A stretch of 64,000 nucleotides of DNA. Source: Verrucomicrobiota bacterium (GTDB lineage Bacteria; Verrucomicrobiota; Verrucomicrobiia; Limisphaerales; PALSA-1396). The stretch's first letter is position 1. The number at the start of each line of letters is the position of its first letter. Below, piece after piece: positions 1 to 64,000 of this stretch. Under the pieces are notes generated by a model that saw nothing but the letters and a program-made list of their open reading frames with translations, did not search any database and was not told the origin of the DNA. The position numbers were made by a program, and so were the translations under genes. The DNA lies in assembly GCA_016200005.1 (NCBI GenBank), contig JACQFP010000045.1:1-64000 (forward strand). The letters run 5' to 3'.

Positions 1-991
<991 letters not shown>

Positions 992-1065
992 AGGACTATC
1001 TTTCAGTAGCCGATGGTCGAGGTCGAATCCCGAGACATCGGCAGTCCAGGAAGCTTGGTGAAGTG

Positions 1066-1180
1066 AACGTCCCTTCGCCAGCATTACCTGGAGCAGGTTC
1101 AACGGGTCTGCCGCGCTCCCGCACAGCACTCTCAGCCTTTGTCTCCCGCGACTGCGGAAGGCCGGTTGGCTCCCCTTACA
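1066..1180 (-). promoter_or_regulatory. TPP (THI-box) riboswitch upstream of thiC
   Basis: Read on the minus strand, the segment contains GGGGAGCC near 1175, AAGGCTGAGAGTGC around 1130-1145, then ACCCGTTGAACCTG, CCAGGTAATGCTGGCG and AAGGGA near 1071. These are the diagnostic conserved blocks of the thiamine pyrophosphate riboswitch, in the correct order. It ends about 75 bases before the thiC ATG. TPP binding would be expected to repress thiC. Whether it acts on transcription or translation cannot be told; I see no strong terminator between it and the ATG. Confidence 0.95.
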
Positions 1181-1230
1181 CGGTTGAAAATAGATTCGTA
1201 ATACCAAAGCGTCAAGGAAACGAAATGGTA

Positions 1231-2613
1231 TTATTGGAGCAAGGTATGGCGCAAAATCTGGTAGGCGACATTGAAGTAAATGATTATTCCGGTGACATCA
1301 ACCAACGTCGCAACAAACGGAGCGGAGGATGCCGCCGGGTCGAATCCCAAGCGGCGAAGGACAAACGGCAACATCGAGCCAACGACGCTGCCCCACAAAA
1401 CCACACCCACCAGGCTGATGGATACCGTGAAAGCCACGAGCGCGTAGTGCTCGGTGTAAAGCGTTTCCTTGTGCGGCCATAGGAAAATACGAATCAGAAC
1501 AATCGTGGCGAGCACGGCGCCCAGCGCTACTCCAGCAAGCAGTTCGCGCCGTAACACCCGCCACCAATCGCGGAGGTCAACATCACGCACCGCCATAGCC
1601 CGAATGATCAGAGAAGTAGCTTGCGAACCCGAGTTGCCACCGCTCGAAAGAATTAACGGCAGAAAAAGCGCCAGCACCGCCGCTTTGGCGATTTCACCTT
1701 CGAAGTAGCCCATCGCCGTAGCGGTGAACATTTCGCTGACAAACAAAATGGACAGCCAGCCGGCGCGCTTCTTGATCATCGAGAGCAGACCGATCTTGAG
1801 ATACGGCGCGTCGAGCGCTTCCATACCGCCGAGCTTTTGGATGTCCTCGGTGGCCTCCTTTTCCGCCAGATCCAGCACGTCATCGACAGTGACGACGCCT
1901 ACCAAAACATCTTTCACATCCATCACGGGGAGAATCGTAACGTCGTATTTCTTAAACGCCGCAATGGCGGTTTCCTGGTCATCGGTGGCGCGTAGAGCAA
2001 TGTTGCGGTTTTCAAGAAGCTCCACCACCGGCGTTGACGGTTCGGCCACCACCAGATTGCGCAGGCGCACCCAGTCCACCAGTTTTCCCTTTTCGTCCAC
2101 GACATAGAGTTGATTGAGCGATTCGCGCCTCCGCCCTTCCCGGCGCAAGTGGGCCAGGACTTCTTCCACCGTCCAGGTTTTCTTGATGGCGACATACTCC
2201 GGCGTCATCCGGCGGCCGATGGAGTCCTTGGGATAGCCGAGCAGATCAGCGGCGATCTTCCGTTCTTCCGGCGAAAGCAGATTCAAAAGTTTCTGCGTTG
2301 CCGCGGCCGGCAATTCTTCGAGCAGCGCAGTGCGGTCGTCCGGCGAAAGGTCGTTTAAGATTTGCGCCACTTGCTCGTTGCCCAATGCATGAACGAGTTG
2401 TTCCTGATCCTCCAGGCTCAGATACTCGAAAACGTCCGCCGCAAGCTCATGTGGCAAGATGCGGAGCAGGACGGCCTCTTCATCCGGTTTGAGGTCAGTG
2501 AAAATCTCAGCGAGGTCCGGCGGCTTAAACCCGCAGAGGATCTCGCGGAGTTGATTGAAATTCCGTTGTCGAATCAACTCGGCAAGTTCCGGCTGGAGCA
2601 GGTTGCCAATCAT
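1231..2613 (-). CDS. mgtE: Magnesium transporter MgtE
   Basis: An inner-membrane Mg2+ channel of the MgtE family. From the ATG at 2613 the protein has about 460 residues. The N-terminal helical domain (LQPELAELIRQRNFNQL, DLAEIFTDL, DDRTALLEELP) is followed by two CBS domains (around LYVVDEKGKLVDWV and DVTILPVMDV). A C-terminal five-helix pore domain carries LILSSGGNSGSQATSLIIR and the closing DVTGIIIYFNVAYQIL. The open frame extends to 2679, but that longer start lies inside the upstream terminator hairpin, so 2613 is preferred. No M-box fits in the short upstream gap, so regulation is probably by the CBS/N-domain gating known for the family. Confidence 0.95.
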   Translation of the reverse strand: MIGNLLQPELAELIRQRNFNQLREILCGFKPPDLAEIFTDLKPDEEAVLLRILPHELAADVFEYLSLEDQEQLVHALGNEQVAQILNDLSPDDRTALLEELPAAATQKLLNLLSPEERKIAADLLGYPKDSIGRRMTPEYVAIKKTWTVEEVLAHLRREGRRRESLNQLYVVDEKGKLVDWVRLRNLVVAEPSTPVVELLENRNIALRATDDQETAIAAFKKYDVTILPVMDVKDVLVGVVTVDDVLDLAEKEATEDIQKLGGMEALDAPYLKIGLLSMIKKRAGWLSILFVSEMFTATAMGYFEGEIAKAAVLALFLPLILSSGGNSGSQATSLIIRAMAVRDVDLRDWWRVLRRELLAGVALGAVLATIVLIRIFLWPHKETLYTEHYALVAFTVSISLVGVVLWGSVVGSMLPFVLRRLGFDPAASSAPFVATLVDVTGIIIYFNVAYQILRHTLLQ

Positions 2614-2657
2614 ACCGCTGCCGATTAAAGCCGCAGTTGAACTCGGATGCCAAGAAT

Positions 2658-2689
2658 CAAAAAAGCCGTTCCGCATCACACGGAACGGC
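2658..2689 (-). terminator. Rho-independent terminator after the ErpA-like gene
   Basis: On the minus strand GCCGTTCCG pairs with CGGAACGGC around a short GTGAT-type loop and is followed by TTTTTTGATT. It lies about 25 bases after the stop of the IscA/ErpA-type gene and separates it from mgtE. Confidence 0.9.
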
Positions 2690-2712
2690 GTTGTTAAGCC
2701 GCGGCAGATTTG

Positions 2713-3072
2713 CTATCCTGTCCCGGCTTCGAAAGATTTACCGCAACCACAGCTTTGGCGCGCGTTGGGGTTGGAGATCTTGAAACCACCGCCGGTCAAC
2801 GCGTCGGAAAAGTCGATCACGGTGCCGCGCAGATAATTGGCGCTGAAGGGATCAACCAGCACGGAGACGCCGTGAAAAGCACTGACCAGGTCGTCGGCCC
2901 GCGGTTCGTCGAACACCATTCCGTATTGCATGCCGGAGCAGCCGCCGTCCTCCACGTAAACCCGGAGAGATTTGCCGGCGTTTTCCGGTTGCTCCTGCAA
3001 CATCTCTTTCACGTGGCTGGCCGCGCCTTCCGTCAGACTGACAGCGGATTCATTTGAGGTCACGGTTTCCAT
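2713..3072 (-). CDS. erpA: HesB/IscA/ErpA-family iron-sulfur cluster carrier
   Basis: A 119-residue A-type Fe-S carrier. The family delivers clusters to apoproteins through three conserved cysteines. These are seen as the Cys in VEDGGCSGMQYG (about residue 45) and the C-terminal pair in QSCGCGKSF (about residues 108-110). The GTVIDFSDAL and GGFKISNPNA segments match the family. Length is normal. It is closed by a clear terminator, so it is a single-gene unit or the end of one. Several other Fe-S assembly genes lie 16-26 kb away. IscA, ErpA and SufA cannot be told apart confidently from sequence alone. Confidence 0.92.
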   Translation of the reverse strand: METVTSNESAVSLTEGAASHVKEMLQEQPENAGKSLRVYVEDGGCSGMQYGMVFDEPRADDLVSAFHGVSVLVDPFSANYLRGTVIDFSDALTGGGFKISNPNARQSCGCGKSFEAGTG

Positions 3073-3128
3073 TGCAAGGAAAATTAACAGTCGAGGTTGC
3101 CGGTGTCAATCTGAGCAGTAAACAAATT

Positions 3129-5801
3129 TTACTTTTTTTGGAGCTGAAAATGTTCCTCGGCTTTTTTAATTTTAATTTCCAGCGCGGTCCGCATCGGTGG
3201 CAATAGATCCAGCATGCGCTGGTAGAGCTTCACAGCCTGTTCCCATTGCTTCGCTGCCTCGGCAAGATTACCGGCGGCGAGACCGGCCTGCTTGAGCCAA
3301 TAAAGATCGGGCTTTTCTTCTCCGCGCAGATTATGTCCGTAAACCACGTTGAGATAGCGGTTCAGCGCGAGTTCCAACAGTTGCTCCCGTTCCGCATCAG
3401 ATTTAAGAGCTGCCTGCTTTTCGAACACCATCGCCAGCTTCACTTCCGCCTGACTGCGCACTGTGGCGTCGGCATACGCGTTGGTCAATACCTGCTGAAA
3501 GTAGCTGGCGGCCAGATCGTAGCGCTTGGGATCATCCGCCCCGAGTTGGAAACAGCACTCGCCAATCTGGCCCAGCGCCAGAGCCGCCAGGTTGGTTGGA
3601 AAATCCTGCACCACACGTTTGTAAGCATTGATTGCTTGGGTGAAATCATCCGGCGATTTCACCTGGTCAGTCTTGAACTTCTCAAAAATCGTGTCTCCCA
3701 GTTTCAGATACGCGTCGGCCAGCAGTTCCGGTGGGCTGTTGGTTTTTTCCACCAGAACATTGATCAACTTGGAAAAATAGGCGCTCGCTTCGGAATAATT
3801 CTGGCGGGCAAAGGCCGCCTTTCCCGCGAGCATGCGCGCCCGAAAGATCAACTCCGAGGGCGGCCATTTCTGGTTTTGGTACAAGAGCTGGGCATTATTC
3901 TCCGCATTTACGAAATCGCCGGCATTGAAGTAATGGTCAGCGACCCAATACTGGGCGAGCGGGGCGAGATCATTTGTTGGAAAGCGGGCGACAAAACCGG
4001 TGAACAGCGTCAGCGCATTGGTTTCGTTGCCGGCCTTGTAATTTGCGCTGGCGCGGGAATACTCCGCGCCCGCGCGCGCTGCGTGATTGGTGAATTCGGT
4101 CAGCCAGGCGTCATATCGGCTGATCGCCGCGGGCCAGTTGCCTTCCTGTTCGTAAGTACGCGCAATCGCCAGCTCCACTTCTGGCAGAAGGGACGAATGG
4201 GGAATCAGTTTCTCAATTTGGGAAAACAACTCGCGCGCTTTGGCGGGATCACCCTGGCTGTTTAAAGTCTGACCGACCAACAACAATCCGCGATCAACGT
4301 AAAAACTGGCCGGATACTCGGTGAGGATTCTCGTCAGCGCATTGGTCGCACCGATCAGATTGGTGGTCGCCAGACTGGCCCGCAACAGTTGGTAAAGCGC
4401 CGGTTCGAACAAATTGGTTTTGACCTGTGGCAGCGAGGTATATCGGTCGATGATCAAATTGTAGTTGGTTGCGGCGCCGGCAAAATCTTTAATCTCGAAT
4501 TGAGCGTCCGCCAGTTTGAAGCGAGCGACGGCCTGATCGTAGGACGCGGGCAATTTTTCAACCGCACTTTGGAACGCCGCCTTGCTTTCCGGCACCTTGC
4601 CTTCCTCCCACAAACACCAACCGCGATCCAACTGTGCTTTGCCAAAAAACTCGCTGTTGGTGAAAACCGTGACGAGCCGGTCGAAGTGCGAGTGCGCCTG
4701 CTGGAGCAGATTGGTGCTGGTGGCGCGCAGTCCGGGGTCTCCGGACTTCGCGTCGCGCTCCCGCAACGAGCCGTACTCCTTGAGGCGCAACTCGCCAAGA
4801 GTCAGCAGGGCCATGTCTGACAGGGCATCGTTGGGATATTGATTCAAAAATTTTTCCAACCGGCTGATTGTGTCCGCGATCTTATTTTGCGCCAGTGACA
4901 ACTCGACGACTTTCAAGAGGGCCTGTCGGCGCCGTTCAACTGGGAATTCCGGCGCTATGTTTTGATCATAAACTGCCACGGCTTCCGCCAACCTGTTCAT
5001 GCCCTCTAAAGTCTCCGCGTGAAATGCCACACTCTCCGCCTGCAAAACCGGCTGTCCAGAAGCCGTGGCGAGGGCCACCAGATTGGTAGTGCTGGCCAGC
5101 GATTCCGCCGTCCGCCCAGCCGCCCGTTGGATGCGGCACAGCAAGAATTGCCTGCGCCAGTCGAGGGTCGGGTTCATTTTGATTTTAGAAAGTGGTTGAA
5201 CCGTTTCCTCGGCGGACTTGAATTCCTTTAGCGCCAGCAGCGCCTCACTCAGCAGCAAATCACCGCGCACCACGGATTCGCTGTCCGGCCTGGCCTTGGC
5301 CGCCTGCTGAAAGACGCCATTGGTCTGGCGCAGCCGGTTGGTGACCCCGGACCAGTCCTTCAAATTAAAACGCGCCGCGGCTTCACCGATGCTTGCCTCC
5401 AGACGATTTGTCGAAGCAGGAAAATCATTGACCACTTTGGCGAAAGCATCGGCGGCGGCCTGATAATTCCCACTTTCGAACGACGCCTGCGCCAACCAGT
5501 AATGATATTGGTCGGCCCAGGCGCCCGCTTTGCCCAGATTCGCGGCCAGCAGGTCGATGACGCCAGTGTAGAGCTTGAGTTTGAAACGAGCCTCGCCCTG
5601 TAACAAGATGGCTTCCGGCTTGCGCTCGGAGTTTGGGAATTGGATCGCGAACTCGCCAAACTGTTTTTCCGCCCGATCCCACCAGTGACCATCAAACGAC
5701 TTGGCGGCGTCATCAAACGCATGTTTTTCCGCCTGACTCGCGGCAGACAACGGCGCTTCCGCCAAAGCGAGCGTCAACAAAATCGCAATCAACCTGAGCA
5801 T
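3129..5801 (-). CDS. Secreted tetratricopeptide-repeat protein
   Basis: About 890 residues with an N-terminal signal peptide (MLRLIAILLTLALAEAPLSAAS). The rest is helical TPR-like repeats, such as YHYWLAQASFESGNYQAAADAF, WPAAISRYDAWLTEFTNHA and YDLAASYFQQVLTNA, many of the tol-pal/YbgF/BamD outer-membrane-assembly style (gap, FP.., A..LG). A GTG six bases upstream of the chosen ATG is an equally possible start. No catalytic domain is visible. It probably acts as a periplasmic scaffold for protein complexes. It stands alone between the Fe-S carrier and uvrA. Confidence 0.85.
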   Translation of the reverse strand: MLRLIAILLTLALAEAPLSAASQAEKHAFDDAAKSFDGHWWDRAEKQFGEFAIQFPNSERKPEAILLQGEARFKLKLYTGVIDLLAANLGKAGAWADQYHYWLAQASFESGNYQAAADAFAKVVNDFPASTNRLEASIGEAAARFNLKDWSGVTNRLRQTNGVFQQAAKARPDSESVVRGDLLLSEALLALKEFKSAEETVQPLSKIKMNPTLDWRRQFLLCRIQRAAGRTAESLASTTNLVALATASGQPVLQAESVAFHAETLEGMNRLAEAVAVYDQNIAPEFPVERRRQALLKVVELSLAQNKIADTISRLEKFLNQYPNDALSDMALLTLGELRLKEYGSLRERDAKSGDPGLRATSTNLLQQAHSHFDRLVTVFTNSEFFGKAQLDRGWCLWEEGKVPESKAAFQSAVEKLPASYDQAVARFKLADAQFEIKDFAGAATNYNLIIDRYTSLPQVKTNLFEPALYQLLRASLATTNLIGATNALTRILTEYPASFYVDRGLLLVGQTLNSQGDPAKARELFSQIEKLIPHSSLLPEVELAIARTYEQEGNWPAAISRYDAWLTEFTNHAARAGAEYSRASANYKAGNETNALTLFTGFVARFPTNDLAPLAQYWVADHYFNAGDFVNAENNAQLLYQNQKWPPSELIFRARMLAGKAAFARQNYSEASAYFSKLINVLVEKTNSPPELLADAYLKLGDTIFEKFKTDQVKSPDDFTQAINAYKRVVQDFPTNLAALALGQIGECCFQLGADDPKRYDLAASYFQQVLTNAYADATVRSQAEVKLAMVFEKQAALKSDAEREQLLELALNRYLNVVYGHNLRGEEKPDLYWLKQAGLAAGNLAEAAKQWEQAVKLYQRMLDLLPPMRTALEIKIKKAEEHFQLQKK

Positions 5802-5899
5802 GGCCACGCGACAAACGTAGGCACAACGAACCGGAAACGGAAGAGTGAAATTGGAAAATGATGCGCTGGTGGAGAGTGTTCATCCTTCGAACCACAAAC

Positions 5900-8800
5900 C
5901 TAGATTTCGACAACCACATTCGGCCGCGACAAGAGGACGCGGCTCAAGTACCGGCCGGTGTAGCTCTCAGCGCATTCGGCAACTTTGTCCGGCGTTCCTT
6001 GGGCGACAATTCTCCCGCCACCATCGCCGCCCTCCGGTCCAAGGTCGATGACCCAATCGGCGGTTTTGATCACGTCGAGGTTGTGTTCAATGACTAAAAG
6101 CGTGTTGCCGGCAGCACGCAGCTTAAAGAGCACTTCGAGCAGCTTCGCCACGTCGTGGAAATGCAATCCGGTCGTCGGTTCGTCCAGAATGTAAAGTGTA
6201 TGGCCCGTCGCTCGGCGGCTCAATTCGGCGGCGAGTTTGATGCGCTGCGCCTCCCCACCGCTCAACGTGGTCGCGGATTGGCCCAAGCCGATGTAGCCCA
6301 ATCCGACCTCGGCCAGCGTCAGGCAAATCTCATGAATCTGCGGCACGGCACGGAAGAAATTGACCGCTTCATCGACCGTCATCGCCAGCACATCGGCGAT
6401 GTTCATCCCCTTGTAAGTGATTTCGAGCGTCTCGCGATTGTATCGCCGACCATTGCATGACTCGCACGTGACATAGACTGGCGGCAGGAAATGCATTTCA
6501 ATTTTGATCAACCCGTCGCCCTGGCATTTTTCACAGCGACCGCCTTTGACATTGAAACTGAAGCGCCCCGCGCCATAGCCGCGGATTTTTGCGCCGGGCA
6601 ACCGCGCGAACAGATCGCGTATGTGATTGAACATGCCGGTGTAAGTGGCCGGGTTGCTGCGCGGCGTGCGGCCAATGGGGGTCTGGTCGATCACGATGAC
6701 CTTGTCGAGGTTTTCAAACCCGCGCAATTCGCGATGCGACCCAGGACGTTCCTTCGAGCCGTGGAACTTCCGAAACAGCGCGCGGCGCAGGATATCATCC
6801 ACCAAAGTGCTTTTTCCCGAACCGCTGACACCGGTGACACACGTCAGCACGCCGAGCGGGACGCGAACATCGATGTCCTTCAGATTATTTTCGCGCGCGC
6901 CGAGAACCTCCAGCCAGCCGCGGTCGGCGGACGGTTTGATTCGTTTTTTAGGAACCGGAATCGACAATTCTCCGGTCAGATATTGGGCCGTGAGCGAATG
7001 CGGGTTGGCCAGAACTTCGTCCGGCGTTCCGGCGGCTACGACTTCGCCGCCGCGCACGCCCGCGCCCGGACCGAGGTCGAGCAGATAATCGGCGCGGCGG
7101 ATCGTTTCCTCGTCGTGCTCCACCACCAACACCGTATTGCCGAGGTCGCGCAAACCCTCCAGCGTCGCCAGCAACCGTTCATTGTCGCGCTGATGGAGGC
7201 CGATGCTCGGCTCGTCCAGAATGTAGAGCACGCCGACCAGCCCCGCGCCGATCTGGGTCGCCAGCCGGATGCGTTGCGCCTCACCGCCGCTCAACGTGCC
7301 GCTTTCACGGTTGAGCGTCAGATAACCGAGCCCAACGTTTTTCAGGAAACCAAGTCGCGCCCGAATCTCCTTGATGATGTCGCCGGCGATTGTTTGTTGA
7401 AACTCGGAGAGCCGAAGCGTGGAGAAAAATTCATCAGCCTTCTCGACGGAGAGGGAGCAGACGTCCATGACTGAGAGTCCCGGTATGCGGAATTTTTTCG
7501 ATGGTTGTGATTCGCGCTCGCCCTCACCCCGGCCCTCTCCCCCGGGGAGAGGGTGAATCGCGCTCCGTCTCTCGGCGTTTCGAGACGTACCAGATTCGGT
7601 GACAGGCTGGGATAGATTCTCCCTCTCCCCGGGGGAGAGGGCCAGGGTGAGGGGAACGTTTGTGTCTCCCAAAGTGACCGCGAGTATTTCCGGCTTCAGC
7701 CGCCGCCCGTTGCACGCGTCACAAAAGCGCGGGTTCATGAACGCCTTCAACCGGTTCCTGGTGAACTCGCTTTCACTCTCTTGATAAAGGCGCTCTAGAT
7801 TGGGAACCACGCCTTCGAACGGACGCGTGATTTTGCTCATCTTGCCGGCGCGCCAGAAATGGAACTCGATCTCCGTTTCGCCCGATCCTCGCATCAACAC
7901 CTGCTGAAATTCCTCCGATAAATGTTTGTAAGGTGTTTCAACACTCTGCTGATAGTGCTGGCAGATGGCGCGCAACATCGCCTTGTGGTAGGTGATCATC
8001 CGTTTCCCGCCGCGTCGCCATGGGAGAATCGCGCCCTGCTCCAGCGATTTCTCCGGGTCGGGCACGACCAGACTCTCGTCGAAGACCATCTTCTGTCCGA
8101 GCCCGTGGCAAACCGGACACGCGCCGGCGGGCGCATTGAAAGAAAAATGTTTCGGCGTCAGCGGCTCGTAACTTTTGCCGGTGGCGGGCGAATACGTGCG
8201 GTTCGAGTGTAGGGTTTCGAGCCATTGAGAGGAGTCCGTAGTCCGTGGTCCGTAGTCCGTGGCATTTGCGGCGGGCGCGGCTGCTCTTGCTACTGACTTC
8301 GAGCTAATGACTGGTAGCTCGTGCAACGTCCGCATCACGCCCTCACCCCATTTCAACGCCGTCTCCACCGAATCGCTCAACCGCACCCGGATCTTTTCGT
8401 CAATCACCAGGCGATCCACGACGACTTCGATCGTGTGCTTCTGTTTGGGGTCCAGTTTGATCCGCACGTTGGCGGCCAGCTCCATCAACTCTCCATCAAT
8501 CCGCGCGCGGACAAAGCCATCGTGCGCCAGTCGCTCCACCACGTCGCGAAACTCGCCCTTCTGTTCGCGCACCACCGGAGCGAGCAGCATCACCTTGGTT
8601 TTCGGCGGCAACGCGAGGATTCTATCCACGATGTCGCTGGTGGTTTGCGCCACGATGGGCGCGCCGGTGTCCGGACAATGAGCCTGGCCGACGTGCGCGT
8701 AAAGCAGCCGTAGGTAATCATAAATTTCGGTGGTCGTGGCGATGATGGAACGCGGACTGGTGCCGGAACTGCGTTGTTCGATGGCGATGGCGGGAGAAAG

Positions 8801-9040
8801 TCCTTCAATGTAATCCACATCCGGCTTATGCATCTGGTCGAGAAACTGGCGGGCGTAGGCAGAGAGCGACTCGACGTATTTGCGCTGTCCCTCGGCGTAA
8901 ATCGTGTCAAAGGCCAGCGACGATTTGCCCGACCCGCTCAAGCCGGTGATGACCACGAGTTTGTCGCGCGGGATGGAGAGCGTGAGGTTTTTAAGGTTAT
9001 GCTCACGCGCCCCGCCGATCTTGATGAAATCTTTTGCCAT
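5900..9040 (-). CDS. uvrA: Excinuclease ABC subunit UvrA
   Basis: The damage-recognition ATPase of nucleotide excision repair. It shows two ABC modules: the first Walker A GLSGSGKSSLAFDT with LSAYARQFLDQM, its signature TLSGGEAQRIRLA, the second Walker A GVSGSGKSTLVDDI, and the second signature LSGGEAQRIKLAAEL followed by YILDEPTTGLH. Zinc-binding CxxC pairs are visible in CPVCHGLG, CDACNGRR, CEKCQGDG and CESCNGRR. The ATG at 9040 (MAKDFIKIGGAREHNL) fits the family start better than one nine codons upstream. Two inserts are encoded by repeat elements, at residues about 260-271 and about 461-508; both leave the frame open and avoid the ATPase motifs. Confidence 0.97.
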   Translation of the reverse strand: MAKDFIKIGGAREHNLKNLTLSIPRDKLVVITGLSGSGKSSLAFDTIYAEGQRKYVESLSAYARQFLDQMHKPDVDYIEGLSPAIAIEQRSSGTSPRSIIATTTEIYDYLRLLYAHVGQAHCPDTGAPIVAQTTSDIVDRILALPPKTKVMLLAPVVREQKGEFRDVVERLAHDGFVRARIDGELMELAANVRIKLDPKQKHTIEVVVDRLVIDEKIRVRLSDSVETALKWGEGVMRTLHELPVISSKSVARAAAPAANATDYGPRTTDSSQWLETLHSNRTYSPATGKSYEPLTPKHFSFNAPAGACPVCHGLGQKMVFDESLVVPDPEKSLEQGAILPWRRGGKRMITYHKAMLRAICQHYQQSVETPYKHLSEEFQQVLMRGSGETEIEFHFWRAGKMSKITRPFEGVVPNLERLYQESESEFTRNRLKAFMNPRFCDACNGRRLKPEILAVTLGDTNVPLTLALSPGERENLSQPVTESGTSRNAERRSAIHPLPGGEGRGEGERESQPSKKFRIPGLSVMDVCSLSVEKADEFFSTLRLSEFQQTIAGDIIKEIRARLGFLKNVGLGYLTLNRESGTLSGGEAQRIRLATQIGAGLVGVLYILDEPSIGLHQRDNERLLATLEGLRDLGNTVLVVEHDEETIRRADYLLDLGPGAGVRGGEVVAAGTPDEVLANPHSLTAQYLTGELSIPVPKKRIKPSADRGWLEVLGARENNLKDIDVRVPLGVLTCVTGVSGSGKSTLVDDILRRALFRKFHGSKERPGSHRELRGFENLDKVIVIDQTPIGRTPRSNPATYTGMFNHIRDLFARLPGAKIRGYGAGRFSFNVKGGRCEKCQGDGLIKIEMHFLPPVYVTCESCNGRRYNRETLEITYKGMNIADVLAMTVDEAVNFFRAVPQIHEICLTLAEVGLGYIGLGQSATTLSGGEAQRIKLAAELSRRATGHTLYILDEPTTGLHFHDVAKLLEVLFKLRAAGNTLLVIEHNLDVIKTADWVIDLGPEGGDGGGRIVAQGTPDKVAECAESYTGRYLSRVLLSRPNVVVEI
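7516..7659. repeat. Inverted GC-rich repeat (CCCTCTCCCC family) inserted in frame in uvrA
   Basis: The left arm at about 7519-7556 (CCCTCACCCC, CCCTCTCCCC, GGGGAGAGGG) is mirrored by the right arm at about 7619-7657 (CCCTCTCCCC, GGGGGAGAGGG, CAGGGTGAGGGG). Each arm is itself palindromic. In UvrA it is read as PLTLALSPGERE ... HPLPGGEGRGEGERE, directly after the first zinc module (CDACNGRR ... AVTLGDTN). A single-arm relative lies at 60035-60083. Confidence 0.88.
8231..8262. repeat. Tandem repeat (GTCCGTAGTCCGTG family) in uvrA
   Basis: AGTCCGTAGTCCGTGG is followed by a near-identical unit, GTCCGTAGTCCGTGG. It is read as ATDYGPRTTDSS in UvrA, between the sequence ending VARAAAPAAN and the conserved WLETLHSNRTYSPATG. 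It is a third repeat family, distinct from the one at 7516. Confidence 0.8.
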
Positions 9041-9117
9041 GAGTTCCGGGTTTCTCGAATTAAACAATCGACAAGCTTAGGAAAAAACCGGGAGCGTGGA
9101 AAGCAAAGAAGTCAGGA

Positions 9118-9203
9118 AGGCAAACCCGCAAACCCGGTACCGCTTGAAGGCGGGAGTTCAAACCTTCCGGCGTGCGCGGATTCTTGCAGGTTCGCAGGTT
9201 TGA
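9118..9203. repeat. Inverted repeat between uvrA and the next gene
   Basis: The left part reads GGCAAACCCGCAAACCCG and the right part reads CAGGTTCGCAGGTTTG, its approximate inverse, around a spacer that also holds GGAGTTCAAACCTTCCGG. It lies between two minus-strand genes and abuts the 3' end of the upstream one. Confidence 0.6.
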
Positions 9204-9205
9204 CT

Positions 9206-11611
9206 TCAGCTACCCGGACGCGGCGGGCCGCTGTAAGGTGCGGCCACCCGGCGTGAGCTGCTGCGTGATTCATCGGATGTGAGCGCCCGGTTCTGCGTCT
9301 TCGGCGCTTCGATGAAGCCGTAATACCGGCCCATCCAGTAATCCTCGAGCCAGCCAATGGGCGGCGTTACCGATCTGTCACCACCGCCGCCATCAAGCTG
9401 TATGGCCGGACGACTGCCCCACTTCGCGCCCGACTCCCGCGGCGAAATGGCGCGCGTGCCGCCGCCGTAGGGTACGTAGCCGCGTTGCGGTGCCAGGTCG
9501 CTGCGGTGGGAGTTGTGGTAGCTGTGGTTCACCAGGTCCAGCGACCACTCCCGCAGATGTTGCACAGCCTGGGGCGCATCGCAATCGTTGCCGGTGAGCG
9601 CACCATAGATGAAATTAAAGAACGGCAACTGTTGCATCCGCTGGACCTCCCAACTCCGTTCGATGCTGCGCAGGTAAATTGAACGCAACTCCGGGTCCTT
9701 CGCGTAGCGGAGCAGCGGATGGTAGCAACGAAAGGCGAGTTCGTCGTCCCACGGCACCACTTGCTCGGGTGGGAAGGTCAGCTTCTGCCGCACCGTGTAG
9801 GTGTGATAACGCCACTTCAGGAGTTGCTCGAGTCCTTGCTGAAACTTCGCATCACCGGTCAAGGCGTAAGCCGTGTGCATGTAGGTCTGGGCTTCCATGC
9901 CGTTCAGTCCGCGCGACTCGAAACCGTAGGGACGTTGCAGATATTCCGGGTCCCACCGGCCCCAACGGGTCGGCTTGCCGTCCATGTCGCGCAACACCCA
10001 GCCGTTGTCGATGATGTGCGATGAAATGTTCGCGATGTGCCTGGCGGCGCGTTCCTTCTCCGGCCCTTTCGCCGCCAGATCGTGGAAGAGGGAGACGGCA
10101 TACATGTGACCATTCACTTCGTCGCTGGAGGTGTCGCCTTTCCAGAACCACAAACCGTCCGAGGTGGGATACCATTTGGCCGGCAAGCCGCCTGAGCCGC
10201 GCGTCGAGCGCTGTCCCTTGTCGCCCTTGACTGACCAGATGGCGCGTGCGATGAAACCCGGCTTGGGCGTGATGTCATCCAGCCACACCATTGCCTTGAA
10301 CGCTTCGACCGCTTCTTGCCGCGCTTTCTCGTCGCCAGTGGCGGCGTACTTGAACGTCATCGCGGCGAGGTAGTGGGCGGTGTGCCCGCCATCGTTGTCG
10401 CTGATCTCGCGCAACCAGCCGTCGCCGTCGCCCGCCCAGTAAAGCAGGTGAATGAAACCGAGTCGCTTGAAACCCCACTCATTCAACTCGCGTTCGAAGT
10501 AAGCCGCTTTCTTGAGCAGTGTGTAGGGTTCATAACGAATGATGCCCAGCCCGCCGTCGGTTGCGATGCAAACCAACCGTTCATCCACAGCGATGTCGCG
10601 CACGTTGTCACCGGGCAGCCAGTTGTGAGCGCCAAAGTAATGAAATTCGTCGCCAACCTTGCGGATGGCGCCGCGCGTGGTGCCGATCCACAAATCACCG
10701 TCGAAGCCGGCGGCAAGACAGGTCGTGTCTTCATACGGGAGACCATCCGGGCCGCGCAACGTCGTCATGGCCATGCCGCGCACGACTGCGAGACCGCGAT
10801 CCGTGGCGACGTAAAGGCGGCTGCCTTGCGCGAGCATGTCGCGCGTGACCGGCGACGGCAACGCGCCCCAGTCGATTGGGTCGGGTACGAAGATTTTTCC
10901 GTCGAGCAGCGAAACCCCGCCCGAACCCAGTAGATAAAGCGTCCCGCTGTAGGAAGCGACGCGTTCCACTGGCCCGATTTGCACCGGGTCGGCGAGCACC
11001 TGGCTGAAATCTTCCATCACGACGGTGCTGTCACTGGACAAGTAGCCGCCCGCCGGCTTGATGTTGACGAAGCCGTGGTTCTCGAATCGGAAAAGATCGT
11101 CACGCGTCGCGCCATAGACCTGACCGAGGTGCACGCAGAAGTCGGTGAACGGTTGCGTGGCGACGTGCTTCCAGTTGTTTTCCGCGAAGCGATATACGCC
11201 GTCCTCGGTCGCGGCCCAGAGCGCGCCGTCGAGCGAACGCAATCGTCGAACGCCTTTCGGTGCGCCAGCCGAATCCTGAAATACTCCCTTTTGCAGTGTC
11301 TTGACCGAACCGCCAATAACGGCATGGACTATTTTGTCGTGGATCGCAACCGAAGTGACTGGTTGCGTCGTCGTGATTTTCTCGCCCACTTCCTGAAGGT
11401 ACGCTTCGTCCGCGACTGGTTTCCACAAAGGACGTCCGTTCGTATTGACCCCCGTGCCTGCGGCGGCCGATAAACTGACGCACACGGCGGCGAGCCACCA
11501 GCGCATGACGCGCCATTCGCGGAAGCAGGGAAGCGCCAAAGAAGAACGTCTGGTGTGGTTGCGCGTGGTTAGGATTCGGGAATCCAGCGTCGAAAAGGAT
11601 TTTGTTTTCAT
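9206..11611 (-). CDS. Secreted two-domain protein: beta-propeller plus alpha/alpha-barrel-like C-terminal half
   Basis: Not assignable to a named enzyme. After a likely signal sequence (MRWWLAAVCVSLSAAAG, ATG at 11506, an equally good start) the first half has propeller-type blades of the two-component-regulator kind: LDGALWAATEDGVYRFAENN, GDLWIGTTRGAIRKVGDEF and RDIAVDERLVCIATDGG. From about residue 350 the protein becomes helical and resembles six-hairpin glycosidase-like domains (GDGDGWLREISDNDGGHTAH, DEVNGHMYAVSLFHDLA, GLNGMEAQTYMHTAYALTG). The C-terminal tail is rich in basic residues and Ser and may be extended by the repeat at 9118. A role in extracellular or periplasmic polysaccharide handling is a guess from the fold. 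Confidence 0.75.
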   Translation of the reverse strand: MKTKSFSTLDSRILTTRNHTRRSSLALPCFREWRVMRWWLAAVCVSLSAAAGTGVNTNGRPLWKPVADEAYLQEVGEKITTTQPVTSVAIHDKIVHAVIGGSVKTLQKGVFQDSAGAPKGVRRLRSLDGALWAATEDGVYRFAENNWKHVATQPFTDFCVHLGQVYGATRDDLFRFENHGFVNIKPAGGYLSSDSTVVMEDFSQVLADPVQIGPVERVASYSGTLYLLGSGGVSLLDGKIFVPDPIDWGALPSPVTRDMLAQGSRLYVATDRGLAVVRGMAMTTLRGPDGLPYEDTTCLAAGFDGDLWIGTTRGAIRKVGDEFHYFGAHNWLPGDNVRDIAVDERLVCIATDGGLGIIRYEPYTLLKKAAYFERELNEWGFKRLGFIHLLYWAGDGDGWLREISDNDGGHTAHYLAAMTFKYAATGDEKARQEAVEAFKAMVWLDDITPKPGFIARAIWSVKGDKGQRSTRGSGGLPAKWYPTSDGLWFWKGDTSSDEVNGHMYAVSLFHDLAAKGPEKERAARHIANISSHIIDNGWVLRDMDGKPTRWGRWDPEYLQRPYGFESRGLNGMEAQTYMHTAYALTGDAKFQQGLEQLLKWRYHTYTVRQKLTFPPEQVVPWDDELAFRCYHPLLRYAKDPELRSIYLRSIERSWEVQRMQQLPFFNFIYGALTGNDCDAPQAVQHLREWSLDLVNHSYHNSHRSDLAPQRGYVPYGGGTRAISPRESGAKWGSRPAIQLDGGGGDRSVTPPIGWLEDYWMGRYYGFIEAPKTQNRALTSDESRSSSRRVAAPYSGPPRPGS

Positions 11612-11745
11612 GAGAAGCTGGAGGGTAGCCCTGCTGTCGGTCCTGGGAAAGGCAATAATCGGGCTGCCACGCCGCCAACGCCTCGGATTGAAGGACGGAA
11701 TAAACTTTATGCCACAGCGTTTTGGCGGTAATCTTCGTTTCCCTG

Positions 11746-14349
11746 ATGAATCGTGGTCAAACAACTTGCGCAGCAACGCCGGGTCGCGTCCAACCTGAGA
11801 GCGAAGCATTCCGCCTTCCCGAGTTGCTCGCTCCCGCTGGCGATTGGGAGTGCGCCAAGGCCGCCGTCGAGAACGGCGCGGACGCGATTTACTTTGGATT
11901 GGAAAAGTTCAATGCGCGGATGCGGGCGCACAATTTCACCGGTGCCGATCTTCCAAAGCTGATGGAGTTCCTTCACCGGCGCGGCGTGAAGGGCTACGTC
12001 ACGTTCAACACGCTCGTCTTCGAGAACGAGATGGCGGAGGCCGGGGAGCATCTCCGCACAATGATCGCCGCCGGGGTGGATGCCGCGATCGTGCAGGATG
12101 TGGGGATTTGCCGGCTCATCCGCTCGCTCTCGCCAGATTTTCCGATTCATGCCTCGACGCAGATGACGATCACCAGCGCGGCGGGCGTTGAATGTGCGCG
12201 CGAACTCGGCTGCAACCTCGTCGTGCTCGCACGGGAGTGTTCGATCAAGGAGGTTGAAAAGATTCGTGAAGCGCAGGTTTCCGTCTCTCAACCTTCAACC
12301 CTCAACTCTCAACTTCCGCTGGAAATCTTCGTCCATGGCGCGCTCTGCGTTGCCTACAGCGGCCAGTGTCTCACCAGCGAGGCGCTCGGCGGCCGTTCCG
12401 CCAATCGCGGCGAATGTGCCCAAGCGTGCCGCATGCCCTACGAATTGATCTCCGACGGCAAACCAGTTCCGCTCGGCGACCGAAAATATCTCCTCAGCCC
12501 GCAGGACCTGGCGGGACTGGAAGTGTTGCGCGAGTTGGTTCGCACCGGAGTGGCTTCGCTGAAGATTGAAGGCCGGCTCAAGACGCCGGAATACGTGGCG
12601 AACATCACGCGGATTTACCGCAAGGCGTTGGATGATTTACGATTTACGAATTACGATTTGCGCGACGACCACAATGACGCTCGTCAATCGCAAATCGTAA
12701 ATCGTAAATACGAAATGGAAATGGCCTTCTCGCGCGGCCTTTACACCGGCTGGCTCGGCGGCATCAACAACCAGGAGCTTGTTCACGCCCGCTTCGGCAA
12801 GAAACGCGGGGTTTATCTTGGCGAAGTGCAGAAAGTCTTGCGCGACGCCGTAATCGTGAAACTCGAAGGTTCCCTCAAACCCGGTGACGGCGTGGTGTTC
12901 GACGCGGGCCATCCGGACCAGGAAGAAGAGGGGGGGCGGGTGTATGAAATCAGAAACCCGAAATCCGAAATCCCAAACGCGGAGCTACGCTTCGGTCACG
13001 ATGACATTGATTACTCGCGTGTTCACAGCGGCGACAAGTTGTGGAAGACGGACGATCCAGAGTTGAATCGCAGATTGCGCCAGAGTTTTGCGGGCGAGGC
13101 GCCGAAGTTTCAGCGACCCATTGAAATGGAAGTGCACGGGGTCGTCGGCAAGCCGCTCACCCTGATCGCGCGGGATGAGTTTGGCCACGTGGCAAAGTTA
13201 GAATCCGCCATGCCGTCGACGCAGGCGGAAAAGCAGCCTCTGACAACGAATCGACTGCGTGAACAACTTGGCCGGCTTGGCGGAACACCATTTAAGCTCG
13301 GCGAACTGGAAAATAATCTAGCCGATGATGTGATGCTGCCGGTCAGCGAGTTGAATCGGTTGCGGCGCGAGGCGGTGGTGGAATTGGAACGACAGCGCAC
13401 GCAGCCCAAGCGGTGGATGCTGACTGGAAAATCCGAAATCCGAAATCCGAAATCCGAAATTGACCAGAGCCTCCTCACGTCGGCTGCTACGAACGCGGAG
13501 TTGATCGTCCTCGTCCGCAACCTCGCGCAGCTCGAAGCCGCGCTGAAGTGCGGCGTCACTACGATCTATTGCGACTTCGAGAATCCGAAAAAATATCGCG
13601 AAGCCGTGGCCAGTGTGCGGGAGCGGAATCTCTCAACCCGCAACTCTCAACCCTCAACTATTTTCGTCGCTCCACCGAGGATTTTCAAAACGGGCGAAGA
13701 GTGGACGCTCCAGCAAGTCCGTTCATGCAACGCCGATGGCTACCTCGTCCGCAACTACGACCACCTGAAATTCTTCGCCAACGAACGGCGCGTTGGAGAT
13801 TTTTCGTTGAACATCGCGAATTCTTTGAGCGCGGACTATTTCAAGAACAAGTTTGGCCTGGAGCGCGTGACGGCGAGTTACGACTTGAATTTCCAGCAAC
13901 TTGAAGCGTTATTGCGGACCGCGCCGCCGGAATGGTTTGAGATCACGATTCATCAGCATATCCCGATGTTTCACATGGAGCACTGCGTCTTCTGCGCGTT
14001 TCTTTCGAGCGGCAAGGACTATCGCGATTGCGGTCGCCCGTGCGATGTGCACGACTTGAAGCTCCGCGACCGCGTGGGCGCGGAGCATCCGGTGAAGGCG
14101 GACGTGGGCTGTCGAAACACCGTGTTCAACTCGCTGGCGCAAACCGGCGCCGAGTATGTGGAGCGAATGTTGGTGCTGGGCGTGCGCCACTTCCGCGTAG
14201 AGTTTGTGAATGAAACGCCGGAGCAAGTCACGCAGACCGTCACGAAGTATCGCCAACTGTTGCGCGGCGAAATTACCGGCTCACAACTTTGGCGAGAGTT
14301 GAAATTGTTCAATCAACTTGGCGTGACGCGCGGGCAGATGGCGGGTTAG
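11746..14349 (+). CDS. U32-family peptidase / RlhA-like protein with five repeat-encoded inserts
   Basis: About 867 residues. The N-terminal U32 domain has LPELLAPAGDWECAKAAVEN, GADAIYFGLEKFNAR, HASTQMTITSAAG and the Cys-rich segment HGALCVAYSGQCL, NRGECAQACRMPYEL. A middle part follows, and then a second U32-like half ending in HMEHCVFCAFLSSG and DCGRPCDVHDLKLRDR. E. coli RlhA (a 23S rRNA C2501 hydroxylation factor) has this long double architecture with cysteines that bind Fe-S; the assignment here is by architecture only. Five short repeats from three families lie inside the gene, all in frame. The ATG at 11746 is chosen; one eight codons upstream is also open and the gene overlaps the 5' part of the opposite-strand frame. 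Confidence 0.88.
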   Translation: MNRGQTTCAATPGRVQPESEAFRLPELLAPAGDWECAKAAVENGADAIYFGLEKFNARMRAHNFTGADLPKLMEFLHRRGVKGYVTFNTLVFENEMAEAGEHLRTMIAAGVDAAIVQDVGICRLIRSLSPDFPIHASTQMTITSAAGVECARELGCNLVVLARECSIKEVEKIREAQVSVSQPSTLNSQLPLEIFVHGALCVAYSGQCLTSEALGGRSANRGECAQACRMPYELISDGKPVPLGDRKYLLSPQDLAGLEVLRELVRTGVASLKIEGRLKTPEYVANITRIYRKALDDLRFTNYDLRDDHNDARQSQIVNRKYEMEMAFSRGLYTGWLGGINNQELVHARFGKKRGVYLGEVQKVLRDAVIVKLEGSLKPGDGVVFDAGHPDQEEEGGRVYEIRNPKSEIPNAELRFGHDDIDYSRVHSGDKLWKTDDPELNRRLRQSFAGEAPKFQRPIEMEVHGVVGKPLTLIARDEFGHVAKLESAMPSTQAEKQPLTTNRLREQLGRLGGTPFKLGELENNLADDVMLPVSELNRLRREAVVELERQRTQPKRWMLTGKSEIRNPKSEIDQSLLTSAATNAELIVLVRNLAQLEAALKCGVTTIYCDFENPKKYREAVASVRERNLSTRNSQPSTIFVAPPRIFKTGEEWTLQQVRSCNADGYLVRNYDHLKFFANERRVGDFSLNIANSLSADYFKNKFGLERVTASYDLNFQQLEALLRTAPPEWFEITIHQHIPMFHMEHCVFCAFLSSGKDYRDCGRPCDVHDLKLRDRVGAEHPVKADVGCRNTVFNSLAQTGAEYVERMLVLGVRHFRVEFVNETPEQVTQTVTKYRQLLRGEITGSQLWRELKLFNQLGVTRGQMAG
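12285..12315. repeat. Iterated CTCAAC repeat in the U32 gene (first copy)
   Basis: TCTCAACCTTCAACCC followed by TCAACTCTCAACTT is read as VSQPSTLNSQLP within the U32 domain, between EKIREAQ and the conserved LEIFVHGALC. Same family as 13630-13660. Confidence 0.8.
12634..12710. repeat. Inverted GATTTAC-family repeat in the U32 gene
   Basis: The left arm GATTTACGATTTACGAATTA is mirrored by CAAATCGTAAATCGTAAATA around a 30-base spacer. It is read in frame as DDLRFTNYDLRDD ... QIVNRKYEM, between NITRIYRKAL and MAFSRGLYTGWLGG. It has the same build as the element in thiC. Confidence 0.85.
12945..12975. repeat. Iterated AAATCCG repeat in the U32 gene (first copy)
   Basis: GAAATCAGAAACCCG then AAATCCGAAATCCC is read as YEIRNPKSEIPN. 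It separates the GGRV end of a barrel-like segment from LRFGHDDIDY. Confidence 0.8.
13427..13461. repeat. Iterated AAATCCG repeat in the U32 gene (second copy)
   Basis: Four tandem AAATCCG units are read as GKSEIRNPKSEI between RQRTQPKRWMLT and DQSLLTSAATNAEL. The units are nearly perfect, which suggests a recent origin. Confidence 0.85.
13630..13660. repeat. Iterated CTCAAC repeat in the U32 gene (second copy)
   Basis: CTCTCAACCCGCAACTCTC then AACCCTCAACTA is read as LSTRNSQPSTIF between ASVRERN and VAPPRIFKTGEEW. Confidence 0.8.
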
Positions 14350-15338
14350 CGGCGGTTGCGCGCCAGTTGCTTCGCCAACCGGATCGCCGAGATCATGCTG
14401 GAAGGATTCGCCTTGTTCTGTCCTGCGATGTCGTAAGCCGTGCCATGGTCTGGCGAGGTGCGGATGAACGGCAGGCCGAGTGTCCAGTTCACGCCGGTTT
14501 CGAAGGCGATCAACTTCAGCGGTGCCAATCCTTGATCGTGATACATCGCTACGACCACGTCGTAATCACCGCGAAAAGCGTGGTGAAACAATGCGTCCGC
14601 GGCGAAGGGGCCGGCAACGTTTAGTAGCCGTCGCCGAGCAGCGTCAACGGCGGGAGCGATGATGGTTTGTTCCTCATCGCCGAGTTCGCCGCCTTCGCCG
14701 GCGTGCGGATTGAGGCCGCAGACACCGACGCGCGCGCGCGACAATCCAAGATCCCGGCAGGCTTGTGACGCCAGTTCAATCGCCAGTTCGACTTTTGTCT
14801 GCGTCAATTGCCCGGCGACCAATTTCAAAGGCAGGTGGGTCGTCGCCAGCACAACGCGCAGCCAGCGGCCGCGGTCATCATGACCAAGCAGCATCATGGC
14901 GGTGCGCTCCGTGCCCGCGAGTTGGGAAAGAAATTCAGTCTGGCCAATGAACGGTTGGCCGCTGCGCAGGATCGATTCCTTGTTGAGGGGCGCGGTGACC
15001 AACGCGTCCAGTTCGTGGCGCAGACAACGCTCGGCACCGTCCTTCAACCACGCCAACGCCGCCCGTGCTGCGGCCGGTGAACCGGCGGTCAAACCGGCGG
15101 GCAGCGGTTCAGGCAGGGGGTTGTGCAGAATGAAGCGGTCGCCCGCGTTCGCGTCGGAAAGCAGTTGGAGCGGTAGCTTCAGACCGAGCTGGTCATTGAG
15201 TCGGCGGGCGCATTCCAGGTCTCCGATCAACAAGTAACGAGTGTCATCCAGTCGTGATTCCGACGCCAACGCCTTGAGCGTGACCTCGGGTCCAATGCCG
15301 GTCACGTCGCCCAATGAAATGCCGATCCAGCCAGTCAT
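14346..15338 (-). CDS. pdxA: 4-hydroxythreonine-4-phosphate dehydrogenase PdxA
   Basis: A 330-residue cytosolic, metal-dependent, NAD-linked dehydrogenase of the DXP-dependent pyridoxal phosphate pathway. Family hallmarks are seen at the start (ISLGDVTGIGPEVTLKAL), at PLNKESILRSGQPFIGQTEF, at GVCGLNPHAGEGGELGDEE, and at the metal/substrate region YDVVVAMYHDQGLAPLK followed by LPFIRTSPDHGTAYDIAG. Its 3' end overlaps the convergent U32 gene by four bases. Length is normal. Confidence 0.97.
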   Translation of the reverse strand: MTGWIGISLGDVTGIGPEVTLKALASESRLDDTRYLLIGDLECARRLNDQLGLKLPLQLLSDANAGDRFILHNPLPEPLPAGLTAGSPAAARAALAWLKDGAERCLRHELDALVTAPLNKESILRSGQPFIGQTEFLSQLAGTERTAMMLLGHDDRGRWLRVVLATTHLPLKLVAGQLTQTKVELAIELASQACRDLGLSRARVGVCGLNPHAGEGGELGDEEQTIIAPAVDAARRRLLNVAGPFAADALFHHAFRGDYDVVVAMYHDQGLAPLKLIAFETGVNWTLGLPFIRTSPDHGTAYDIAGQNKANPSSMISAIRLAKQLARNRR

Positions 15339-15390
15339 GGTGAGGGTGATGCGCAGTGCGTGTTGCGCGAATCAAGCTGAAGCAAATCCG

Positions 15391-15428
15391 TGAAAGTTTC
15401 ACGTTTCACGCTTCACGTTTCGCGTTTC
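15391..15428. repeat. Iterated TTTCACG repeat between pdxA and the foldase gene
   Basis: Units TTTCACG, TTTCACGC, TTCACG and TTTCGCG run up to the stop codon of the downstream-listed peptidyl-prolyl isomerase gene. Another family of the short iterated repeats, here intergenic. Confidence 0.7.
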
Positions 15429-16404
15429 AAAAATATCTGACGAACGATTTGTTCTTCAGGCGATCGATCCACTTCTTTTGCAGCCGGGCGCGTTCCTGCA
15501 CCAGGAGGTTCTTCTCAATTTCATCGCGGACTTCACCGAGCGACTTGGTGTGAGCCGGACGCCGGTCCTCCACGAGCATCAGGTAACAAGCGTCAGCGGT
15601 CTCAATCACCCCACTGCGCTGGCCGGCTTTGAGCGCGAAGGCGACGTCGAACAATTCCTTCCGCAACACCGGCGAACCGTCCTTGTTAAACTTTTCCACC
15701 CAACCCCAATCGCCTCCTTGTTTGGCCTGCGAGCCTTCGGAATGAATCGTCGCCATTTCAGCGAACGAGGCTCCCTCTTCGATCTTGGCCAGGATTTCCT
15801 GCGCCAGCTTTTTGGTCGCACCCGCATCATCAGACGAAGCACGGTTCAGCACAATCATGCGCAGCTTGACCTGGTCCTCGACTTTGAAATCGTCCTTGTG
15901 CTGGACGTAATATGTTTCGATTTTGTGCGGGGAAATGATGATGGCCGAAGAAATATTCTTCGCCCGGAGCGCCTCAATGATGAACTGTTCGCGAACCCGT
16001 TGGCGAAAAGTTTCAGACGTGATGCCCTCGGCTTGAAGGGTCTTGGTCAGAGTCATCCGGTCGCCGTAACGTTTGCGGATGCGATCCTGGATTTCTTCGT
16101 CGATGATGCTTTCGGGCAGATTGTAACCGGCGGTCTTGAAATCGTGCAAAATGAGTTGGTGCTCCACGAGTAGTTCGGTGCGGTTCTCTTTGAGCTTGCC
16201 GACCTTTTCCTCAAGAAGTTTAGGCTGGGTGCGGTACTGTCGTATCAATAAATCGACTTCGGGGGCGACCGAACTTTCCACCTCGTCCATTGTAACGATG
16301 GCGTCGTTGACGATCACGGCAATGGCGTTCACCAATTCCGCCCGGACACCTGGACCAGAGGCAAGAATAATTCCGGTCAACAGCAGGATGTAAAGAATTC
16401 TCAT
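15427..16404 (-). CDS. Periplasmic parvulin-type peptidyl-prolyl isomerase (SurA-like)
   Basis: About 325 residues with a signal peptide (MRILYILLLTGIILASGPGVRAE). A SurA-type N-terminal helical region (NAIAVIVNDAIVTMDEVESS ... VEHQLILHDF) precedes one rotamase domain (KLRMIVLNRASSDD, GASFAEMATIHSEGSQAKQGG, WGWVEKFNKDGS, LVEDRRPAHTKSLGEVRDEI). The family assists outer-membrane protein folding. A TTG two codons upstream is an alternative start. One parvulin domain instead of the two in E. coli SurA. It lies behind pdxA in the same direction. Confidence 0.9.
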   Translation of the reverse strand: MRILYILLLTGIILASGPGVRAELVNAIAVIVNDAIVTMDEVESSVAPEVDLLIRQYRTQPKLLEEKVGKLKENRTELLVEHQLILHDFKTAGYNLPESIIDEEIQDRIRKRYGDRMTLTKTLQAEGITSETFRQRVREQFIIEALRAKNISSAIIISPHKIETYYVQHKDDFKVEDQVKLRMIVLNRASSDDAGATKKLAQEILAKIEEGASFAEMATIHSEGSQAKQGGDWGWVEKFNKDGSPVLRKELFDVAFALKAGQRSGVIETADACYLMLVEDRRPAHTKSLGEVRDEIEKNLLVQERARLQKKWIDRLKNKSFVRYF

Positions 16405-16531
16405 GCGCAATATGCTTGAGACTAAGGAACGTTCCTGTTCGGGTCAAGAAACGTACAGAGGGAATTTCTGTCGCCTTTTGCGATCCGAGATTCAACGTTG
16501 ACGCCGGGCGGCGCTCTGTTAGCTTCATTCC

Positions 16532-16618
16532 ATGAATTCAGGCACTCCTCGATTTAGCAGCGCGTGGGCCGGGATGTTCTATCATCTCCCGGCCCGTTGC
16601 TGCTTGTGGCTGTGTTAG
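16532..16618 (+). CDS. Candidate attenuator leader peptide (28 residues) before the DAHP synthase
   Basis: ATG at 16532 opens MNSGTPRFSSAWAGMFYHLP and eight more residues ending in LWLC before TAG at 16616. It holds Phe8, Trp12, Phe16-Tyr17 and Trp26, an enrichment of all three aromatic amino acids just ahead of the first gene of aromatic biosynthesis. No good Shine-Dalgarno site is seen, but most genes in this window lack one. The peptide is a prediction from position and content only. Confidence 0.5.
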   Translation: MNSGTPRFSSAWAGMFYHLPARCCLWLC

Positions 16619-16664
16619 ACTAAACACTCAACCTTTGCCGCAGGTCGCCACCTGCGGTTTTTTT
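16565..16664 (+). promoter_or_regulatory. Candidate transcription attenuator of the DAHP synthase gene
   Basis: In order: hairpin A, GGGCCGGGA paired with TCCCGGCCC (about 16566-16595), overlapping the Trp12 and Phe-Tyr codons; the segment CTTGTGGC (16603-16610), which covers the last Trp codon; and GCCGCAGG (16637-16644), the 5' arm of the terminator. CTTGTGGC can pair with GCCGCAGG (eight pairs, two of them G-U), which would block the terminator. A ribosome stalled at Phe16-Tyr17 would leave that pairing free; one reaching the stop codon would cover it. This fits amino-acid-dependent attenuation, but is inferred from sequence alone. Confidence 0.5.
16638..16664 (+). terminator. Rho-independent terminator in the DAHP synthase leader
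   Basis: CCGCAGGT pairs with ACCTGCGG around the loop CGCC and is followed by seven T residues (16658-16664). It lies 30 bases before the ATG of the DAHP synthase gene, with only the short leader frame before it in this direction, so it is more likely an attenuator than the end of another gene. Confidence 0.88.
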
Positions 16665-16693
16665 GTGGAGACCCGGCCAGCACCCAAAAAATT

Positions 16694-17707
16694 ATGATCA
16701 TTGTCCTTCGCCCGAACATTCCGAAAAAAGAAGAAGCCGCCGTGCTTAAGGAAATCCGCAAGCTCGGCTACAAACCGCACATCATGCGAGGAGTGGCGCG
16801 GACGGTCATCGGTGCCATCGGCGACGAGCGCACCCACCAAAGCCTGGAAACCCTCACCTCCTGGAAGCAGGTGGAGAGCGTCATGCCGGTGCAGAAACGT
16901 TACAAACTGGTCAGCCGCGAGGCGCATCGCACCGGTTCGACCATCAATGTGCGCGGGAACATCATCGGCGGAAAGAAAGTCCAGATCATGGCCGGACCTT
17001 GCTCGGTGGAGAGTGAAAGGCAACTGCTCTCCACGGCCAAAGCCGTGAAGAAGGCCGGCGCGACCATTCTGCGCGGCGGCGCTTTCAAACCGCGCACCTC
17101 CCCCTACGAATTCCAGGGACTCGGCGAGAAGGGATTGAAGCTGCTGGCGAAGGCGCGCCACGAAACCGGCCTGGCCATCATCACCGAACTGCTTTCCGAA
17201 GACCACGCCGACATGATCGCCGAATACGCTGACATCATTCAGATCGGCACACGCAACGCCCAAAACTTTCAACTGCTCATCGCCGCCGCACGCACCGGCA
17301 AACCCGTCTTGCTCAAGCGCGGCCTTTCGATGCGCATTGAGGAATGGATGCTGGCCGGTGAATACATCCTGGCCAACGAAAATCCGAATTTAATGTTTTG
17401 CGAACGCGGCATTCGCACCTTCGAATCTTACACGCGCAACACGCTCGATCTGTCCACCATTCCCATCATCAAACAGGAATCGCACTGTCCCATCGTGATC
17501 GATCCCAGCCAGGGCGCGGGCCGCTCCGACCTGGTGTTCGCCATGTGCAAGGGCGCCGTCGCCATGGGCGCGGACGCGCTATTGATCGAAGTGCATCCCA
17601 ACCCGGCCGAGGCTTGGAGTGATGGCGCGCAACAACTTTCCCTCGATGGCTTTGCCAGGCTGATGCAGGAGTTGAAGCCATTCATCAGCGCAGCCGGTCG
17701 GGAGTAA
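16694..17707 (+). CDS. aroF: 3-deoxy-7-phosphoheptulonate (DAHP) synthase, AroF/AroG-beta type
   Basis: A 337-residue cytosolic enzyme that joins phosphoenolpyruvate and erythrose 4-phosphate, the first step of the shikimate pathway. It has an N-terminal ferredoxin-like regulatory domain (residues 1 to about 70, MIIVLRPNIPKKEEAAVLKE) as in Thermotoga-type enzymes. The catalytic barrel follows with IMAGPCSVES, GAFKPRTSPYEFQGLG, QIGTRNAQNF, KRGLSM, VIDPSQGAGRSD and LIEVHPNPAEAWSDGAQ. The start follows a leader with terminator (see attenuator). aroE and aroC are present elsewhere in the window, so the pathway genes are dispersed. Confidence 0.96.
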   Translation: MIIVLRPNIPKKEEAAVLKEIRKLGYKPHIMRGVARTVIGAIGDERTHQSLETLTSWKQVESVMPVQKRYKLVSREAHRTGSTINVRGNIIGGKKVQIMAGPCSVESERQLLSTAKAVKKAGATILRGGAFKPRTSPYEFQGLGEKGLKLLAKARHETGLAIITELLSEDHADMIAEYADIIQIGTRNAQNFQLLIAAARTGKPVLLKRGLSMRIEEWMLAGEYILANENPNLMFCERGIRTFESYTRNTLDLSTIPIIKQESHCPIVIDPSQGAGRSDLVFAMCKGAVAMGADALLIEVHPNPAEAWSDGAQQLSLDGFARLMQELKPFISAAGRE

Positions 17708-17957
17708 ATCCAAAATTCAGACGGCTTGTCGAAGCGGACGGATTCGGATCGCGAAATGCAGTTGCAAAAACATTTAGTCCCCTGCCAGGGAAGCGGTCTG
17801 ACGCCATCGCGCGCAGCGCATTCCCCCAGCAAGGGACTTTTCCTAACCGATGGTTTTCCGGCAACGCCGAGGCGGTGACGGACCATGTTTAGTTCTTTCC
17901 TGTCAGGACAAATTTGAATTGGCATCGATCAGACTGGGAGCTGACCGCGCCTGTTTC

Positions 17958-18128
17958 TCAGCTCGGGTTTTCCCACTGCCCGTCAGCAACGGACTCAGAG
18001 ACCTGCTCGCCAACATGAAACCCGCGCTCGTCCTGATAACCCACCGGAGCCGACACAACCGCAAACAACTCGGCAATCAGCCCGCTGGCGAAGATCGTTC
18101 CGGCTACGATTATCAAGGTCTCGTTCAT
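17958..18128 (-). CDS. Small membrane protein of 56 residues, unknown function
   Basis: MNETLIIVAGTIFASGLIAE begins a single hydrophobic helix, followed by a polar tail (SAPVGYQDERGFHVGEQVSE). An AAAGGA sequence six bases before the ATG makes a good ribosome site, better than most genes here, which supports real translation. The open frame extends upstream, but that extension lacks membrane or domain features. It lies between the convergent DAHP synthase gene and mscL. No function is proposed. Confidence 0.55.
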   Translation of the reverse strand: MNETLIIVAGTIFASGLIAELFAVVSAPVGYQDERGFHVGEQVSESVADGQWENPS

Positions 18129-18331
18129 CTCAGATCCTTTACCAGCAACACGAGTGCCAATGTGAAAAGTGAGTAAATCTGCGAGTGGCGACTGGCGTCG
18201 TGTCCAGTTTCGGAAGATCGGTTTCGTGTTCAAGACAGCGCAATCCCTCCCAATCGCGTTCAAGGAAGTGAATGTGGGTTTACAGAAGTTGCCGGAGGGA
18301 CACAGCAAAGCATGTCCGCTTGTCGTTACAA

Positions 18332-18362
18332 AGAAAAGGGCGGCAGGGAGATCTGCCGCCCG
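18332..18362 (-). terminator. Rho-independent terminator after mscL
   Basis: On the minus strand GGGCGGCAG pairs with CTGCCGCCC around ATCTCC and is followed by TTTTCTTT. It lies about 20 bases after the mscL stop. Confidence 0.9.
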
Positions 18363-18380
18363 TTGAAAACAACTCGTGTT

Positions 18381-18824
18381 CTATTTCGCCCGCAAGATGT
18401 CGCGGATCTCGGTCAGAAGTTTTTCCTCTTTGGTCGGCTCTGGCGGTGCGGCGGGAGCGGGGACCGGTTTTTTCATCAACGTGTTCATGCCTTTTACAAC
18501 CATGAAAATACAAAACGCCACGATGACAAAGTCGATTACGGTGTTAATGAACTGGCCGTAGGCGATGACTGCCGCGCCAGCGTCGGTAGCGTCAGCCAAG
18601 GTTTTGACTGCGCCTTTCACCTTGGTTAACTTGTCTGGATCGAGGTTGATGAAAAGGTCTTTGAAATCCACTCCGCCCATCATCTTGCCGATCGGCGGCA
18701 TCAAAACGTCCTTCACTATCGAAGTAACAATCTTTCCGAACGCGCCGCCGATGATGACACCTACCGCCATATCGACGACATTGCCCCGCATAGCAAACTC
18801 TTTGAATTGTTTAAGCATAGACAT
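18381..18824 (-). CDS. mscL: Large-conductance mechanosensitive channel MscL
   Basis: A 147-residue inner-membrane channel that opens under high membrane tension to protect against hypo-osmotic shock. It starts [20 protein letters not shown] and shows TM1 ([19 protein letters not shown]), the LMPPIG motif, a periplasmic loop, TM2 ([20 protein letters not shown]) and the cytoplasmic bundle ([16 protein letters not shown]). An AAAGGA site lies about eight bases before the chosen ATG; the longer open frame upstream is not needed. Confidence 0.97.
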
Positions 18825-18933
18825 AGTTGGATTCCTTTCGCATTGGAGGTCCGCGCGTAGCATGCGCAAAAGGTCATGGGGAAGCAAGCCCTGAACAAGG
18901 AAAGTTGGATTCTTTGGCCCTGCCGCGCAGCAA

Positions 18934-19431
18934 TTACTCAGTTGGTTTCCGATCCAACAACACGACACGCACGCCGCCTTCTTTCGGTTTGGCAAAATTA
19001 TTAAGCAGGTTCGAGTTGGAAGCAGGAGCGCCTGGTTGTTGCGACTTTGCCTGGCCGCTTTCAGGATCGAGCGCCGAACGCAATGCGCCTTCGACGAGTT
19101 GCGCGCAATGAATTTTCATCGGCGGCAACGGCCCTAGTTCGCCGGCCAACTCTTCGGTTTTCATTGCCAGTGCCTCTTCCGCAGTTTTACCGCGAATCAA
19201 CTCCGTGGCGAGACTGGCCACGGCGATGGCGGTCTCACAACCGAAGGACTGAAACGTGGCGCGGTCGATGACTTTCTTGCCCTTCTCTTCCTTGTATTTG
19301 ATCCACATCCGCAGCATCTCGCCGCACTCGGAATTGCCCACCGTGCCGATGGCGTCCGCGTTCGGCAGTTCACCCATGTTCTGCGGGTTTGCTATCGCCT
19401 GCTGAATTCGTTTCTGTAGATCGTCGTTCAT
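18934..19431 (-). CDS. NifU/IscU-like Fe-S cluster scaffold protein
   Basis: About 165 residues. The three scaffold cysteines of the IscU/NifU N-terminal family are all seen: NSECGEM (about Cys36), FGCETAIA (about Cys65) and KIHCAQL (about Cys109). The usual Asp after the first Cys is Glu here. The C-terminal 45 residues are low in complexity and not part of the fold. It ends the Fe-S assembly cluster of this strand, and it is a second scaffold besides SufU. The start [10 protein letters not shown] (19431) excludes 17 upstream codons derived from the adjacent repeat. Confidence 0.9.
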
Positions 19432-19437
19432 TTTTGA

Positions 19438-19507
19438 AATGGAGTGTTGGAGTATTGGAGTGATGGAACATTGGCAAAGCAATGCTCCACCACTCCATCA
19501 CTCCACT
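19438..19507. repeat. Inverted iterated repeat (GGAGTGTTGGAG / CACTCCATCACTCC)
   Basis: The left arm GGAGTGTTGGAGTATTGGAG is mirrored by GCTCCACCACTCCATCACTCC around TGGAACATTGGCAAAGC. It fills the gap between the rhodanese-like and NifU-like genes and touches the stop of the former. Confidence 0.8.
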
Positions 19508-20051
19508 ACCCCAGCTTGTATCTCCGCATCGTCGTATCCACTTCCTGCGCCCAGGCGTCGATGCCGCCGCGCAGACACCTCACGTTGGTCAGACCGTGCC
19601 CCATGAAATAGGCCGCGGCGTCCAAACCTTGCTTGCCCTGATGGTCGATAACCACTAGCGGACGTGAGTTCGTTCCTTCCGCCATGATTTCCTGCGTCAC
19701 AGGTTGCGACATCAAAACCGCGCCGTTGATATGCACCGCTTCGAATTCCTCGCGCGACCGCACGTCGAGCAAACGGACCGTTTTGTCGCGTTTCAGCAAC
19801 TCGGCTAGTTCCTTTGGCTCGATCAGAATCTTCGCGTCCTGCTCATGGCTGGTTTTGATGTGCTCCAAAACCTCGTCCACGTTCTTGATACTGTTTCGCT
19901 GACAAACTTGCTCCAACGTTTCCGTCGGTTGAAACCCGCAACTGGCGCATCCGCCGATGTGGTAACGGCGGAACAACGCCCGTTGCGCGCCAGGAAATAC
20001 TTCGAGCACCTCGCTCATGGGCGACTGCGGACCGATGGGTTCTGTTGTCAT
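19506..20051 (-). CDS. Rhodanese-like protein with N-terminal CxxC (DUF1858-like) domain
   Basis: 181 residues. The N-terminal part (PMSEVLEVFPGAQRALFRRY, then GGCASCGFQPTETLE) resembles small redox-disulfide domains. The rest is rhodanese-like (LLDVRSREEFEAVHINGAVL, AAYFMGHGLTNVRCLRGGID). The active-site loop reads VVIDHQGKQG, so the position of the catalytic Cys is Asp and sulfur transfer by the usual mechanism is not expected. The Cys pair of the N-terminal domain may be the redox-active part. It lies between sufS and the NifU-like gene, so a role in sulfur or Fe-S handling is likely by context. Confidence 0.82.
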   Translation of the reverse strand: MTTEPIGPQSPMSEVLEVFPGAQRALFRRYHIGGCASCGFQPTETLEQVCQRNSIKNVDEVLEHIKTSHEQDAKILIEPKELAELLKRDKTVRLLDVRSREEFEAVHINGAVLMSQPVTQEIMAEGTNSRPLVVIDHQGKQGLDAAAYFMGHGLTNVRCLRGGIDAWAQEVDTTMRRYKLG

Positions 20052-20073
20052 GGCTTTCTGTTACACAATTCAA

Positions 20074-21336
20074 TCAATTTCCAAAAAACTTCTGAATCTC
20101 CTGCACCACTTCCACAAAGCGATCTACCTCGGCTTTGGTGTTGTAAAAATAAAAACTCGCTCGCGCCGTTGATTCGACGCCGAGTTTCCGCATAAGCGGC
20201 TGAGTGCAATGATGTCCGCCGCGCAACGCGATGCCGCGTTGGTCTGCTACGGTCACAACATCGTGGGCATGCACGTCTTTCAATAGGAAGCTCACCAGCC
20301 CAGCCCGGCCGGTCTTAGGCCCGAACAGTCGAATCGCATTGATGCTCCTCAGTTTTTCGTAGGCGTAGTTGGCCAGTTCCTGGTCGTGCTCGAAAATATT
20401 TTTGCGCCCGAGATTGTCCAGGTAATCCATCGCCGAGTGCAAACCGATGGGGCCGGAAATGTCCGGCGTGCCGGCCTCGAACTTGTGCGGCGCGCGTTTG
20501 AACGTGGTCTTGTGGAAATCGACGCTCAAAATCATTTCGCCGCCGCCTTGCCACGGCGGCATGCCGTCGAGCAGTTCCTGCCGCCCATACAGCACACCGA
20601 TGCCGGTCGGGCCGCAGATTTTGTGACCGGAAAACGCGAGAAAGTCGCAGCCGATCTCCTGCACATCTACCGGGCAATGTCCGGCACTCTGGGCCGCATC
20701 GACCAGCGTGAGGATGCCACGCTCGCGGGCGCGCTCGCAAAGTTTCGCCACGGGATTCACGGTGCCGAGAGAATTGGATATGTGCACCATGGCGAACAGC
20801 TTGACCTCGCTCGTCAAAAACTCGTCGATCTCGCGCAGATCGAGATGACCTTCGTCACCGGTGACAGGCAGGTAAACCAGTTTGGCGCCGGTGCGTTCGG
20901 CGAGCAGTTGCCACGGCACGATGTTGCTGTGATGCTCCATCTCCGTGAGCAGGATTTTGTCCCCGTTCTTGATGTTCCTCGGTCCCCAGGCTTGCGCAAC
21001 CAGATTGATGCTTTCCGTGGTGCCGCGGGTGAAAACAATTTCCTCAGCGTTGCGGGCGTTGATGAATTCGGCTGTGCGCGTGCGGGCCGCTTCAAATCCC
21101 GCCGTGGCGCGATTGCTCAACTCGTGAATGCCGCGATGCACATTGGCGTTATCGCGCTCGTAATAGTTGGTCAGCGCTCCAATAACCGCGCGCGGTTTCT
21201 GACTCGACGCCGCGTTGTCGAAATAAATCAGCGGATGGCCATGGACTTTCTGGTTCAGAATCGGAAAGTCATCGCGCAACGATTCCCAATCGATCGTTTT
21301 CTTCACGGTTCTTGGTTCTGTTGTTTCGGCGATCAT
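20074..21336 (-). CDS. sufS: Cysteine desulfurase SufS
   Basis: A 420-residue PLP enzyme that takes sulfur from cysteine for Fe-S assembly. Group II (SufS) features are seen: PILNQKVHGHPLIYFDNAAS, ANVHRGIHELSNRAT, TRGTTESINLVAQAW, the Schiff-base Lys motif FSGHKICGPTGIGVLYG, and the catalytic Cys in RGGHHCTQPLMRKLGV. Length is normal. It lies between sufT and the rhodanese-like gene on the same strand, which with SufU makes the sulfur-donor pair SufS-SufU likely. Confidence 0.97.
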   Translation of the reverse strand: MIAETTEPRTVKKTIDWESLRDDFPILNQKVHGHPLIYFDNAASSQKPRAVIGALTNYYERDNANVHRGIHELSNRATAGFEAARTRTAEFINARNAEEIVFTRGTTESINLVAQAWGPRNIKNGDKILLTEMEHHSNIVPWQLLAERTGAKLVYLPVTGDEGHLDLREIDEFLTSEVKLFAMVHISNSLGTVNPVAKLCERARERGILTLVDAAQSAGHCPVDVQEIGCDFLAFSGHKICGPTGIGVLYGRQELLDGMPPWQGGGEMILSVDFHKTTFKRAPHKFEAGTPDISGPIGLHSAMDYLDNLGRKNIFEHDQELANYAYEKLRSINAIRLFGPKTGRAGLVSFLLKDVHAHDVVTVADQRGIALRGGHHCTQPLMRKLGVESTARASFYFYNTKAEVDRFVEVVQEIQKFFGN

Positions 21337-21339
21337 CGG

Positions 21340-21365
21340 TCCATTTCTCCATCACTCCAATCCAT
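21340..21365. repeat. Short CTCCATCACTCC repeat between sufS and sufT
   Basis: TCCATTTCTCCATCACTCC and AATCCATCACAT form a short iterated piece of the same family as 19438-19507, filling the gap between the two genes. Confidence 0.55.
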
Positions 21366-21919
21366 CACATCAACCCCAACTGCAACTTCGCCGCTTCCGT
21401 CATCATGCCCTGATTCCACTGCGGCTCCCACACCAATTCCACATTGGCTTCGTCGATTTCCTCGATCGACAGCAGCCGGTTCTGCACGTCTTGCGCGAGC
21501 GTCGGCCCCATGCCGCAACCCGGCGCGGTCAACGTCATCTTCACGTCGGCCTTGTAACTGTTGCTCGCGCCGATGGGCGTCAAATTGCAATCGTAGATGA
21601 GGCCGAGGTCCACGACGTTGACCGGGATTTCCGGGTCGTAACACGTTTTGAGCTGGTTCCAGACTTCCTTTTCCAGATCCTCTTTGCCGCGCGGCGCGCC
21701 GGCAGACGCGGTCGGTTTGGCCGCGATTTCAAGACCGAGTGCGTCGGCGTCCTTGCCGTCGATACGGAACATGTTGCCGTTGACGACGACGGTGTAGGCG
21801 CCGCCGAGCGATTGCGTGACGTAAGCCTGCTCGCCCTTTTGCAGCGTGACCTTTGTGCCGACGGGGACGACGGCGGCCTCAACGTCGCGGCTTAAGATTT
21901 TTGAATCGTTGTTTTGCAT
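21365..21919 (-). CDS. sufT: SufT-type Fe-S assembly protein (DUF59/MIP18 family)
   Basis: 184 residues. It begins with a SufT-specific N-terminal part (VPVGTKVTLQKGEQAYVTQS, GGAYTVVV) and continues with a DUF59 domain (VWNQLKTCYDPEIPVNVVDL, LTAPGCGMGPTLAQDVQNRL, VELVWEPQWNQGMMTEAAKL). The Cys in APGCGM and the DPEIPVNVVDLGL motif are typical. SufT is an accessory maturation factor in SUF clusters. It lies directly upstream of sufS in the same direction. Confidence 0.94.
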   Translation of the reverse strand: MQNNDSKILSRDVEAAVVPVGTKVTLQKGEQAYVTQSLGGAYTVVVNGNMFRIDGKDADALGLEIAAKPTASAGAPRGKEDLEKEVWNQLKTCYDPEIPVNVVDLGLIYDCNLTPIGASNSYKADVKMTLTAPGCGMGPTLAQDVQNRLLSIEEIDEANVELVWEPQWNQGMMTEAAKLQLGLM

Positions 21920-21961
21920 AATCGAAACATAACAGGTTCGTCGTGCTCTGTCGTTTAATAA

Positions 21962-22717
21962 TCACGATTTAAGTAGAGCCGCCACATAAAGTCTCGGTCG
22001 CGACAAGTCTGTTTCCAGCAATTCCATGTTGTCAAATATTCCAACGATTCTGAAGTTCTTTTCCGCCAATAAATGTTCAAGTTCGGCGGGAAAAAACAAA
22101 CGGTACTCGCAAAAGTCCTCGGCAGCAACCTGGCCGGAAATGTTCCATGTTCGACTTCTCACTAAAAGTTGCCTAGGGCGGTCAAAGCTATTCACTGAAA
22201 CAGCATGCGCTGAAAAATCCAGCGAGTTCACTTTGAACTCGACGTACTTTTGAAAATGGTCGCTGCCAAGATAACTCGATCCATTGTTGATATCGAGGAA
22301 GAGCAAGGTGCCGGCGTGCGAATGCACCACGAAGGTTTCAAGAGTTTTCTCAACGTCGGCGTTTGACAGCGCGTACATGAAGGTCGAACCCATGCACAAG
22401 ATGGCATCAAAAGTCCGCCCCAAACGTATGGTGCGCATGTCGCCAACCTGAAGACGCAGGTGCGGCCGTCGTTGCTGAGCGTACTCCACCATCGCCTTGA
22501 GGTAATCAACTCCCCAACATTCTCGATAATCACGAGAAAGCGCATCCAAGTCTCGTCCTGTTCCGCAGCCGATGTCCAAGATTGAAGTTGGTGGTTTTCG
22601 CAAGAAGCGTGAAAATATGCGCCGGCACATATTCGGCGTTTCCTCATTTGGTTCCGGATAAACCAACTCGTAATACTGCGGATTTCTGTAGAGGAAATTC
22701 TTTACCTTTGCGTCCAT
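21962..22717 (-). CDS. SAM-dependent class I methyltransferase
   Basis: 251 residues with a Rossmann-type methyltransferase core: ILDIGCGTGRDLDALSRDYR (motif I), RLQVGDMRTIRLGRTFDAIL (motifs II-IV region) and LLFLDINNGSSYLG. The N-terminus (NPQYYELVYPEP) resembles small-molecule methyltransferases. The substrate is unknown. It sits inside the Fe-S cluster between sufU and sufT. Codon use looks slightly less GC-rich than its neighbours, which may mean it was inserted later. Confidence 0.9.
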   Translation of the reverse strand: MDAKVKNFLYRNPQYYELVYPEPNEETPNMCRRIFSRFLRKPPTSILDIGCGTGRDLDALSRDYRECWGVDYLKAMVEYAQQRRPHLRLQVGDMRTIRLGRTFDAILCMGSTFMYALSNADVEKTLETFVVHSHAGTLLFLDINNGSSYLGSDHFQKYVEFKVNSLDFSAHAVSVNSFDRPRQLLVRSRTWNISGQVAAEDFCEYRLFFPAELEHLLAEKNFRIVGIFDNMELLETDLSRPRLYVAALLKS

Positions 22718-22753
22718 GCGCGATCGTTCATAAAACTGAGCTTAGCCATCTCG

Positions 22754-23212
22754 TCACATATCCTCCGTCTCCGTGCTCACCGGCTCCTGCTTGCCTTCGA
22801 CCGCCGCGACCACCGCGTGCCACGGCAGGATGGCGCATTTGACGCGCGCAGGAAACTTATGCACGCCGGCGAACACTGCCAGCTTGCCAATATCACCGCC
22901 GTTGACATTCCCAGTCGTCACCATGTCGTGGACTTTGTCGAACAGCGCCTTCACTTCGGCCTTGGTTTTGCCCTTTAATGTGTCGGTCAGAATCGAAGCA
23001 GACGCTTTCGAAATCGCGCAGCCCGAACCTTGGAAGCTGAGGTCTTTGATCACGTCGCCATCCATCAAGGCATAAATCGTGTAGTTATCGCCACAAAGCG
23101 GGTTGTGGCCTTGCGCCGCGCGGTTCGCGTTTTCCAGCTTGTGGAAATTGCGCGGGCTTTTGCTGTGGTCAAGAATGACCTGCTGATAAAGGTCTGTTAA
23201 ATCGTCGAACAT
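22754..23212 (-). CDS. sufU: Fe-S assembly sulfur acceptor SufU
   Basis: 152 residues of the IscU/SufU family. It begins MFDDLTDLYQQVILDHSKSP. Cys ligands are visible in NPLCGDN, SGCAISKASAS and RVKCAILPWHA, with the Asp in CGDN. The extra segment between the second and third Cys is typical of SufU, the zinc-dependent sulfur acceptor that activates SufS. Eleven codons upstream of the chosen ATG derive from the adjacent repeat and are left out. Confidence 0.94.
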   Translation of the reverse strand: MFDDLTDLYQQVILDHSKSPRNFHKLENANRAAQGHNPLCGDNYTIYALMDGDVIKDLSFQGSGCAISKASASILTDTLKGKTKAEVKALFDKVHDMVTTGNVNGGDIGKLAVFAGVHKFPARVKCAILPWHAVVAAVEGKQEPVSTETEDM

Positions 23213-23217
23213 GGTGG

Positions 23218-23303
23218 AAAAGCATCCAAGCACCCAAGCACCCAAGTACCCAAGTACAAAGTTTGGGTGTTTGGGTATTTGGGTCCTTTGGTATTTTGGT
23301 AAT
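23218..23303. repeat. Inverted iterated repeat (CCAAGCACCCAAG / TTTGGGTGTTTGGG) between sufD and sufU
   Basis: The left arm holds CATCCAAGCACCCAAG and repeats of CCCAAGTA; the right arm holds GTTTGGGTGTTTGGGTATTT. The arms are inverted copies with almost no spacer. It fills the whole gap between the sufD stop and the sufU start. Confidence 0.85.
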
Positions 23304-24659
23304 TCATTTCTTCTCCGCCAGATGCGGATTTGCCTCCAGCCGCTCCCACACGAGCTTGTCCAATTCCTCGCGCGCCGGTTCGCATTTCACGCGGTCGATG
23401 ATTTCGCCGGCGAAGGCGTGCATCAACATCCGCCGCGCTGTTTCCAATCCAATGCCGCGCGCGCGCAGATAAAAAATGGAATCCTCGTCCATCTGGCCGA
23501 CCGTCGCGCCGTGTGTGCATTTCACGTCGTCAGCGTAAATCTCCAATTGCGGTTTGGTATCGACGGTCGCCTCGTCGGAGAGCAGCAGATTCTTGTTGGT
23601 TTGCTTCGCGTCGGTTTTTTGCGCGATTTGCTGCACGAGAATGCGTCCGTGAAATACACCCTTCGATTTGTCGTCGAGAATGCCGTTGAAATACTCGTGG
23701 CTGGCGCAATGCGGTTGTGCGTGCTCGACGATCATGTGATGGTCGGCAAGCTGTTCGCCCTTGGTCAGATAAAGCCCGTTCAAAATACATTCGAGGCCTT
23801 CGCCAGCGAGGTTTGTGCGAATGTCGTTGCGCGAAAGCCGCGCGCCGAGGGCGATCGAATGTGAAATGAAACTGCAGTTCCGGCCCAGGTGCGAATGGAG
23901 CGTTGCCAGATGAAACGCAGCGAGACTTTCATCCTGAAATTTCAAGTGCTCGACCACGGCATTGTCGCCAATGACAAACTCGGTGACGGCGTTGGTGAAG
24001 TAAGGCGCGTCCACGGTGCTGACGTAACTTTCGATGACGGTCAGCCGGCTTTGTTTCTCCGCGATGATCAAATTGCGCGGATGCGTCGTCGCACCGCTCT
24101 CTTTGGCCGTGGAAATAAAAACCAGTTGGATGGGTTCGGTCACGATCTGTCCGGCGGGGACGTGGATGAATGCGCCGTCCTGAAAAAACGCCGTGTTGAG
24201 CGCAGCGAAGGCGTTCTCGTCGCTTCGGGCGTAACGGGCGAGGTGTTTTTCAATCAGGCTGGAATCGCCGGCCAGTGCCGCGGTGAGGCTGCTGACTCTT
24301 ACGCCATCGGGCAGCGCGCCAACCGTGGATAGCTCTTTTGAGAAATGGCCGTTGACGAAGACGAGCCGACTGCCGCTCAGACCAGCGAATGTAAACCGGC
24401 TCAAGGTTTCAGTCGTGACGCTGATGTCGCCGTCTTGCAAAACTGGTTTGAACGGGAGTTTGGTGAGGGGAGCCACATTGGTGAAGCGCCAATCCTCGAG
24501 CCGGGTGGTGGGAAACCCGAGTTCGGCAAAGCGGGCGATGCCGGCCTTGCGAATCGGGAAGAGCCACGAGGGGTGTTTCGCCTCCTTCTCGAATCGCTCG
24601 AATTTCTCCAGGAACGGATCGGTCGCCTTCATGTCCAGTCTGTCAGTCGCTTGAACCAT
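23304..24659 (-). CDS. sufD: Fe-S cluster assembly protein SufD
   Basis: About 451 residues of the SufB/SufD family. SufD-type features are a short N-terminal helical part (DPFLEKFERFEKEAKHPSWL), FPTTRLEDWRFTN, a beta-helix core (FIHVPAGQIVTEPIQLVFIS, ARLSRNDIRTNLAGEGLECI, GVFHGRILVQQIAQKTDAKQ) and the C-terminal conserved block KCTHGATVGQMDEDSIFYLR then MLMHAFAGEIIDRVKCE. SufD forms SufBCD with SufB and the ATPase SufC, but neither is in this window. The start MVQATDRLDM (24659) is chosen because the longer frame upstream shows no family similarity. Confidence 0.95.
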   Translation of the reverse strand: MVQATDRLDMKATDPFLEKFERFEKEAKHPSWLFPIRKAGIARFAELGFPTTRLEDWRFTNVAPLTKLPFKPVLQDGDISVTTETLSRFTFAGLSGSRLVFVNGHFSKELSTVGALPDGVRVSSLTAALAGDSSLIEKHLARYARSDENAFAALNTAFFQDGAFIHVPAGQIVTEPIQLVFISTAKESGATTHPRNLIIAEKQSRLTVIESYVSTVDAPYFTNAVTEFVIGDNAVVEHLKFQDESLAAFHLATLHSHLGRNCSFISHSIALGARLSRNDIRTNLAGEGLECILNGLYLTKGEQLADHHMIVEHAQPHCASHEYFNGILDDKSKGVFHGRILVQQIAQKTDAKQTNKNLLLSDEATVDTKPQLEIYADDVKCTHGATVGQMDEDSIFYLRARGIGLETARRMLMHAFAGEIIDRVKCEPAREELDKLVWERLEANPHLAEKK

Positions 24660-24876
24660 ATTGCTGCGCGTTTCAATTGTGTTTCGCAAGCTTGTTAACT
24701 TGCAGTATTCATGTTCCCACGCGGCACCGCGCAACGCAAGCAGATAGCCGTTTAGATTTTTCACCCAGGGGGAGTCGTGAGTAAGTGATTTCGATTGAGG
24801 CGCTCGATGGAAATGAAATTGGCGCTCCAAACACCGCTCCGTCGATCAACGAAACCGCCTTCTGACCATTCGAAAG

Positions 24877-25677
24877 TCAAGGAATGTGAATCTGGTAGAA
24901 GGCCAGCCAGCCGGTCGTATCTTTGGAGCCGACGTCCACTTCGCGCGAGCGATACCAACTGACGTGCCCATCTTCGAACAGGAAATTCCCACCGAGCGGT
25001 TCGCCACTTCGGATTGTGTGACTGGAAAGCGATGCCGAGCCGCCCCACCCCCCCGGATTTACCTGGGCATTTTTCCCATCCGAGCCGACGGTTCCTGCGG
25101 CCAGTTTCAGGTCCATGAGCACGGGCGCGTTTTTGAAATCAGCACCCAACTTCTTTTTGTAGGCCCAGCCTCCCAGACCCAGGCTGTTGTAATTCCACTT
25201 GGAACCGTCAACTCGATGGGGCAAATAGAAAAATCCACACAGGACCCGCCCATTACCGTCAACTATGACACCATCGGCATCCCGGAGATACTTTTGCGTT
25301 GGGCAAAAAATCACGTGGAACTGGCTTTTGTCAGCGCCGCGTTCTTGTTTGATAAGGTAGTCGGCCCAAAACTTCTGAACCGTTTTGCCGCACCAACTCA
25401 CATCGATCCCATCGGTGTTATCCGGGAAGAAAGTCCGATTATCGTTCCCATACAGATTCAACGCGACGCCCCATTGCCGCATGTTGCTTGTGCAAAGCGC
25501 CTTCTTTGCCGCAAACCTGGCCTTGGCCAGAGCCGGTAAAAGGAGTCCAGCCAGAATGGCAATGATGGCAATGACGACCAACAACTCAATCAACGTGAAG
25601 CCTCCGGTCGCGGACGAACAAGTTGCGGGCCGCTCGGGCGTTATCAGACGAACGCTTGGTCTCTGGGTGGCGCTCAT
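24877..25677 (-). CDS. Type II secretion-like pseudopilin (DUF1559-style)
   Basis: 266 residues with the prepilin signature [20 protein letters not shown] followed by [18 protein letters not shown]. The C-terminal globular part contains [32 protein letters not shown] and [19 protein letters not shown], typical of the large pseudopilin families of planctomycetes and verrucomicrobia. Cleavage after the Gly of GGF by the prepilin peptidase at 44988-46520 is expected. No other secretion genes are next to it. Confidence 0.9.
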
Positions 25678-25793
25678 ATCAATCTGGTGCCGGGTTATGA
25701 GACTCTATAACATGCCCCGTGCAAAGGTGTCAATCTCCTGACCAATTTCTTGTCGCGCTCAATGATCTTTGCTACGCGACGGGAATCATGAAA

Positions 25794-27431
25794 TCAAAGT
25801 CGCCTTGCCAGACGTTCGGCAAGCCGTTGCATGGCGGGGGAGTGATCGAGCGGGTCCAAACGCACTTCCAACAAGCAAAATTCTTCCGCATGAGCTTCAG
25901 CTTCGTTGAGCGCGAGGTCCAATTCCTCCTCGGTGCGGACAATGAACCCGCGCCCGGCCCCGAGTATTTCCGGAACGCGACTGTAATGCCACGGCCAGAG
26001 GTCGTTGTAGGCTCCGTCCTGCATGTGGCGTTCAGTGCCATATCCGCGATTGTTCAACACGATCACAACCGGATTGAGATTGTAGCGCGCGGCGGTGGCC
26101 AGCTCCATGCCGGTCATTTGAAATGCTCCGTCGCCCACCAGCACCAGCGGTCGCAATTTGGGATTGGCCAGTTGCGCGCCAATGCTCGCCGGCACCGCAA
26201 ACCCCATCGAAGCGTAATAAGCCGGCCCAAGAAATTCCGTGCGATGGCGGATGAACAGATCGGCGGCGCCAAACAACGCATCGCCGACATCGGCGACCAC
26301 GACGGTGTTGTCGGACAAGAAAGCGTTGAGCCGTTGAAACAACCGTTGGACGGTGAGTCTCCTTTCTCCACGTTTCAACTTAAAGTCGTTGACCGGCGTC
26401 GGACGCGGAATTTTGTTCAGCGACCTGCGACGCAATCCGGCGCGCAGCAGTCCGCGCACGAAATCCTTGAAGCGCACATTCTCGTAAGTGTGATAGCGCA
26501 GCGCCAACTTCTCGCTCGTGGCGTAAATCGATCGGGCGGGATCGAGTCGCGCGGTGAACACGCCGAGATTGATGTCGGTCATGAACGCCCCCAACATGAT
26601 GACGCAATCACTGTCTTCGACATAGCGGCGCACATCGTCGCGACCCATCGCGCCTTCATAGACGCCCAGGTAAAAGGGATTTTGTTCACCGATGACGGAT
26701 TTCCCGAGCAACGTGGCTGCCACGGGAATGTTGGTTTCTTGAGCGAGCTTCAGCAGCGCGTCTTGAAGGCCGAACCGATGCACCTCCACGTCGGCGAGGA
26801 TGACCGGTTTGCGCGCGGAGTTGATCATCGTTCGCGCTTCGGCCAGCGCCGCGCGCAAAATCTGCGGATCGCTGGCTTCATGGATTTCCGGCGGCCGGTG
26901 ATGCGGGATGCCCGGCACGGAGACGAGGTCACGCGGCAATTCGATATAGACCGGCCGCTTGTAACGCAACGCCGTGTGCAACACCCGGTCGATTTCCTGA
27001 AACGCCGTTTGCGGATCGCTCAACACCGTTGAAGCCGCCGTGAGTTGTTCAAAAACTTTCTTTTGCGTGTCGAACTCGCGCACCTTGTGATGCAGGAGTG
27101 GATTTTTTTCGCGCTCCTTCATCCCCGGCGCGCCGCTGATGACGACGACGGGCGACTTCTCCGCAAACGCCTCGGCGGTAGTGTTGGCCACCTTCAAACC
27201 ACCGACGCAGTACGTGACGCATACGGCACCGAGGCCCTTCACGCGCGCGTAAGCGTCGGCGGCGAAACCGGCGCCCTGTTCATCGCACGTGTTGATGATT
27301 CTCAGCTTGCTGTGTTCCAGCAGGTCGTAGAAGCCCAGCACGTAATCGCCAGGAATGCCGAACACGTGACGCACGCCGTGCGTGTGAAGTTGTTGGATAA
27401 GATACTGGCCAATCGAAATGGAGTTTCTCAT
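25794..27431 (-). CDS. Thiamine-diphosphate-dependent 2-oxo acid decarboxylase (pyruvate/indolepyruvate decarboxylase family)
   Basis: 545 residues. The N-terminal PYR domain has GVRHVFGIPGDYVLGFYD, CDEQGAGFAADAYARVKG and CVTYCVGGLKVANTTAEA. The central domain has KRPVYIELPRDLV. The C-terminal PP domain has the ThDP motif GDGAFQMTGMELATAARY and continues to VLNNRGYGTER. The Glu of CDEQGAG is the catalytic Glu of the family. The substrate (pyruvate, indolepyruvate, phenylpyruvate or another branched 2-oxo acid) cannot be told from sequence by eye. ThDP is also what the thiC pathway supplies. Confidence 0.92.
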   Translation of the reverse strand: MRNSISIGQYLIQQLHTHGVRHVFGIPGDYVLGFYDLLEHSKLRIINTCDEQGAGFAADAYARVKGLGAVCVTYCVGGLKVANTTAEAFAEKSPVVVISGAPGMKEREKNPLLHHKVREFDTQKKVFEQLTAASTVLSDPQTAFQEIDRVLHTALRYKRPVYIELPRDLVSVPGIPHHRPPEIHEASDPQILRAALAEARTMINSARKPVILADVEVHRFGLQDALLKLAQETNIPVAATLLGKSVIGEQNPFYLGVYEGAMGRDDVRRYVEDSDCVIMLGAFMTDINLGVFTARLDPARSIYATSEKLALRYHTYENVRFKDFVRGLLRAGLRRRSLNKIPRPTPVNDFKLKRGERRLTVQRLFQRLNAFLSDNTVVVADVGDALFGAADLFIRHRTEFLGPAYYASMGFAVPASIGAQLANPKLRPLVLVGDGAFQMTGMELATAARYNLNPVVIVLNNRGYGTERHMQDGAYNDLWPWHYSRVPEILGAGRGFIVRTEEELDLALNEAEAHAEEFCLLEVRLDPLDHSPAMQRLAERLARRL

Positions 27432-27555
27432 CGGGCTCTTGCAGGAAGACTAACATACCCAGCCTCAGAGGTCAAAGCGCGCCGTGAATCAGATTTTCAA
27501 CGCGCGGCCTTGCCTTCGTGCCGGCATTCCGCAATGGTTATTGCGTAATTGAATC

Positions 27556-28605
27556 ATGCTCACTGAAGACGACATCAAGAACGCGCTCAAGACGGTGAAA
27601 TATCCCGGCTACAACCGCGACATCATTTCCTTTGGACTGGTGCAACAAATCGCGGTGAGCGGCGGCGCCGTCAGCGTGACGCTGCAATTGACCACCGCCG
27701 ATCCGAACGTCGCCCAGCAAATCAAAGCCGACAGCGAGCGCGTGTTGAAGGCATTGCCGGGCGTCAATCAAGTGATCGTCGAGATCATGCGGCCGGCCGG
27801 ACAGCAGGCAGCCGCTGCGGCGCAAAGCCCGTGGTCACAGCAGAACAAAGTGCCCGGCATCAAAAAAATTGTCGCGGTGGCCAGCGGCAAAGGAGGCGTC
27901 GGCAAATCGACCGTTTCCGTAAACATTGCCTGCGCCCTCAAACATCTCGGCGCGCACATCGGCCTGCTGGATTGCGACATCTACGGTCCGAGCATTCCAT
28001 TGATGATGGGTATTCGCGAACGGCCGACCATCAGCGCCGCCGAAAAAATGGTGCCGCCCGTCAACCACGGCGTGAAATTGATGAGCATGGGCTTTCTGCT
28101 GGACGGCGATGCGCCGGTGATCTGGCGCGGGCCAATGATCGTGAAAACCATCCAGCAGTTCTTCATGCAAGTGGAATGGGGCGAGTTGGATTATCTGCTC
28201 GTTGATCTTCCGCCCGGCACCGGCGACGCCCAACTCACGCTTTGCCAGACCGTGCCGCTGGACGGCGGCGTCATCGTGACAACGCCGCAGGAAGCGTCGC
28301 TGGGCGTCGTAAGGAAAGGCATCGCCATGTTTGAAAAAGTCAACGTGCCCATCCTGGGCATCGTGGAGAACATGAGTTACTTCACCACACCTTCCGGTGA
28401 GCGCGTGGAGATTTTTGGGCACGGCGGCGGGCGGGCGGAAGCCGAGCGCAAGAAAGTTCCCTTCCTCGGCGAAGTCCCGTTGTTTACCGAAATTCGCGTC
28501 GCCGGCGACAAAGGCGTGCCGCTGGTGGTTTCAGCGGCAAACGAACCGCCCGCGCAAGCGTTTGTCCGCGTTGCCGAAGCGCTAAGGCAAGCACTGGGGA
28601 CTTAA
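27556..28605 (+). CDS. mrp: Mrp/NBP35-family Fe-S carrier ATPase (ApbC)
   Basis: 349 residues. An N-terminal DUF59 domain (LTEDDIKNALKTVKYPGYNR, DPNVAQQIKADSERVLKALP) precedes a P-loop ATPase: VAVASGKGGVGKSTVSVNIA, LLDCDIYGPSIPLMMG, YLLVDLPPGTGDAQLTLCQT, VIVTTPQEASLGVVRKG and NMSYFTTPSGE. The family loads or transfers Fe-S clusters. The usual C-terminal CxxC is replaced by NMSYF without Cys, so cluster binding may differ. It lies 24 bases upstream of ffh on the same strand. Confidence 0.93.
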   Translation: MLTEDDIKNALKTVKYPGYNRDIISFGLVQQIAVSGGAVSVTLQLTTADPNVAQQIKADSERVLKALPGVNQVIVEIMRPAGQQAAAAAQSPWSQQNKVPGIKKIVAVASGKGGVGKSTVSVNIACALKHLGAHIGLLDCDIYGPSIPLMMGIRERPTISAAEKMVPPVNHGVKLMSMGFLLDGDAPVIWRGPMIVKTIQQFFMQVEWGELDYLLVDLPPGTGDAQLTLCQTVPLDGGVIVTTPQEASLGVVRKGIAMFEKVNVPILGIVENMSYFTTPSGERVEIFGHGGGRAEAERKKVPFLGEVPLFTEIRVAGDKGVPLVVSAANEPPAQAFVRVAEALRQALGT

Positions 28606-28628
28606 ACCTTAATCTTGATGTTTACGCC

Positions 28629-29972
28629 ATGTTCGACTCTCTAAGCGGCAAGCTCCAGAATGTTTTCAAGAATCTGCGCGGCCTCGGAAAAATTTCTGAG
28701 GCCAACGTCAGCGATTCGTTGCGCGAAGTCCGGCTGGCGCTCCTCGAAGCCGATGTGAATTTCAAGGTTGCCCGCGACTTCATTGAGCGCGTCAAAGCGA
28801 AATCGCTCGGCGCGGAAGTCGTTCAAAGCATTCAGCCCGGCCAGCAAATCATCAAAATTATCCATGATGAACTGGTGGAGTTGCTCGGCTCGGCCAACGC
28901 CGGAATCAATTTGAGCGGCAATCCGGCTTGCGTCCTGATGGTCGGCCTGCACGGTTCGGGCAAGACCACCTCCAGCGGCAAGCTCGCGCGGCTGCTCCAT
29001 AAGCAAGGCCGCCAGCCGTTGCTGGTCGCCGCCGACGTTAACCGCCCGGCCGCGATGGATCAGCTTGAAACGCTTGGCAAACAAATCGACATTCCCACAT
29101 TCGTCAAACGCGGCGAGCAGGACGTTTCGAAAATCGCCCGCGAAGCGCTCGACTTCGCCCGCGCAAACAACCGCAATACCTTGATCTTCGACACGGCGGG
29201 CCGGTTGCAGATTGACGAGCCGCTGGTGCAGGAACTCGTCCGCCTGCGCGATCTCGTGAAGCCGCAGGAGATTCTGCTCGTGCTCGATGCCGCCACTGGT
29301 CAGGAAGCAGTCAACGTCGCCACGCATTTCGATAAGGCGCTGAACATCACCGGCTCCATCCTTACCAAACTCGATGGTGACGCGCGCGGCGGTGCTGCAC
29401 TCAGCATGAAAGCTGTCACCGGCAAGCCGATCAAGTTCGCGGGCGTGGGCGAAAAGCTGGAGGACTTCGAACCGTTTCATCCCGAGCGCATGGCCTCGCG
29501 CATTCTCGGCATGGGCGACGTCGTCAGCCTGGTTGAGCGGGCGGCTGAGGCCGTGGATTTAGACGACGCCAAGCGCATGGAAGAAAAAATGCGCAAGGGG
29601 CAGTTCACGATGGAGGATTTTTTGGAGCAACTGCGCCAGATGAAAAAGCTCGGCTCGCTCGAAAGCATCGTGGGCATGTTGCCCGGTGGCGATCAACTGC
29701 TGAAAGGCGGCGACCTCAGCAAACAGGAAAAAGAATTCCGGCGGATGGAGGGAATGATCTGCGCGATGACATTGCAGGAGCGGCGCAATCCGCAAATTCT
29801 CAATGCCAAACGGCGCATCCGCATCGCCAAAGGCAGCGGCGTTTCCGTGACCGAGTTGAACACCTTGCTCAACAAGTTCGGTCAGATGCAGCAGATGATG
29901 AAGAAGATGGGGAAGTTCTCGAAGATGATGGCCCGCATGGGCGGTGGCCTGCCGGGGATGTTGCGGAGGTGA
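28629..29972 (+). CDS. ffh: Signal recognition particle protein Ffh
   Basis: 447 residues. The N and G domains have MVGLHGSGKTTSSGKLARLL (P-loop), VAADVNRPAAMDQLETLGKQ, LIFDTAGRLQIDEPL, TKLDGDARGGAALSMKAVTG and FAGVGEKLEDFEPFHPERMA. The M domain has AKRMEEKMRKGQFTMEDFLE and the Met-rich end (QMQQMMKKMGKFSKMMARMG). Ffh with 4.5S RNA delivers signal-peptide proteins to FtsY at the membrane; no SRP RNA gene was seen here. Length is normal. Confidence 0.97.
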   Translation: MFDSLSGKLQNVFKNLRGLGKISEANVSDSLREVRLALLEADVNFKVARDFIERVKAKSLGAEVVQSIQPGQQIIKIIHDELVELLGSANAGINLSGNPACVLMVGLHGSGKTTSSGKLARLLHKQGRQPLLVAADVNRPAAMDQLETLGKQIDIPTFVKRGEQDVSKIAREALDFARANNRNTLIFDTAGRLQIDEPLVQELVRLRDLVKPQEILLVLDAATGQEAVNVATHFDKALNITGSILTKLDGDARGGAALSMKAVTGKPIKFAGVGEKLEDFEPFHPERMASRILGMGDVVSLVERAAEAVDLDDAKRMEEKMRKGQFTMEDFLEQLRQMKKLGSLESIVGMLPGGDQLLKGGDLSKQEKEFRRMEGMICAMTLQERRNPQILNAKRRIRIAKGSGVSVTELNTLLNKFGQMQQMMKKMGKFSKMMARMGGGLPGMLRR

Positions 29973-30723
<751 letters not shown>

Positions 30724-30756
30724 TCCAACCAACTTCAGAATTCACAACAACCAACC

Positions 30757-32208
30757 ATGAAAAAAATATTTCTCTTCCTTAGTTTGGGCGCGGCCCTTTT
30801 ATCCAGTGGCCTGACTTCGCGCGCCGCCGATGCCACCAATGCTCCCGAACGCACCGTTCAGGAGCGCCTGGAAGACCTCGAAGCCTACGTCAATAACGGG
30901 GCGCGCAATGCCAGCACGAATACGACGACGAAAATCGCCGGGCCAGGCCCGGGCCATAACGGGTTCCAAATGGTCTGCTCGGCTTTGGTGCTCTTCATGA
31001 CCTTGCCGGGCCTGGCGCTGTTCTACGGCGGACTGGTTCGCCGGAGGAACGTGCTTTCCGTGTTGGCACAATGCCTTGGCATCGCCGGACTGGTTACGAT
31101 TCTCTGGTGGCTGTGCGGTTACAGCATGGCATTTCACAGTGGCAATCCGTTCTTTGGCAATTTCGACTGGAAGTTTTTGCGCGGCGTAGATTCAAGTCCC
31201 AACACCGATTACGCCGCCTGGGTTTCTCATAACGTCTATTCCATGTATCAACTCATGTTTGCCATCATCACGCCGGCGCTCATTATCGGCGCGATCGCCG
31301 AGCGCATGAAATTTTCCGCCATTCTGCTCTTCATGACGTTGTGGATGTTTGTCGTTTACTTCCCGCTCGCCCACATGGTTTGGGGCGTGGACGGCTTTAT
31401 GAACGGTGTCTGGAATCCCAAAGCCACGATCAAAGCCATTGACTTCGCTGGCGGCACGGTGGTGCACATGTCTTCCGGGTGGTCGGCGCTGATTCTTTGC
31501 ATCATTCTTGGCAAACGGCTTGGCTTTCCCAAGGAGCCGATGCCACCGCACAGCATGGTGCTTTGTATGGTGGGCACCGGCATGTTGTGGGTAGGCTGGT
31601 ACGGTTTCAACGCCGGCAGCGCCGTGGCGGCCGATGGCATCGCGGCAAATGCGTTCACCACCACCACACTGGCGACGGCCGTGGCTTCGTTCGTCTGGGC
31701 GATGGCGGAATATGTCGTCCGCGGCAAACCCAGCATCCTGGGTTTTTGCTCCGGCGCGGTGGCCGGGTTGGTGGTGATTACGCCGGCGTGTGGTTTTGTC
31801 ACCGCCAAGGGTGCTGTTTGCATTGGTATCGCCGCAGGGCTGATTCCATTCTTTGCGGTTTGGAAACTCAAAGCCTGGTTTGGCTACGATGACGCTCTGG
31901 ATACTTTCGGCGTTCACGCCATTGGTGGAACTTTGGGTGCATTCATGACTGGCTTGCTGGCAACCGTGACCGCAAATCCCAATCTGGCAGGCGACCCCGC
32001 CAAAGCCAACGGCCTCGCTGGATTGGTTCGCCATGGTCTTTGGTTTGAACAGGTCAAGGCCATTAGCGTGACATTGGTGCTCGCAGTTGTCGGCACCGCG
32101 ATCATCGCCTTCATCGTAAAAGCGGTCATTGGCCTGCGCGTCAGTGAAGAGGTTGAAACCATCGGTCTCGACCTTGCCGAGCACGGCGAAGAAGGTTATC
32201 AGGGCTGA
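30757..32208 (+). CDS. amtB: Ammonium transporter AmtB
   Basis: 483 residues with a cleavable signal peptide (FLFLSLGAALLSSGLTSRAA) and a soluble spacer. The Amt core is seen in LVLFMTLPGLALFYGGLVRR, QLMFAIITPALIIGAIAERM (channel Phe/Trp region), DFAGGTVVHMSSGWSALILC (conserved Asp and first His) and GVHAIGGTLGAFMTGLLA (second His). It conducts NH4+/NH3 and is probably inhibited by the P-II protein upstream. It is followed by a long hairpin and the damaged glnA gene. Confidence 0.96.
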   Translation: MKKIFLFLSLGAALLSSGLTSRAADATNAPERTVQERLEDLEAYVNNGARNASTNTTTKIAGPGPGHNGFQMVCSALVLFMTLPGLALFYGGLVRRRNVLSVLAQCLGIAGLVTILWWLCGYSMAFHSGNPFFGNFDWKFLRGVDSSPNTDYAAWVSHNVYSMYQLMFAIITPALIIGAIAERMKFSAILLFMTLWMFVVYFPLAHMVWGVDGFMNGVWNPKATIKAIDFAGGTVVHMSSGWSALILCIILGKRLGFPKEPMPPHSMVLCMVGTGMLWVGWYGFNAGSAVAADGIAANAFTTTTLATAVASFVWAMAEYVVRGKPSILGFCSGAVAGLVVITPACGFVTAKGAVCIGIAAGLIPFFAVWKLKAWFGYDDALDTFGVHAIGGTLGAFMTGLLATVTANPNLAGDPAKANGLAGLVRHGLWFEQVKAISVTLVLAVVGTAIIAFIVKAVIGLRVSEEVETIGLDLAEHGEEGYQG

Positions 32209-32229
32209 TCAACCTCAGGAACTTTTCGA

Positions 32230-32273
32230 CGCTGTGCCAATAATGGCGGACGCGATCCGTCTTTGGCACAGCG
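32230..32273 (+). promoter_or_regulatory. Long nested hairpin between amtB and glnA
   Basis: CGCTGTGCCAA (32230-32240) pairs perfectly with TTGGCACAGCG (32263-32273), and inside it GGCGGA pairs with TCCGTC. There is no T run on either side, so it is not a normal terminator. It could protect or process the mRNA or separate glnA expression from amtB. Confidence 0.6.
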
Positions 32274-32318
32274 TTCGATTCGACAAAACCTCAAATAATA
32301 ATTGTTAAAAAAATTACT

Positions 32319-33636
32319 ATGGCAACAAATGCATCAACAACGGCGACCCCAAAAACCGCGATTGAAATTGGGAAGAAGGGTGGGGCGAAGATGGTGGACG
32401 TGAAGTTTGTGGACACGTTTGGGACGTGGCAACACTTCAGCGTGCCGGTCAGCGAGCTGACCGAGGAAGTGTTCGAAGACGGCTTTGGGTTCGACGGGTC
32501 GTCGATCCGGGGTTGGAAGAGCATTGAAGCCTCCGACATGCTGGCGATGCCCGATCCGGCCACCGCGTTCATCGATCCGTTCTGCGCCGTGCCCACGCTC
32601 AGCCTCACTTGCACCATTGCGGAAACGGGGACCAAGGAAGCCTACACCCGCGATCCGCGCGGGATTGCGCAACGGGGAGAGAAGTATCTGCAATCGACCG
32701 GGCTGGCGGACGCTGCGGTATTCGGGCCGGAAGCGGAGTTCTTCATCTTCGACGACGTGCGGTTCTCCCGTGGCACCCATTGACACGCAACAGGACATCC
32801 GCACCGAGATGTGCCTGGTGATGGAAGAATTGAGGATCAAGATCGAGCGGCAACATCACGAAGTGGCGACGGCGGGCCAGGCGGAAATTGATTTCCGGTT
32901 CGATACGCTGGTCAAGACGGCCGACAACATGATGCTCTACAAGTATGTGATCAAGAACGTGGCCAAGAAGCATGGCAAGACGGCGACGTTCATGCCCAAG
33001 CCCTTGTTTGGGGACAACGGCAGCGGGATGCACACGCACCAGAGCTTGTGGAAGAAAGGCAAGCCACTGTTTGCGGGCAAGGAGTACGCGGGCCTGAGCC
33101 AGATGGCGCTCCACTACATCGGCGGGATTTTGAAACACGCCAAAGCGCTGTGCGCGATCTGCAGTCCGACGACCAACAGCTACAAGCGGCTGGTGCCCGG
33201 GTATGAAGCGCCCGTGAACCTGGCGTACTCAGCGCGCAACCGTAGTGCGGCCATTCGGATACCGACCTTTAGCGAGAGTCCGAAAGCAAAACGGATTGAG
33301 TATCGCCCACCCGATCCCTCGGCCAATCCGTATTTGTGTTACACGGCGCTCTTGATGGCGGGACTGGATGGGGTTTTGAACAAGATTGATCCGGGCGAGC
33401 CGATGGACAAGAACATGTATGAATTGCCACCGGAGGAACTGGCGCGGGTGCCGCAGATTTGCGGCAGTCTGACCGAAGCGCTGGAACATCTGGAGAAAGA
33501 CCATGCGTTCTTGTTGAAGGGCGACGTGTTCACGGCAGACTTTTTGGAGATGTGGGTCAGCCACAAGCGCAAGGAACATGACGCGCTGCGCCTGCGCCCC
33601 CATCCCTACGAGTTCTTCCTCTATTATGATGTGTAG
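32319..33636 (+). pseudogene. glnA: Type I glutamine synthetase GlnA, broken by an internal deletion with frameshift
   Basis: The first frame reads [40 protein letters not shown] and [17 protein letters not shown], then SRGTH and TGA at 32781-32783. The second frame, shifted by one base, continues [75 protein letters not shown] and ends [14 protein letters not shown]. About 40-45 family residues between VRF and the GYFPVPP-like segment are absent, so a deletion of that size not divisible by three lies around 32760-32775. Otherwise the gene is well conserved. It is either a recent inactivation or an assembly or sequence error. Confidence 0.9.
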
Positions 33637-33670
33637 GAGACAAGGAATCTCAAAACTCTAAAACAAACCG

Positions 33671-33707
33671 ACGGCGCGGATTGTTCGATCCGCGCCGTTT
33701 CATTCTT
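33671..33707 (+). terminator. Rho-independent terminator after glnA
   Basis: ACGGCGCGGAT (33671-33681) pairs perfectly with ATCCGCGCCGT (33688-33698) around TGTTCG and is followed by TTCATTCTT. It ends the glnB-amtB-glnA unit. Confidence 0.88.
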
Positions 33708-33997
33708 GCCGGGAGGGAGTTTTCTGCGCTGCGGTCTTTCAACACGAACTTTCAAGTTGCGGGGATCACGCCCGCCCCGGGCGTCGTGGGACGCGCCTTC
33801 GCGTCCCACATCCGACCCGCCTTGCTCGCGCCCCCGTCGCGGCAGGCGCGTGATCACTTAAAAAAGGTGCCGGAAAATTCCGTACATCAGTTGTTTTCTG
33901 CGAAGGCGCGGAAAACAGCGCCCGAGGCTGGCGCGCTCCCTTTTCTACTTCGGAGTTCAACACAATTGGCAGTGCGCATGTGATCCGGATGCAATCA
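33708..33997. other. Intergenic stretch between the glnA terminator and the giant secreted-protein gene
   Basis: 290 bases of GC-rich sequence with no gene. It contains a perfect hairpin at 33786-33809 (GTGGGACGC, GCCTTC, GCGTCCCAC) and further imperfect palindromes around CGAAGGCGCGG near 33900. It looks like repeat debris between convergent genes. Confidence 0.55.
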
Positions 33998-36900
33998 CTA
34001 CGGGAGGACGCGGACGCGATAGAGCCGGTTGCTTGGCGTCAAAGCGTCCAGTTTGCTCGCCGTGTTGCTGAGCGTGGTTACGTCGCCCGGAACGGCGGTC
34101 CAGTTCGTGGAACCCACGCCTGCATTGTTTTCCAGCCGATACGTGACGTTGGAAGTTGCCGTCCACGTGAGCAAGGCATTCGAACCAACAAGTTGCGGAG
34201 TCAACAGAACCGGCTGCGGGATGGGGAAAACGTCGGTTGCCCGGAGGATCACCGAAGTCGGCGAGTTGCTTAAGAGCATCGTGACGCGGTTTGACGGATA
34301 AGAAAAGCTCGTGAACGTGTTGTTGCGTGAGCCGGCAGTCAGAACCGTAAACGTGTCGTTCGTCGCCGGCGTGAAACCAGCGAGGAGATCCACACTCAGC
34401 GCGCCATTCAGCGTGACTGTGCCCGCGACCTGTAGCTGGCCGTAGTTCGTGCCCGCCGTCGTGCCACCGAGGGCGCAGTTGAGCAAGGCGCTGGACGAAG
34501 AAACGTAGCCGCCGCTCGCCGCGAGGATTCCGCTGCGGATGTCCACCGTGCCGTAGTTGTTGAAGCTCATGCCGCTGGCGACAGCGGTGATGCCGGCGCT
34601 GACGGACTTGCGGAACGTGCCGGCGTTGTCCAACCGTCCGTTGGCGATGCCGCCACCAATTCCGGCAGCGTTTTGGACGTGGAACAACGCCCCCGCCCGG
34701 TTGGTGATGACCGCGCCGCTGATTACACCAATCAATCCCACGTCGGTCCAAAGTACTGTTCCGCCGTTTTCCAGGGTCCGCGTGTCCAAAATAACGCCGC
34801 TCGCGGTGGCAATGTTAAGCGCCGCGCCCGGAAGAATGATAGTTCGCCCGCTGCCGCTCATTCTTCCAATGTTGGCCCAATTCATCGTATTGTTGACCGT
34901 CACCGTGCTTGTGCCCGTCAGTGTGCCGCTGCTCAGATTCAACACCGCCGGCGACACCAGGCCGGTGCCGCTGAAGTTGGCCGTGCCACCCGAAATGGTC
35001 ACCGTGTTGTTCGTGCAGATGGTATTGCCGGTCAGGTTGGACGTGCCGCCGCTGAAGGTGTTGCTCCCGCTGACGTTGACCAATCCCGCCGAGGACAAGG
35101 ACCCGCCGCTGACAGTAAGCTGCCCTGCGCCCGTGATGCTGGAACTCCCGTCCGCCGTGTGCGCGCCGCCAGACAGCGTGAGCGCGGTGCCGACCGGCAC
35201 GGTAAAGCTGCCGCTGTGCGTGCCGCCGCCACCGAGGTCGAGTGTGCCGCTCTGAATCTCCACCACGCCAAAATTGTTGAAGCTCATGCCGCTGGCGACA
35301 GCGGTGATGCCGGCGCTGACGGATTTGCGGAACGTGCCGACGTTGTCCAATCGGCCATTCGCGATGCCGCCACCGAGTCCAACAGCGTTCTGGGCATGAA
35401 ACAATGCCCCCACGCGGTTCGTGATGACTGCGCCACTGATCACACCGAAGATTCCCGCGCCGGTCCAGAGAACCGTCCCTCCGTTCTCCAGCGTGCGGGT
35501 TTCCAGAATCACTAAGCTCGGAATGGCGGCGTTGACCGTCACGCCCGAGGGGATGATCGTTCGTCCGCTGCCGCTCATCCTTCCTCCCGTCCAGTTCATC
35601 GCGGTGTTGACCGTTACCGTGCTGGTGCCAGTCAGTGTCCCGTTGCTAAAATTCAACACCGCCGGCGAGACCAGCCCCGCGCCGCTGAAATTGGCCGTGC
35701 CGCCCGAAATGGTCATCGTGTTGTTCGTGCAGATGTAATTGCCGTTTAGATTGGCCGTGCCGCCGCTGAAGGTGTTGCTGCCGCTAACGTTGACCAACCC
35801 GGCCAACGTCGCCGTGCCGCCGCTGATCGTGAACTGTCCAGCGCCGATAACGCTCGAACTGGCGCCCGCACTGTGGCCGCCGCCCGACAGGGTGAGCGCC
35901 GTGCCGGCTGGCACCGCGAAGCTGCCGCTGTGTGTGCCCCCGCCGCCCAGGTCGAGCGTGCCGGTTTGAATCTCCACCGTGCCGGAGTTGTTGAAGCTCA
36001 CACCGCTGACGACGGTCGTCGTCCCGCTGTTGGCGGACTTGCGGAATGTGCCGGCGTTGTCAAAGCGGCCGCCGGTGCCTCCGGAACTGAGAAAAGCGGC
36101 GCTCTGGACGTGGAACAACGCCCCCGCCCGGTTGGTGATGACCGCGCCCGAATTCAGACCGATGTTTCCGGCACCGGTCCACAGCACCGTCCCGCCGTTT
36201 TCGAGAGTTCGTGAGTTCAAAAACCCCAGGCTCGGAAGGGCGGCATTGAGCGCCACGCCTGCCCGAATAATCGTCCGCCCGCTGCCGCTCATCGTTCCCC
36301 CCGTCCAATTAATCGCGGTGGCGATCGTTACGGTGCCACTGCCGTCGAGCGTGCCGTTAATCAAGTCCAGATTCTCGACGGCGAGATTCGCGTTAGCGGT
36401 GACGACCGAGCTGAGGTTGATTCGGTAAAGTCCGGCACCGTTAAGTTGCGCGCCTGGGTTCAACGTGAACGTGCCGCCGGTCCATTCCACCAGAGCGGTG
36501 GCCGGCGCGTTGAAGGTGCCGCCGCCCGCGCCGCACGCCGTCAGACGGTTCGTGGTTCCGGGCGAGAGAGTAACCGTGCCGTTGTTGTTGAAGCTCCCGT
36601 TGCAGAGCAGCGTGTCCGCCTCAATCTCCACCGTGCCGGTGTTGTTGAAGTTCAGACCGCTGTTAATGGACAGAGGCCTGGTGCCGGCGGCCTTGCGAAA
36701 GTCGCCGGCGTTGTCAAACCGTCCAGCCGCGATGCCGCCGCCGAGTGAGGCGTCAGTCACGTTTTCGGCGCGAAACAACGCTCCTCCGCGGTTGGTGATG
36801 ACGGCGCCGCCGATCACACCGAGAAATCCACCGCCGCTCCACAGAATCGTCCCGCCGTTCTCCAGGGTGCGGGTGTTCAATGTGACTCCGCCTGCAAGAT

Positions 36901-37894
36901 TGAGGGTGGCATTCGTCTCCAGGATCGTCCGTCCGCTTCCGCTCATGGTTCCGGCGGTCCAGAAGAGATTTCCTCGGACCGTCAGTGTTCCGCTCCCGGT
37001 CAGGGTCGTGAAGGTGGATCCCAGAGTGACATCGGCGCAATCAGCGGGAGTGCTCAGCGTGACGGTGACGCCGCTGGTGATGAGCGCGATGTCATTCAAG
37101 CCGGGCGCGAGATTGGGCGTCCAGTTCGTGGCCGTCTCCCAATCGCCGCTGGCCGGACTCGTCCAGGTGAAAACGATGGGAGTGAAACGGGCGTGCACCG
37201 TCTTGTCGTTTGTCATCACCACGCTGACCGGGTTGCTGCGCGAGACGATGTCCCCGAGCCAGGCATGAAAGAGTTCGTTGGAGGAGGCGGTGGCCGTCAG
37301 CATGACCGTTTCGCCTTTGTTATAGCTGGGCTGGTCCGGGTTCTTGATCACCGCGCCGCCTTCGCGAATCACCAGCAGGCGATAACGGGCGGAGTTTGGA
37401 TCGGTCGGGTCGGTGCCGTCGAGAAACTCGCGGAGATTTGAAAGGCCGTCGTGGTCGAAATCACTCGTGGCGTTCTGATTCAGGTTGCCGAAATAGGTCA
37501 ACTCCCAGGAATCGCCCAGTCCATCGCCGTCGTTATCAATCCAGAGCATCGCGGGCGCGCTGGTCACGCTGCCGGAGGGATTCGTGAGCACGACTTGGTA
37601 CTGGCCCTCATTGTTCGTGCTCACGTTGTCGAGCAACAAGGAATTTCCGTTCTCGCCGCCGAGGTTGGCGCCGTTGAAGCGCCATTGGTAGGAGAGCGCC
37701 CGCGGATCGGCCACCACGACGGAGAACGCCGCCGATTCGTTCGTCGCGGGAGTCTGGTTCTGTGGCTGGCCGGTGATTTGTGGCGGGAAGATGGTGTCGG
37801 CCATCTGCACGGTGAGATTTCCATTGGGGTCGAAAAGGAATTGGGAGTTCTGGGCGTGGGCGAAAGTGGCGAGCAGGAGAACAGTGACCGCCAA
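33998..37894 (-). CDS. Giant secreted repetitive protein (Ig, Ca-binding, beta-helix repeats)
   Basis: About 1,298 residues if translation starts at the TTG at 37894, directly before a signal peptide (AVTVLLLATFAHAQ). Then come an Ig-like domain (PPQITGQPQNQTPATNESAA, SYQWRFNGANLGG, VVLTNPSGSVTS), an Asp-rich Ca-binding block (DNDGDGLGDSWELTYFGN, DFDHDGLSNLREFLDGTD), a bacterial-repeat domain (YNKGETVMLTATASSNELFH) and long beta-helix-type repeats of about 240 residues (SGTLDLGGGGTHSGSF, LENGGTVLWTGAG). The C-terminus is YRLENNAGVGSTNWTAVPGD then LYRVRVLP. Probably a cell-surface adhesin or autotransporter-like passenger; no beta-barrel is seen. The frame stays open upstream to 38494, but that part is repeat sequence. 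Confidence 0.8.
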   Translation of the reverse strand: MAVTVLLLATFAHAQNSQFLFDPNGNLTVQMADTIFPPQITGQPQNQTPATNESAAFSVVVADPRALSYQWRFNGANLGGENGNSLLLDNVSTNNEGQYQVVLTNPSGSVTSAPAMLWIDNDGDGLGDSWELTYFGNLNQNATSDFDHDGLSNLREFLDGTDPTDPNSARYRLLVIREGGAVIKNPDQPSYNKGETVMLTATASSNELFHAWLGDIVSRSNPVSVVMTNDKTVHARFTPIVFTWTSPASGDWETATNWTPNLAPGLNDIALITSGVTVTLSTPADCADVTLGSTFTTLTGSGTLTVRGNLFWTAGTMSGSGRTILETNATLNLAGGVTLNTRTLENGGTILWSGGGFLGVIGGAVITNRGGALFRAENVTDASLGGGIAAGRFDNAGDFRKAAGTRPLSINSGLNFNNTGTVEIEADTLLCNGSFNNNGTVTLSPGTTNRLTACGAGGGTFNAPATALVEWTGGTFTLNPGAQLNGAGLYRINLSSVVTANANLAVENLDLINGTLDGSGTVTIATAINWTGGTMSGSGRTIIRAGVALNAALPSLGFLNSRTLENGGTVLWTGAGNIGLNSGAVITNRAGALFHVQSAAFLSSGGTGGRFDNAGTFRKSANSGTTTVVSGVSFNNSGTVEIQTGTLDLGGGGTHSGSFAVPAGTALTLSGGGHSAGASSSVIGAGQFTISGGTATLAGLVNVSGSNTFSGGTANLNGNYICTNNTMTISGGTANFSGAGLVSPAVLNFSNGTLTGTSTVTVNTAMNWTGGRMSGSGRTIIPSGVTVNAAIPSLVILETRTLENGGTVLWTGAGIFGVISGAVITNRVGALFHAQNAVGLGGGIANGRLDNVGTFRKSVSAGITAVASGMSFNNFGVVEIQSGTLDLGGGGTHSGSFTVPVGTALTLSGGAHTADGSSSITGAGQLTVSGGSLSSAGLVNVSGSNTFSGGTSNLTGNTICTNNTVTISGGTANFSGTGLVSPAVLNLSSGTLTGTSTVTVNNTMNWANIGRMSGSGRTIILPGAALNIATASGVILDTRTLENGGTVLWTDVGLIGVISGAVITNRAGALFHVQNAAGIGGGIANGRLDNAGTFRKSVSAGITAVASGMSFNNYGTVDIRSGILAASGGYVSSSSALLNCALGGTTAGTNYGQLQVAGTVTLNGALSVDLLAGFTPATNDTFTVLTAGSRNNTFTSFSYPSNRVTMLLSNSPTSVILRATDVFPIPQPVLLTPQLVGSNALLTWTATSNVTYRLENNAGVGSTNWTAVPGDVTTLSNTASKLDALTPSNRLYRVRVLP
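34557..36650. repeat. Internal long repeats in the giant secreted-protein gene
   Basis: Three to four units of about 645-720 bases begin near 34557, 35277, 35994 and 36640, each marked by GTTGAAGCTCA followed by (for the first two) CGCTGGCGACAGCGGTGATG. The first two units are nearly identical over about 100 bases at their start, and the others diverge more. Units encode about 215-240 residues. Confidence 0.85.
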
Positions 37895-38514
37895 TTGTGC
37901 CTCAACGCAAAGGCGCAAAGGCGCAGCGCGGCCGAGCCGCAACCAAAGGAGCGCGGACAGCTTTGTCCGCGTGTTTCTTCCTCCACGGTTGTTTCGCGCG
38001 GACAAGGCTGTCCGCGCTCCGGGAAAATCTTCGCAGGACGCGACGAAGTTGGGAGATAGCACTGCAAAGACGCGGAGCGGAACGGAAGGAAAACGAAACG
38101 CCGTGTTCAAGAGTGAACTTACCAAACGGTGGCGCATGACACTCCGGGCGAAGCTTCCTAAAATCCTTGCGTCTTTGCGTCTTTGCGTCTTTGCGTTCAA
38201 GCGCCACCGCAGGGCTGACACCGCTTTGGCTGGTTCGGTGTTCGATGTTCGAGGTTGGATGTTCGATGTTTCCTCCTCCCGAAAGCGGTGTGTGCCCTCA
38301 CCCCTCACCCACCGCGCTCCAAAACCTGGCGGACTTTCGGACGGTTCAGGGAAGGACGGCGGCATTGGTTTGGGCGGACGCCCACAGTCGTGACTGATGC
38401 AGGCCGGGGCGGCCCGCGCTCCGACAAACAACTTCCCAGCCCAAGCGCGCGCTTTGGAGGGCTTCGGAAGGAAATGAAACGCAATGAAGTTCATTGGCAG
38501 AAGTCACCTACAAA
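37895..38514. repeat. Island of stacked short repeats upstream of the giant secreted-protein gene
   Basis: In about 600 bases I see at least five families: CAACGCAAAGGCGCAAAGG at 37902; an inverted pair GCGCGGACAGCTTTGTCCGCG (37951) and GCGCGGACAAGGCTGTCCGC (37997); TTGCGTCTTTGCGTCTTTGC (38168); GTTCGATGTTCGAGGTTGGA then TGTTCGATGTTTCC (38239); and CCCTCACCCCTCACCC (about 38296). No gene is convincing; the long open frames here read as repeat products. It separates the gene from a decayed copy of its own 5' end. Confidence 0.8.
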
Positions 38515-38660
38515 TTTGATTTCGCGGCTGGCCGATGATTTGGGGCGGCGCGGTGGTGCCAGCCATCTGCGCGGTGAGATTGCCAATGTGGCGAGCAGGA
38601 AGATCACAGCCGCCACGCAGGATCCGCGGACGCATCGTAGCGCAGGTTTCCAAACCTGTT
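38515..38660 (-). pseudogene. Decayed partial duplicate of the 5' end of the giant secreted-protein gene
   Basis: On the minus strand one frame reads GNLTAQMAGTTAPPQIIGQP followed by RNQI, against GNLTVQMADTIFPPQITGQP then QNQT in the intact gene. A second frame reads AVIFLLATLA against the signal peptide AVTVLLLATFA. The two frames are separated by a deletion of about 38 bases relative to the intact gene. It lies about 730 bases upstream of the matching segment. It probably shows what preceded the gene before repeats were inserted. Confidence 0.75.
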
Positions 38661-38735
38661 GTATCGCCGATTTCCAAATCGGCGCGCAAGCCGTCTTTGT
38701 AAGGCCAGCGGGTTTGAAAACCCGCGGCACGGCAG
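38634..38735. repeat. Nested palindromes (CGCAGGTTTCCAAACCTG family)
   Basis: GCAGGTTTCCAAACCTG, GCCGATTTCCAAATCGGC and GCGGGTTTGAAAACCCGC lie in sequence within 100 bases. Each is a near-perfect hairpin. They lie beside the decayed duplicate, between it and the RHS gene. Confidence 0.75.
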
Positions 38736-38875
38736 ACTTGGAACTGTGCTCCGAGGTTTCCATTTGCGACAAACACGGCCATGCTAAAGAAGTCCACGGT
38801 TCCTTCACGGCGCGACTGGAACCGAGGCGTCGGCCGTTTTAACGTTTTTTGCATAGTTTATGACAGAGTGGGCGA

Positions 38876-41800
38876 CTAAAACCCGAAAATCGCAGCGAGT
38901 AATTGCCGAAAATCCGTGGCTGAGCTGCCAAAGTATGTAGCGAGTGGCACAGCGATTTCGTCCAAAGCGATTTCGATGTCATACACGATCTCTGGCGAGG
39001 CAGGATAAGGAATCATGTAAACTTGCTGACCAGCCCTGTTGACAAATTCGACACCGTAATTGAGCACCCGATCCGTCGCAGGCAAGTCAGACTCTATTGT
39101 CTGGATGTAGTTTTGCCACTGCGTCCGCGCCTCAGGGAGTCTCTCAATAACAGCCTGAAGGCGGCCCGCCACGGCGGGAAGTTCGACTTCACAGGTTACT
39201 ACAATAGCCTCGCCAGCCGCCGCTAGTTCTTCCCCGTGTTCTGCACCTTGTTCCGCAACTATGCCGGCCGCCGCACACGCTTTCGGTTGACGCGAACAAG
39301 TGCAATCCACTGTCGTTAGGCATAACCCTTCGGGGTCAATGCGGTTGACCGGTTCGTTGCCTACGTAAGCATACAAGTTCGGTCCCTGTGACAGTTCCGC
39401 ACCTCGGAGCGGATCGCGAGAGAGCCAGCGTCCGAGTCCCGAATCGTAAGCCCGATAGTGGGTCAATGAAAGATTGGCCTCGGCGGACTGGAACATACCG
39501 GCAAAGCTGAAGTCAGTATCCATGTCGCCCGTCAGCTTGGTTCGGCGGCCATACGGATCATACGCGTAACGCGCCCGCACGTTACCGCTCGTGTCGGTGA
39601 GTTCGCGGATGGAACCGAGATGATCGCGCGTGTAGAAGAACCTGCCGCTAGCCGGGCCGGTTTCCACCTTCACGCCTTGCGGGAAGAACCGCTTCGTCAC
39701 CACGCCGGACGCATCGCGTTCCTCGCAAATCCGCCCACCACACCATACAAATCGTCGGCGCGAGACTTCGGACCCGTTCAGGAGTTGTCGAATTGCCACC
39801 ATTCGACTGAGGCCGTCGTACGTGAACTCGGTCCGCTGGTTTCCAACGTTGACGGCGACGAGGCGATCCACAGCATCCCATTCGTTGGTGCGCGTGGCGC
39901 CGGGCGCGGTCGTGGTCCTGATCTCGTTCAGGCCGTTGTAAGTGGCGGTGTAATTTGACGCGCCGACTTGCTCGGTCAGGCGATTGCCGGCGGGGTCATA
40001 GGCATAGGCAAACGTGTTGACGAGGTTGCCGGCGTTGGTGACGGTGGCCGAGAGCAATTGATTCGCGGCGTCGTAGCCGAAGGCGAGAAGGTTCGGCGAT
40101 TGTGTGCCGGCTTGTTGAGACCACGTCGTGATGCGACCCTTGGGAACATCGCGGCCATAAAGGAACTCGGAAATCGGCGTCGCCCCCGCCGTGTGCGTAA
40201 TCCGCTGGAGCATCAGGTCCTGGAGGTTGTTTCCGTAACTCCGTTCTGTAGTCTGGCCGTTGGGAAATGATTTGGAGACGAGGCGGCGTGAACTTCCGTC
40301 GTAGGCGTAAGCAAAAACCCCTAGGGCGTTAGTTACGCCGACCAGTCGCCATGCCGCATCAAAAATCATCGCCGAATCCACGCCGTTGATGGCACGGTGA
40401 ACAGGCCGGCCTAGTTCATCATAGCTGTAGGTAACAGTGTCATTGAGCAGCGGGCCATCCACGCTCGCCAGCGCTCCGGCGCCCAAAGTCGGAGTGCCGG
40501 TGATCGGGTTGTACGAGTACCGCGTGGTCCCGGTGCCGTCGGTCATGGAAACGACCCGCTCATAATCAGGATCGTACTGCAAACTGACGCCGGGCGTCGG
40601 AATGATTGCGCTGCCATACGCGATGGACTTGAGCGTGTTGTCCCGATTGTAAGCGAACTGGGTGACCTGCTGTTTTTCATCAATCGCCAGACGCAGACGG
40701 CTGGTGGTGTTCTCATATTGGTACGTGGCTTGGGAACCGTCCGCGTACTGTTTGCTGGTGGGCCGCCCTTGCACGTCGGTGAGCCAAGACGTGGTGCGGC
40801 CCATGGGGTCGGTCAGGCTCTTGATTTGTCCGCAGCGGCACCAATCAAAGCGCGTCACGCGGCCCAACGGGTCCAACGGGTCCGTTCGCTTCTTCACTTG
40901 CCCCACGTTGTCGTACTCGAAGAAGGTCTGCCGCCCGGCGCGGTCCCGGAAGGTGACCATATCCAATCGGTTGTAAGTAAACTGCTCGAACGTGGAATCG
41001 GGGTGCGTGATTCTGGTGACCCGATCCATGACGTCGTAATCAAACGTCAGCCTGTAGCCGCTCACGCTGGTCAGGGTGCGGATTCGGCTGAACACATCAA
41101 ACTGGGCCGTGACCGTGTCGTTGGTTCCCGGCAGCGGCCCGTCCACGGCGAAGAGATGGCCATCCGCGTCGTAGGTATAAGTGGTCGTTTCGCCTTTGGC
41201 ATCAGTGGCGGTCAGCCGTTGGCCGCGGGCGTTGTACGTGAAGGTGTTGGTCTGGCCGGCGGCGTCAACCGTGGTGAGGGGCCGGTGCTGCGCGTTGTAG
41301 GTCGCGCGGAACAGCAACTCGTTGTTGACGGCGCGAGTCTGGCGGACTTCCAACAGATCAATGCCGTTTGTCGCGTACACGAAACTGAACGCGCGCCCGA
41401 GGGGATCCACCGAATTGATCAGGTGGCCAAACTGATTGTAGGCCTGGGTCTGAAGCTGGGTTTGTCCATCGTCGAGCACGCGTCCGATGTGAGTTGGCTG
41501 GTCACTTGAACCGACGATTCCATTGAAGCTGCCTGCATAAGTGTACCAGACGCGGCCCTCCAGCGGTTCCTTGGTGCTCTCGAGAATTCCCGACGTCACG
41601 TTCAGGTCCGCCGAGTGCAGCCAGTGGTAGATTTTCGCCTTGGTATAATCGCCCTGGCTGCTCGCGTTGGCCGTCCGGCTCCAGTAATACGTGTTGCGCG
41701 CGTAAAGAAACCGGTTGTAGAGGCCCGTCATCCCCACTGGAACCGAGGCGATGGGATCGGAAGCGGGGATGGTGTTGGTGGACCGTGAGTACTCCACGCG

Positions 41801-43927
41801 ATCCGCACTGCCGTCCGGGTACTGGGTTTCCGCAATACGGGTTGCGTTCGTTTCCGTCGGGCCCGATGTAATGAAGCTAGTAATGCCGTAGGGGGTGACC
41901 ATGATTTCGATGATGTCGCTGAAGAGCGTGATGGACGTGTTGTTCGAGCACGAGGTACCCGCTTGCATATAATCGAACTGAGACTGGAGACCGAGGACGT
42001 CGGTGATTTTGACCAGGAACTCAGTGTGGAAAAAGCTTGGAAAGTTTGTGCACTCCGGGTTAGGCATCGGCAAAGGAACCGCCAACCGGTCATACTCGAA
42101 GGTGGCGAAGCGTCCAAATGGATCGGTCACTTTGGTGATCAGGTTGGGATTCGTCGGATGCTGGTATGAAATCGTCGTCACCTGGCCGATGGCGTCGGTG
42201 AGAGCAACCAGTCGCCCCTGGTCGTACGTGAGCGTGACGGCGTTGCCGGAGGAGTCCACCACTTGCCTGAGGGCAAGTCCAAGCGCGCCGATATCCGGGC
42301 CGAAGATTTTTTTCGAGCCGTCGGGCCAGACCATTTCGTACGTGTTCGTGCTGGTGCGCTTGAGCAGGGTTTGGTCGTACTGATTGGGAGCGTAGCTCTG
42401 CGTGCTCGTGTCGAAACCGGTGAAGATGCGCGCGCCGCCGCCGCCGACGAAATAGGTGGCGGTTGCCGAATTAGCCACAAGCGCCTCGTTCCAATCGTGC
42501 GTCCACTTCGGGCCGAACATAGAGGCAACGGCGCTGGCCGGTTGAAGGTAGTCCCGGTGATTGTAGCGGACGGTGAACCGGACGGGCGGACCAACCGGCG
42601 GCGTGTAACCCACCGGTGTGTCCCTGACCTGCAAATTGGCGAGCATGAGATGCACGCTGGAAACGGCCATGCCTGTGGCAAAGGGGAGTCGACAACTTCC
42701 CGTTTGAAGATCATTCAGCGCATAAATGTTGGGATCGCTGAGGCTCGGGTCGCCCTTGCCCCAGACCGACTGGCCTTCCTGGGCGTCAACGCTCCGCCAG
42801 CCACGCGGCAAGTCTCCCGGTGGGATTAGAAAATAGCCGCTCGTCTCGGCTTCAAGTGCCTGCCTTGTCGCCCAGACCGTGGTCGCGAAGGTTGGGTCCT
42901 CCACCAAATACCGGTCGCCCTCCTGCCGCACGATCGCCGCGTAATGGCCGACCTTCCAATGCACGACGGAGGGAACGGGAAAAAAGTTAGCGAGTTTGTG
43001 AGTTAGTGATTTAGTGAGTGAATTCACTGATTCAGACTTCACTGATTCACTGACTGTCCTGAACGCCATCTGGTAATTCAGCCCAACTTTCTTCGAGAGT
43101 TCGGCCACCTGCGGCAGCGAGAAACCTTTCTGGGTCGAGGCCGACTTGAAAATTTCCATTTCGACTGGCGCTTGCGGGTCGAGCGAACGTTTGATGGACT
43201 GCAACGCCAGCGGCCCGCAACGGAAAGAAACCTCGGGCTCATTTTGCATACTCCAGAGCGCATCCCGCGCGATGTTGATTCGCTCGGTCGCCCCGCCAAT
43301 GAACCCGCGCTTCTCGACCGATTTCAGCAGCGCCGCCAATTCGTTCATCCGACCAAGCCGGGAATAGAGGCCGGCCAGTTCACACACGGCCCGGTCCGCG
43401 AGGAATTTGCCCCGGGCATCCGTGGCCTTCTGCCCCAGCGACCACGCCTCTTGCCACGCCTCCAGTGCCAGCGAGTAATGAGCGGTGTTGTAGTATTCCA
43501 AGCCCAAGTCCGTGAGCAGCGCCGCCCGCCACGGAGACCTGGGATGCTTTTCCAAAAACCCCGTAAGGCTGGCGAAGTCATCCGGCCCGCTGCGCTTCGC
43601 GTAACCAAGCAGCGCGGCGGCCAAAGCAGTGTTTTCCTCGGCACTCGGCTCGCCGCCAATCGGAACCAGCGGCTCCTCAAACAACCGGGCGCGGAAAAGC
43701 TCCTGTGTCGTCGGGGTCGAAGAGAAAGCGAGCGAGGCTTGGGGCGGCTCTACCTTCGGCACGGTCTTGTTCACGACAACCCGGCCTGGCGCTTCGGCGC
43801 AAACGCCGCCCAGCCGAAGACAAAAGAACATCGTGATGGTGGCAGCGGACAGTCCGTATCGAACGAATTTCCCAAGACCCGCGAATAGCCTTTCCATATG
43901 AGAAGTTTTTTGTGTCGGAATTCGCAT
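38876..43927 (-). CDS. RHS/YD-repeat protein with TPR-like and C39-peptidase-like N-terminal domains
   Basis: 1,683 residues. A signal region (YGLSAATITMFFCLRLGGVCA) is followed by TPR-like helices (ALEAWQEAWSLGQKATD), then a C39-like papain-fold domain with Cys in FRCGPLALQSIKRS, His in HWKVGHYAAIVRQ and Asp in LVEDPTF. Long RHS/YD repeats follow (GYRLTFDYDVMDRVTRITHP, FEYDNVGQVKKRTD, RYAYDPYGRRTKL). The core ends with SLTHYRAYDSGLGRWLSRDP and GPNLYAYVGNEPVNRIDPEG, after which about 130 variable residues form a possible toxin tip that I do not recognise. No immunity-like gene follows. An in-frame repeat interrupts the C39 domain. Confidence 0.9.
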   Translation of the reverse strand: MRIPTQKTSHMERLFAGLGKFVRYGLSAATITMFFCLRLGGVCAEAPGRVVVNKTVPKVEPPQASLAFSSTPTTQELFRARLFEEPLVPIGGEPSAEENTALAAALLGYAKRSGPDDFASLTGFLEKHPRSPWRAALLTDLGLEYYNTAHYSLALEAWQEAWSLGQKATDARGKFLADRAVCELAGLYSRLGRMNELAALLKSVEKRGFIGGATERINIARDALWSMQNEPEVSFRCGPLALQSIKRSLDPQAPVEMEIFKSASTQKGFSLPQVAELSKKVGLNYQMAFRTVSESVKSESVNSLTKSLTHKLANFFPVPSVVHWKVGHYAAIVRQEGDRYLVEDPTFATTVWATRQALEAETSGYFLIPPGDLPRGWRSVDAQEGQSVWGKGDPSLSDPNIYALNDLQTGSCRLPFATGMAVSSVHLMLANLQVRDTPVGYTPPVGPPVRFTVRYNHRDYLQPASAVASMFGPKWTHDWNEALVANSATATYFVGGGGARIFTGFDTSTQSYAPNQYDQTLLKRTSTNTYEMVWPDGSKKIFGPDIGALGLALRQVVDSSGNAVTLTYDQGRLVALTDAIGQVTTISYQHPTNPNLITKVTDPFGRFATFEYDRLAVPLPMPNPECTNFPSFFHTEFLVKITDVLGLQSQFDYMQAGTSCSNNTSITLFSDIIEIMVTPYGITSFITSGPTETNATRIAETQYPDGSADRVEYSRSTNTIPASDPIASVPVGMTGLYNRFLYARNTYYWSRTANASSQGDYTKAKIYHWLHSADLNVTSGILESTKEPLEGRVWYTYAGSFNGIVGSSDQPTHIGRVLDDGQTQLQTQAYNQFGHLINSVDPLGRAFSFVYATNGIDLLEVRQTRAVNNELLFRATYNAQHRPLTTVDAAGQTNTFTYNARGQRLTATDAKGETTTYTYDADGHLFAVDGPLPGTNDTVTAQFDVFSRIRTLTSVSGYRLTFDYDVMDRVTRITHPDSTFEQFTYNRLDMVTFRDRAGRQTFFEYDNVGQVKKRTDPLDPLGRVTRFDWCRCGQIKSLTDPMGRTTSWLTDVQGRPTSKQYADGSQATYQYENTTSRLRLAIDEKQQVTQFAYNRDNTLKSIAYGSAIIPTPGVSLQYDPDYERVVSMTDGTGTTRYSYNPITGTPTLGAGALASVDGPLLNDTVTYSYDELGRPVHRAINGVDSAMIFDAAWRLVGVTNALGVFAYAYDGSSRRLVSKSFPNGQTTERSYGNNLQDLMLQRITHTAGATPISEFLYGRDVPKGRITTWSQQAGTQSPNLLAFGYDAANQLLSATVTNAGNLVNTFAYAYDPAGNRLTEQVGASNYTATYNGLNEIRTTTAPGATRTNEWDAVDRLVAVNVGNQRTEFTYDGLSRMVAIRQLLNGSEVSRRRFVWCGGRICEERDASGVVTKRFFPQGVKVETGPASGRFFYTRDHLGSIRELTDTSGNVRARYAYDPYGRRTKLTGDMDTDFSFAGMFQSAEANLSLTHYRAYDSGLGRWLSRDPLRGAELSQGPNLYAYVGNEPVNRIDPEGLCLTTVDCTCSRQPKACAAAGIVAEQGAEHGEELAAAGEAIVVTCEVELPAVAGRLQAVIERLPEARTQWQNYIQTIESDLPATDRVLNYGVEFVNRAGQQVYMIPYPASPEIVYDIEIALDEIAVPLATYFGSSATDFRQLLAAIFGF
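42985..43057. repeat. Inverted iterated repeat (AGTGATTTAGTGAG / CACTGATTCAGA) inside the RHS gene
   Basis: GAGTTTGTGAGTTAGTGA and TTAGTGAGTG are followed by inverse units AATTCACTGATTCAGACTTC and ACTGATTCACTGAC. On the coding strand it is read as SESVKSESVNSLTKSLTHKL, between NYQMAFRTV and ANFFPVPSVVHWKVGHY. It therefore lies between the catalytic Cys and His of the C39-like domain. Confidence 0.85.
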
Positions 43928-44077
43928 TATTTGTTCTCTAATTCACAAGTTTGGTCAAGTCTTTATTGAATCCAATCACGCGACTTCTTGCGCACTTCCG
44001 AGCGGTCTGGCAGCGCCGTTGATGAGTTTCCCAAGATTGACCTTTGAAGTTAAAACGTCGCTGTCTATAACCAGCGC

Positions 44078-44998
44078 GTGTCCGACGCCGAAGTCACCCC
44101 GATAAATGCGGCGACGCGCTACTGCGCGGTGTTCGGTCATCCCGTCAAACATTCCGCTTCGCCAGCGATGCAGAATGCCGGCATTGCCGCGCTGGGTTTG
44201 AACTGGCGTTACCTCGCGTTTGAAGTTTCTCCTGACGATTTGCGCGCGGCCTTGGACGGCGCGAAGGCGATGCGCTTTATCGGCGTGAATCTCACGGTGC
44301 CGCACAAGCTGCTGGCGGTGGACATGGTGGATGCGCTCGATGAGTCCGCCCAGGTTTGGGGCGCGGTGAATACGATCCGGTTCGAAGGTCGTGATGATCG
44401 CGGCGAATGGCGGCCCTTGGACCAGTTCGAAATCGTGCCGGGCGAAACCCGTTCCCACGGATTCAACACGGATGCCGACGCCATCACGCAAGCGCTGCGC
44501 GAGGATTTGGAACTGGAAACTCGCGGCGCAAAAGTATTGGTGCTGGGCGCGGGCGGGGCCGGGCGGGCCGCTGCCCTGAAGCTGGCCGCGGACGGCGCCG
44601 TCGAACTCTGGCTCGTCAACCGCACCCAAGCGAAGGCGGAAGCCGTTGCCGCCGAGATCCGCCAACGGCATCCCGGTGTGCGCGTCAACGTCGGTTATCC
44701 GAAAGCAGACATTGATCTGGTGCTGAACGCCACTTCGCTCGGTTTGAAAAGCGACGACGCATCGCCGTTGGACGGAAAAGAACTTTCCCTCCGTGAGGCC
44801 CGCGCGGTTTACGACATGATTTATCGTCCGGCAGAGACGCCGCTGCTGAAATCGGCCAAGGCTGCGGGTTGTCGCACCGCCAACGGGTTGGGCATGTTGT
44901 TGTATCAAGGCGCGAAGGCGCTGGAATTGTGGAGTGGCCGGCCCGCTCCCGTGCCAATCATGCGCCGCGCGCTGGAGGGGAATGTTTATGGGCATTGA
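44078..44998 (+). CDS. aroE: Shikimate dehydrogenase AroE
   Basis: 306 residues from a GTG start (MSDAEVTPINAATRYCAVFG). It reduces 3-dehydroshikimate with NADPH. Family motifs are FGHPVKHSASPAMQNA, GVNLTVPHK with the catalytic Lys, GAVNTI, HGFNTDADA, VLGAGGAGRAAALKL for NADP binding, LVNRTQAKAEAVAA and YDMIYRPAETPLLKSAKAAG. The 3' end overlaps the prepilin peptidase start by 11 bases, so the two are probably cotranslated from one message. Confidence 0.97.
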   Translation: MSDAEVTPINAATRYCAVFGHPVKHSASPAMQNAGIAALGLNWRYLAFEVSPDDLRAALDGAKAMRFIGVNLTVPHKLLAVDMVDALDESAQVWGAVNTIRFEGRDDRGEWRPLDQFEIVPGETRSHGFNTDADAITQALREDLELETRGAKVLVLGAGGAGRAAALKLAADGAVELWLVNRTQAKAEAVAAEIRQRHPGVRVNVGYPKADIDLVLNATSLGLKSDDASPLDGKELSLREARAVYDMIYRPAETPLLKSAKAAGCRTANGLGMLLYQGAKALELWSGRPAPVPIMRRALEGNVYGH

Positions 44999-46520
44999 AC
45001 CCATCTTTGATTCCCGGAACTGGGCCGCGGTGCCATTCCATTTCTGGTCGCTGCTGTTTTTTGTCCTCGGCTGCATGTGGGGGAGTTTCTTGAATGTTTG
45101 CATTTACCGGATGCCGCTGGGCCAGAGCGTCGTTACCCCGCCGTCACATTGTCCGCATTGCAACCACTCGATTCCCTGGTATCTGAACATTCCGCTGGTT
45201 ACCTGGTTGTATTTGCGAGGTAAGTGCAAGAACTGCGGCGCGCCAATTTCAGTGCGGTATTTTCTGGTGGAGTTGTTGACGGGTATCACGTTTTTGGGGT
45301 GCTGGCTGATGTTTGGCGACCGGTCAGCGCTGCTGGCTTTGATTTATTGCCTGCTTCTCGCGGGTTTGATTGTGGCCACGTTCATTGACTTCGAGCACTT
45401 CATCATTCCGGATGAGATCACCATCGGCGGAATCGTGGTGGGGATTCTTTGTTCGTTTGCGGTGCCGATGTTGCACGGCGCCCAGTCGCCGGCGGCGTCG
45501 ATGAAGGAAAGTTTCTTGGGCGCGCTTGTGGGTGGTGGACTGATTTATGGTATTTTGCGCGGAGGAAAGATTCTCTTCGGCAAGCTCAACCTCGACCTTG
45601 ATCCCTGCTCGCGCGTGGTTTTCACCGAAACTGCCCTGCTCGTACCGCCCAAACGTCTCCTGTGGGAACAACTCCTCCAACGCACATCCGGCTGCTTCGC
45701 CTTTCATGCAGAGAAAGTCGAATTGGCCGATCGCTGCCTTCGGGACATCGTCGTCGGCATCTCACACGAAAAGGTTTTCCTCGGCGACGATACCCTCGAC
45801 CGCGCCGCCACGCCGCACCTCGAAGCCGTCGTGGACCGCTACTTGTCGCCTCACGAGACCGCACGCCTGGCTGGCGTGCGCGTGACTCCCTTGCAACTGT
45901 TCGCCGACTGGATACGGTCGCTGTTTGATCTGCTAAGAGGACGGCGCAAGACACACCTTCCACCCGGCGCCCACCTAGTGTTCGATTCTGCCGACGCTTG
46001 GTTCTGCCCCGATCAAATTCCATTCGAAGACCTGTTCTATCGCAAGTCTGACGCCATCCGCTGCGAGGCTAGGCTGGTCAAAACCCAGTTCGACGTTTGG
46101 AGCGACGTGACTTTGCGCTTGTCGCCGGCCGAGTTGAAAATCGGCGAGTCCTCCTACAATCCCGAGACTGTGCCGCACATGGAAGTTGTCACCGACAAAA
46201 TGACCCTGCCACGTGAAGCGATGGGCTTGGGCGACGTGAAATTCATGGCGGCGATCGGCGCGTTCCTCGGTTGGCAGGCGGTAGTTTTTTCGCTGATGGC
46301 GAGTTCACTCCTTGGGGCGGTCGTGGGAGTGACGTTGATTGCGCTCAAGAGGGGAGCCTTGGGCAGCCGCCTGCCGTATGGACCCTACATCGCCGTCGCG
46401 GCAGCACTGTGGATTTTCCTGCCGGCTTACCTGCAGGAAGCCTGGATTTGGAATTTGCGGATGGCGGGCTATCTACTTTTCAGAATTCCGTTGCCGGAGT
46501 CGTCACCGCATGGAATGTAA
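44988..46520 (+). CDS. Prepilin peptidase (A24 family) with a large soluble insert
   Basis: 510 residues from the ATG at 44988, which has GGAGGGG seven bases before it. The N-terminal part has CMWGSFLNVCIYRMPLGQSV and the zinc-type Cys pairs HCPHCNHSIPW and KCKNCGAPIS. The first catalytic Asp is in IDFEHFIIPDEITI. The second is in MGLGDVKFMAAIGAFLGWQA. Between them the protein carries about 210 extra residues of soluble character (from LNLDLDPCSRVVFTETALLV to EMVVTDKMTLPREA-like sequence), where the family usually has only a short loop. It cleaves and may methylate pseudopilins such as the one at 24877-25677. It overlaps aroE. Confidence 0.93.
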   Translation: MGIEPIFDSRNWAAVPFHFWSLLFFVLGCMWGSFLNVCIYRMPLGQSVVTPPSHCPHCNHSIPWYLNIPLVTWLYLRGKCKNCGAPISVRYFLVELLTGITFLGCWLMFGDRSALLALIYCLLLAGLIVATFIDFEHFIIPDEITIGGIVVGILCSFAVPMLHGAQSPAASMKESFLGALVGGGLIYGILRGGKILFGKLNLDLDPCSRVVFTETALLVPPKRLLWEQLLQRTSGCFAFHAEKVELADRCLRDIVVGISHEKVFLGDDTLDRAATPHLEAVVDRYLSPHETARLAGVRVTPLQLFADWIRSLFDLLRGRRKTHLPPGAHLVFDSADAWFCPDQIPFEDLFYRKSDAIRCEARLVKTQFDVWSDVTLRLSPAELKIGESSYNPETVPHMEVVTDKMTLPREAMGLGDVKFMAAIGAFLGWQAVVFSLMASSLLGAVVGVTLIALKRGALGSRLPYGPYIAVAAALWIFLPAYLQEAWIWNLRMAGYLLFRIPLPESSPHGM

Positions 46521-46682
46521 AATCGTTTCAACTCGAACTTTTGACGGCTCTGAACCAACCGCGTCAGCCGGTTTCGCTACACTGCGTCCTTCATCCCGGT
46601 GGGGCGAGGGAAGTGCGGCGTCGGCTCGCCGGGAAACGTTGACTCGCTTCAAATTAACATCCACATTTTTCGCGTCATTTTC

Positions 46683-47462
46683 TCAGACCCATTCGGCAGA
46701 CATTTTTCCCGCTGCGTATCCCGGCTTGAGACGACAGCATTCGACTCTTGGTAACAAAGTCCGGTCGAACGGGTGAACAGGCTGTGGGTGCAGCGCGCAT
46801 CGGATTTGCGGTGGATCGCAACCAAACCCGCAAGCGAGTATCCCGGACACGGGGTTGCGTGCATAGTTCATCCAGCCGTCTTTCAAGGGCTTGAGAAAAG
46901 CCGCCGAGCGCAACTTGGTTGAGAGGTAGTCGTCGCCTACCAACTCACCCGTGGCGGCGTCGAGTTTCTGAGTAATCAACGTCTGGCCGGTCAAAAGCAG
47001 TTGCACATGTTTTCGGTCGAAGCAAAGATAGGATGCTTGGAAATGAAAAGTACCGACGGCCAAGAGCACGGGATAACCGAGGTTCGAACACTGTCGCGTC
47101 TTTTCCTTTGATGCGTGGAAGATCGCATCATTCAGCGGCCCGATCCCCGAAAAGTTGGTTAGGTGCGTTAAACCAGTTTGCTCTGCTGTCTTCTCCATCG
47201 AAACGCAAGTGACCTCGACGAAGAATAACTTGTCTCCTTGCGAGCAGCGAAGATCTGGCGATTGTCTTTTTCCGTCCAGTGTCTCGTTCGGTTCGGCGTG
47301 GTTCCCGTTTTCTTCGAGAAGACGCCGCACCGCTGCCACGCACATAGCGGCTTCAGGATTATGCTTCTTCAGTTTTTCCCAGTTGCAGCCGAATTGCGGG
47401 TTGAATTGACCCAACCACGAACGATGCTCGCCAATGAGCTTGGGATCAGGTATGAATGTCAT
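46683..47462 (-). CDS. Uncharacterised protein with a PD-(D/E)XK-like motif
   Basis: 259 residues, not recognised by name. A motif QSPDLRCSQGDKLFFVEVTC (about residues 67-86) has the spacing of a PD-(D/E)XK nuclease core, D70 ... E83-V-T85, but the usual Lys is Thr, so activity is uncertain. The C-terminal part is Cys-rich (GILACGFGCDPPQIRCALH). Its ATG overlaps the stop of the kinase gene in an ATGA arrangement, so translation is likely coupled. Base composition is slightly lower in GC than the neighbours, which may mark transfer. A fold role other than nuclease cannot be excluded. Confidence 0.65.
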   Translation of the reverse strand: MTFIPDPKLIGEHRSWLGQFNPQFGCNWEKLKKHNPEAAMCVAAVRRLLEENGNHAEPNETLDGKRQSPDLRCSQGDKLFFVEVTCVSMEKTAEQTGLTHLTNFSGIGPLNDAIFHASKEKTRQCSNLGYPVLLAVGTFHFQASYLCFDRKHVQLLLTGQTLITQKLDAATGELVGDDYLSTKLRSAAFLKPLKDGWMNYARNPVSGILACGFGCDPPQIRCALHPQPVHPFDRTLLPRVECCRLKPGYAAGKMSAEWV

Positions 47463-49615
47463 TGGCCTCTTGTCAGGTCTTGAAGGCGCTGCCGGGCAAG
47501 CGCGATCAATTTCACATCATCTGCAGGTGACAATTGGACAAACTTCCGATAACTACTGATCGCTTCTTCCCCCCGACCAACGGCATCCAACGCGGCACCC
47601 ATGCCCATCCAACCCTTCGCGTTAAGCGGGTCAATCGCCAAGGCCTTGTCGTAGCAGCCGATCGCCTCTCCGTGGCGACCGAGTACACAGAGCGCGATGC
47701 CCTTGTTGTACCATGCGTTCGCGTTTCGTGGTTCAGTCGCCAGCGCCTTGTCGCAGCATTGAATACCCTCTTCGTAGCGACGGAGTGCAAAGAGCGTGTT
47801 GCCTTTGTTGTACCAGGCGGCCGCGCAGCGTGAGTCAATTGCCAGCGCCTTGTCGAAGCATCCGATTGCCTCCGTGTGCCGACCGAGGCCATCAAGCGCG
47901 CCCCCCTTGTTAATCCAAGCGGGAGCGGAGTATGGGTCAATGGCCAGGGCCTTGTCGTGGCAGTAGATCGCTTCTTCGTGCTGCCCAAGGTCATTGAGAG
48001 CGTTACCTTTGGTGTACCAGGCAGGTGCGAAGAGAGGATCCATCTCAAGTGCCTTGTCATAGCAGCCGATCGCCTCATTGTGCCGACAAAGGGCACGGAG
48101 AACGTTGCCCTTATTGACCCAAGTCCCACCATGACGCCGGTCAATCGCCAGCGCTTTGTCGTAGCAGGCGATCGCTTCTTCGTGTCGCCTTAAGGCATGG
48201 AGGCCGTTGCCCTTGTTGTCCCATACGCGCGCGTTTCGCGGGTCAGTCGCCAGCGCCTTGTCGAAACACCCATTAGCCTCCTCGTGCCGACCGAGAGCAC
48301 AAAGCACGTTGCCCATGTTGTTCCAAGCGGAAGCGTCTCGCGAGTCGATTGCCAGCGCTTTGTCGAAGCACCCAATCGCCTCCTCGTGCTGACCGAGGGC
48401 TTCGAGGACCCCGCCCTTGTTAACCCAAACTTTGGCGTTTTGCGAGTCAATCGCCAACGCCTTATCGAAACACTCAATCGCTTCATCGTATCGGCCAAGG
48501 GCATCAAGGGCACCGCCTTTGTTGTTCCAGGAAATTACCGTCCACTCTTCCAGCTTCGGGATCTCGAGCTTCTTTCCAGTCCTACGCTCCCAAATCGGCT
48601 CCAGCACATCGCGCAATTCTTCAAAACTGCCGTAGCGCTCCGAGGGCTTGGGTTGTAGGCATCGCTCGATCACTGACTCCAAAGAACCTCCCACCCGCGT
48701 CACACAATTCGCCATTTGCTGCTCGTAGATCCCTAGCAAATAGCCTCCCATATCACCGCGGTAGGCCACCAGAAACGGTGGCACCCGACTCCCGGCAGCC
48801 ATCTGCCACAACACCAAGCCGAGGCTATAAATGTCGCTCCTTCTGTCCGACGAGTCTCCACGTAACACCTCGGGCGGAATATATCCGGGCGTTCCGCACA
48901 GCTTCCTACCATGTGTCTCGATCAGGCTAAACCCGAAGCTTAAGTCGCTACCAAGCGCGGCCAGCATTGCACAGTGCCCGTTTCGCAGGCGCCAAGCCGC
49001 TTCCGCAGCCGACGCTAATCCAAAATCGCTAATCTTCAGGATTCCATCGCGGGTGATAAGAATGTTCGCGGGTTTAATGTCGCGGTGACATTCAATCCCA
49101 CGCGAATTCGCGTGTTCCATGCCCATGCAAAACTCGATCCCCCACTTCAGAATCTGGTTCGTATCTAGCCGTCCGTCTGCATGAGCAAGGTGGTCAGCTA
49201 GGCTCACCCGACCTTCGGCATCGGGGGCGATGTAGTCCATCGACACAAACAACCGACCAAACGCCTCTTCGACCCAGCGTGCGGCCAGAATGAATGGATG
49301 TTCCTCCAGATTCACCCATAAAAGGGCTTCCTTTTTGAATGCCTCGCGAGCGGTTGGATTAGCGAGCAATTCGTCACGGAAGGTTTTCAAGGCGCACACC
49401 TCGTGTGTATCACGGCAATACACGAGGAGAACGACGCCGAAGCCACCTTTCCCCAAAGTGCCAAGAACCTCAAACTTGCCCCCAATCACATCGCCCTTCG
49501 TGTAAAGTTCCGGTTCTTGCCGTTGAGGCTCGTTGCTCGATGCCGCATTAACGAGTTGATCACTTTCACGCGGTTCTAGGTTCTTGCCAAAGAGTTTGCC
49601 GAAGAAGCTTTTCAT
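47459..49615 (-). CDS. Serine/threonine protein kinase with ten TPR repeats
   Basis: 718 residues. The Hanks-type kinase domain (about residues 45-330) shows GTLGKGGFGVVLL, the Lys in CALKTFRDELLA, HRDIKPANILITRD with the catalytic Asp169, ISDFGLASAAEA, CGTPGYIPPEVLRGDSSDRR and SLGLVLWQMAAG. From about residue 351 to 690 there are ten TPR units of 34 residues, each like AWNNMGNVLCALGRHEEAN followed by GCFDKALATDPRNA. No transmembrane helix is seen, so it is cytosolic. The stop codon overlaps the next gene. The TPR array would be the partner- or substrate-binding arm. Confidence 0.95.
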   Translation of the reverse strand: MKSFFGKLFGKNLEPRESDQLVNAASSNEPQRQEPELYTKGDVIGGKFEVLGTLGKGGFGVVLLVYCRDTHEVCALKTFRDELLANPTAREAFKKEALLWVNLEEHPFILAARWVEEAFGRLFVSMDYIAPDAEGRVSLADHLAHADGRLDTNQILKWGIEFCMGMEHANSRGIECHRDIKPANILITRDGILKISDFGLASAAEAAWRLRNGHCAMLAALGSDLSFGFSLIETHGRKLCGTPGYIPPEVLRGDSSDRRSDIYSLGLVLWQMAAGSRVPPFLVAYRGDMGGYLLGIYEQQMANCVTRVGGSLESVIERCLQPKPSERYGSFEELRDVLEPIWERRTGKKLEIPKLEEWTVISWNNKGGALDALGRYDEAIECFDKALAIDSQNAKVWVNKGGVLEALGQHEEAIGCFDKALAIDSRDASAWNNMGNVLCALGRHEEANGCFDKALATDPRNARVWDNKGNGLHALRRHEEAIACYDKALAIDRRHGGTWVNKGNVLRALCRHNEAIGCYDKALEMDPLFAPAWYTKGNALNDLGQHEEAIYCHDKALAIDPYSAPAWINKGGALDGLGRHTEAIGCFDKALAIDSRCAAAWYNKGNTLFALRRYEEGIQCCDKALATEPRNANAWYNKGIALCVLGRHGEAIGCYDKALAIDPLNAKGWMGMGAALDAVGRGEEAISSYRKFVQLSPADDVKLIALARQRLQDLTRGQ
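47545..48565. repeat. Ten tandem 102-base units encoding the TPR array
   Basis: Each 34-codon unit begins near a TGG-xxx-AAC-AAG-GG codon set and includes CCTTGTCG (complement). Units share many DNA blocks such as CGCCAGCGCCTTGTCG but are not identical. This is a coding repeat, not a CRISPR or satellite. Confidence 0.9.
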
Positions 49616-49720
49616 GCCAGCAACACGTTTAGCATTGTTTTGCGTCGAGCGTCAAAACAGTGACTGCGTTTTTCTGTGGTTCATGGCAGCGAAGTCGTTT
49701 TTATCGACACCAAAATCAGT

Positions 49721-50800
49721 TCACCCACACTGCGCTTTATGCCTTAAGGCGTGATCCACGAGCACAAGGGCGGTCATGGCTTCGACCATCGGGACGGCGC
49801 GCGGGAGAACACAAGGATCATGACGACCGCGGGCTTTGATTTTTGTGTTTTGAAATTTTTCATCCACTGTTTCCTGTTCATGCATGACGGTAGCGGTCGG
49901 TTTGAAGGCCACACGAAAGTAGATCGTCTGCCCGTTGGAGATGCCGCCTTGAATGCCGCCGGAGCGGTTGCTGGTCGTAACGGCTTTGCCCGCTTTGGCG
50001 CGGAACGGATCATTGTGCTCGGTGCCAGTCAGCAAGATGCCTTCGAAACCTGAACCGATGTCGAAACCTTTTGACGCCGGCAGACTCAACATACCTTTGC
50101 CGAGGTCGGCTTCGAGTCGATCAAAGACCGGCTCGCCCCAACCGGGCGGCACGCCGCGCGCCACTCCTTCAACAATGCCGCCGACGCTGTCGCCGTCCTT
50201 GCGCATCTTTTCAATGAGCCGAATCATCTTCTCCGCGGTTGGCTGATCCGGACAACGAACGATGCTGGCTTCGATCTCGTCGGCTTTCACGGTTTCAGGG
50301 TTCACCTCAGCAATGAGGCGTTGGACTTGTTTGACGTAGGCGAGGATTTCGACGCCGTAGCGCTCGCGCAGAATTTTTTTTGCGATGGCCCCGGCAGCAA
50401 CGCGGCCGATGGTTTCGCGGGCGCTGGTGCGTCCGCCGCCCGGCCAGGCCCGGATGCCGAATTTGGCGAAGTAAGTGTAGTCCGCGTGTGAGGGGCGGAA
50501 CTTGGTGGCCATTTCTTCGTAGGCTTCGGGACGCGCATCCTCATTTCGCACCATCATACTGATCGGTGTGCCGAGGGTCTTACCCTCGAAAGTGCCGGAG
50601 AGGATTTGCACGGTGTCGGATTCTTTGCGCGGCGAAACGATTTTTGATTGACCGGGCCGGCGGCGATTCAAGTCCGGCTGGATATCGGCTTCGTTCAGTT
50701 CGAGACGCGGCGGGCAACCATCCACGACGACGCCCACACCGCCGCCGTGCGATTCGCCCCAGGTCGTGATGCGGAAAAGCTGACCGAACGTGTTCGCCAT
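49721..50800 (-). CDS. aroC: Chorismate synthase AroC
   Basis: 359 residues from [20 protein letters not shown]. The last enzyme of the shikimate pathway, needing reduced FMN. Family signatures are [95 protein letters not shown]-like sequence (here [16 protein letters not shown]) and [20 protein letters not shown]. The upstream 18 codons of the open frame show no family similarity. Length is normal. Confidence 0.98.
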
Positions 50801-50896
50801 GCGGAGAGAGTGGAGCAAAAAGCTGGCCGGGTCAAACCTGTCGTGGCGCGGCAATTCGCCGTGGGCGCAACTATGACCCTACCACGGGCCACGAAG

Positions 50897-50961
50897 AACA
50901 CCCTGAAGGGTGGACACCGAACTGTCGCGGCCTTGCTTGGTGTCCACCCTTTAGGGTGTTG
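50897..50961. repeat. Long-arm inverted repeat (CACCCTGAAGGGTGGACACC)
   Basis: ACACCCTGAAGGGTGGACACC at 50898-50918 is mirrored by GGTGTCCACCCTTTAGGGTGT at 50939-50959 around a 20-base spacer. Each arm is also internally palindromic. It lies between the aroC start region and the 3' end of the next minus-strand gene. Confidence 0.85.
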
Positions 50962-51027
50962 CAGCGGCACCAAGCGAATGTGGCTGTGTGAAGATTCTCC
51001 AATTCGCCGTCCAGCCGGAAGCCGACG

Positions 51028-54000
51028 CTACGGAACCAGGGAGACGCGGTAAAAGCGCTGTGTCTCCGGGTCAATGATGTCGAGCTTGGTGGCGGTGTCA
51101 CTGATGGCCGTGACGTCGCCGCTAAGATCATTCCACGTGAGATCGTCGAGGTTGGTCTTATATTGCACGCGGTAGGTTTTTCCGGCGATGGCAGTCCAGG
51201 TGAGCGTGACGCTGTCGTTGGTTCTGGAAATACTGACGAGCGGACGAGTTACAACGGTGACCGTGAATGATTTCGCATCGCTCAACGGGGGCGTGCCATC
51301 GTCTGTGACCACGACCGTGATGATGTTGGTGGCTGGGCTTTGATCATCGGTCGGTGTCCAAGTGAACAAACCGTTCGTTGGATTCATCGTGGCGCCGTTT
51401 GGTGCGTTGGTGAGACTGAATGTGAGTGTCTCTTGGGGGAGGTCCACGTCGGTGGCGGTGTTGGTGATGGTCAGGGTGCTCTGCGCGTGCATGATCTGGT
51501 CGGGGATGGGTGTCAACACCGGCGCATTATTCACGGGAGTGACGGTGATGGTGAAAGTCTGGGCGGGACTGGTGTCGCTGCCGCCATTGTTCGTGCCGCC
51601 ATTGTCATGGAGTTGAACGGTCAAGGTGGCGGTGCCGTTGGCGTTTGTGGCTGGGGCGAAGGTGAGTGTGCCGTTGGAGGCGATGGATGGCTGCGTCGAA
51701 AACAATGCGGGGGAATCGTTCGTCACCACGAAATCCAATATCTGACTGGATTCATCCGGTGGACCGGCGCTGATCGCTGTAGCCCAACCTGTGACGGTTT
51801 GCGCTCCAGAATCTTCCGGAACGGATTGATCAGCGCCTTTGACGAAGCTCGGTGCGTCATTTACCGGAATGACGGTAAGAGCAAAATTGTCGCTGGCAGT
51901 GCCGCCGTTGGTGTCGGTGACTGTGATTGTGATGGTCGCCGTTCCGTTTTGATCGGGCGCGGGAGTGATGGTGACGGTTCGGTTGGAGCCGGCTCCGCCA
52001 AAAACGATGTTTGTGCCTGGCACAAGGTTGGTGTTTGAAGAACTGGCGGAGAGAGTCAAGCTGACGGCCGGAGTCTCCGTATCGCTGACCGTGAATGCAA
52101 TTAGGCTCGTGGGTATGTCTTCCAATGTGGATTGGTTGGTGATGCTGGAAATAACCGGAGGTGTGTTGTTGCTGCTGAGTATCGTCAGTATGCCGGTGGA
52201 ACTCGTGGCGCTTTGTCCATCAGGGTTTGTGACCGTAATTGTTCGCGCGCCAATGGGCGCGGCTGGAGAAACACTGAGGTTAAGAGTGACATTGGTCGGA
52301 TTGTTAAAGGTGACCGAAGCGACCGTGATACCACCACCGTTGACGATGGCTGAAAGACGGTTGGAAAATCCATTGCCGGGATCGTAAAACCCGGATCCAC
52401 TCACCGAATTTCCAGTTACGGCGACACTGATGTTTGATGAACCGGCGGAGAGAGAGGGGGGATTACAACTGGCGGGTGTCGCTGGCGGAGGCGCGAGGAG
52501 CTTGACGACTTGAACAGCGTAAGAATTCTGAGCGTTGCAGAATTCCTGGATGGTCCACATCGTCATGTCGTCGGCCGGATCAAGGCTCGTGTAGGAATAA
52601 TCACCCCAACGGCGGCCGCTCGAGCCACCCGGATCGCTGGGCGGGTTATAGTCGCTTGCGCTGGCCGTATAGAGTACGGGAGTTTGCGTGGTTCCGAGCG
52701 GGTCTCCGGCAAGTCGGCCCACGGTGCCTGCGTTGATACGCTCGTTGGCACCGGCGAGGCTGAAGCCCATCGCGGCGTGTCCCTGACCCGAAACCATGAC
52801 GGTGCCCATCCAGTAATTGCGCTGGTCCGTGGTATTGCCGGCGGAAGGTTGGAAGACGGTTCCCGACTGCAACAGACTGGGCGTCTGTCCGGTGGCTATC
52901 CCCTGCAATTCATACCAACGGACGGCCATTCTGGTGTCGGTGCCGCTGGAAGCACCTGTATTGTCCACGGCGATGTTTTCGGAAGTCCACAATCTGCCAT
53001 TGCGAAAGTGCGCCGCGAGAAGTCGATAATCCAGGCCGTCGAGGTAGCCGGCCGTCCCGCCTGTGTTACCCAGATGCGGGACGTTGATGGTGGCGCCGTT
53101 CAGAGGGATGGTGATGTCGATGTTATCGGAGATCAATGGCGTGCCACCGGGATCGCTGACGCGGCGCAACTCCAGCAATCCATAGAAGCGGCTGTTGACA
53201 CCGATGAAGTAACCTTCGGTCGCGGCGGGATCGTAGTTGTCAACGCCTTGAGGCGTGAACGGCCCGCCGCTGTTGCCGTGCGGAATCAGATCGCGGAACG
53301 CCGTCACGACAATCGGGCCGGCGCCCAGAACGGAGCTTTTTCTCACGACAAACGCAGTCGTGTTGGCGAATGACGATCTCAATCCGCGCGAGCCAAACAG
53401 GTTCACGCCGATATAAAGCGCGTTGGCATCGACGCCGAGCGTCGGGTAATCCGCAAATTCGCCCGTGTCCCCGGCCGGCGAAACCAGATCATGTTGAAAG
53501 AAGAAAAACGTCCAGACCGTGGAAGAAGTGAGAACGCCGCCATTGCTGACGGCAATGAGCACCCGGTTGGGCAAGTTGCCAGCCTGACCGGGCACATCAA
53601 TGATGATAACGATCCACCGGCCGGAAAGACGATCGTATCGAATTCGTGGATCGCTGGTGAAGTTGTTGGCGGCGGGTGGCGTCATCACGGAATTGAAGAA
53701 GTTGTCCATGTCCGCATTGAGCACGCCATCGGCGAGGCCGGTGCTTTTGTTGAAGGTGCGGAGGCGTCCGTTCACAGCCACCACAAACTGGGACGGGCCG
53801 GCCGCGCCCATCGAATCCGGAGGGAACGCGCCGGTGTCGTTAAGGGTGGCGCCCGTAAAATTGATCGACAACGTTTGTGGCGTGTTAGGCGAGGCGGGGC
53901 CGTCGGCAGGACTTCCGACAGCCGGCCAACTGGCCACATCCGGTGACTCCGGATTCTGCTGAAGGTTTTGGAAGTCTGGACGGAAGCGCGGTAATCTTCT

Positions 54001-54225
54001 TTGCGAGGTAGCGGAAGCGTCCGGCCTGCTCTCTCGCGCCATGATGTCGGCATTGCGCTCCTGGATGCCACGTGATCCGATCCACGGCGTGCCGGGCGCA
54101 AAACCTGCCGGGATGGTGTTTTGCTCAGCGCCCGCCACCGCGCTGAAGGAGGCGAGCAAAAGGAATGATAGGAGACCGATGATACTTTTCTCCTGGATCC
54201 GATTACTTGGTGGGAGGTGATACAT
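51028..54225 (-). CDS. Secreted protein with cadherin-like/VCBS repeats and shared C-terminal module
   Basis: About 1,065 residues from MYHLPPSNRIQEKSIIGLLS with signal peptide (LLSFLLLASFSAVAGA). An N-terminal region of about 550 residues (FPPDSMGAAGPSQFVVAVNG, SDPRIRYDRLSGRWIVIIID, AGDTGEFADYPTLGVDANAL) resembles a propeller-like extracellular domain. An IPT/Ig-type segment and four cadherin- or VCBS-like units follow (ISSITNQSTLEDIPTSLIAF, TITITVTDTNGGTASDNFAL, PVNDAPSFVKGADQSVPEDS). The end is YRVQYKTNLDDLTWNDLSGD then FYRVSLVP. It resembles the end of the giant protein at 33998-37894. Probably cell-surface or secreted; the function is unknown. Confidence 0.82.
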   Translation of the reverse strand: MYHLPPSNRIQEKSIIGLLSFLLLASFSAVAGAEQNTIPAGFAPGTPWIGSRGIQERNADIMARESRPDASATSQRRLPRFRPDFQNLQQNPESPDVASWPAVGSPADGPASPNTPQTLSINFTGATLNDTGAFPPDSMGAAGPSQFVVAVNGRLRTFNKSTGLADGVLNADMDNFFNSVMTPPAANNFTSDPRIRYDRLSGRWIVIIIDVPGQAGNLPNRVLIAVSNGGVLTSSTVWTFFFFQHDLVSPAGDTGEFADYPTLGVDANALYIGVNLFGSRGLRSSFANTTAFVVRKSSVLGAGPIVVTAFRDLIPHGNSGGPFTPQGVDNYDPAATEGYFIGVNSRFYGLLELRRVSDPGGTPLISDNIDITIPLNGATINVPHLGNTGGTAGYLDGLDYRLLAAHFRNGRLWTSENIAVDNTGASSGTDTRMAVRWYELQGIATGQTPSLLQSGTVFQPSAGNTTDQRNYWMGTVMVSGQGHAAMGFSLAGANERINAGTVGRLAGDPLGTTQTPVLYTASASDYNPPSDPGGSSGRRWGDYSYTSLDPADDMTMWTIQEFCNAQNSYAVQVVKLLAPPPATPASCNPPSLSAGSSNISVAVTGNSVSGSGFYDPGNGFSNRLSAIVNGGGITVASVTFNNPTNVTLNLSVSPAAPIGARTITVTNPDGQSATSSTGILTILSSNNTPPVISSITNQSTLEDIPTSLIAFTVSDTETPAVSLTLSASSSNTNLVPGTNIVFGGAGSNRTVTITPAPDQNGTATITITVTDTNGGTASDNFALTVIPVNDAPSFVKGADQSVPEDSGAQTVTGWATAISAGPPDESSQILDFVVTNDSPALFSTQPSIASNGTLTFAPATNANGTATLTVQLHDNGGTNNGGSDTSPAQTFTITVTPVNNAPVLTPIPDQIMHAQSTLTITNTATDVDLPQETLTFSLTNAPNGATMNPTNGLFTWTPTDDQSPATNIITVVVTDDGTPPLSDAKSFTVTVVTRPLVSISRTNDSVTLTWTAIAGKTYRVQYKTNLDDLTWNDLSGDVTAISDTATKLDIIDPETQRFYRVSLVP

Positions 54226-54387
54226 AAGAAAGTTTGGCCATTTGACGTCGCCTACCGTAGGTGCTCGCAACCAAATGTTCAAGCCTGCGTTCGAGCCGGC
54301 TCTGCGCGCCCGGGGGAATCATAGGAATTGGCTCGCAGGTGGCGCTATCATTCGTTAATCTTCAGCCTGAATTGACGAGGCGACATT

Positions 54388-55209
54388 ATGGGGAATCTCA
54401 AAGGCAAAACGTTATTCATCACCGGCGCCAGCCGGGGAATCGGCAAGGCGATCGGTTTGCGCGCGGCGCGGGACGGCGCCAACGTCGTCATTGCCGCCAA
54501 GACCGTCGAGCCGCATCCCAAATTGTCGGGCACCATTCATAGCGCAGCGGAAGAAATGGAAGCCGCCGGTGGAAAGGCGCTGGCTTGCGCGGTGGATATT
54601 CGCTTCGAAGACCAGATTGCCAGGGCCGTTGAAAAAGCCGTCAAGACGTTTGGCGGGATTGATATTCTGGTCAACAACGCCAGCGCGATCAGCTTGACCG
54701 GCACGCTGGACACGCCGATGAAACGCTTTGATCGGATGCATCAGGTCAATGCGCGCGGAACGTTCGCCTGCTCGCAAGCGTGCATCCCGCACTTGTTGAA
54801 ATCGAAAAACCCGCACATTTTAAACATCTCACCACCGCTAAACTTGCACGCGCGCTGGTTCGCGCCACACGCCGCCTACACGATGGCGAAGTACGGAATG
54901 AGCCTGTGTGTCCTTGGCATGGCAGAGGAATTTCGAGCGCAAGGACTGGCGGTCAACGCCCTCTGGCCGCGCACCATCATCGCCACGGCGGCAGTGCTGA
55001 ACCTTTTGGGGGGTGACGCTGCCATGCGACGAAGCCGCAAGCCCGAAATCATGGCTGATGCCGCGCACGCGATTTTGACGCGCCCCAGCCGCGAGTGCAC
55101 CGGGCATTTTTTCATTGATGAGGAAGTCCTGGCTGAGGAAGGCATCACCCAACTGGACGAATATGCCTTCGAGCCGGGGAACAGTCTGATTCCCGACCTT
55201 TTCGTGTGA
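54388..55209 (+). CDS. Short-chain dehydrogenase/reductase, HSDL2-like
   Basis: 273 residues. The NAD(P)-binding TGASRGIGKAIGLRAARDG and NNAS motifs are clear, and YTMAKYG provides the catalytic Tyr and Lys. NISPPLNLHARWF and AYTMAKYGMSLCVLGMAEEF match the HSDL2 subgroup, where Pro follows the usual Ser. The SCP2 lipid-transfer domain of animal HSDL2 is absent. Substrate unknown; probably a lipid-derived alcohol or ketone. It begins about 150 bases after the divergent start of the secreted protein gene. Confidence 0.9.
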   Translation: MGNLKGKTLFITGASRGIGKAIGLRAARDGANVVIAAKTVEPHPKLSGTIHSAAEEMEAAGGKALACAVDIRFEDQIARAVEKAVKTFGGIDILVNNASAISLTGTLDTPMKRFDRMHQVNARGTFACSQACIPHLLKSKNPHILNISPPLNLHARWFAPHAAYTMAKYGMSLCVLGMAEEFRAQGLAVNALWPRTIIATAAVLNLLGGDAAMRRSRKPEIMADAAHAILTRPSRECTGHFFIDEEVLAEEGITQLDEYAFEPGNSLIPDLFV

Positions 55210-55387
55210 TCCACTGGCGAGCTCGTTAATATTTCTGTAACTTTTTTGACAGTATCTTCGTTTTGAGTATAGTTCGGTTCGACTTCCATCGGTCGTTATG
55301 GTTCGCTCAACAGGCTTGCTGCGGATCTTGGACAAGGTGGTGAATAAAACAGCAAATGAGACGGTTGATTAACCATGGGATTTATCT

Positions 55388-57244
55388 ATGAAAAAAATCG
55401 TTCTAACCCTAACGCTCATCATCATCGCGGCCGCCTTCGTGGTGGGCATGGTTTGGGTCTTCAGCCCCAATACCATCAAGAAAACCAGTCCCAAGCTGGC
55501 GGAGAAACTCAGCCAGACGGGAAGCAGTCAGGAAGCCGGGCCGGCCAAAATCGAGGACTTTCACCTCCTGGACCAGGCAGGCCGTTCGCACTTCCTCCAC
55601 CGCCAGACCAAAAGCAAAGCCGTGGTGCTGATTGCCACCGCCAATGGTTGCCCCGTGGTCAAGGAAGCCGCTCCACGCATCAAGGCTTTGAGCGATCGCT
55701 TTGCCAGTCAGGGCGTCACGTTCTGGTTGGTTGATTCCAACCCGCAGGATGATCGCGAGAGCATTGCCAAGGAAGCCAAGGCGCTCGGCCTGAATCTGCC
55801 GGTCCTCGGCGACAACATTCAGTTGGTCGCCAGTGAAGTGGGGTTTGCGCGGACGTGCGAAGCGGTTTGCATCAATACCACGGATTGGACGGTCGTTTAT
55901 CGCGGCGCCATCGATGATCAACTCGGTGATGCCGCCAAGAGCAAGCCGTCAAAAAATTATCTGGAGAGCGCGCTGAGTTCGTTCCTCGCGGGCAAGAAGG
56001 CTTCACCTAATCGGACCATGGCCAAAGGCACGGCGATAAGCTTTGGGTTGGCGGCGGATGCATCGAAGAAAACAATTTCTTACGTGAACGAGGTAGCGCC
56101 CATTCTGCAAAAGAGCTGCGTCTCCTGTCACAGCCCGGGCAACATCGGCCCGTTTGCGATGGGGAGCTATGAGAAGGTAAAAGGCCGCGGCTCGATGATT
56201 CGCGAGGTGCTGTTGGCGCAACGGATGCCCCCGTGGCATGCGGATCCGCATTACGGAGCTTTTGCCAATGAGCGCGGCCTCTCCTCCGAACAAGCGCATA
56301 CTCTGGCGCGGTGGGTCGAACAAGGTTGTCCGCGCGGCGAAGGCGAAGACCCGTTGGCGGCCAAACCGGCGCCGCCCGCCGAAGACTGGCCATTGGGCAA
56401 ACCGGATTACGTGGTGAAGTTTCCCAAGCCGGAAGAGATCGCCGACAACGGAGTTTTTGATTACCGCTATATCTACGCCAGATCACCGTTCCCCAACAAT
56501 GTGTGGTTGCGCGCGGCAGTGGTCAAGCCGGGCAATCGCAAAGTGGTCCACCACGTCCTGGTGATGACCATGTCTCCGCAGGAATTGCAGGCCAGAAGGG
56601 CGGGCCAAGGCCAATTCGGCGGCGGGATTGATGGCTTCTTTGCGGCGTACGTGCCGGGTTATGATTCCGTGCCGTTCCCCGAAGGCACCGGCAAATTGCT
56701 GCCCGCCGGCTCCGTCATCGTATTCCAGATGCACTACACGGCGACTGGCAAACCGGAAACCGACGCGACTGAAATGGGACTCTATGTTTGCAAGGAAAAG
56801 CCGAAGGTAGAATTGAAAACCAAGTCGGCGTTCAATGTTCAGTTCAGGATTCCACCGGGCGAAGCAAACGCAGAAAGCGTGGCGGAGTACCGATTTGCCA
56901 AGGACAGCATGCTTTACGAATTGATGCCGCACATGCATTTGCGCGGGTCCTGGTTCAAATTTGAGGCTGCTTATCCCGACGGCAAGCACGAGATGTTGCT
57001 CTCGGTGCCAAACTACGATTTCAAGTGGCAACACCTGTATCGGTTGAAACAACCCAAGCGCATGCCGGCGGGGACGCGGCTCATCTGCCGTGGTGCGCAC
57101 GACAATTCAACGCAAAATCCGGACAATCCCGATGCCAGCAAGGAGATCCACTTTGGCGAGCAGACGTTCGATGAAATGTTCATCGGCTACATCAACTTTT
57201 CCGATATTCCGGTCTCGACCGTGGCCCAAAACAGCGGCGGCTGA
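55388..57244 (+). CDS. Membrane-anchored redoxin, c-type cytochrome and copper-oxygenase-like fusion
   Basis: 618 residues. After an N-terminal anchor (VLTLTLIIIAAAFVVGMVWV) comes a thioredoxin-fold domain (FHLLDQAGRSHFLH, IATANGCPVVKEAAPRIKAL with one Cys). Then a single haem motif CVSCHSPGNIGPF, followed by a domain with His motifs like the type II ascorbate-dependent copper monooxygenases: VVHHVLVMTMSPQE, FQMHYTATGKP and LMPHMHLRGSWFKFEA. The architecture is common in planctomycetes and verrucomicrobia, but substrates are not known to me. A terminator follows. Likely periplasmic electron-transfer or oxidation chemistry. Confidence 0.85.
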   Translation: MKKIVLTLTLIIIAAAFVVGMVWVFSPNTIKKTSPKLAEKLSQTGSSQEAGPAKIEDFHLLDQAGRSHFLHRQTKSKAVVLIATANGCPVVKEAAPRIKALSDRFASQGVTFWLVDSNPQDDRESIAKEAKALGLNLPVLGDNIQLVASEVGFARTCEAVCINTTDWTVVYRGAIDDQLGDAAKSKPSKNYLESALSSFLAGKKASPNRTMAKGTAISFGLAADASKKTISYVNEVAPILQKSCVSCHSPGNIGPFAMGSYEKVKGRGSMIREVLLAQRMPPWHADPHYGAFANERGLSSEQAHTLARWVEQGCPRGEGEDPLAAKPAPPAEDWPLGKPDYVVKFPKPEEIADNGVFDYRYIYARSPFPNNVWLRAAVVKPGNRKVVHHVLVMTMSPQELQARRAGQGQFGGGIDGFFAAYVPGYDSVPFPEGTGKLLPAGSVIVFQMHYTATGKPETDATEMGLYVCKEKPKVELKTKSAFNVQFRIPPGEANAESVAEYRFAKDSMLYELMPHMHLRGSWFKFEAAYPDGKHEMLLSVPNYDFKWQHLYRLKQPKRMPAGTRLICRGAHDNSTQNPDNPDASKEIHFGEQTFDEMFIGYINFSDIPVSTVAQNSGG

Positions 57245-57283
57245 TCTACAGTCTCTTCACCCGACCAGTTGGACCAATGACGG

Positions 57284-57304
57284 CCCGACCGGTCGGGTTT
57301 TTTT
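57284..57304 (+). terminator. Rho-independent terminator after the redoxin-cytochrome gene
   Basis: CCCGACCGGTCGGG is a perfect palindrome followed by seven T residues. It lies 40 bases after the stop codon. Confidence 0.88.
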
Positions 57305-57356
57305 ATTACAGCTCCAGAAAGTTGTTTCGTCCGTTTTGGACGGGTAAGATTCTGCC

Positions 57357-58316
57357 ATGCCCATCGTCGCGCAGTCCACTTACGTGCCGCCGCCGTTTCT
57401 CTCCAACGGCCATCTGCAAACGCTGATCCCGACTTTGTTCCGAAGAGTCAGGGGGATCGTTTATCAACGCGAAAGAATTGTCACACCCGACGGCGACTTT
57501 CTTGATCTTGATTGGGCTGCGAAGGGTTCGCGACGCCTGGCAGTAATCGCTCACGGCTTGGAAGGAGATTCCAGGCGGGCTTATGTGCTGGGCATGGTCA
57601 GCGCGCTGGTGAAAAGCGGATGGGACGCCATCGTGTGGAACGCGCGCGGATGCAGTGGCGAACCGAATCGCCAACTTCGCTTCACACACAGCGGCGCCAC
57701 CGAAGATTTGGAAACGGTGGTCTCGCATGTCATTTCAACGCGTGATCACAGCGAGATCGCGCTGATTGGATTCAGTCTGGGCGGTAATGTGACTTTGAAG
57801 TACCTCGGTGAACGTGGTAAGGGAGTGGATTCACGAATAAGAAAGGCCGTGGCTTTTTCCGTTCCATGCGACCTTCATGCCGGTTCTCTCAAATTGGCCT
57901 GGCCGGCCAACCAGATTTACATGCGCCGTTTTCTCCTCAGTTTGCGCCAGAAGATCCGCGCCAAGATGAAAATGATGCCGGGAAAAATAGACGATCGCGA
58001 TTACGGCCAACTCCGCAGCTTCAAAGACTTCGATGACCGCTACACCGCGCCCATTCACGGTTTCGCCGACGCGGAGGATTACTGGCGCAAATCCGGGTGC
58101 AAGCAGTTCTTGAAGAATGTTTCGATTCCGACCTTGCTGATCAACGCGCGCAACGATCCCTTTCTGGCCGAACCGTGTTATCCCGTCGAGGTTGCTGCTG
58201 CGAATCCCAACTTGTTTTTGGAAATGCCGGCCTCGGGCGGCCATGTCGGTTTCATCACGTTCAATCATCAAGGCGAATACTGGTCGGAGAGCCGCACCGT
58301 GTCATTTCTCAACTGA
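57357..58316 (+). CDS. YheT-like alpha/beta hydrolase
   Basis: 319 residues of the YheT/ABHD1-3 family. It begins PPPFLSNGHLQTLIPTLFRR, a family signature, then VIAHGLEGDSRRAYVLGM, the nucleophile elbow IGFSLGGNVTLKYLGE, and the late Asp and His in LLINARNDPFLAE and PASGGHVGFI. The family cleaves esters, likely lipid substrates, in the cytosol. It begins 113 bases after the redoxin gene. Confidence 0.92.
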   Translation: MPIVAQSTYVPPPFLSNGHLQTLIPTLFRRVRGIVYQRERIVTPDGDFLDLDWAAKGSRRLAVIAHGLEGDSRRAYVLGMVSALVKSGWDAIVWNARGCSGEPNRQLRFTHSGATEDLETVVSHVISTRDHSEIALIGFSLGGNVTLKYLGERGKGVDSRIRKAVAFSVPCDLHAGSLKLAWPANQIYMRRFLLSLRQKIRAKMKMMPGKIDDRDYGQLRSFKDFDDRYTAPIHGFADAEDYWRKSGCKQFLKNVSIPTLLINARNDPFLAEPCYPVEVAAANPNLFLEMPASGGHVGFITFNHQGEYWSESRTVSFLN

Positions 58317-58388
58317 GCTTGTTTGCTGCGCAACAATGGCCGGACCGATTGTTGAATTCAGATTGCTCCCGGTCGGCAAAAGAGGCAA

Positions 58389-59996
58389 ATGATCCGCGTG
58401 TCGCACGCTTATCCACATCTTCTCGGGGAGCTTTTGTCAGCCACGGCTGCGCGTTTGCCCGACAAGGAAGCGCTGGTCTTTGGCGATCAACGCGTGAGCT
58501 GGAGTGAGTTTGATCGCCGCGCGAACAATCTGGCCAAGGCGTTCTTGAAACTGGGCATTCAGCGCGGTGAGCGGATCGGCGTCATTTCAACCACCCGGCC
58601 CGAATACCTTTACACTTATCTGGCTGCCGCGCGAATTGGCGCGGTGCTGGTTGGCTTCAGTGTGCTCTACACGCCAACGGAACTCGTTCGTCTTGCGCAA
58701 CTGACGCGGCCCGTCGCCATGGTCGTGCTGGGGAAAGTTGCAGATAAGAAACTCGCTGCGTCGATCAAGCCGTTAATTGACCGGTTTTCCTTTGTCAGAC
58801 TTTTCGTTGTCATCGGCGACGAAGCGCCTGCTGGAGCAATCCGTTTCGATGACTTGATTGCCGGGGATTATCACAATCAAGATCCTGCACTGGCTGCGCG
58901 CAAAGCCGGGTTGCAGGAAAACGAAGCGGCGCTCATCGTCTTCACTTCCGGCTCCACCGGCGTGCCCAAAGGCGCAGTGCTGACCCACAAGAACATTATC
59001 GACAACATCGCCGTGCAGGTCCGTCAGTTCGGCTCGCATGCAGACGTCCGCAGCATCCTTCATCTGCCGATGAACCACGTGGCCGGCTCGACCGAAACCA
59101 CAATTCCCGCGTTGATGACCGGCGCCACGCTCGTTCTGATGGACCATTTTCATCCACGCGGCACGCTGGAAACCATCCAGCGGGAGCGCATCACCATGCT
59201 GGGCCAGGTGCCGACGATGTTCATCATGGAGTTCAACCTGCCGGATTTCGCACAGTTCGATCTATCGACATTGCGCACGGTGGTGGTTGCCGGTGCAGCC
59301 ACGCCGGCGCCCGTCATGGCAAGGATGATGAAGCTGAATGAAAACGTGACTGTAATCACTGGCTACGGCATGACCGAGGTTGGCGGCTTCGTCACTTACA
59401 CCGCACCCGACGATGTCGGAGAAACAATTGCCCGCACCGTGGGCAAGGTCGCGCCGGAATTTGAATTGCGCATCGTGGACGATCAACACCGCGAGCTGCC
59501 GACCGGACAAGTGGGCGAGGTGGCGATTCGCGGCTCGTGTGTGATGCAGGGCTATTTTGAGAACCCGGTGGAAACGGCCGCGGCGATTGACGCGGAGGGT
59601 TGGTTTTACTCTGGCGATCAAGGCCGGTTGGACGCGCGCGGTTATCTGACTTTGGTGGATCGGAAAAAAGACATGTACATAACGGGCGGCTACAATGTTT
59701 ATCCGCGTGAGATTGAGGAACATCTCAGTCAACATCCTCAGATTGCTTTCGTGGCCGTGCTCGGCACCAAGGACGATGTGATGGGCGAAGTGGGTGTGGC
59801 CTATGTAGTGGCGCGTCCGGGCGCAACTTTGACCGCCGACGAGCTCAAAGCCCACTGCAAAGCAGGTCTGGCCGAGTATAAAATCCCCCGGCACTTCGAG
59901 CTGCAAGAAAGACTGCCGCTCACACCTCTGGGCAAGGTTGACAAAATGAAATTGCGCATGGATGTGGCTGAAACGAATAATGCGAACCGCGACTAA
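58389..59996 (+). CDS. AMP-dependent acyl-CoA synthetase
   Basis: 535 residues of the ANL superfamily. The ATP-binding P-loop is IVFTSGSTGVPKGAVLTHKN; further motifs are ITGYGMTEVGGFVTY, YSGDQGRLDARGYLTLVDRK and the C-terminal KKDMYITGGYNVYPREIEEH. The late Lys is in LTPLGKVDKMKLR. It activates a carboxylic acid to its CoA thioester; a fatty or medium-chain acid is likely by subgroup, but substrate is not determined. It starts 72 bases after the hydrolase and precedes an enoyl-CoA hydratase, suggesting fatty or aromatic acid breakdown. Confidence 0.93.
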   Translation: MIRVSHAYPHLLGELLSATAARLPDKEALVFGDQRVSWSEFDRRANNLAKAFLKLGIQRGERIGVISTTRPEYLYTYLAAARIGAVLVGFSVLYTPTELVRLAQLTRPVAMVVLGKVADKKLAASIKPLIDRFSFVRLFVVIGDEAPAGAIRFDDLIAGDYHNQDPALAARKAGLQENEAALIVFTSGSTGVPKGAVLTHKNIIDNIAVQVRQFGSHADVRSILHLPMNHVAGSTETTIPALMTGATLVLMDHFHPRGTLETIQRERITMLGQVPTMFIMEFNLPDFAQFDLSTLRTVVVAGAATPAPVMARMMKLNENVTVITGYGMTEVGGFVTYTAPDDVGETIARTVGKVAPEFELRIVDDQHRELPTGQVGEVAIRGSCVMQGYFENPVETAAAIDAEGWFYSGDQGRLDARGYLTLVDRKKDMYITGGYNVYPREIEEHLSQHPQIAFVAVLGTKDDVMGEVGVAYVVARPGATLTADELKAHCKAGLAEYKIPRHFELQERLPLTPLGKVDKMKLRMDVAETNNANRD

Positions 59997-60034
59997 TTCT
60001 CCGCTCGATCCGGCTGCCGCTCACCCGGCCAGAT

Positions 60035-60083
60035 GCCATCCTCTCCCCCTCGGAGGGGGAGAGGGCAGGGTGAGGGGGCAGCC
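60035..60083. repeat. Single-arm GC-rich palindrome between the ligase and hydratase genes
   Basis: CCTCTCCCCCTCGGAGGGGG followed by AGAGGGCAGGGTGAGGGGG. It is the same family as the element inside uvrA. It lies just before the enoyl-CoA hydratase gene and would be read in frame upstream of its start. Confidence 0.8.
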
Positions 60084-60125
60084 AAACAAATTGGGTCCAC
60101 TCTCAACCTCCTATTGAACAACCAA

Positions 60126-60869
60126 GTGAAAACGATTGAACTGCAAAACACCGGCCCCGTCGCCTGGGTCTGGTTGAATCAACCCCAGCGCCTGAACGCC
60201 ATCAATGAGACGACGTTGGCTGAGCTGCGTCTGGTTTTCGAAGAGTTGGATCGGAATGAGGAAGTGCGCGCCATTGTTCTGGCAGGTCGCGGGCCGGCTT
60301 TCTCAGCGGGATTCGACGTGGCGTACATGGCTGGATTGACGCCCGAAGCCGTGGCGGATGGATTGGACGGAACGCGGGCGGTGTTCGATGTCATCGAGAA
60401 ATGTTCCAAGCCACTCATCGCCGCGATTCATGGAGCGGTAATGGGCGGCGGCCTGCTCCTGGCCTTGGTTTCTGATTTGCGTCTCGCCAACGAGCGGGCG
60501 AGCTTCGGGGCACCGGAAGTCAAGATTGGCATTTTCCCGTCACTGGATTTGATTCCGCGATTGGAGCGGGTTGTCGGTGTGGGCCTGGCAAAAAAGATCG
60601 TGCTGACTGGTGAGCCAATCGATGCGACCGAAGCGCACCGGATCGGTTTGGTCGAGCGCATCATTCCTGCGGAGTCATTGCACGCTGAAGCGCAGAAGTT
60701 GGCGGAGCAATTGGCCCGCTTGCCGCCTTTGGCGGTCCAGCTTGCCAAGGAGGCTTTTGCGGCCGCGCGAGGACCCGGTTATGCCGACTGGGAAAAGAAA
60801 CAATTCGTCGCTTGTTGGGCTTCACCGCAACGGCCGGCCGCGATGCGCAAGTTTCTGGGCGCGGGTTGA
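60126..60869 (+). CDS. Enoyl-CoA hydratase/isomerase family protein
   Basis: About 247 residues of the crotonase family from GTG at 60126. Motifs are GPVAWVWLNQPQRLNAIN, the first oxyanion segment AGRGPAFSAGFDVAYMAGLT and the second IHGAVMGGGLLLALVSDLRL. The family acts on acyl-CoA thioesters. The usual Glu pair is not clear (PEVKIGIFPSLD instead of a typical E..G.), so the exact reaction is open. It probably acts with the acyl-CoA ligase upstream. Earlier codons in the open frame come from the repeat at 60035 and are excluded. Confidence 0.87.
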   Translation: MKTIELQNTGPVAWVWLNQPQRLNAINETTLAELRLVFEELDRNEEVRAIVLAGRGPAFSAGFDVAYMAGLTPEAVADGLDGTRAVFDVIEKCSKPLIAAIHGAVMGGGLLLALVSDLRLANERASFGAPEVKIGIFPSLDLIPRLERVVGVGLAKKIVLTGEPIDATEAHRIGLVERIIPAESLHAEAQKLAEQLARLPPLAVQLAKEAFAAARGPGYADWEKKQFVACWASPQRPAAMRKFLGAG

Positions 60870-60992
60870 TTGCCCGAATCGGAGATGGTTTCTTGCCGAG
60901 CCGTCGTCATCGCGGACGAAATTTTCATTTTGCCGCGCTGACCCAGGTTGAAAATTCTCGTCTCTCTAGCGCAAACGCGCTACACTTTCGTC

Positions 60993-61451
60993 ATGCGGAA
61001 GAGAGCCAGCATTCTCATTCTAGTTGCGGCGTTACTCGTTGCGGTTGGTTGGCTGTCGGGTTGTGTCAGTGCGCCGACGTCAGGCCAAGGCGCGGCCAAG
61101 GGGGAAAAATTTAACCGCAAGCAGGCGTTGAAGGAGAAGCAGGCCATTGAACGGCGCTACGCCGAATTGCTGCCTCAGGCCATGAACCGGCCTTTGACCA
61201 TCGAGGAATGGAACGCCATGTTGCAACCCAGACAGACAAAATTTGGGACCTTCGCATTGACGGAAGAGAAGATACTCGAGTACCTCGGTAAACCAGAACG
61301 CACCACCACCACCGAAAACACAATTCTTGGTGTCGTGGAGACCTGGATTTATCCCAACTACGTGCGCACCCAGAAGGCCGGCAAAACGGGAACATTGCTC
61401 GTGGCGTTTAAGAGCCGGCTTGTCTTTCTGGTCTCGACGCCGGAGGAGTAA
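60993..61451 (+). CDS. Putative lipoprotein of unknown function
   Basis: 152 residues with lipoprotein signal peptide (RKRASILILVAALLVAVGWL and the lipobox LSGC). The mature part is charged and holds FALTEEKILEYLGKPERTTT then TENTILGVVETWIYPNYV, a short SmpA/OmlA-like pattern. That resemblance is weak. It is likely an outer-membrane or periplasmic lipoprotein. It lies 124 bases after the hydratase gene. Confidence 0.75.
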   Translation: MRKRASILILVAALLVAVGWLSGCVSAPTSGQGAAKGEKFNRKQALKEKQAIERRYAELLPQAMNRPLTIEEWNAMLQPRQTKFGTFALTEEKILEYLGKPERTTTTENTILGVVETWIYPNYVRTQKAGKTGTLLVAFKSRLVFLVSTPEE

Positions 61452-61533
61452 TCTTAATTCCTGCCCCATTCCCAATCTGATCAATCGCGATGCAAAGGCA
61501 AGCAGACGATGAACAACGCGCTGATCCGGTCTC

Positions 61534-63519
61534 TCACCGTACGAACTTGAGAATCGCCAGCGCCAATGGGTCGTCGTCGTGCGTGATGCTGAGCATTTCG
61601 GAGATGTGGCTTTCGTGGGCCACAAAGATCAGCTCGGATTTTAATCCGGCTTTGCGCAGCGCGGCGTGAAATTGTCGCGCTTGCGCCGGTAACGTCAGAT
61701 AATCCCACTGACAATAGGTGACCAGGAACGGCGGCTCGGAATCCTTGATGTGATTGAGCGGCGAAGCGTCTTTGCGGGCTTGCCCGTCTGTGCCGAACAC
61801 CGACGCCTGGCTGTCGCCGGTTCCCAGATTGAAAACACCGCTGAGGCAAATCGTCCCGCGAATATTTTTTTGGGAAAGGTTGTAGGGTTTCAAATACTTC
61901 TCGTCCAGCGTAAGCAGAGCGGAGAGGTGGCCGCCCGCTGAATGGCCGCCCACGTAAATGCGGTTCATATCGCCGCCGTATTCGCTGATATGCTTCACGA
62001 CCCAGGCGAACGCTGCCGCCACATCTTCGATCTGTGCGGGGTGCGGATTTTTGGGGGCGAGCCGGTAGCTGGGTACGACGGTCAGAAGTCCTTCCTTGGC
62101 AAAACGATTTCCCACCGCTGGATATTGCGCCCGGTCGCCAAACCTCCACGCACCGCCGTGAATGAAAAAGAAAACCGGAGGCGATTTCTTGTCCTTGGGC
62201 AAATACAGATCGAGCTTATGTTTCCCTTCGTCTTCCGGTTTGCCTTCGATATAGACAATGTCCTTCTTCACCTCGACGTTCGAGGAAATCGCCGTCGAGG
62301 GCAGGCGGATGGCTTGAGCGGAAGGCGTCTTGATGTAAACCGGATTCGAATAAATCCACGGACGCTCTTCGCCATCAACGGTAAGCCACGCTTCCAGCCG
62401 GTACGCCCCGGCATCCTTGGCGGAGAAATTCAAATTCGTGCCAGTGGTTTCCTCGACGACTTTGCCGTTATAAATCAATTTCAGCTTCGCCGCCAGCGGC
62501 GTGACCGCGGCGAGTCGCGTCGTACCCAGAAACGGAATCGTGTCGCCCATCGGATAAACGCCGAGATTATTTGCCGCGCCAAACGCAAAACCCGTCGGGT
62601 CGCAAAGCCAGTCGTGCGACACATAGACGTTGCCATCGCGCAGCGCCCGGCGAATCTCCGGCTCGGTCAACCCACGCGCCAGAATGTGCGTCGAGAGGTG
62701 ACGAAAGCTCACGTCATACGGGTCAATGGTCGTGCCGCCGATGACGCGATTCTGGTGGGCGTCATTCGCCGCGATGCCGGTAAAGCTGTTCGTTTGAGTT
62801 TCCCTGTCCCACTTTGCAAAGACTTCAGGGCGATGATCGCTGCCCGCTGCAAAACATTCGTCCGGGTAGGCTTTGAAGTTTTCCAGCACCTTCCGCCATT
62901 TGTCTGGATAGTTTGCGGCTTCGTTCAAGTAGTCATAAAATCGGTTGTCGATTTTGGCGTCAGTGTGGCGGTTGCAGATTTCCATGCCGGTGAAGCCGGT
63001 GGTCGCAGCATCATAACGGTCTTCAATTTGGGAGAGAAAGCGGAGTTCGCCGTCCGGCAACGGTTTTCGGTTTGCATCGAAGTTGGGAAAGCGTAAGACG
63101 CCGTCGTCGTCCTCCGAGCCGGCGATGAACAGGACACCATCTCGCAAACCGTGCCAGGTCTCGGGCAGCGGGCCATGATGATCGGTGAACATGACCACAC
63201 GAACGCCGGACTTCTTCGCTGCGTCGAGGACTTCCTGGCGTGTGCCCTTCGTGTGATCGGAATCGTCGGCGTGAATATGAATCACCGCGCGAAAATCTTC
63301 ATAGACACCGAGGTTGGTCAAGGTCTGGCGTTCGCGCGCGAAACGCATTCGCGCTTCGTGCGCCGCTTTCAGATGTTCCGGTTCGAGGCGCTGCAGCGGG
63401 GTCAATGGTTCCGCTTTCGCGGCGGAACAAATTCCCACGAGAACTGAAACGAAGAGGATCTGCAGGTTAACGGCGAAACGTGTCGAACTGGAACGAGTAT
63501 TGAGACAAAAATATTTCAT
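61534..63519 (-). CDS. Secreted PHP metallohydrolase (CehA/McbA-like) fused to an alpha/beta esterase
   Basis: 661 residues with signal peptide (LQILFVSVLVGICSAAKAEP). Residues about 60-370 form a PHP/CehA-type domain: FRAVIHIHADDSDHTKGTRQ, VVMFTDHHGPLPETW, AAGSDHRPEVFAKW and SHDWLCDPTGFAFGAANN. Residues about 430-661 form an alpha/beta hydrolase of the hormone-sensitive-lipase/BD-FAE type: VFFFIHGGAWRFGDRAQYP, the nucleophile VGGHSAGGHLSALLTL, the Asp in CQWDYLTLPA and the His in HESHISEML. The two halves may act in series on one ester or phosphoester substrate. It lies opposite to the upstream lipoprotein gene. Confidence 0.9.
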   Translation of the reverse strand: MKYFCLNTRSSSTRFAVNLQILFVSVLVGICSAAKAEPLTPLQRLEPEHLKAAHEARMRFARERQTLTNLGVYEDFRAVIHIHADDSDHTKGTRQEVLDAAKKSGVRVVMFTDHHGPLPETWHGLRDGVLFIAGSEDDDGVLRFPNFDANRKPLPDGELRFLSQIEDRYDAATTGFTGMEICNRHTDAKIDNRFYDYLNEAANYPDKWRKVLENFKAYPDECFAAGSDHRPEVFAKWDRETQTNSFTGIAANDAHQNRVIGGTTIDPYDVSFRHLSTHILARGLTEPEIRRALRDGNVYVSHDWLCDPTGFAFGAANNLGVYPMGDTIPFLGTTRLAAVTPLAAKLKLIYNGKVVEETTGTNLNFSAKDAGAYRLEAWLTVDGEERPWIYSNPVYIKTPSAQAIRLPSTAISSNVEVKKDIVYIEGKPEDEGKHKLDLYLPKDKKSPPVFFFIHGGAWRFGDRAQYPAVGNRFAKEGLLTVVPSYRLAPKNPHPAQIEDVAAAFAWVVKHISEYGGDMNRIYVGGHSAGGHLSALLTLDEKYLKPYNLSQKNIRGTICLSGVFNLGTGDSQASVFGTDGQARKDASPLNHIKDSEPPFLVTYCQWDYLTLPAQARQFHAALRKAGLKSELIFVAHESHISEMLSITHDDDPLALAILKFVR

Positions 63520-63556
63520 AGCTGAAAGAACCGGACGAGCATGGTTATCGCGTCAT

Positions 63557-64000
63557 TCAAAATACCTTGCGCGCTTCCAAGTGCGCTTCAATTTCCTGGC
63601 GCGTCCGCCAGACTGGGCGCAGTTCTTTCCGCGCGAACAACGGCAATTGGTCGGTGCGATGCGGCGAGCCGGGTTGCGAGGAATTGCCGTAACCAATCAG
63701 TGCTTTCGCGCGCACGGGGTTCGAAAACTCAATCGCCGCGACATACGAATCTCCACCCGCCATTTGCATCGGTCCGTTGTTCGCCCGGCCAAAGTAAGCG
63801 GCGCGGAAAATCCCCAGATCGCTCGGCCCACCGTTGGCTGGCAGATCCACCTTGTCAATGAGCAGATGATAAACCTTGCCCCACGCGACATCGAGTGATC
63901 CGTAGTCCGCTTGAACCTTGTCGGCGGCGGCTTCCAATGCGGCGACGGCCATCGCCGGATCAGCCAGTCCGTCCGGCGTGTCCAACGGTGATTTTTCACT
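63557..64000 (-). CDS. Penicillin acylase/acyl-homoserine-lactone acylase, C-terminal part (partial)
   Basis: Only the last 142 or so residues are inside the window; the gene starts beyond its right edge. They show AWGKVYHLLIDKVDLPANGG, GGDSYVAAIEFSNPVRAKA, LIGYGNSSQPGSPHRTDQLP and FARKELRPVWRTRQEIEAHL, the C-terminal end of Ntn-hydrolase acylases. The catalytic Ser lies in the missing part. Substrate (penicillin, acyl-homoserine lactone or another amide) cannot be told. It lies 37 bases before the PHP-esterase gene in the same direction. Confidence 0.85.
   Translation of the reverse strand, partial: SEKSPLDTPDGLADPAMAVAALEAAADKVQADYGSLDVAWGKVYHLLIDKVDLPANGGPSDLGIFRAAYFGRANNGPMQMAGGDSYVAAIEFSNPVRAKALIGYGNSSQPGSPHRTDQLPLFARKELRPVWRTRQEIEAHLEARKVF

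Follow-up and report, generated by a model that had tools for sequence, protein, structure and literature searches.

A very probable ribosome-mediated transcription attenuator of the DAHP synthase gene, conserved across the Limisphaerales (Verrucomicrobiota)

The window, by which we mean the whole stretch of 64,000 nucleotides analysed here, carries on its forward strand a DAHP synthase gene, whose product joins an N-terminal ferredoxin-like domain (PF18152) to a DAHP_synth_1 domain (PF00793). Divergent from this gene and its leader, on the minus strand, lie a gene for a SurA-like peptidyl-prolyl isomerase (15427-16410) and, next after it, pdxA (14346-15338). A first-pass annotation had described a short leader frame with aromatic codons, a terminator and a competing antiterminator upstream of the DAHP synthase gene, and every one of these parts was found where it had been placed. 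The features of the region are as follows.

16498..16503, + strand: -35 box, TTGACG; exact TTGAC in 103 of the 105 leader-bearing relatives
16520..16525, + strand: -10 box, TAGCTT, after a 16-nt spacer; T in 95, A in 99 and the final T in 92 of 103 relatives
16532..16618, + strand: leader ORF of 28 codons, MNSGTPRFSSAWAGMFYHLPARCCLWLC followed by the stop; conserved in 105 of 137 orthologous upstream regions
16553..16582, + strand: putative control codons Phe8 (TTT, 16553-16555), Trp12 (TGG, 16565-16567), Phe16 (TTC, 16577-16579) and Tyr17 (TAT, 16580-16582), at the aromatic peak seen in relatives; by folding, a ribosome here would leave the antiterminator arm free
16557..16603, + strand: hairpin around the control codons in the MFE fold; comparable hairpins in many relatives, with aromatic codons in or near the loop
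16603..16610, + strand: predicted antiterminator 5' arm (segment 2), CTTGTGGC; pairs with 16637-16644 at P 0.9-0.98 with the ribosome at codons 5-20; conserved as CCTGCG/CTTGCGG near the leader stop
16637..16645, + strand: predicted shared arm (segment 3), antiterminator 3' arm and terminator 5' arm at once, from folding; covaries with both partners
16650..16664, + strand: terminator 3' arm (16650-16658) and T run (16658-16664); conserved as CCTGCGG-T6
16694..17707, + strand: DAHP synthase gene, the attenuator's predicted target; NF006421/TIGR01361 above cut-off, PF18152 and PF00793

The leader opens with an ATG at 16532 and closes with a TAG at 16616-16618. Eighteen bases past this stop begins the terminator hairpin, and the ATG of DAHP synthase (16694) stands 29 bases past the end of the T run (16664), so that a candidate intrinsic terminator separates leader and gene, as expected of an attenuator. 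The stem formed by 16637-16645 and 16650-16658, described in the first pass as perfect, is so except for its closing G-U pair. The proposed alternative pairing is also present: CTTGTGGC (16603-16610) is complementary to GCCGCAGG (16637-16644), two G-U pairs included.

We assessed the conservation of this arrangement in the order Limisphaerales, which named GTDB records describe as Pedosphaera-like Verrucomicrobiota, and in which orthologs of the DAHP synthase (E below 1e-100) occur in 147 of 293 genomes. Their upstream regions, made non-redundant, numbered 139, and the 137 that were long enough were searched for a -35-like word, an ATG or GTG 27-47 nt later, an ORF of 15-50 codons and a hairpin with a T run. 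Promoter, leader and terminator were found together in 105 of the 137 regions. Of 137 reverse complements the same filter let 5 through, and in three sets of 137 dinucleotide shuffles it let 9, 10 and 16 through; these control passes had far weaker hairpins and an aromatic fraction of 0.07-0.09 versus 0.25 in the true set. About a quarter of the regions failed the filter; some of these are contig ends or divergent leaders, and some lineages are clear losses. A tree built from 95 DAHP synthases calls for about six changes of the element, a history that several losses would explain most simply.

Individual genomes illustrate how the region may change. In one relative (L005) the 60 bases upstream of the gene contain neither leader nor terminator, and a similar promoter abuts the gene, an apparent loss of the attenuator. 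In two others (L015 and L060) the roughly 60-110 bases upstream of DAHP synthase retain promoter and terminator, the leader is deleted and a short ORF crosses the terminator. About half of the order's genomes do not have this DAHP synthase at E 1e-100; when 15 of them were checked, seven had a class II DAHP synthase (PF01474) and the rest had neither enzyme. A by-eye check upstream of these class II genes found nothing obvious.

The promoter is conserved too, with the consensus TTGAC-16-TAnnnT and, when anchored on TTGAC, a spacer of 16 nt in 79 of 103 cases. The gap between the -10 box and the start codon is 6-9 nt in 84 of 103 relatives and six bases in the window; therefore, transcription is predicted to begin at the start codon or within a few bases of it, making the leader ORF leaderless. 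A transcription start after 16640, against which the first-pass annotation had set its reading, finds no support in a promoter so placed. Shine-Dalgarno-like words are below shuffle level, occurring in 2 of 105 leaders compared with 6.6 expected. Low Shine-Dalgarno content has been reported for some Verrucomicrobia (PMC10783764), and C. glutamicum ilvBNC is a known case of a leader peptide that lacks a ribosome binding site (Morbach et al. 2000, as cited in PMC4046766). The sequence thus points to a short leader ORF between a promoter and the structural gene, again as in known attenuators.

Codons for the pathway's end products are overrepresented in the leader frame. Aromatic codons make up 25.9% of it in the Limisphaerales relatives, compared with 7.3% and 9.9% off frame, and they peak about 10-14 codons upstream of the stop, with the top at 11-13, in leaders of some 20-32 codons; at least three aromatics fall at codons 9-16 before the stop in 92 of 105 leaders. 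The window leader, with five aromatic codons, is poorer than most. Close pairs speak for the attenuator too: of the differing codons that involve an aromatic, 39% still encode an aromatic amino acid, and of the other differing codons 24% are synonymous. The first-pass annotation named the last Trp codon of the window leader along with the sensing codons. The cluster of Phe, Trp and Phe-Tyr is placed as sensors would be, the arm being free with a ribosome there, but the last Trp is not: Trp26 (16607-16609) sits within the antiterminator arm, and because a ribosome stalled on it would mask that arm and favor termination, we take it to be a component of the pairing arm rather than a sensor.

The element might respond to a single one of the three amino acids, for example Phe, with the Tyr and Trp codons as bystanders. 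Phe is indeed the commonest leader aromatic (13.9% of codons, against 6.7% for Tyr and 5.3% for Trp), and AroR of C. glutamicum has been reported to be responsive under Phe-limited conditions (PMC11802643). Yet all three aromatics are present in 92 of 105 leaders, with Tyr and Trp inside the same cluster, and we consider sensing of one amino acid rather unlikely, while still the most serious of the alternatives.

Folding suggests that the two structures are mutually exclusive and that the position of a ribosome could choose between them. The window transcript up to the terminator 5' arm outfolds nearly all shuffles (z -3.4). For a position scan, each of 102 leader RNAs was folded as far as the last base of the shared arm; the ribosome was modeled as a footprint, moved codon by codon, that blocks 11 nt past the A site. 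The probability that the shared arm is paired upstream was 0.86, 0.83, 0.65 and 0.41 with the ribosome 14, 12, 10 and 8 codons before the stop, the drop coming right after the aromatic cluster. At the stop it was 0.21 and the terminator formed with P 0.99, in agreement with the first-pass proposal that a ribosome reaching the leader stop would block the antiterminator. In the window leader the same scan gave 0.98 with the ribosome at codon 20 and 0.2 from codon 23. The modeling thus argues for an antiterminator that uses the terminator 5' arm, is free when the ribosome is at the control codons and is masked when it is at the stop.

With the full terminator in the model, equilibrium folding goes mostly to the terminator even if the ribosome is stalled (median 0.94; 0.78-0.98 in the window). 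Since such folding fails to separate the two states, we used the co-transcriptional version, in which the RNA ends at the shared arm, and antitermination must therefore rely on the order of transcription. This kinetic argument is the one assumed for classical attenuators. Without a ribosome, segment 2 pairs upstream in a 1:2 hairpin with a mean P of 0.53 over 102 leaders; in the window the free transcript prefers the antiterminator to this protected state (P 0.81). The hairpin at 16557-16603 may be an RNA polymerase pause or anti-antiterminator hairpin.

Comparison among relatives supplies a further line of evidence. The terminator is conserved as CCGCAGG-loop-CCTGCGG-T6, and the antiterminator arm near the leader stop has two main registers: as CCTGCGnnnnGGGCTGC it lies 22 nt ahead of the ORF end, as CTTGCGGCTGCG 16 nt ahead of it. 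Seven relatives (L085, L089, L113, L117, L186, L196 and L198) have CCGCCGG instead of CCGCAGG as the shared arm, and in all seven each of the two pairing partners, the terminator 3' arm and the antiterminator 5' arm, has the matching G. Because L113 is separate from L085, L089 and L117 in the DAHP synthase tree, with modest support, this compensated change may represent more than one event. In the first register, pairing and two-sided changes in the outer antiterminator stem exceed, at the predicted register, those in 300 of 300 reshufflings (24 cells vs a mean of 15); a weaker outer-stem excess is also seen at two neighbouring registers. The core complementarity is weak evidence by itself, since about 38% of composition-matched shuffles also achieve 6 of 7 pairs, and the argument therefore rests on register, compensation and position. 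The first-pass annotation had staked its reading on whether relatives keep the leader frame and the stems, and the comparison strongly favors the attenuator: frame, aromatic codons, terminator and antiterminator complementarity are conserved across the order, with compensatory changes, which supports classical attenuation.

ORF, promoter and terminator also form a complete small transcription unit conserved across the order, as would be expected if the ORF encoded a functional aromatic-rich microprotein and the hairpin were merely its own terminator. We find this highly improbable. The peptide is conserved solely at the aromatic cluster and at a C-terminal LRxGLx/LRLR, which encodes the pairing arm; that arm, which lies close to the stop, can pair with the terminator, and the two covary; and the leader peptide has no Pfam match. 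Equally little credence can be given to a switch read by a riboswitch ligand, a tRNA (T-box) or an RNA-binding protein. In its favor, the alternative stems are present whatever makes the choice; but the strongest constraint falls on codons and reading frame, and a search of the window with Rfam gave no match at gathering thresholds, whether to trp_leader, T-box or other described cis-regulatory RNAs, and no meaningful weak one (best E 0.23).

We conclude that the DAHP synthase gene is very probably controlled by a ribosome-mediated transcription attenuator. Transcription start, leader translation, stalling and in vivo termination, which we infer from the sequence, would then proceed as follows. 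RNA polymerase would begin the transcript on the leader start codon or right beside it, and the ribosome would initiate on an mRNA end that is leaderless or nearly so. When charged tRNA for Phe, Tyr or Trp runs low, translation would halt within the aromatic cluster, some 10-17 codons short of the stop. The segment 16603-16610 would then be available to 16637-16644 as it emerges, and the antiterminator formed by the two would keep the terminator from folding, so that the gene is transcribed. If aromatics are plentiful, the ribosome would reach the stop and cover 16603-16610, the terminator (16637-16658) would form and transcription would end at the T run.

Beyond the order the layout recurs with different sequences; these cases, selected for the greatest aromatic content close to a terminator, were tested less rigorously than the order-level set. 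Other families of the class have stems of wholly different sequence (CCGTCCCGC...GCGGGGCGG) and retain leader and layout (MKAISQHSTAVQAWYWFYFSQPCLRAAC; L250 and L255). Still other terminators accompany the leaders that precede DAHP synthase in other classes of the phylum, for example MNGKRTYFYFSYFRSPDTRFGSAQ (L345) and MSGKIYNSFYFYFGYRFYFRNGARCCMVGC (L343). Three genomes from other classes (L341, L344 and L345) have leaders that end in FRSPD.R.GSA and a long complementarity between GCCGGACACACGG and CCGCGTGTCCGGC, apparently an analogous attenuator with an unrelated stem sequence. Most other DAHP synthase copies inspected outside the order had no such leader. At trpE and pheA loci the same scan gave aromatic fractions of at most 0.14, and no comparable leader was seen ahead of trpE-type or pheA genes when 8 relatives were inspected. 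A covariance model built from a MAFFT alignment, which covers the terminator only (9 pairs), found no other strong match in the element's own genome; seven of its hits away from DAHP synthase were inspected as possible further targets and rejected, as they lie at gene ends or inside genes and none is beside an aromatic leader.

These observations suggest a more general scheme, in which we place slightly less than even confidence. A leaderless three-amino-acid attenuator at DAHP synthase may extend through the phylum, with the start codon as the first codon of the mRNA, the Phe/Tyr/Trp cluster acting as an OR gate, and entirely different stems from class to class within an unchanged layout. If the attenuator is real, Verrucomicrobiota would offer a well documented example of classical attenuation, one that places the first common aromatic step under the control of all three end products at once. 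It would also predict coupled transcription and translation on a leaderless mRNA in mostly uncultured bacteria. More than 100 natural variants, including compensated stems and independent losses, offer a good comparative set for the study of attenuator evolution.

The first-pass annotation knew of no such example in Verrucomicrobiota, and we found none described there in the literature searched, which included few subscription papers; its statement needs refinement in that attenuators of DAHP synthase genes are already known in other phyla. What is new is the widely conserved Limisphaerales element. The E. coli trp and pheA leaders (RF00513 for trp) likewise have control codons, an arm shared by antiterminator and terminator and a leader stop beside segment 2, but each senses one amino acid and controls other genes, and the Verrucomicrobiota element matched no Rfam family. 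The C. glutamicum ilvBNC attenuator (PMC11857589) shares the leader peptide without a ribosome binding site and the competition between antiterminator and terminator, but concerns branched-chain amino acids, a different enzyme and a different phylum. The closest precedents are two. In Acholeplasma, the uORFC-13-1 motif, a proposed attenuator of aroF (DAHP synthase) (PMC8632094), has, immediately before the gene, an intrinsic terminator and a uORF that contains one or more Phe codons; unlike the present element, its uORF has a ribosome binding site and at least one Phe codon without a mixed cluster, its structure differs, and it is limited to Acholeplasma and environmental sequences of unknown origin. 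In C. glutamicum, the aroR leader was found by RNA-seq (PMC4046766, PMC3890552), and aroF is attenuated through AroR, stalling raising transcription (Neshat et al. 2014, as summarised in PMC11802643). There, too, a leader peptide, with Phe-Tyr-Phe codons, precedes the DAHP synthase gene, but the phylum is different and the Verrucomicrobiota leaders hold larger clusters of all three aromatics. The likeness drawn here between the two systems is one of functional analogy.
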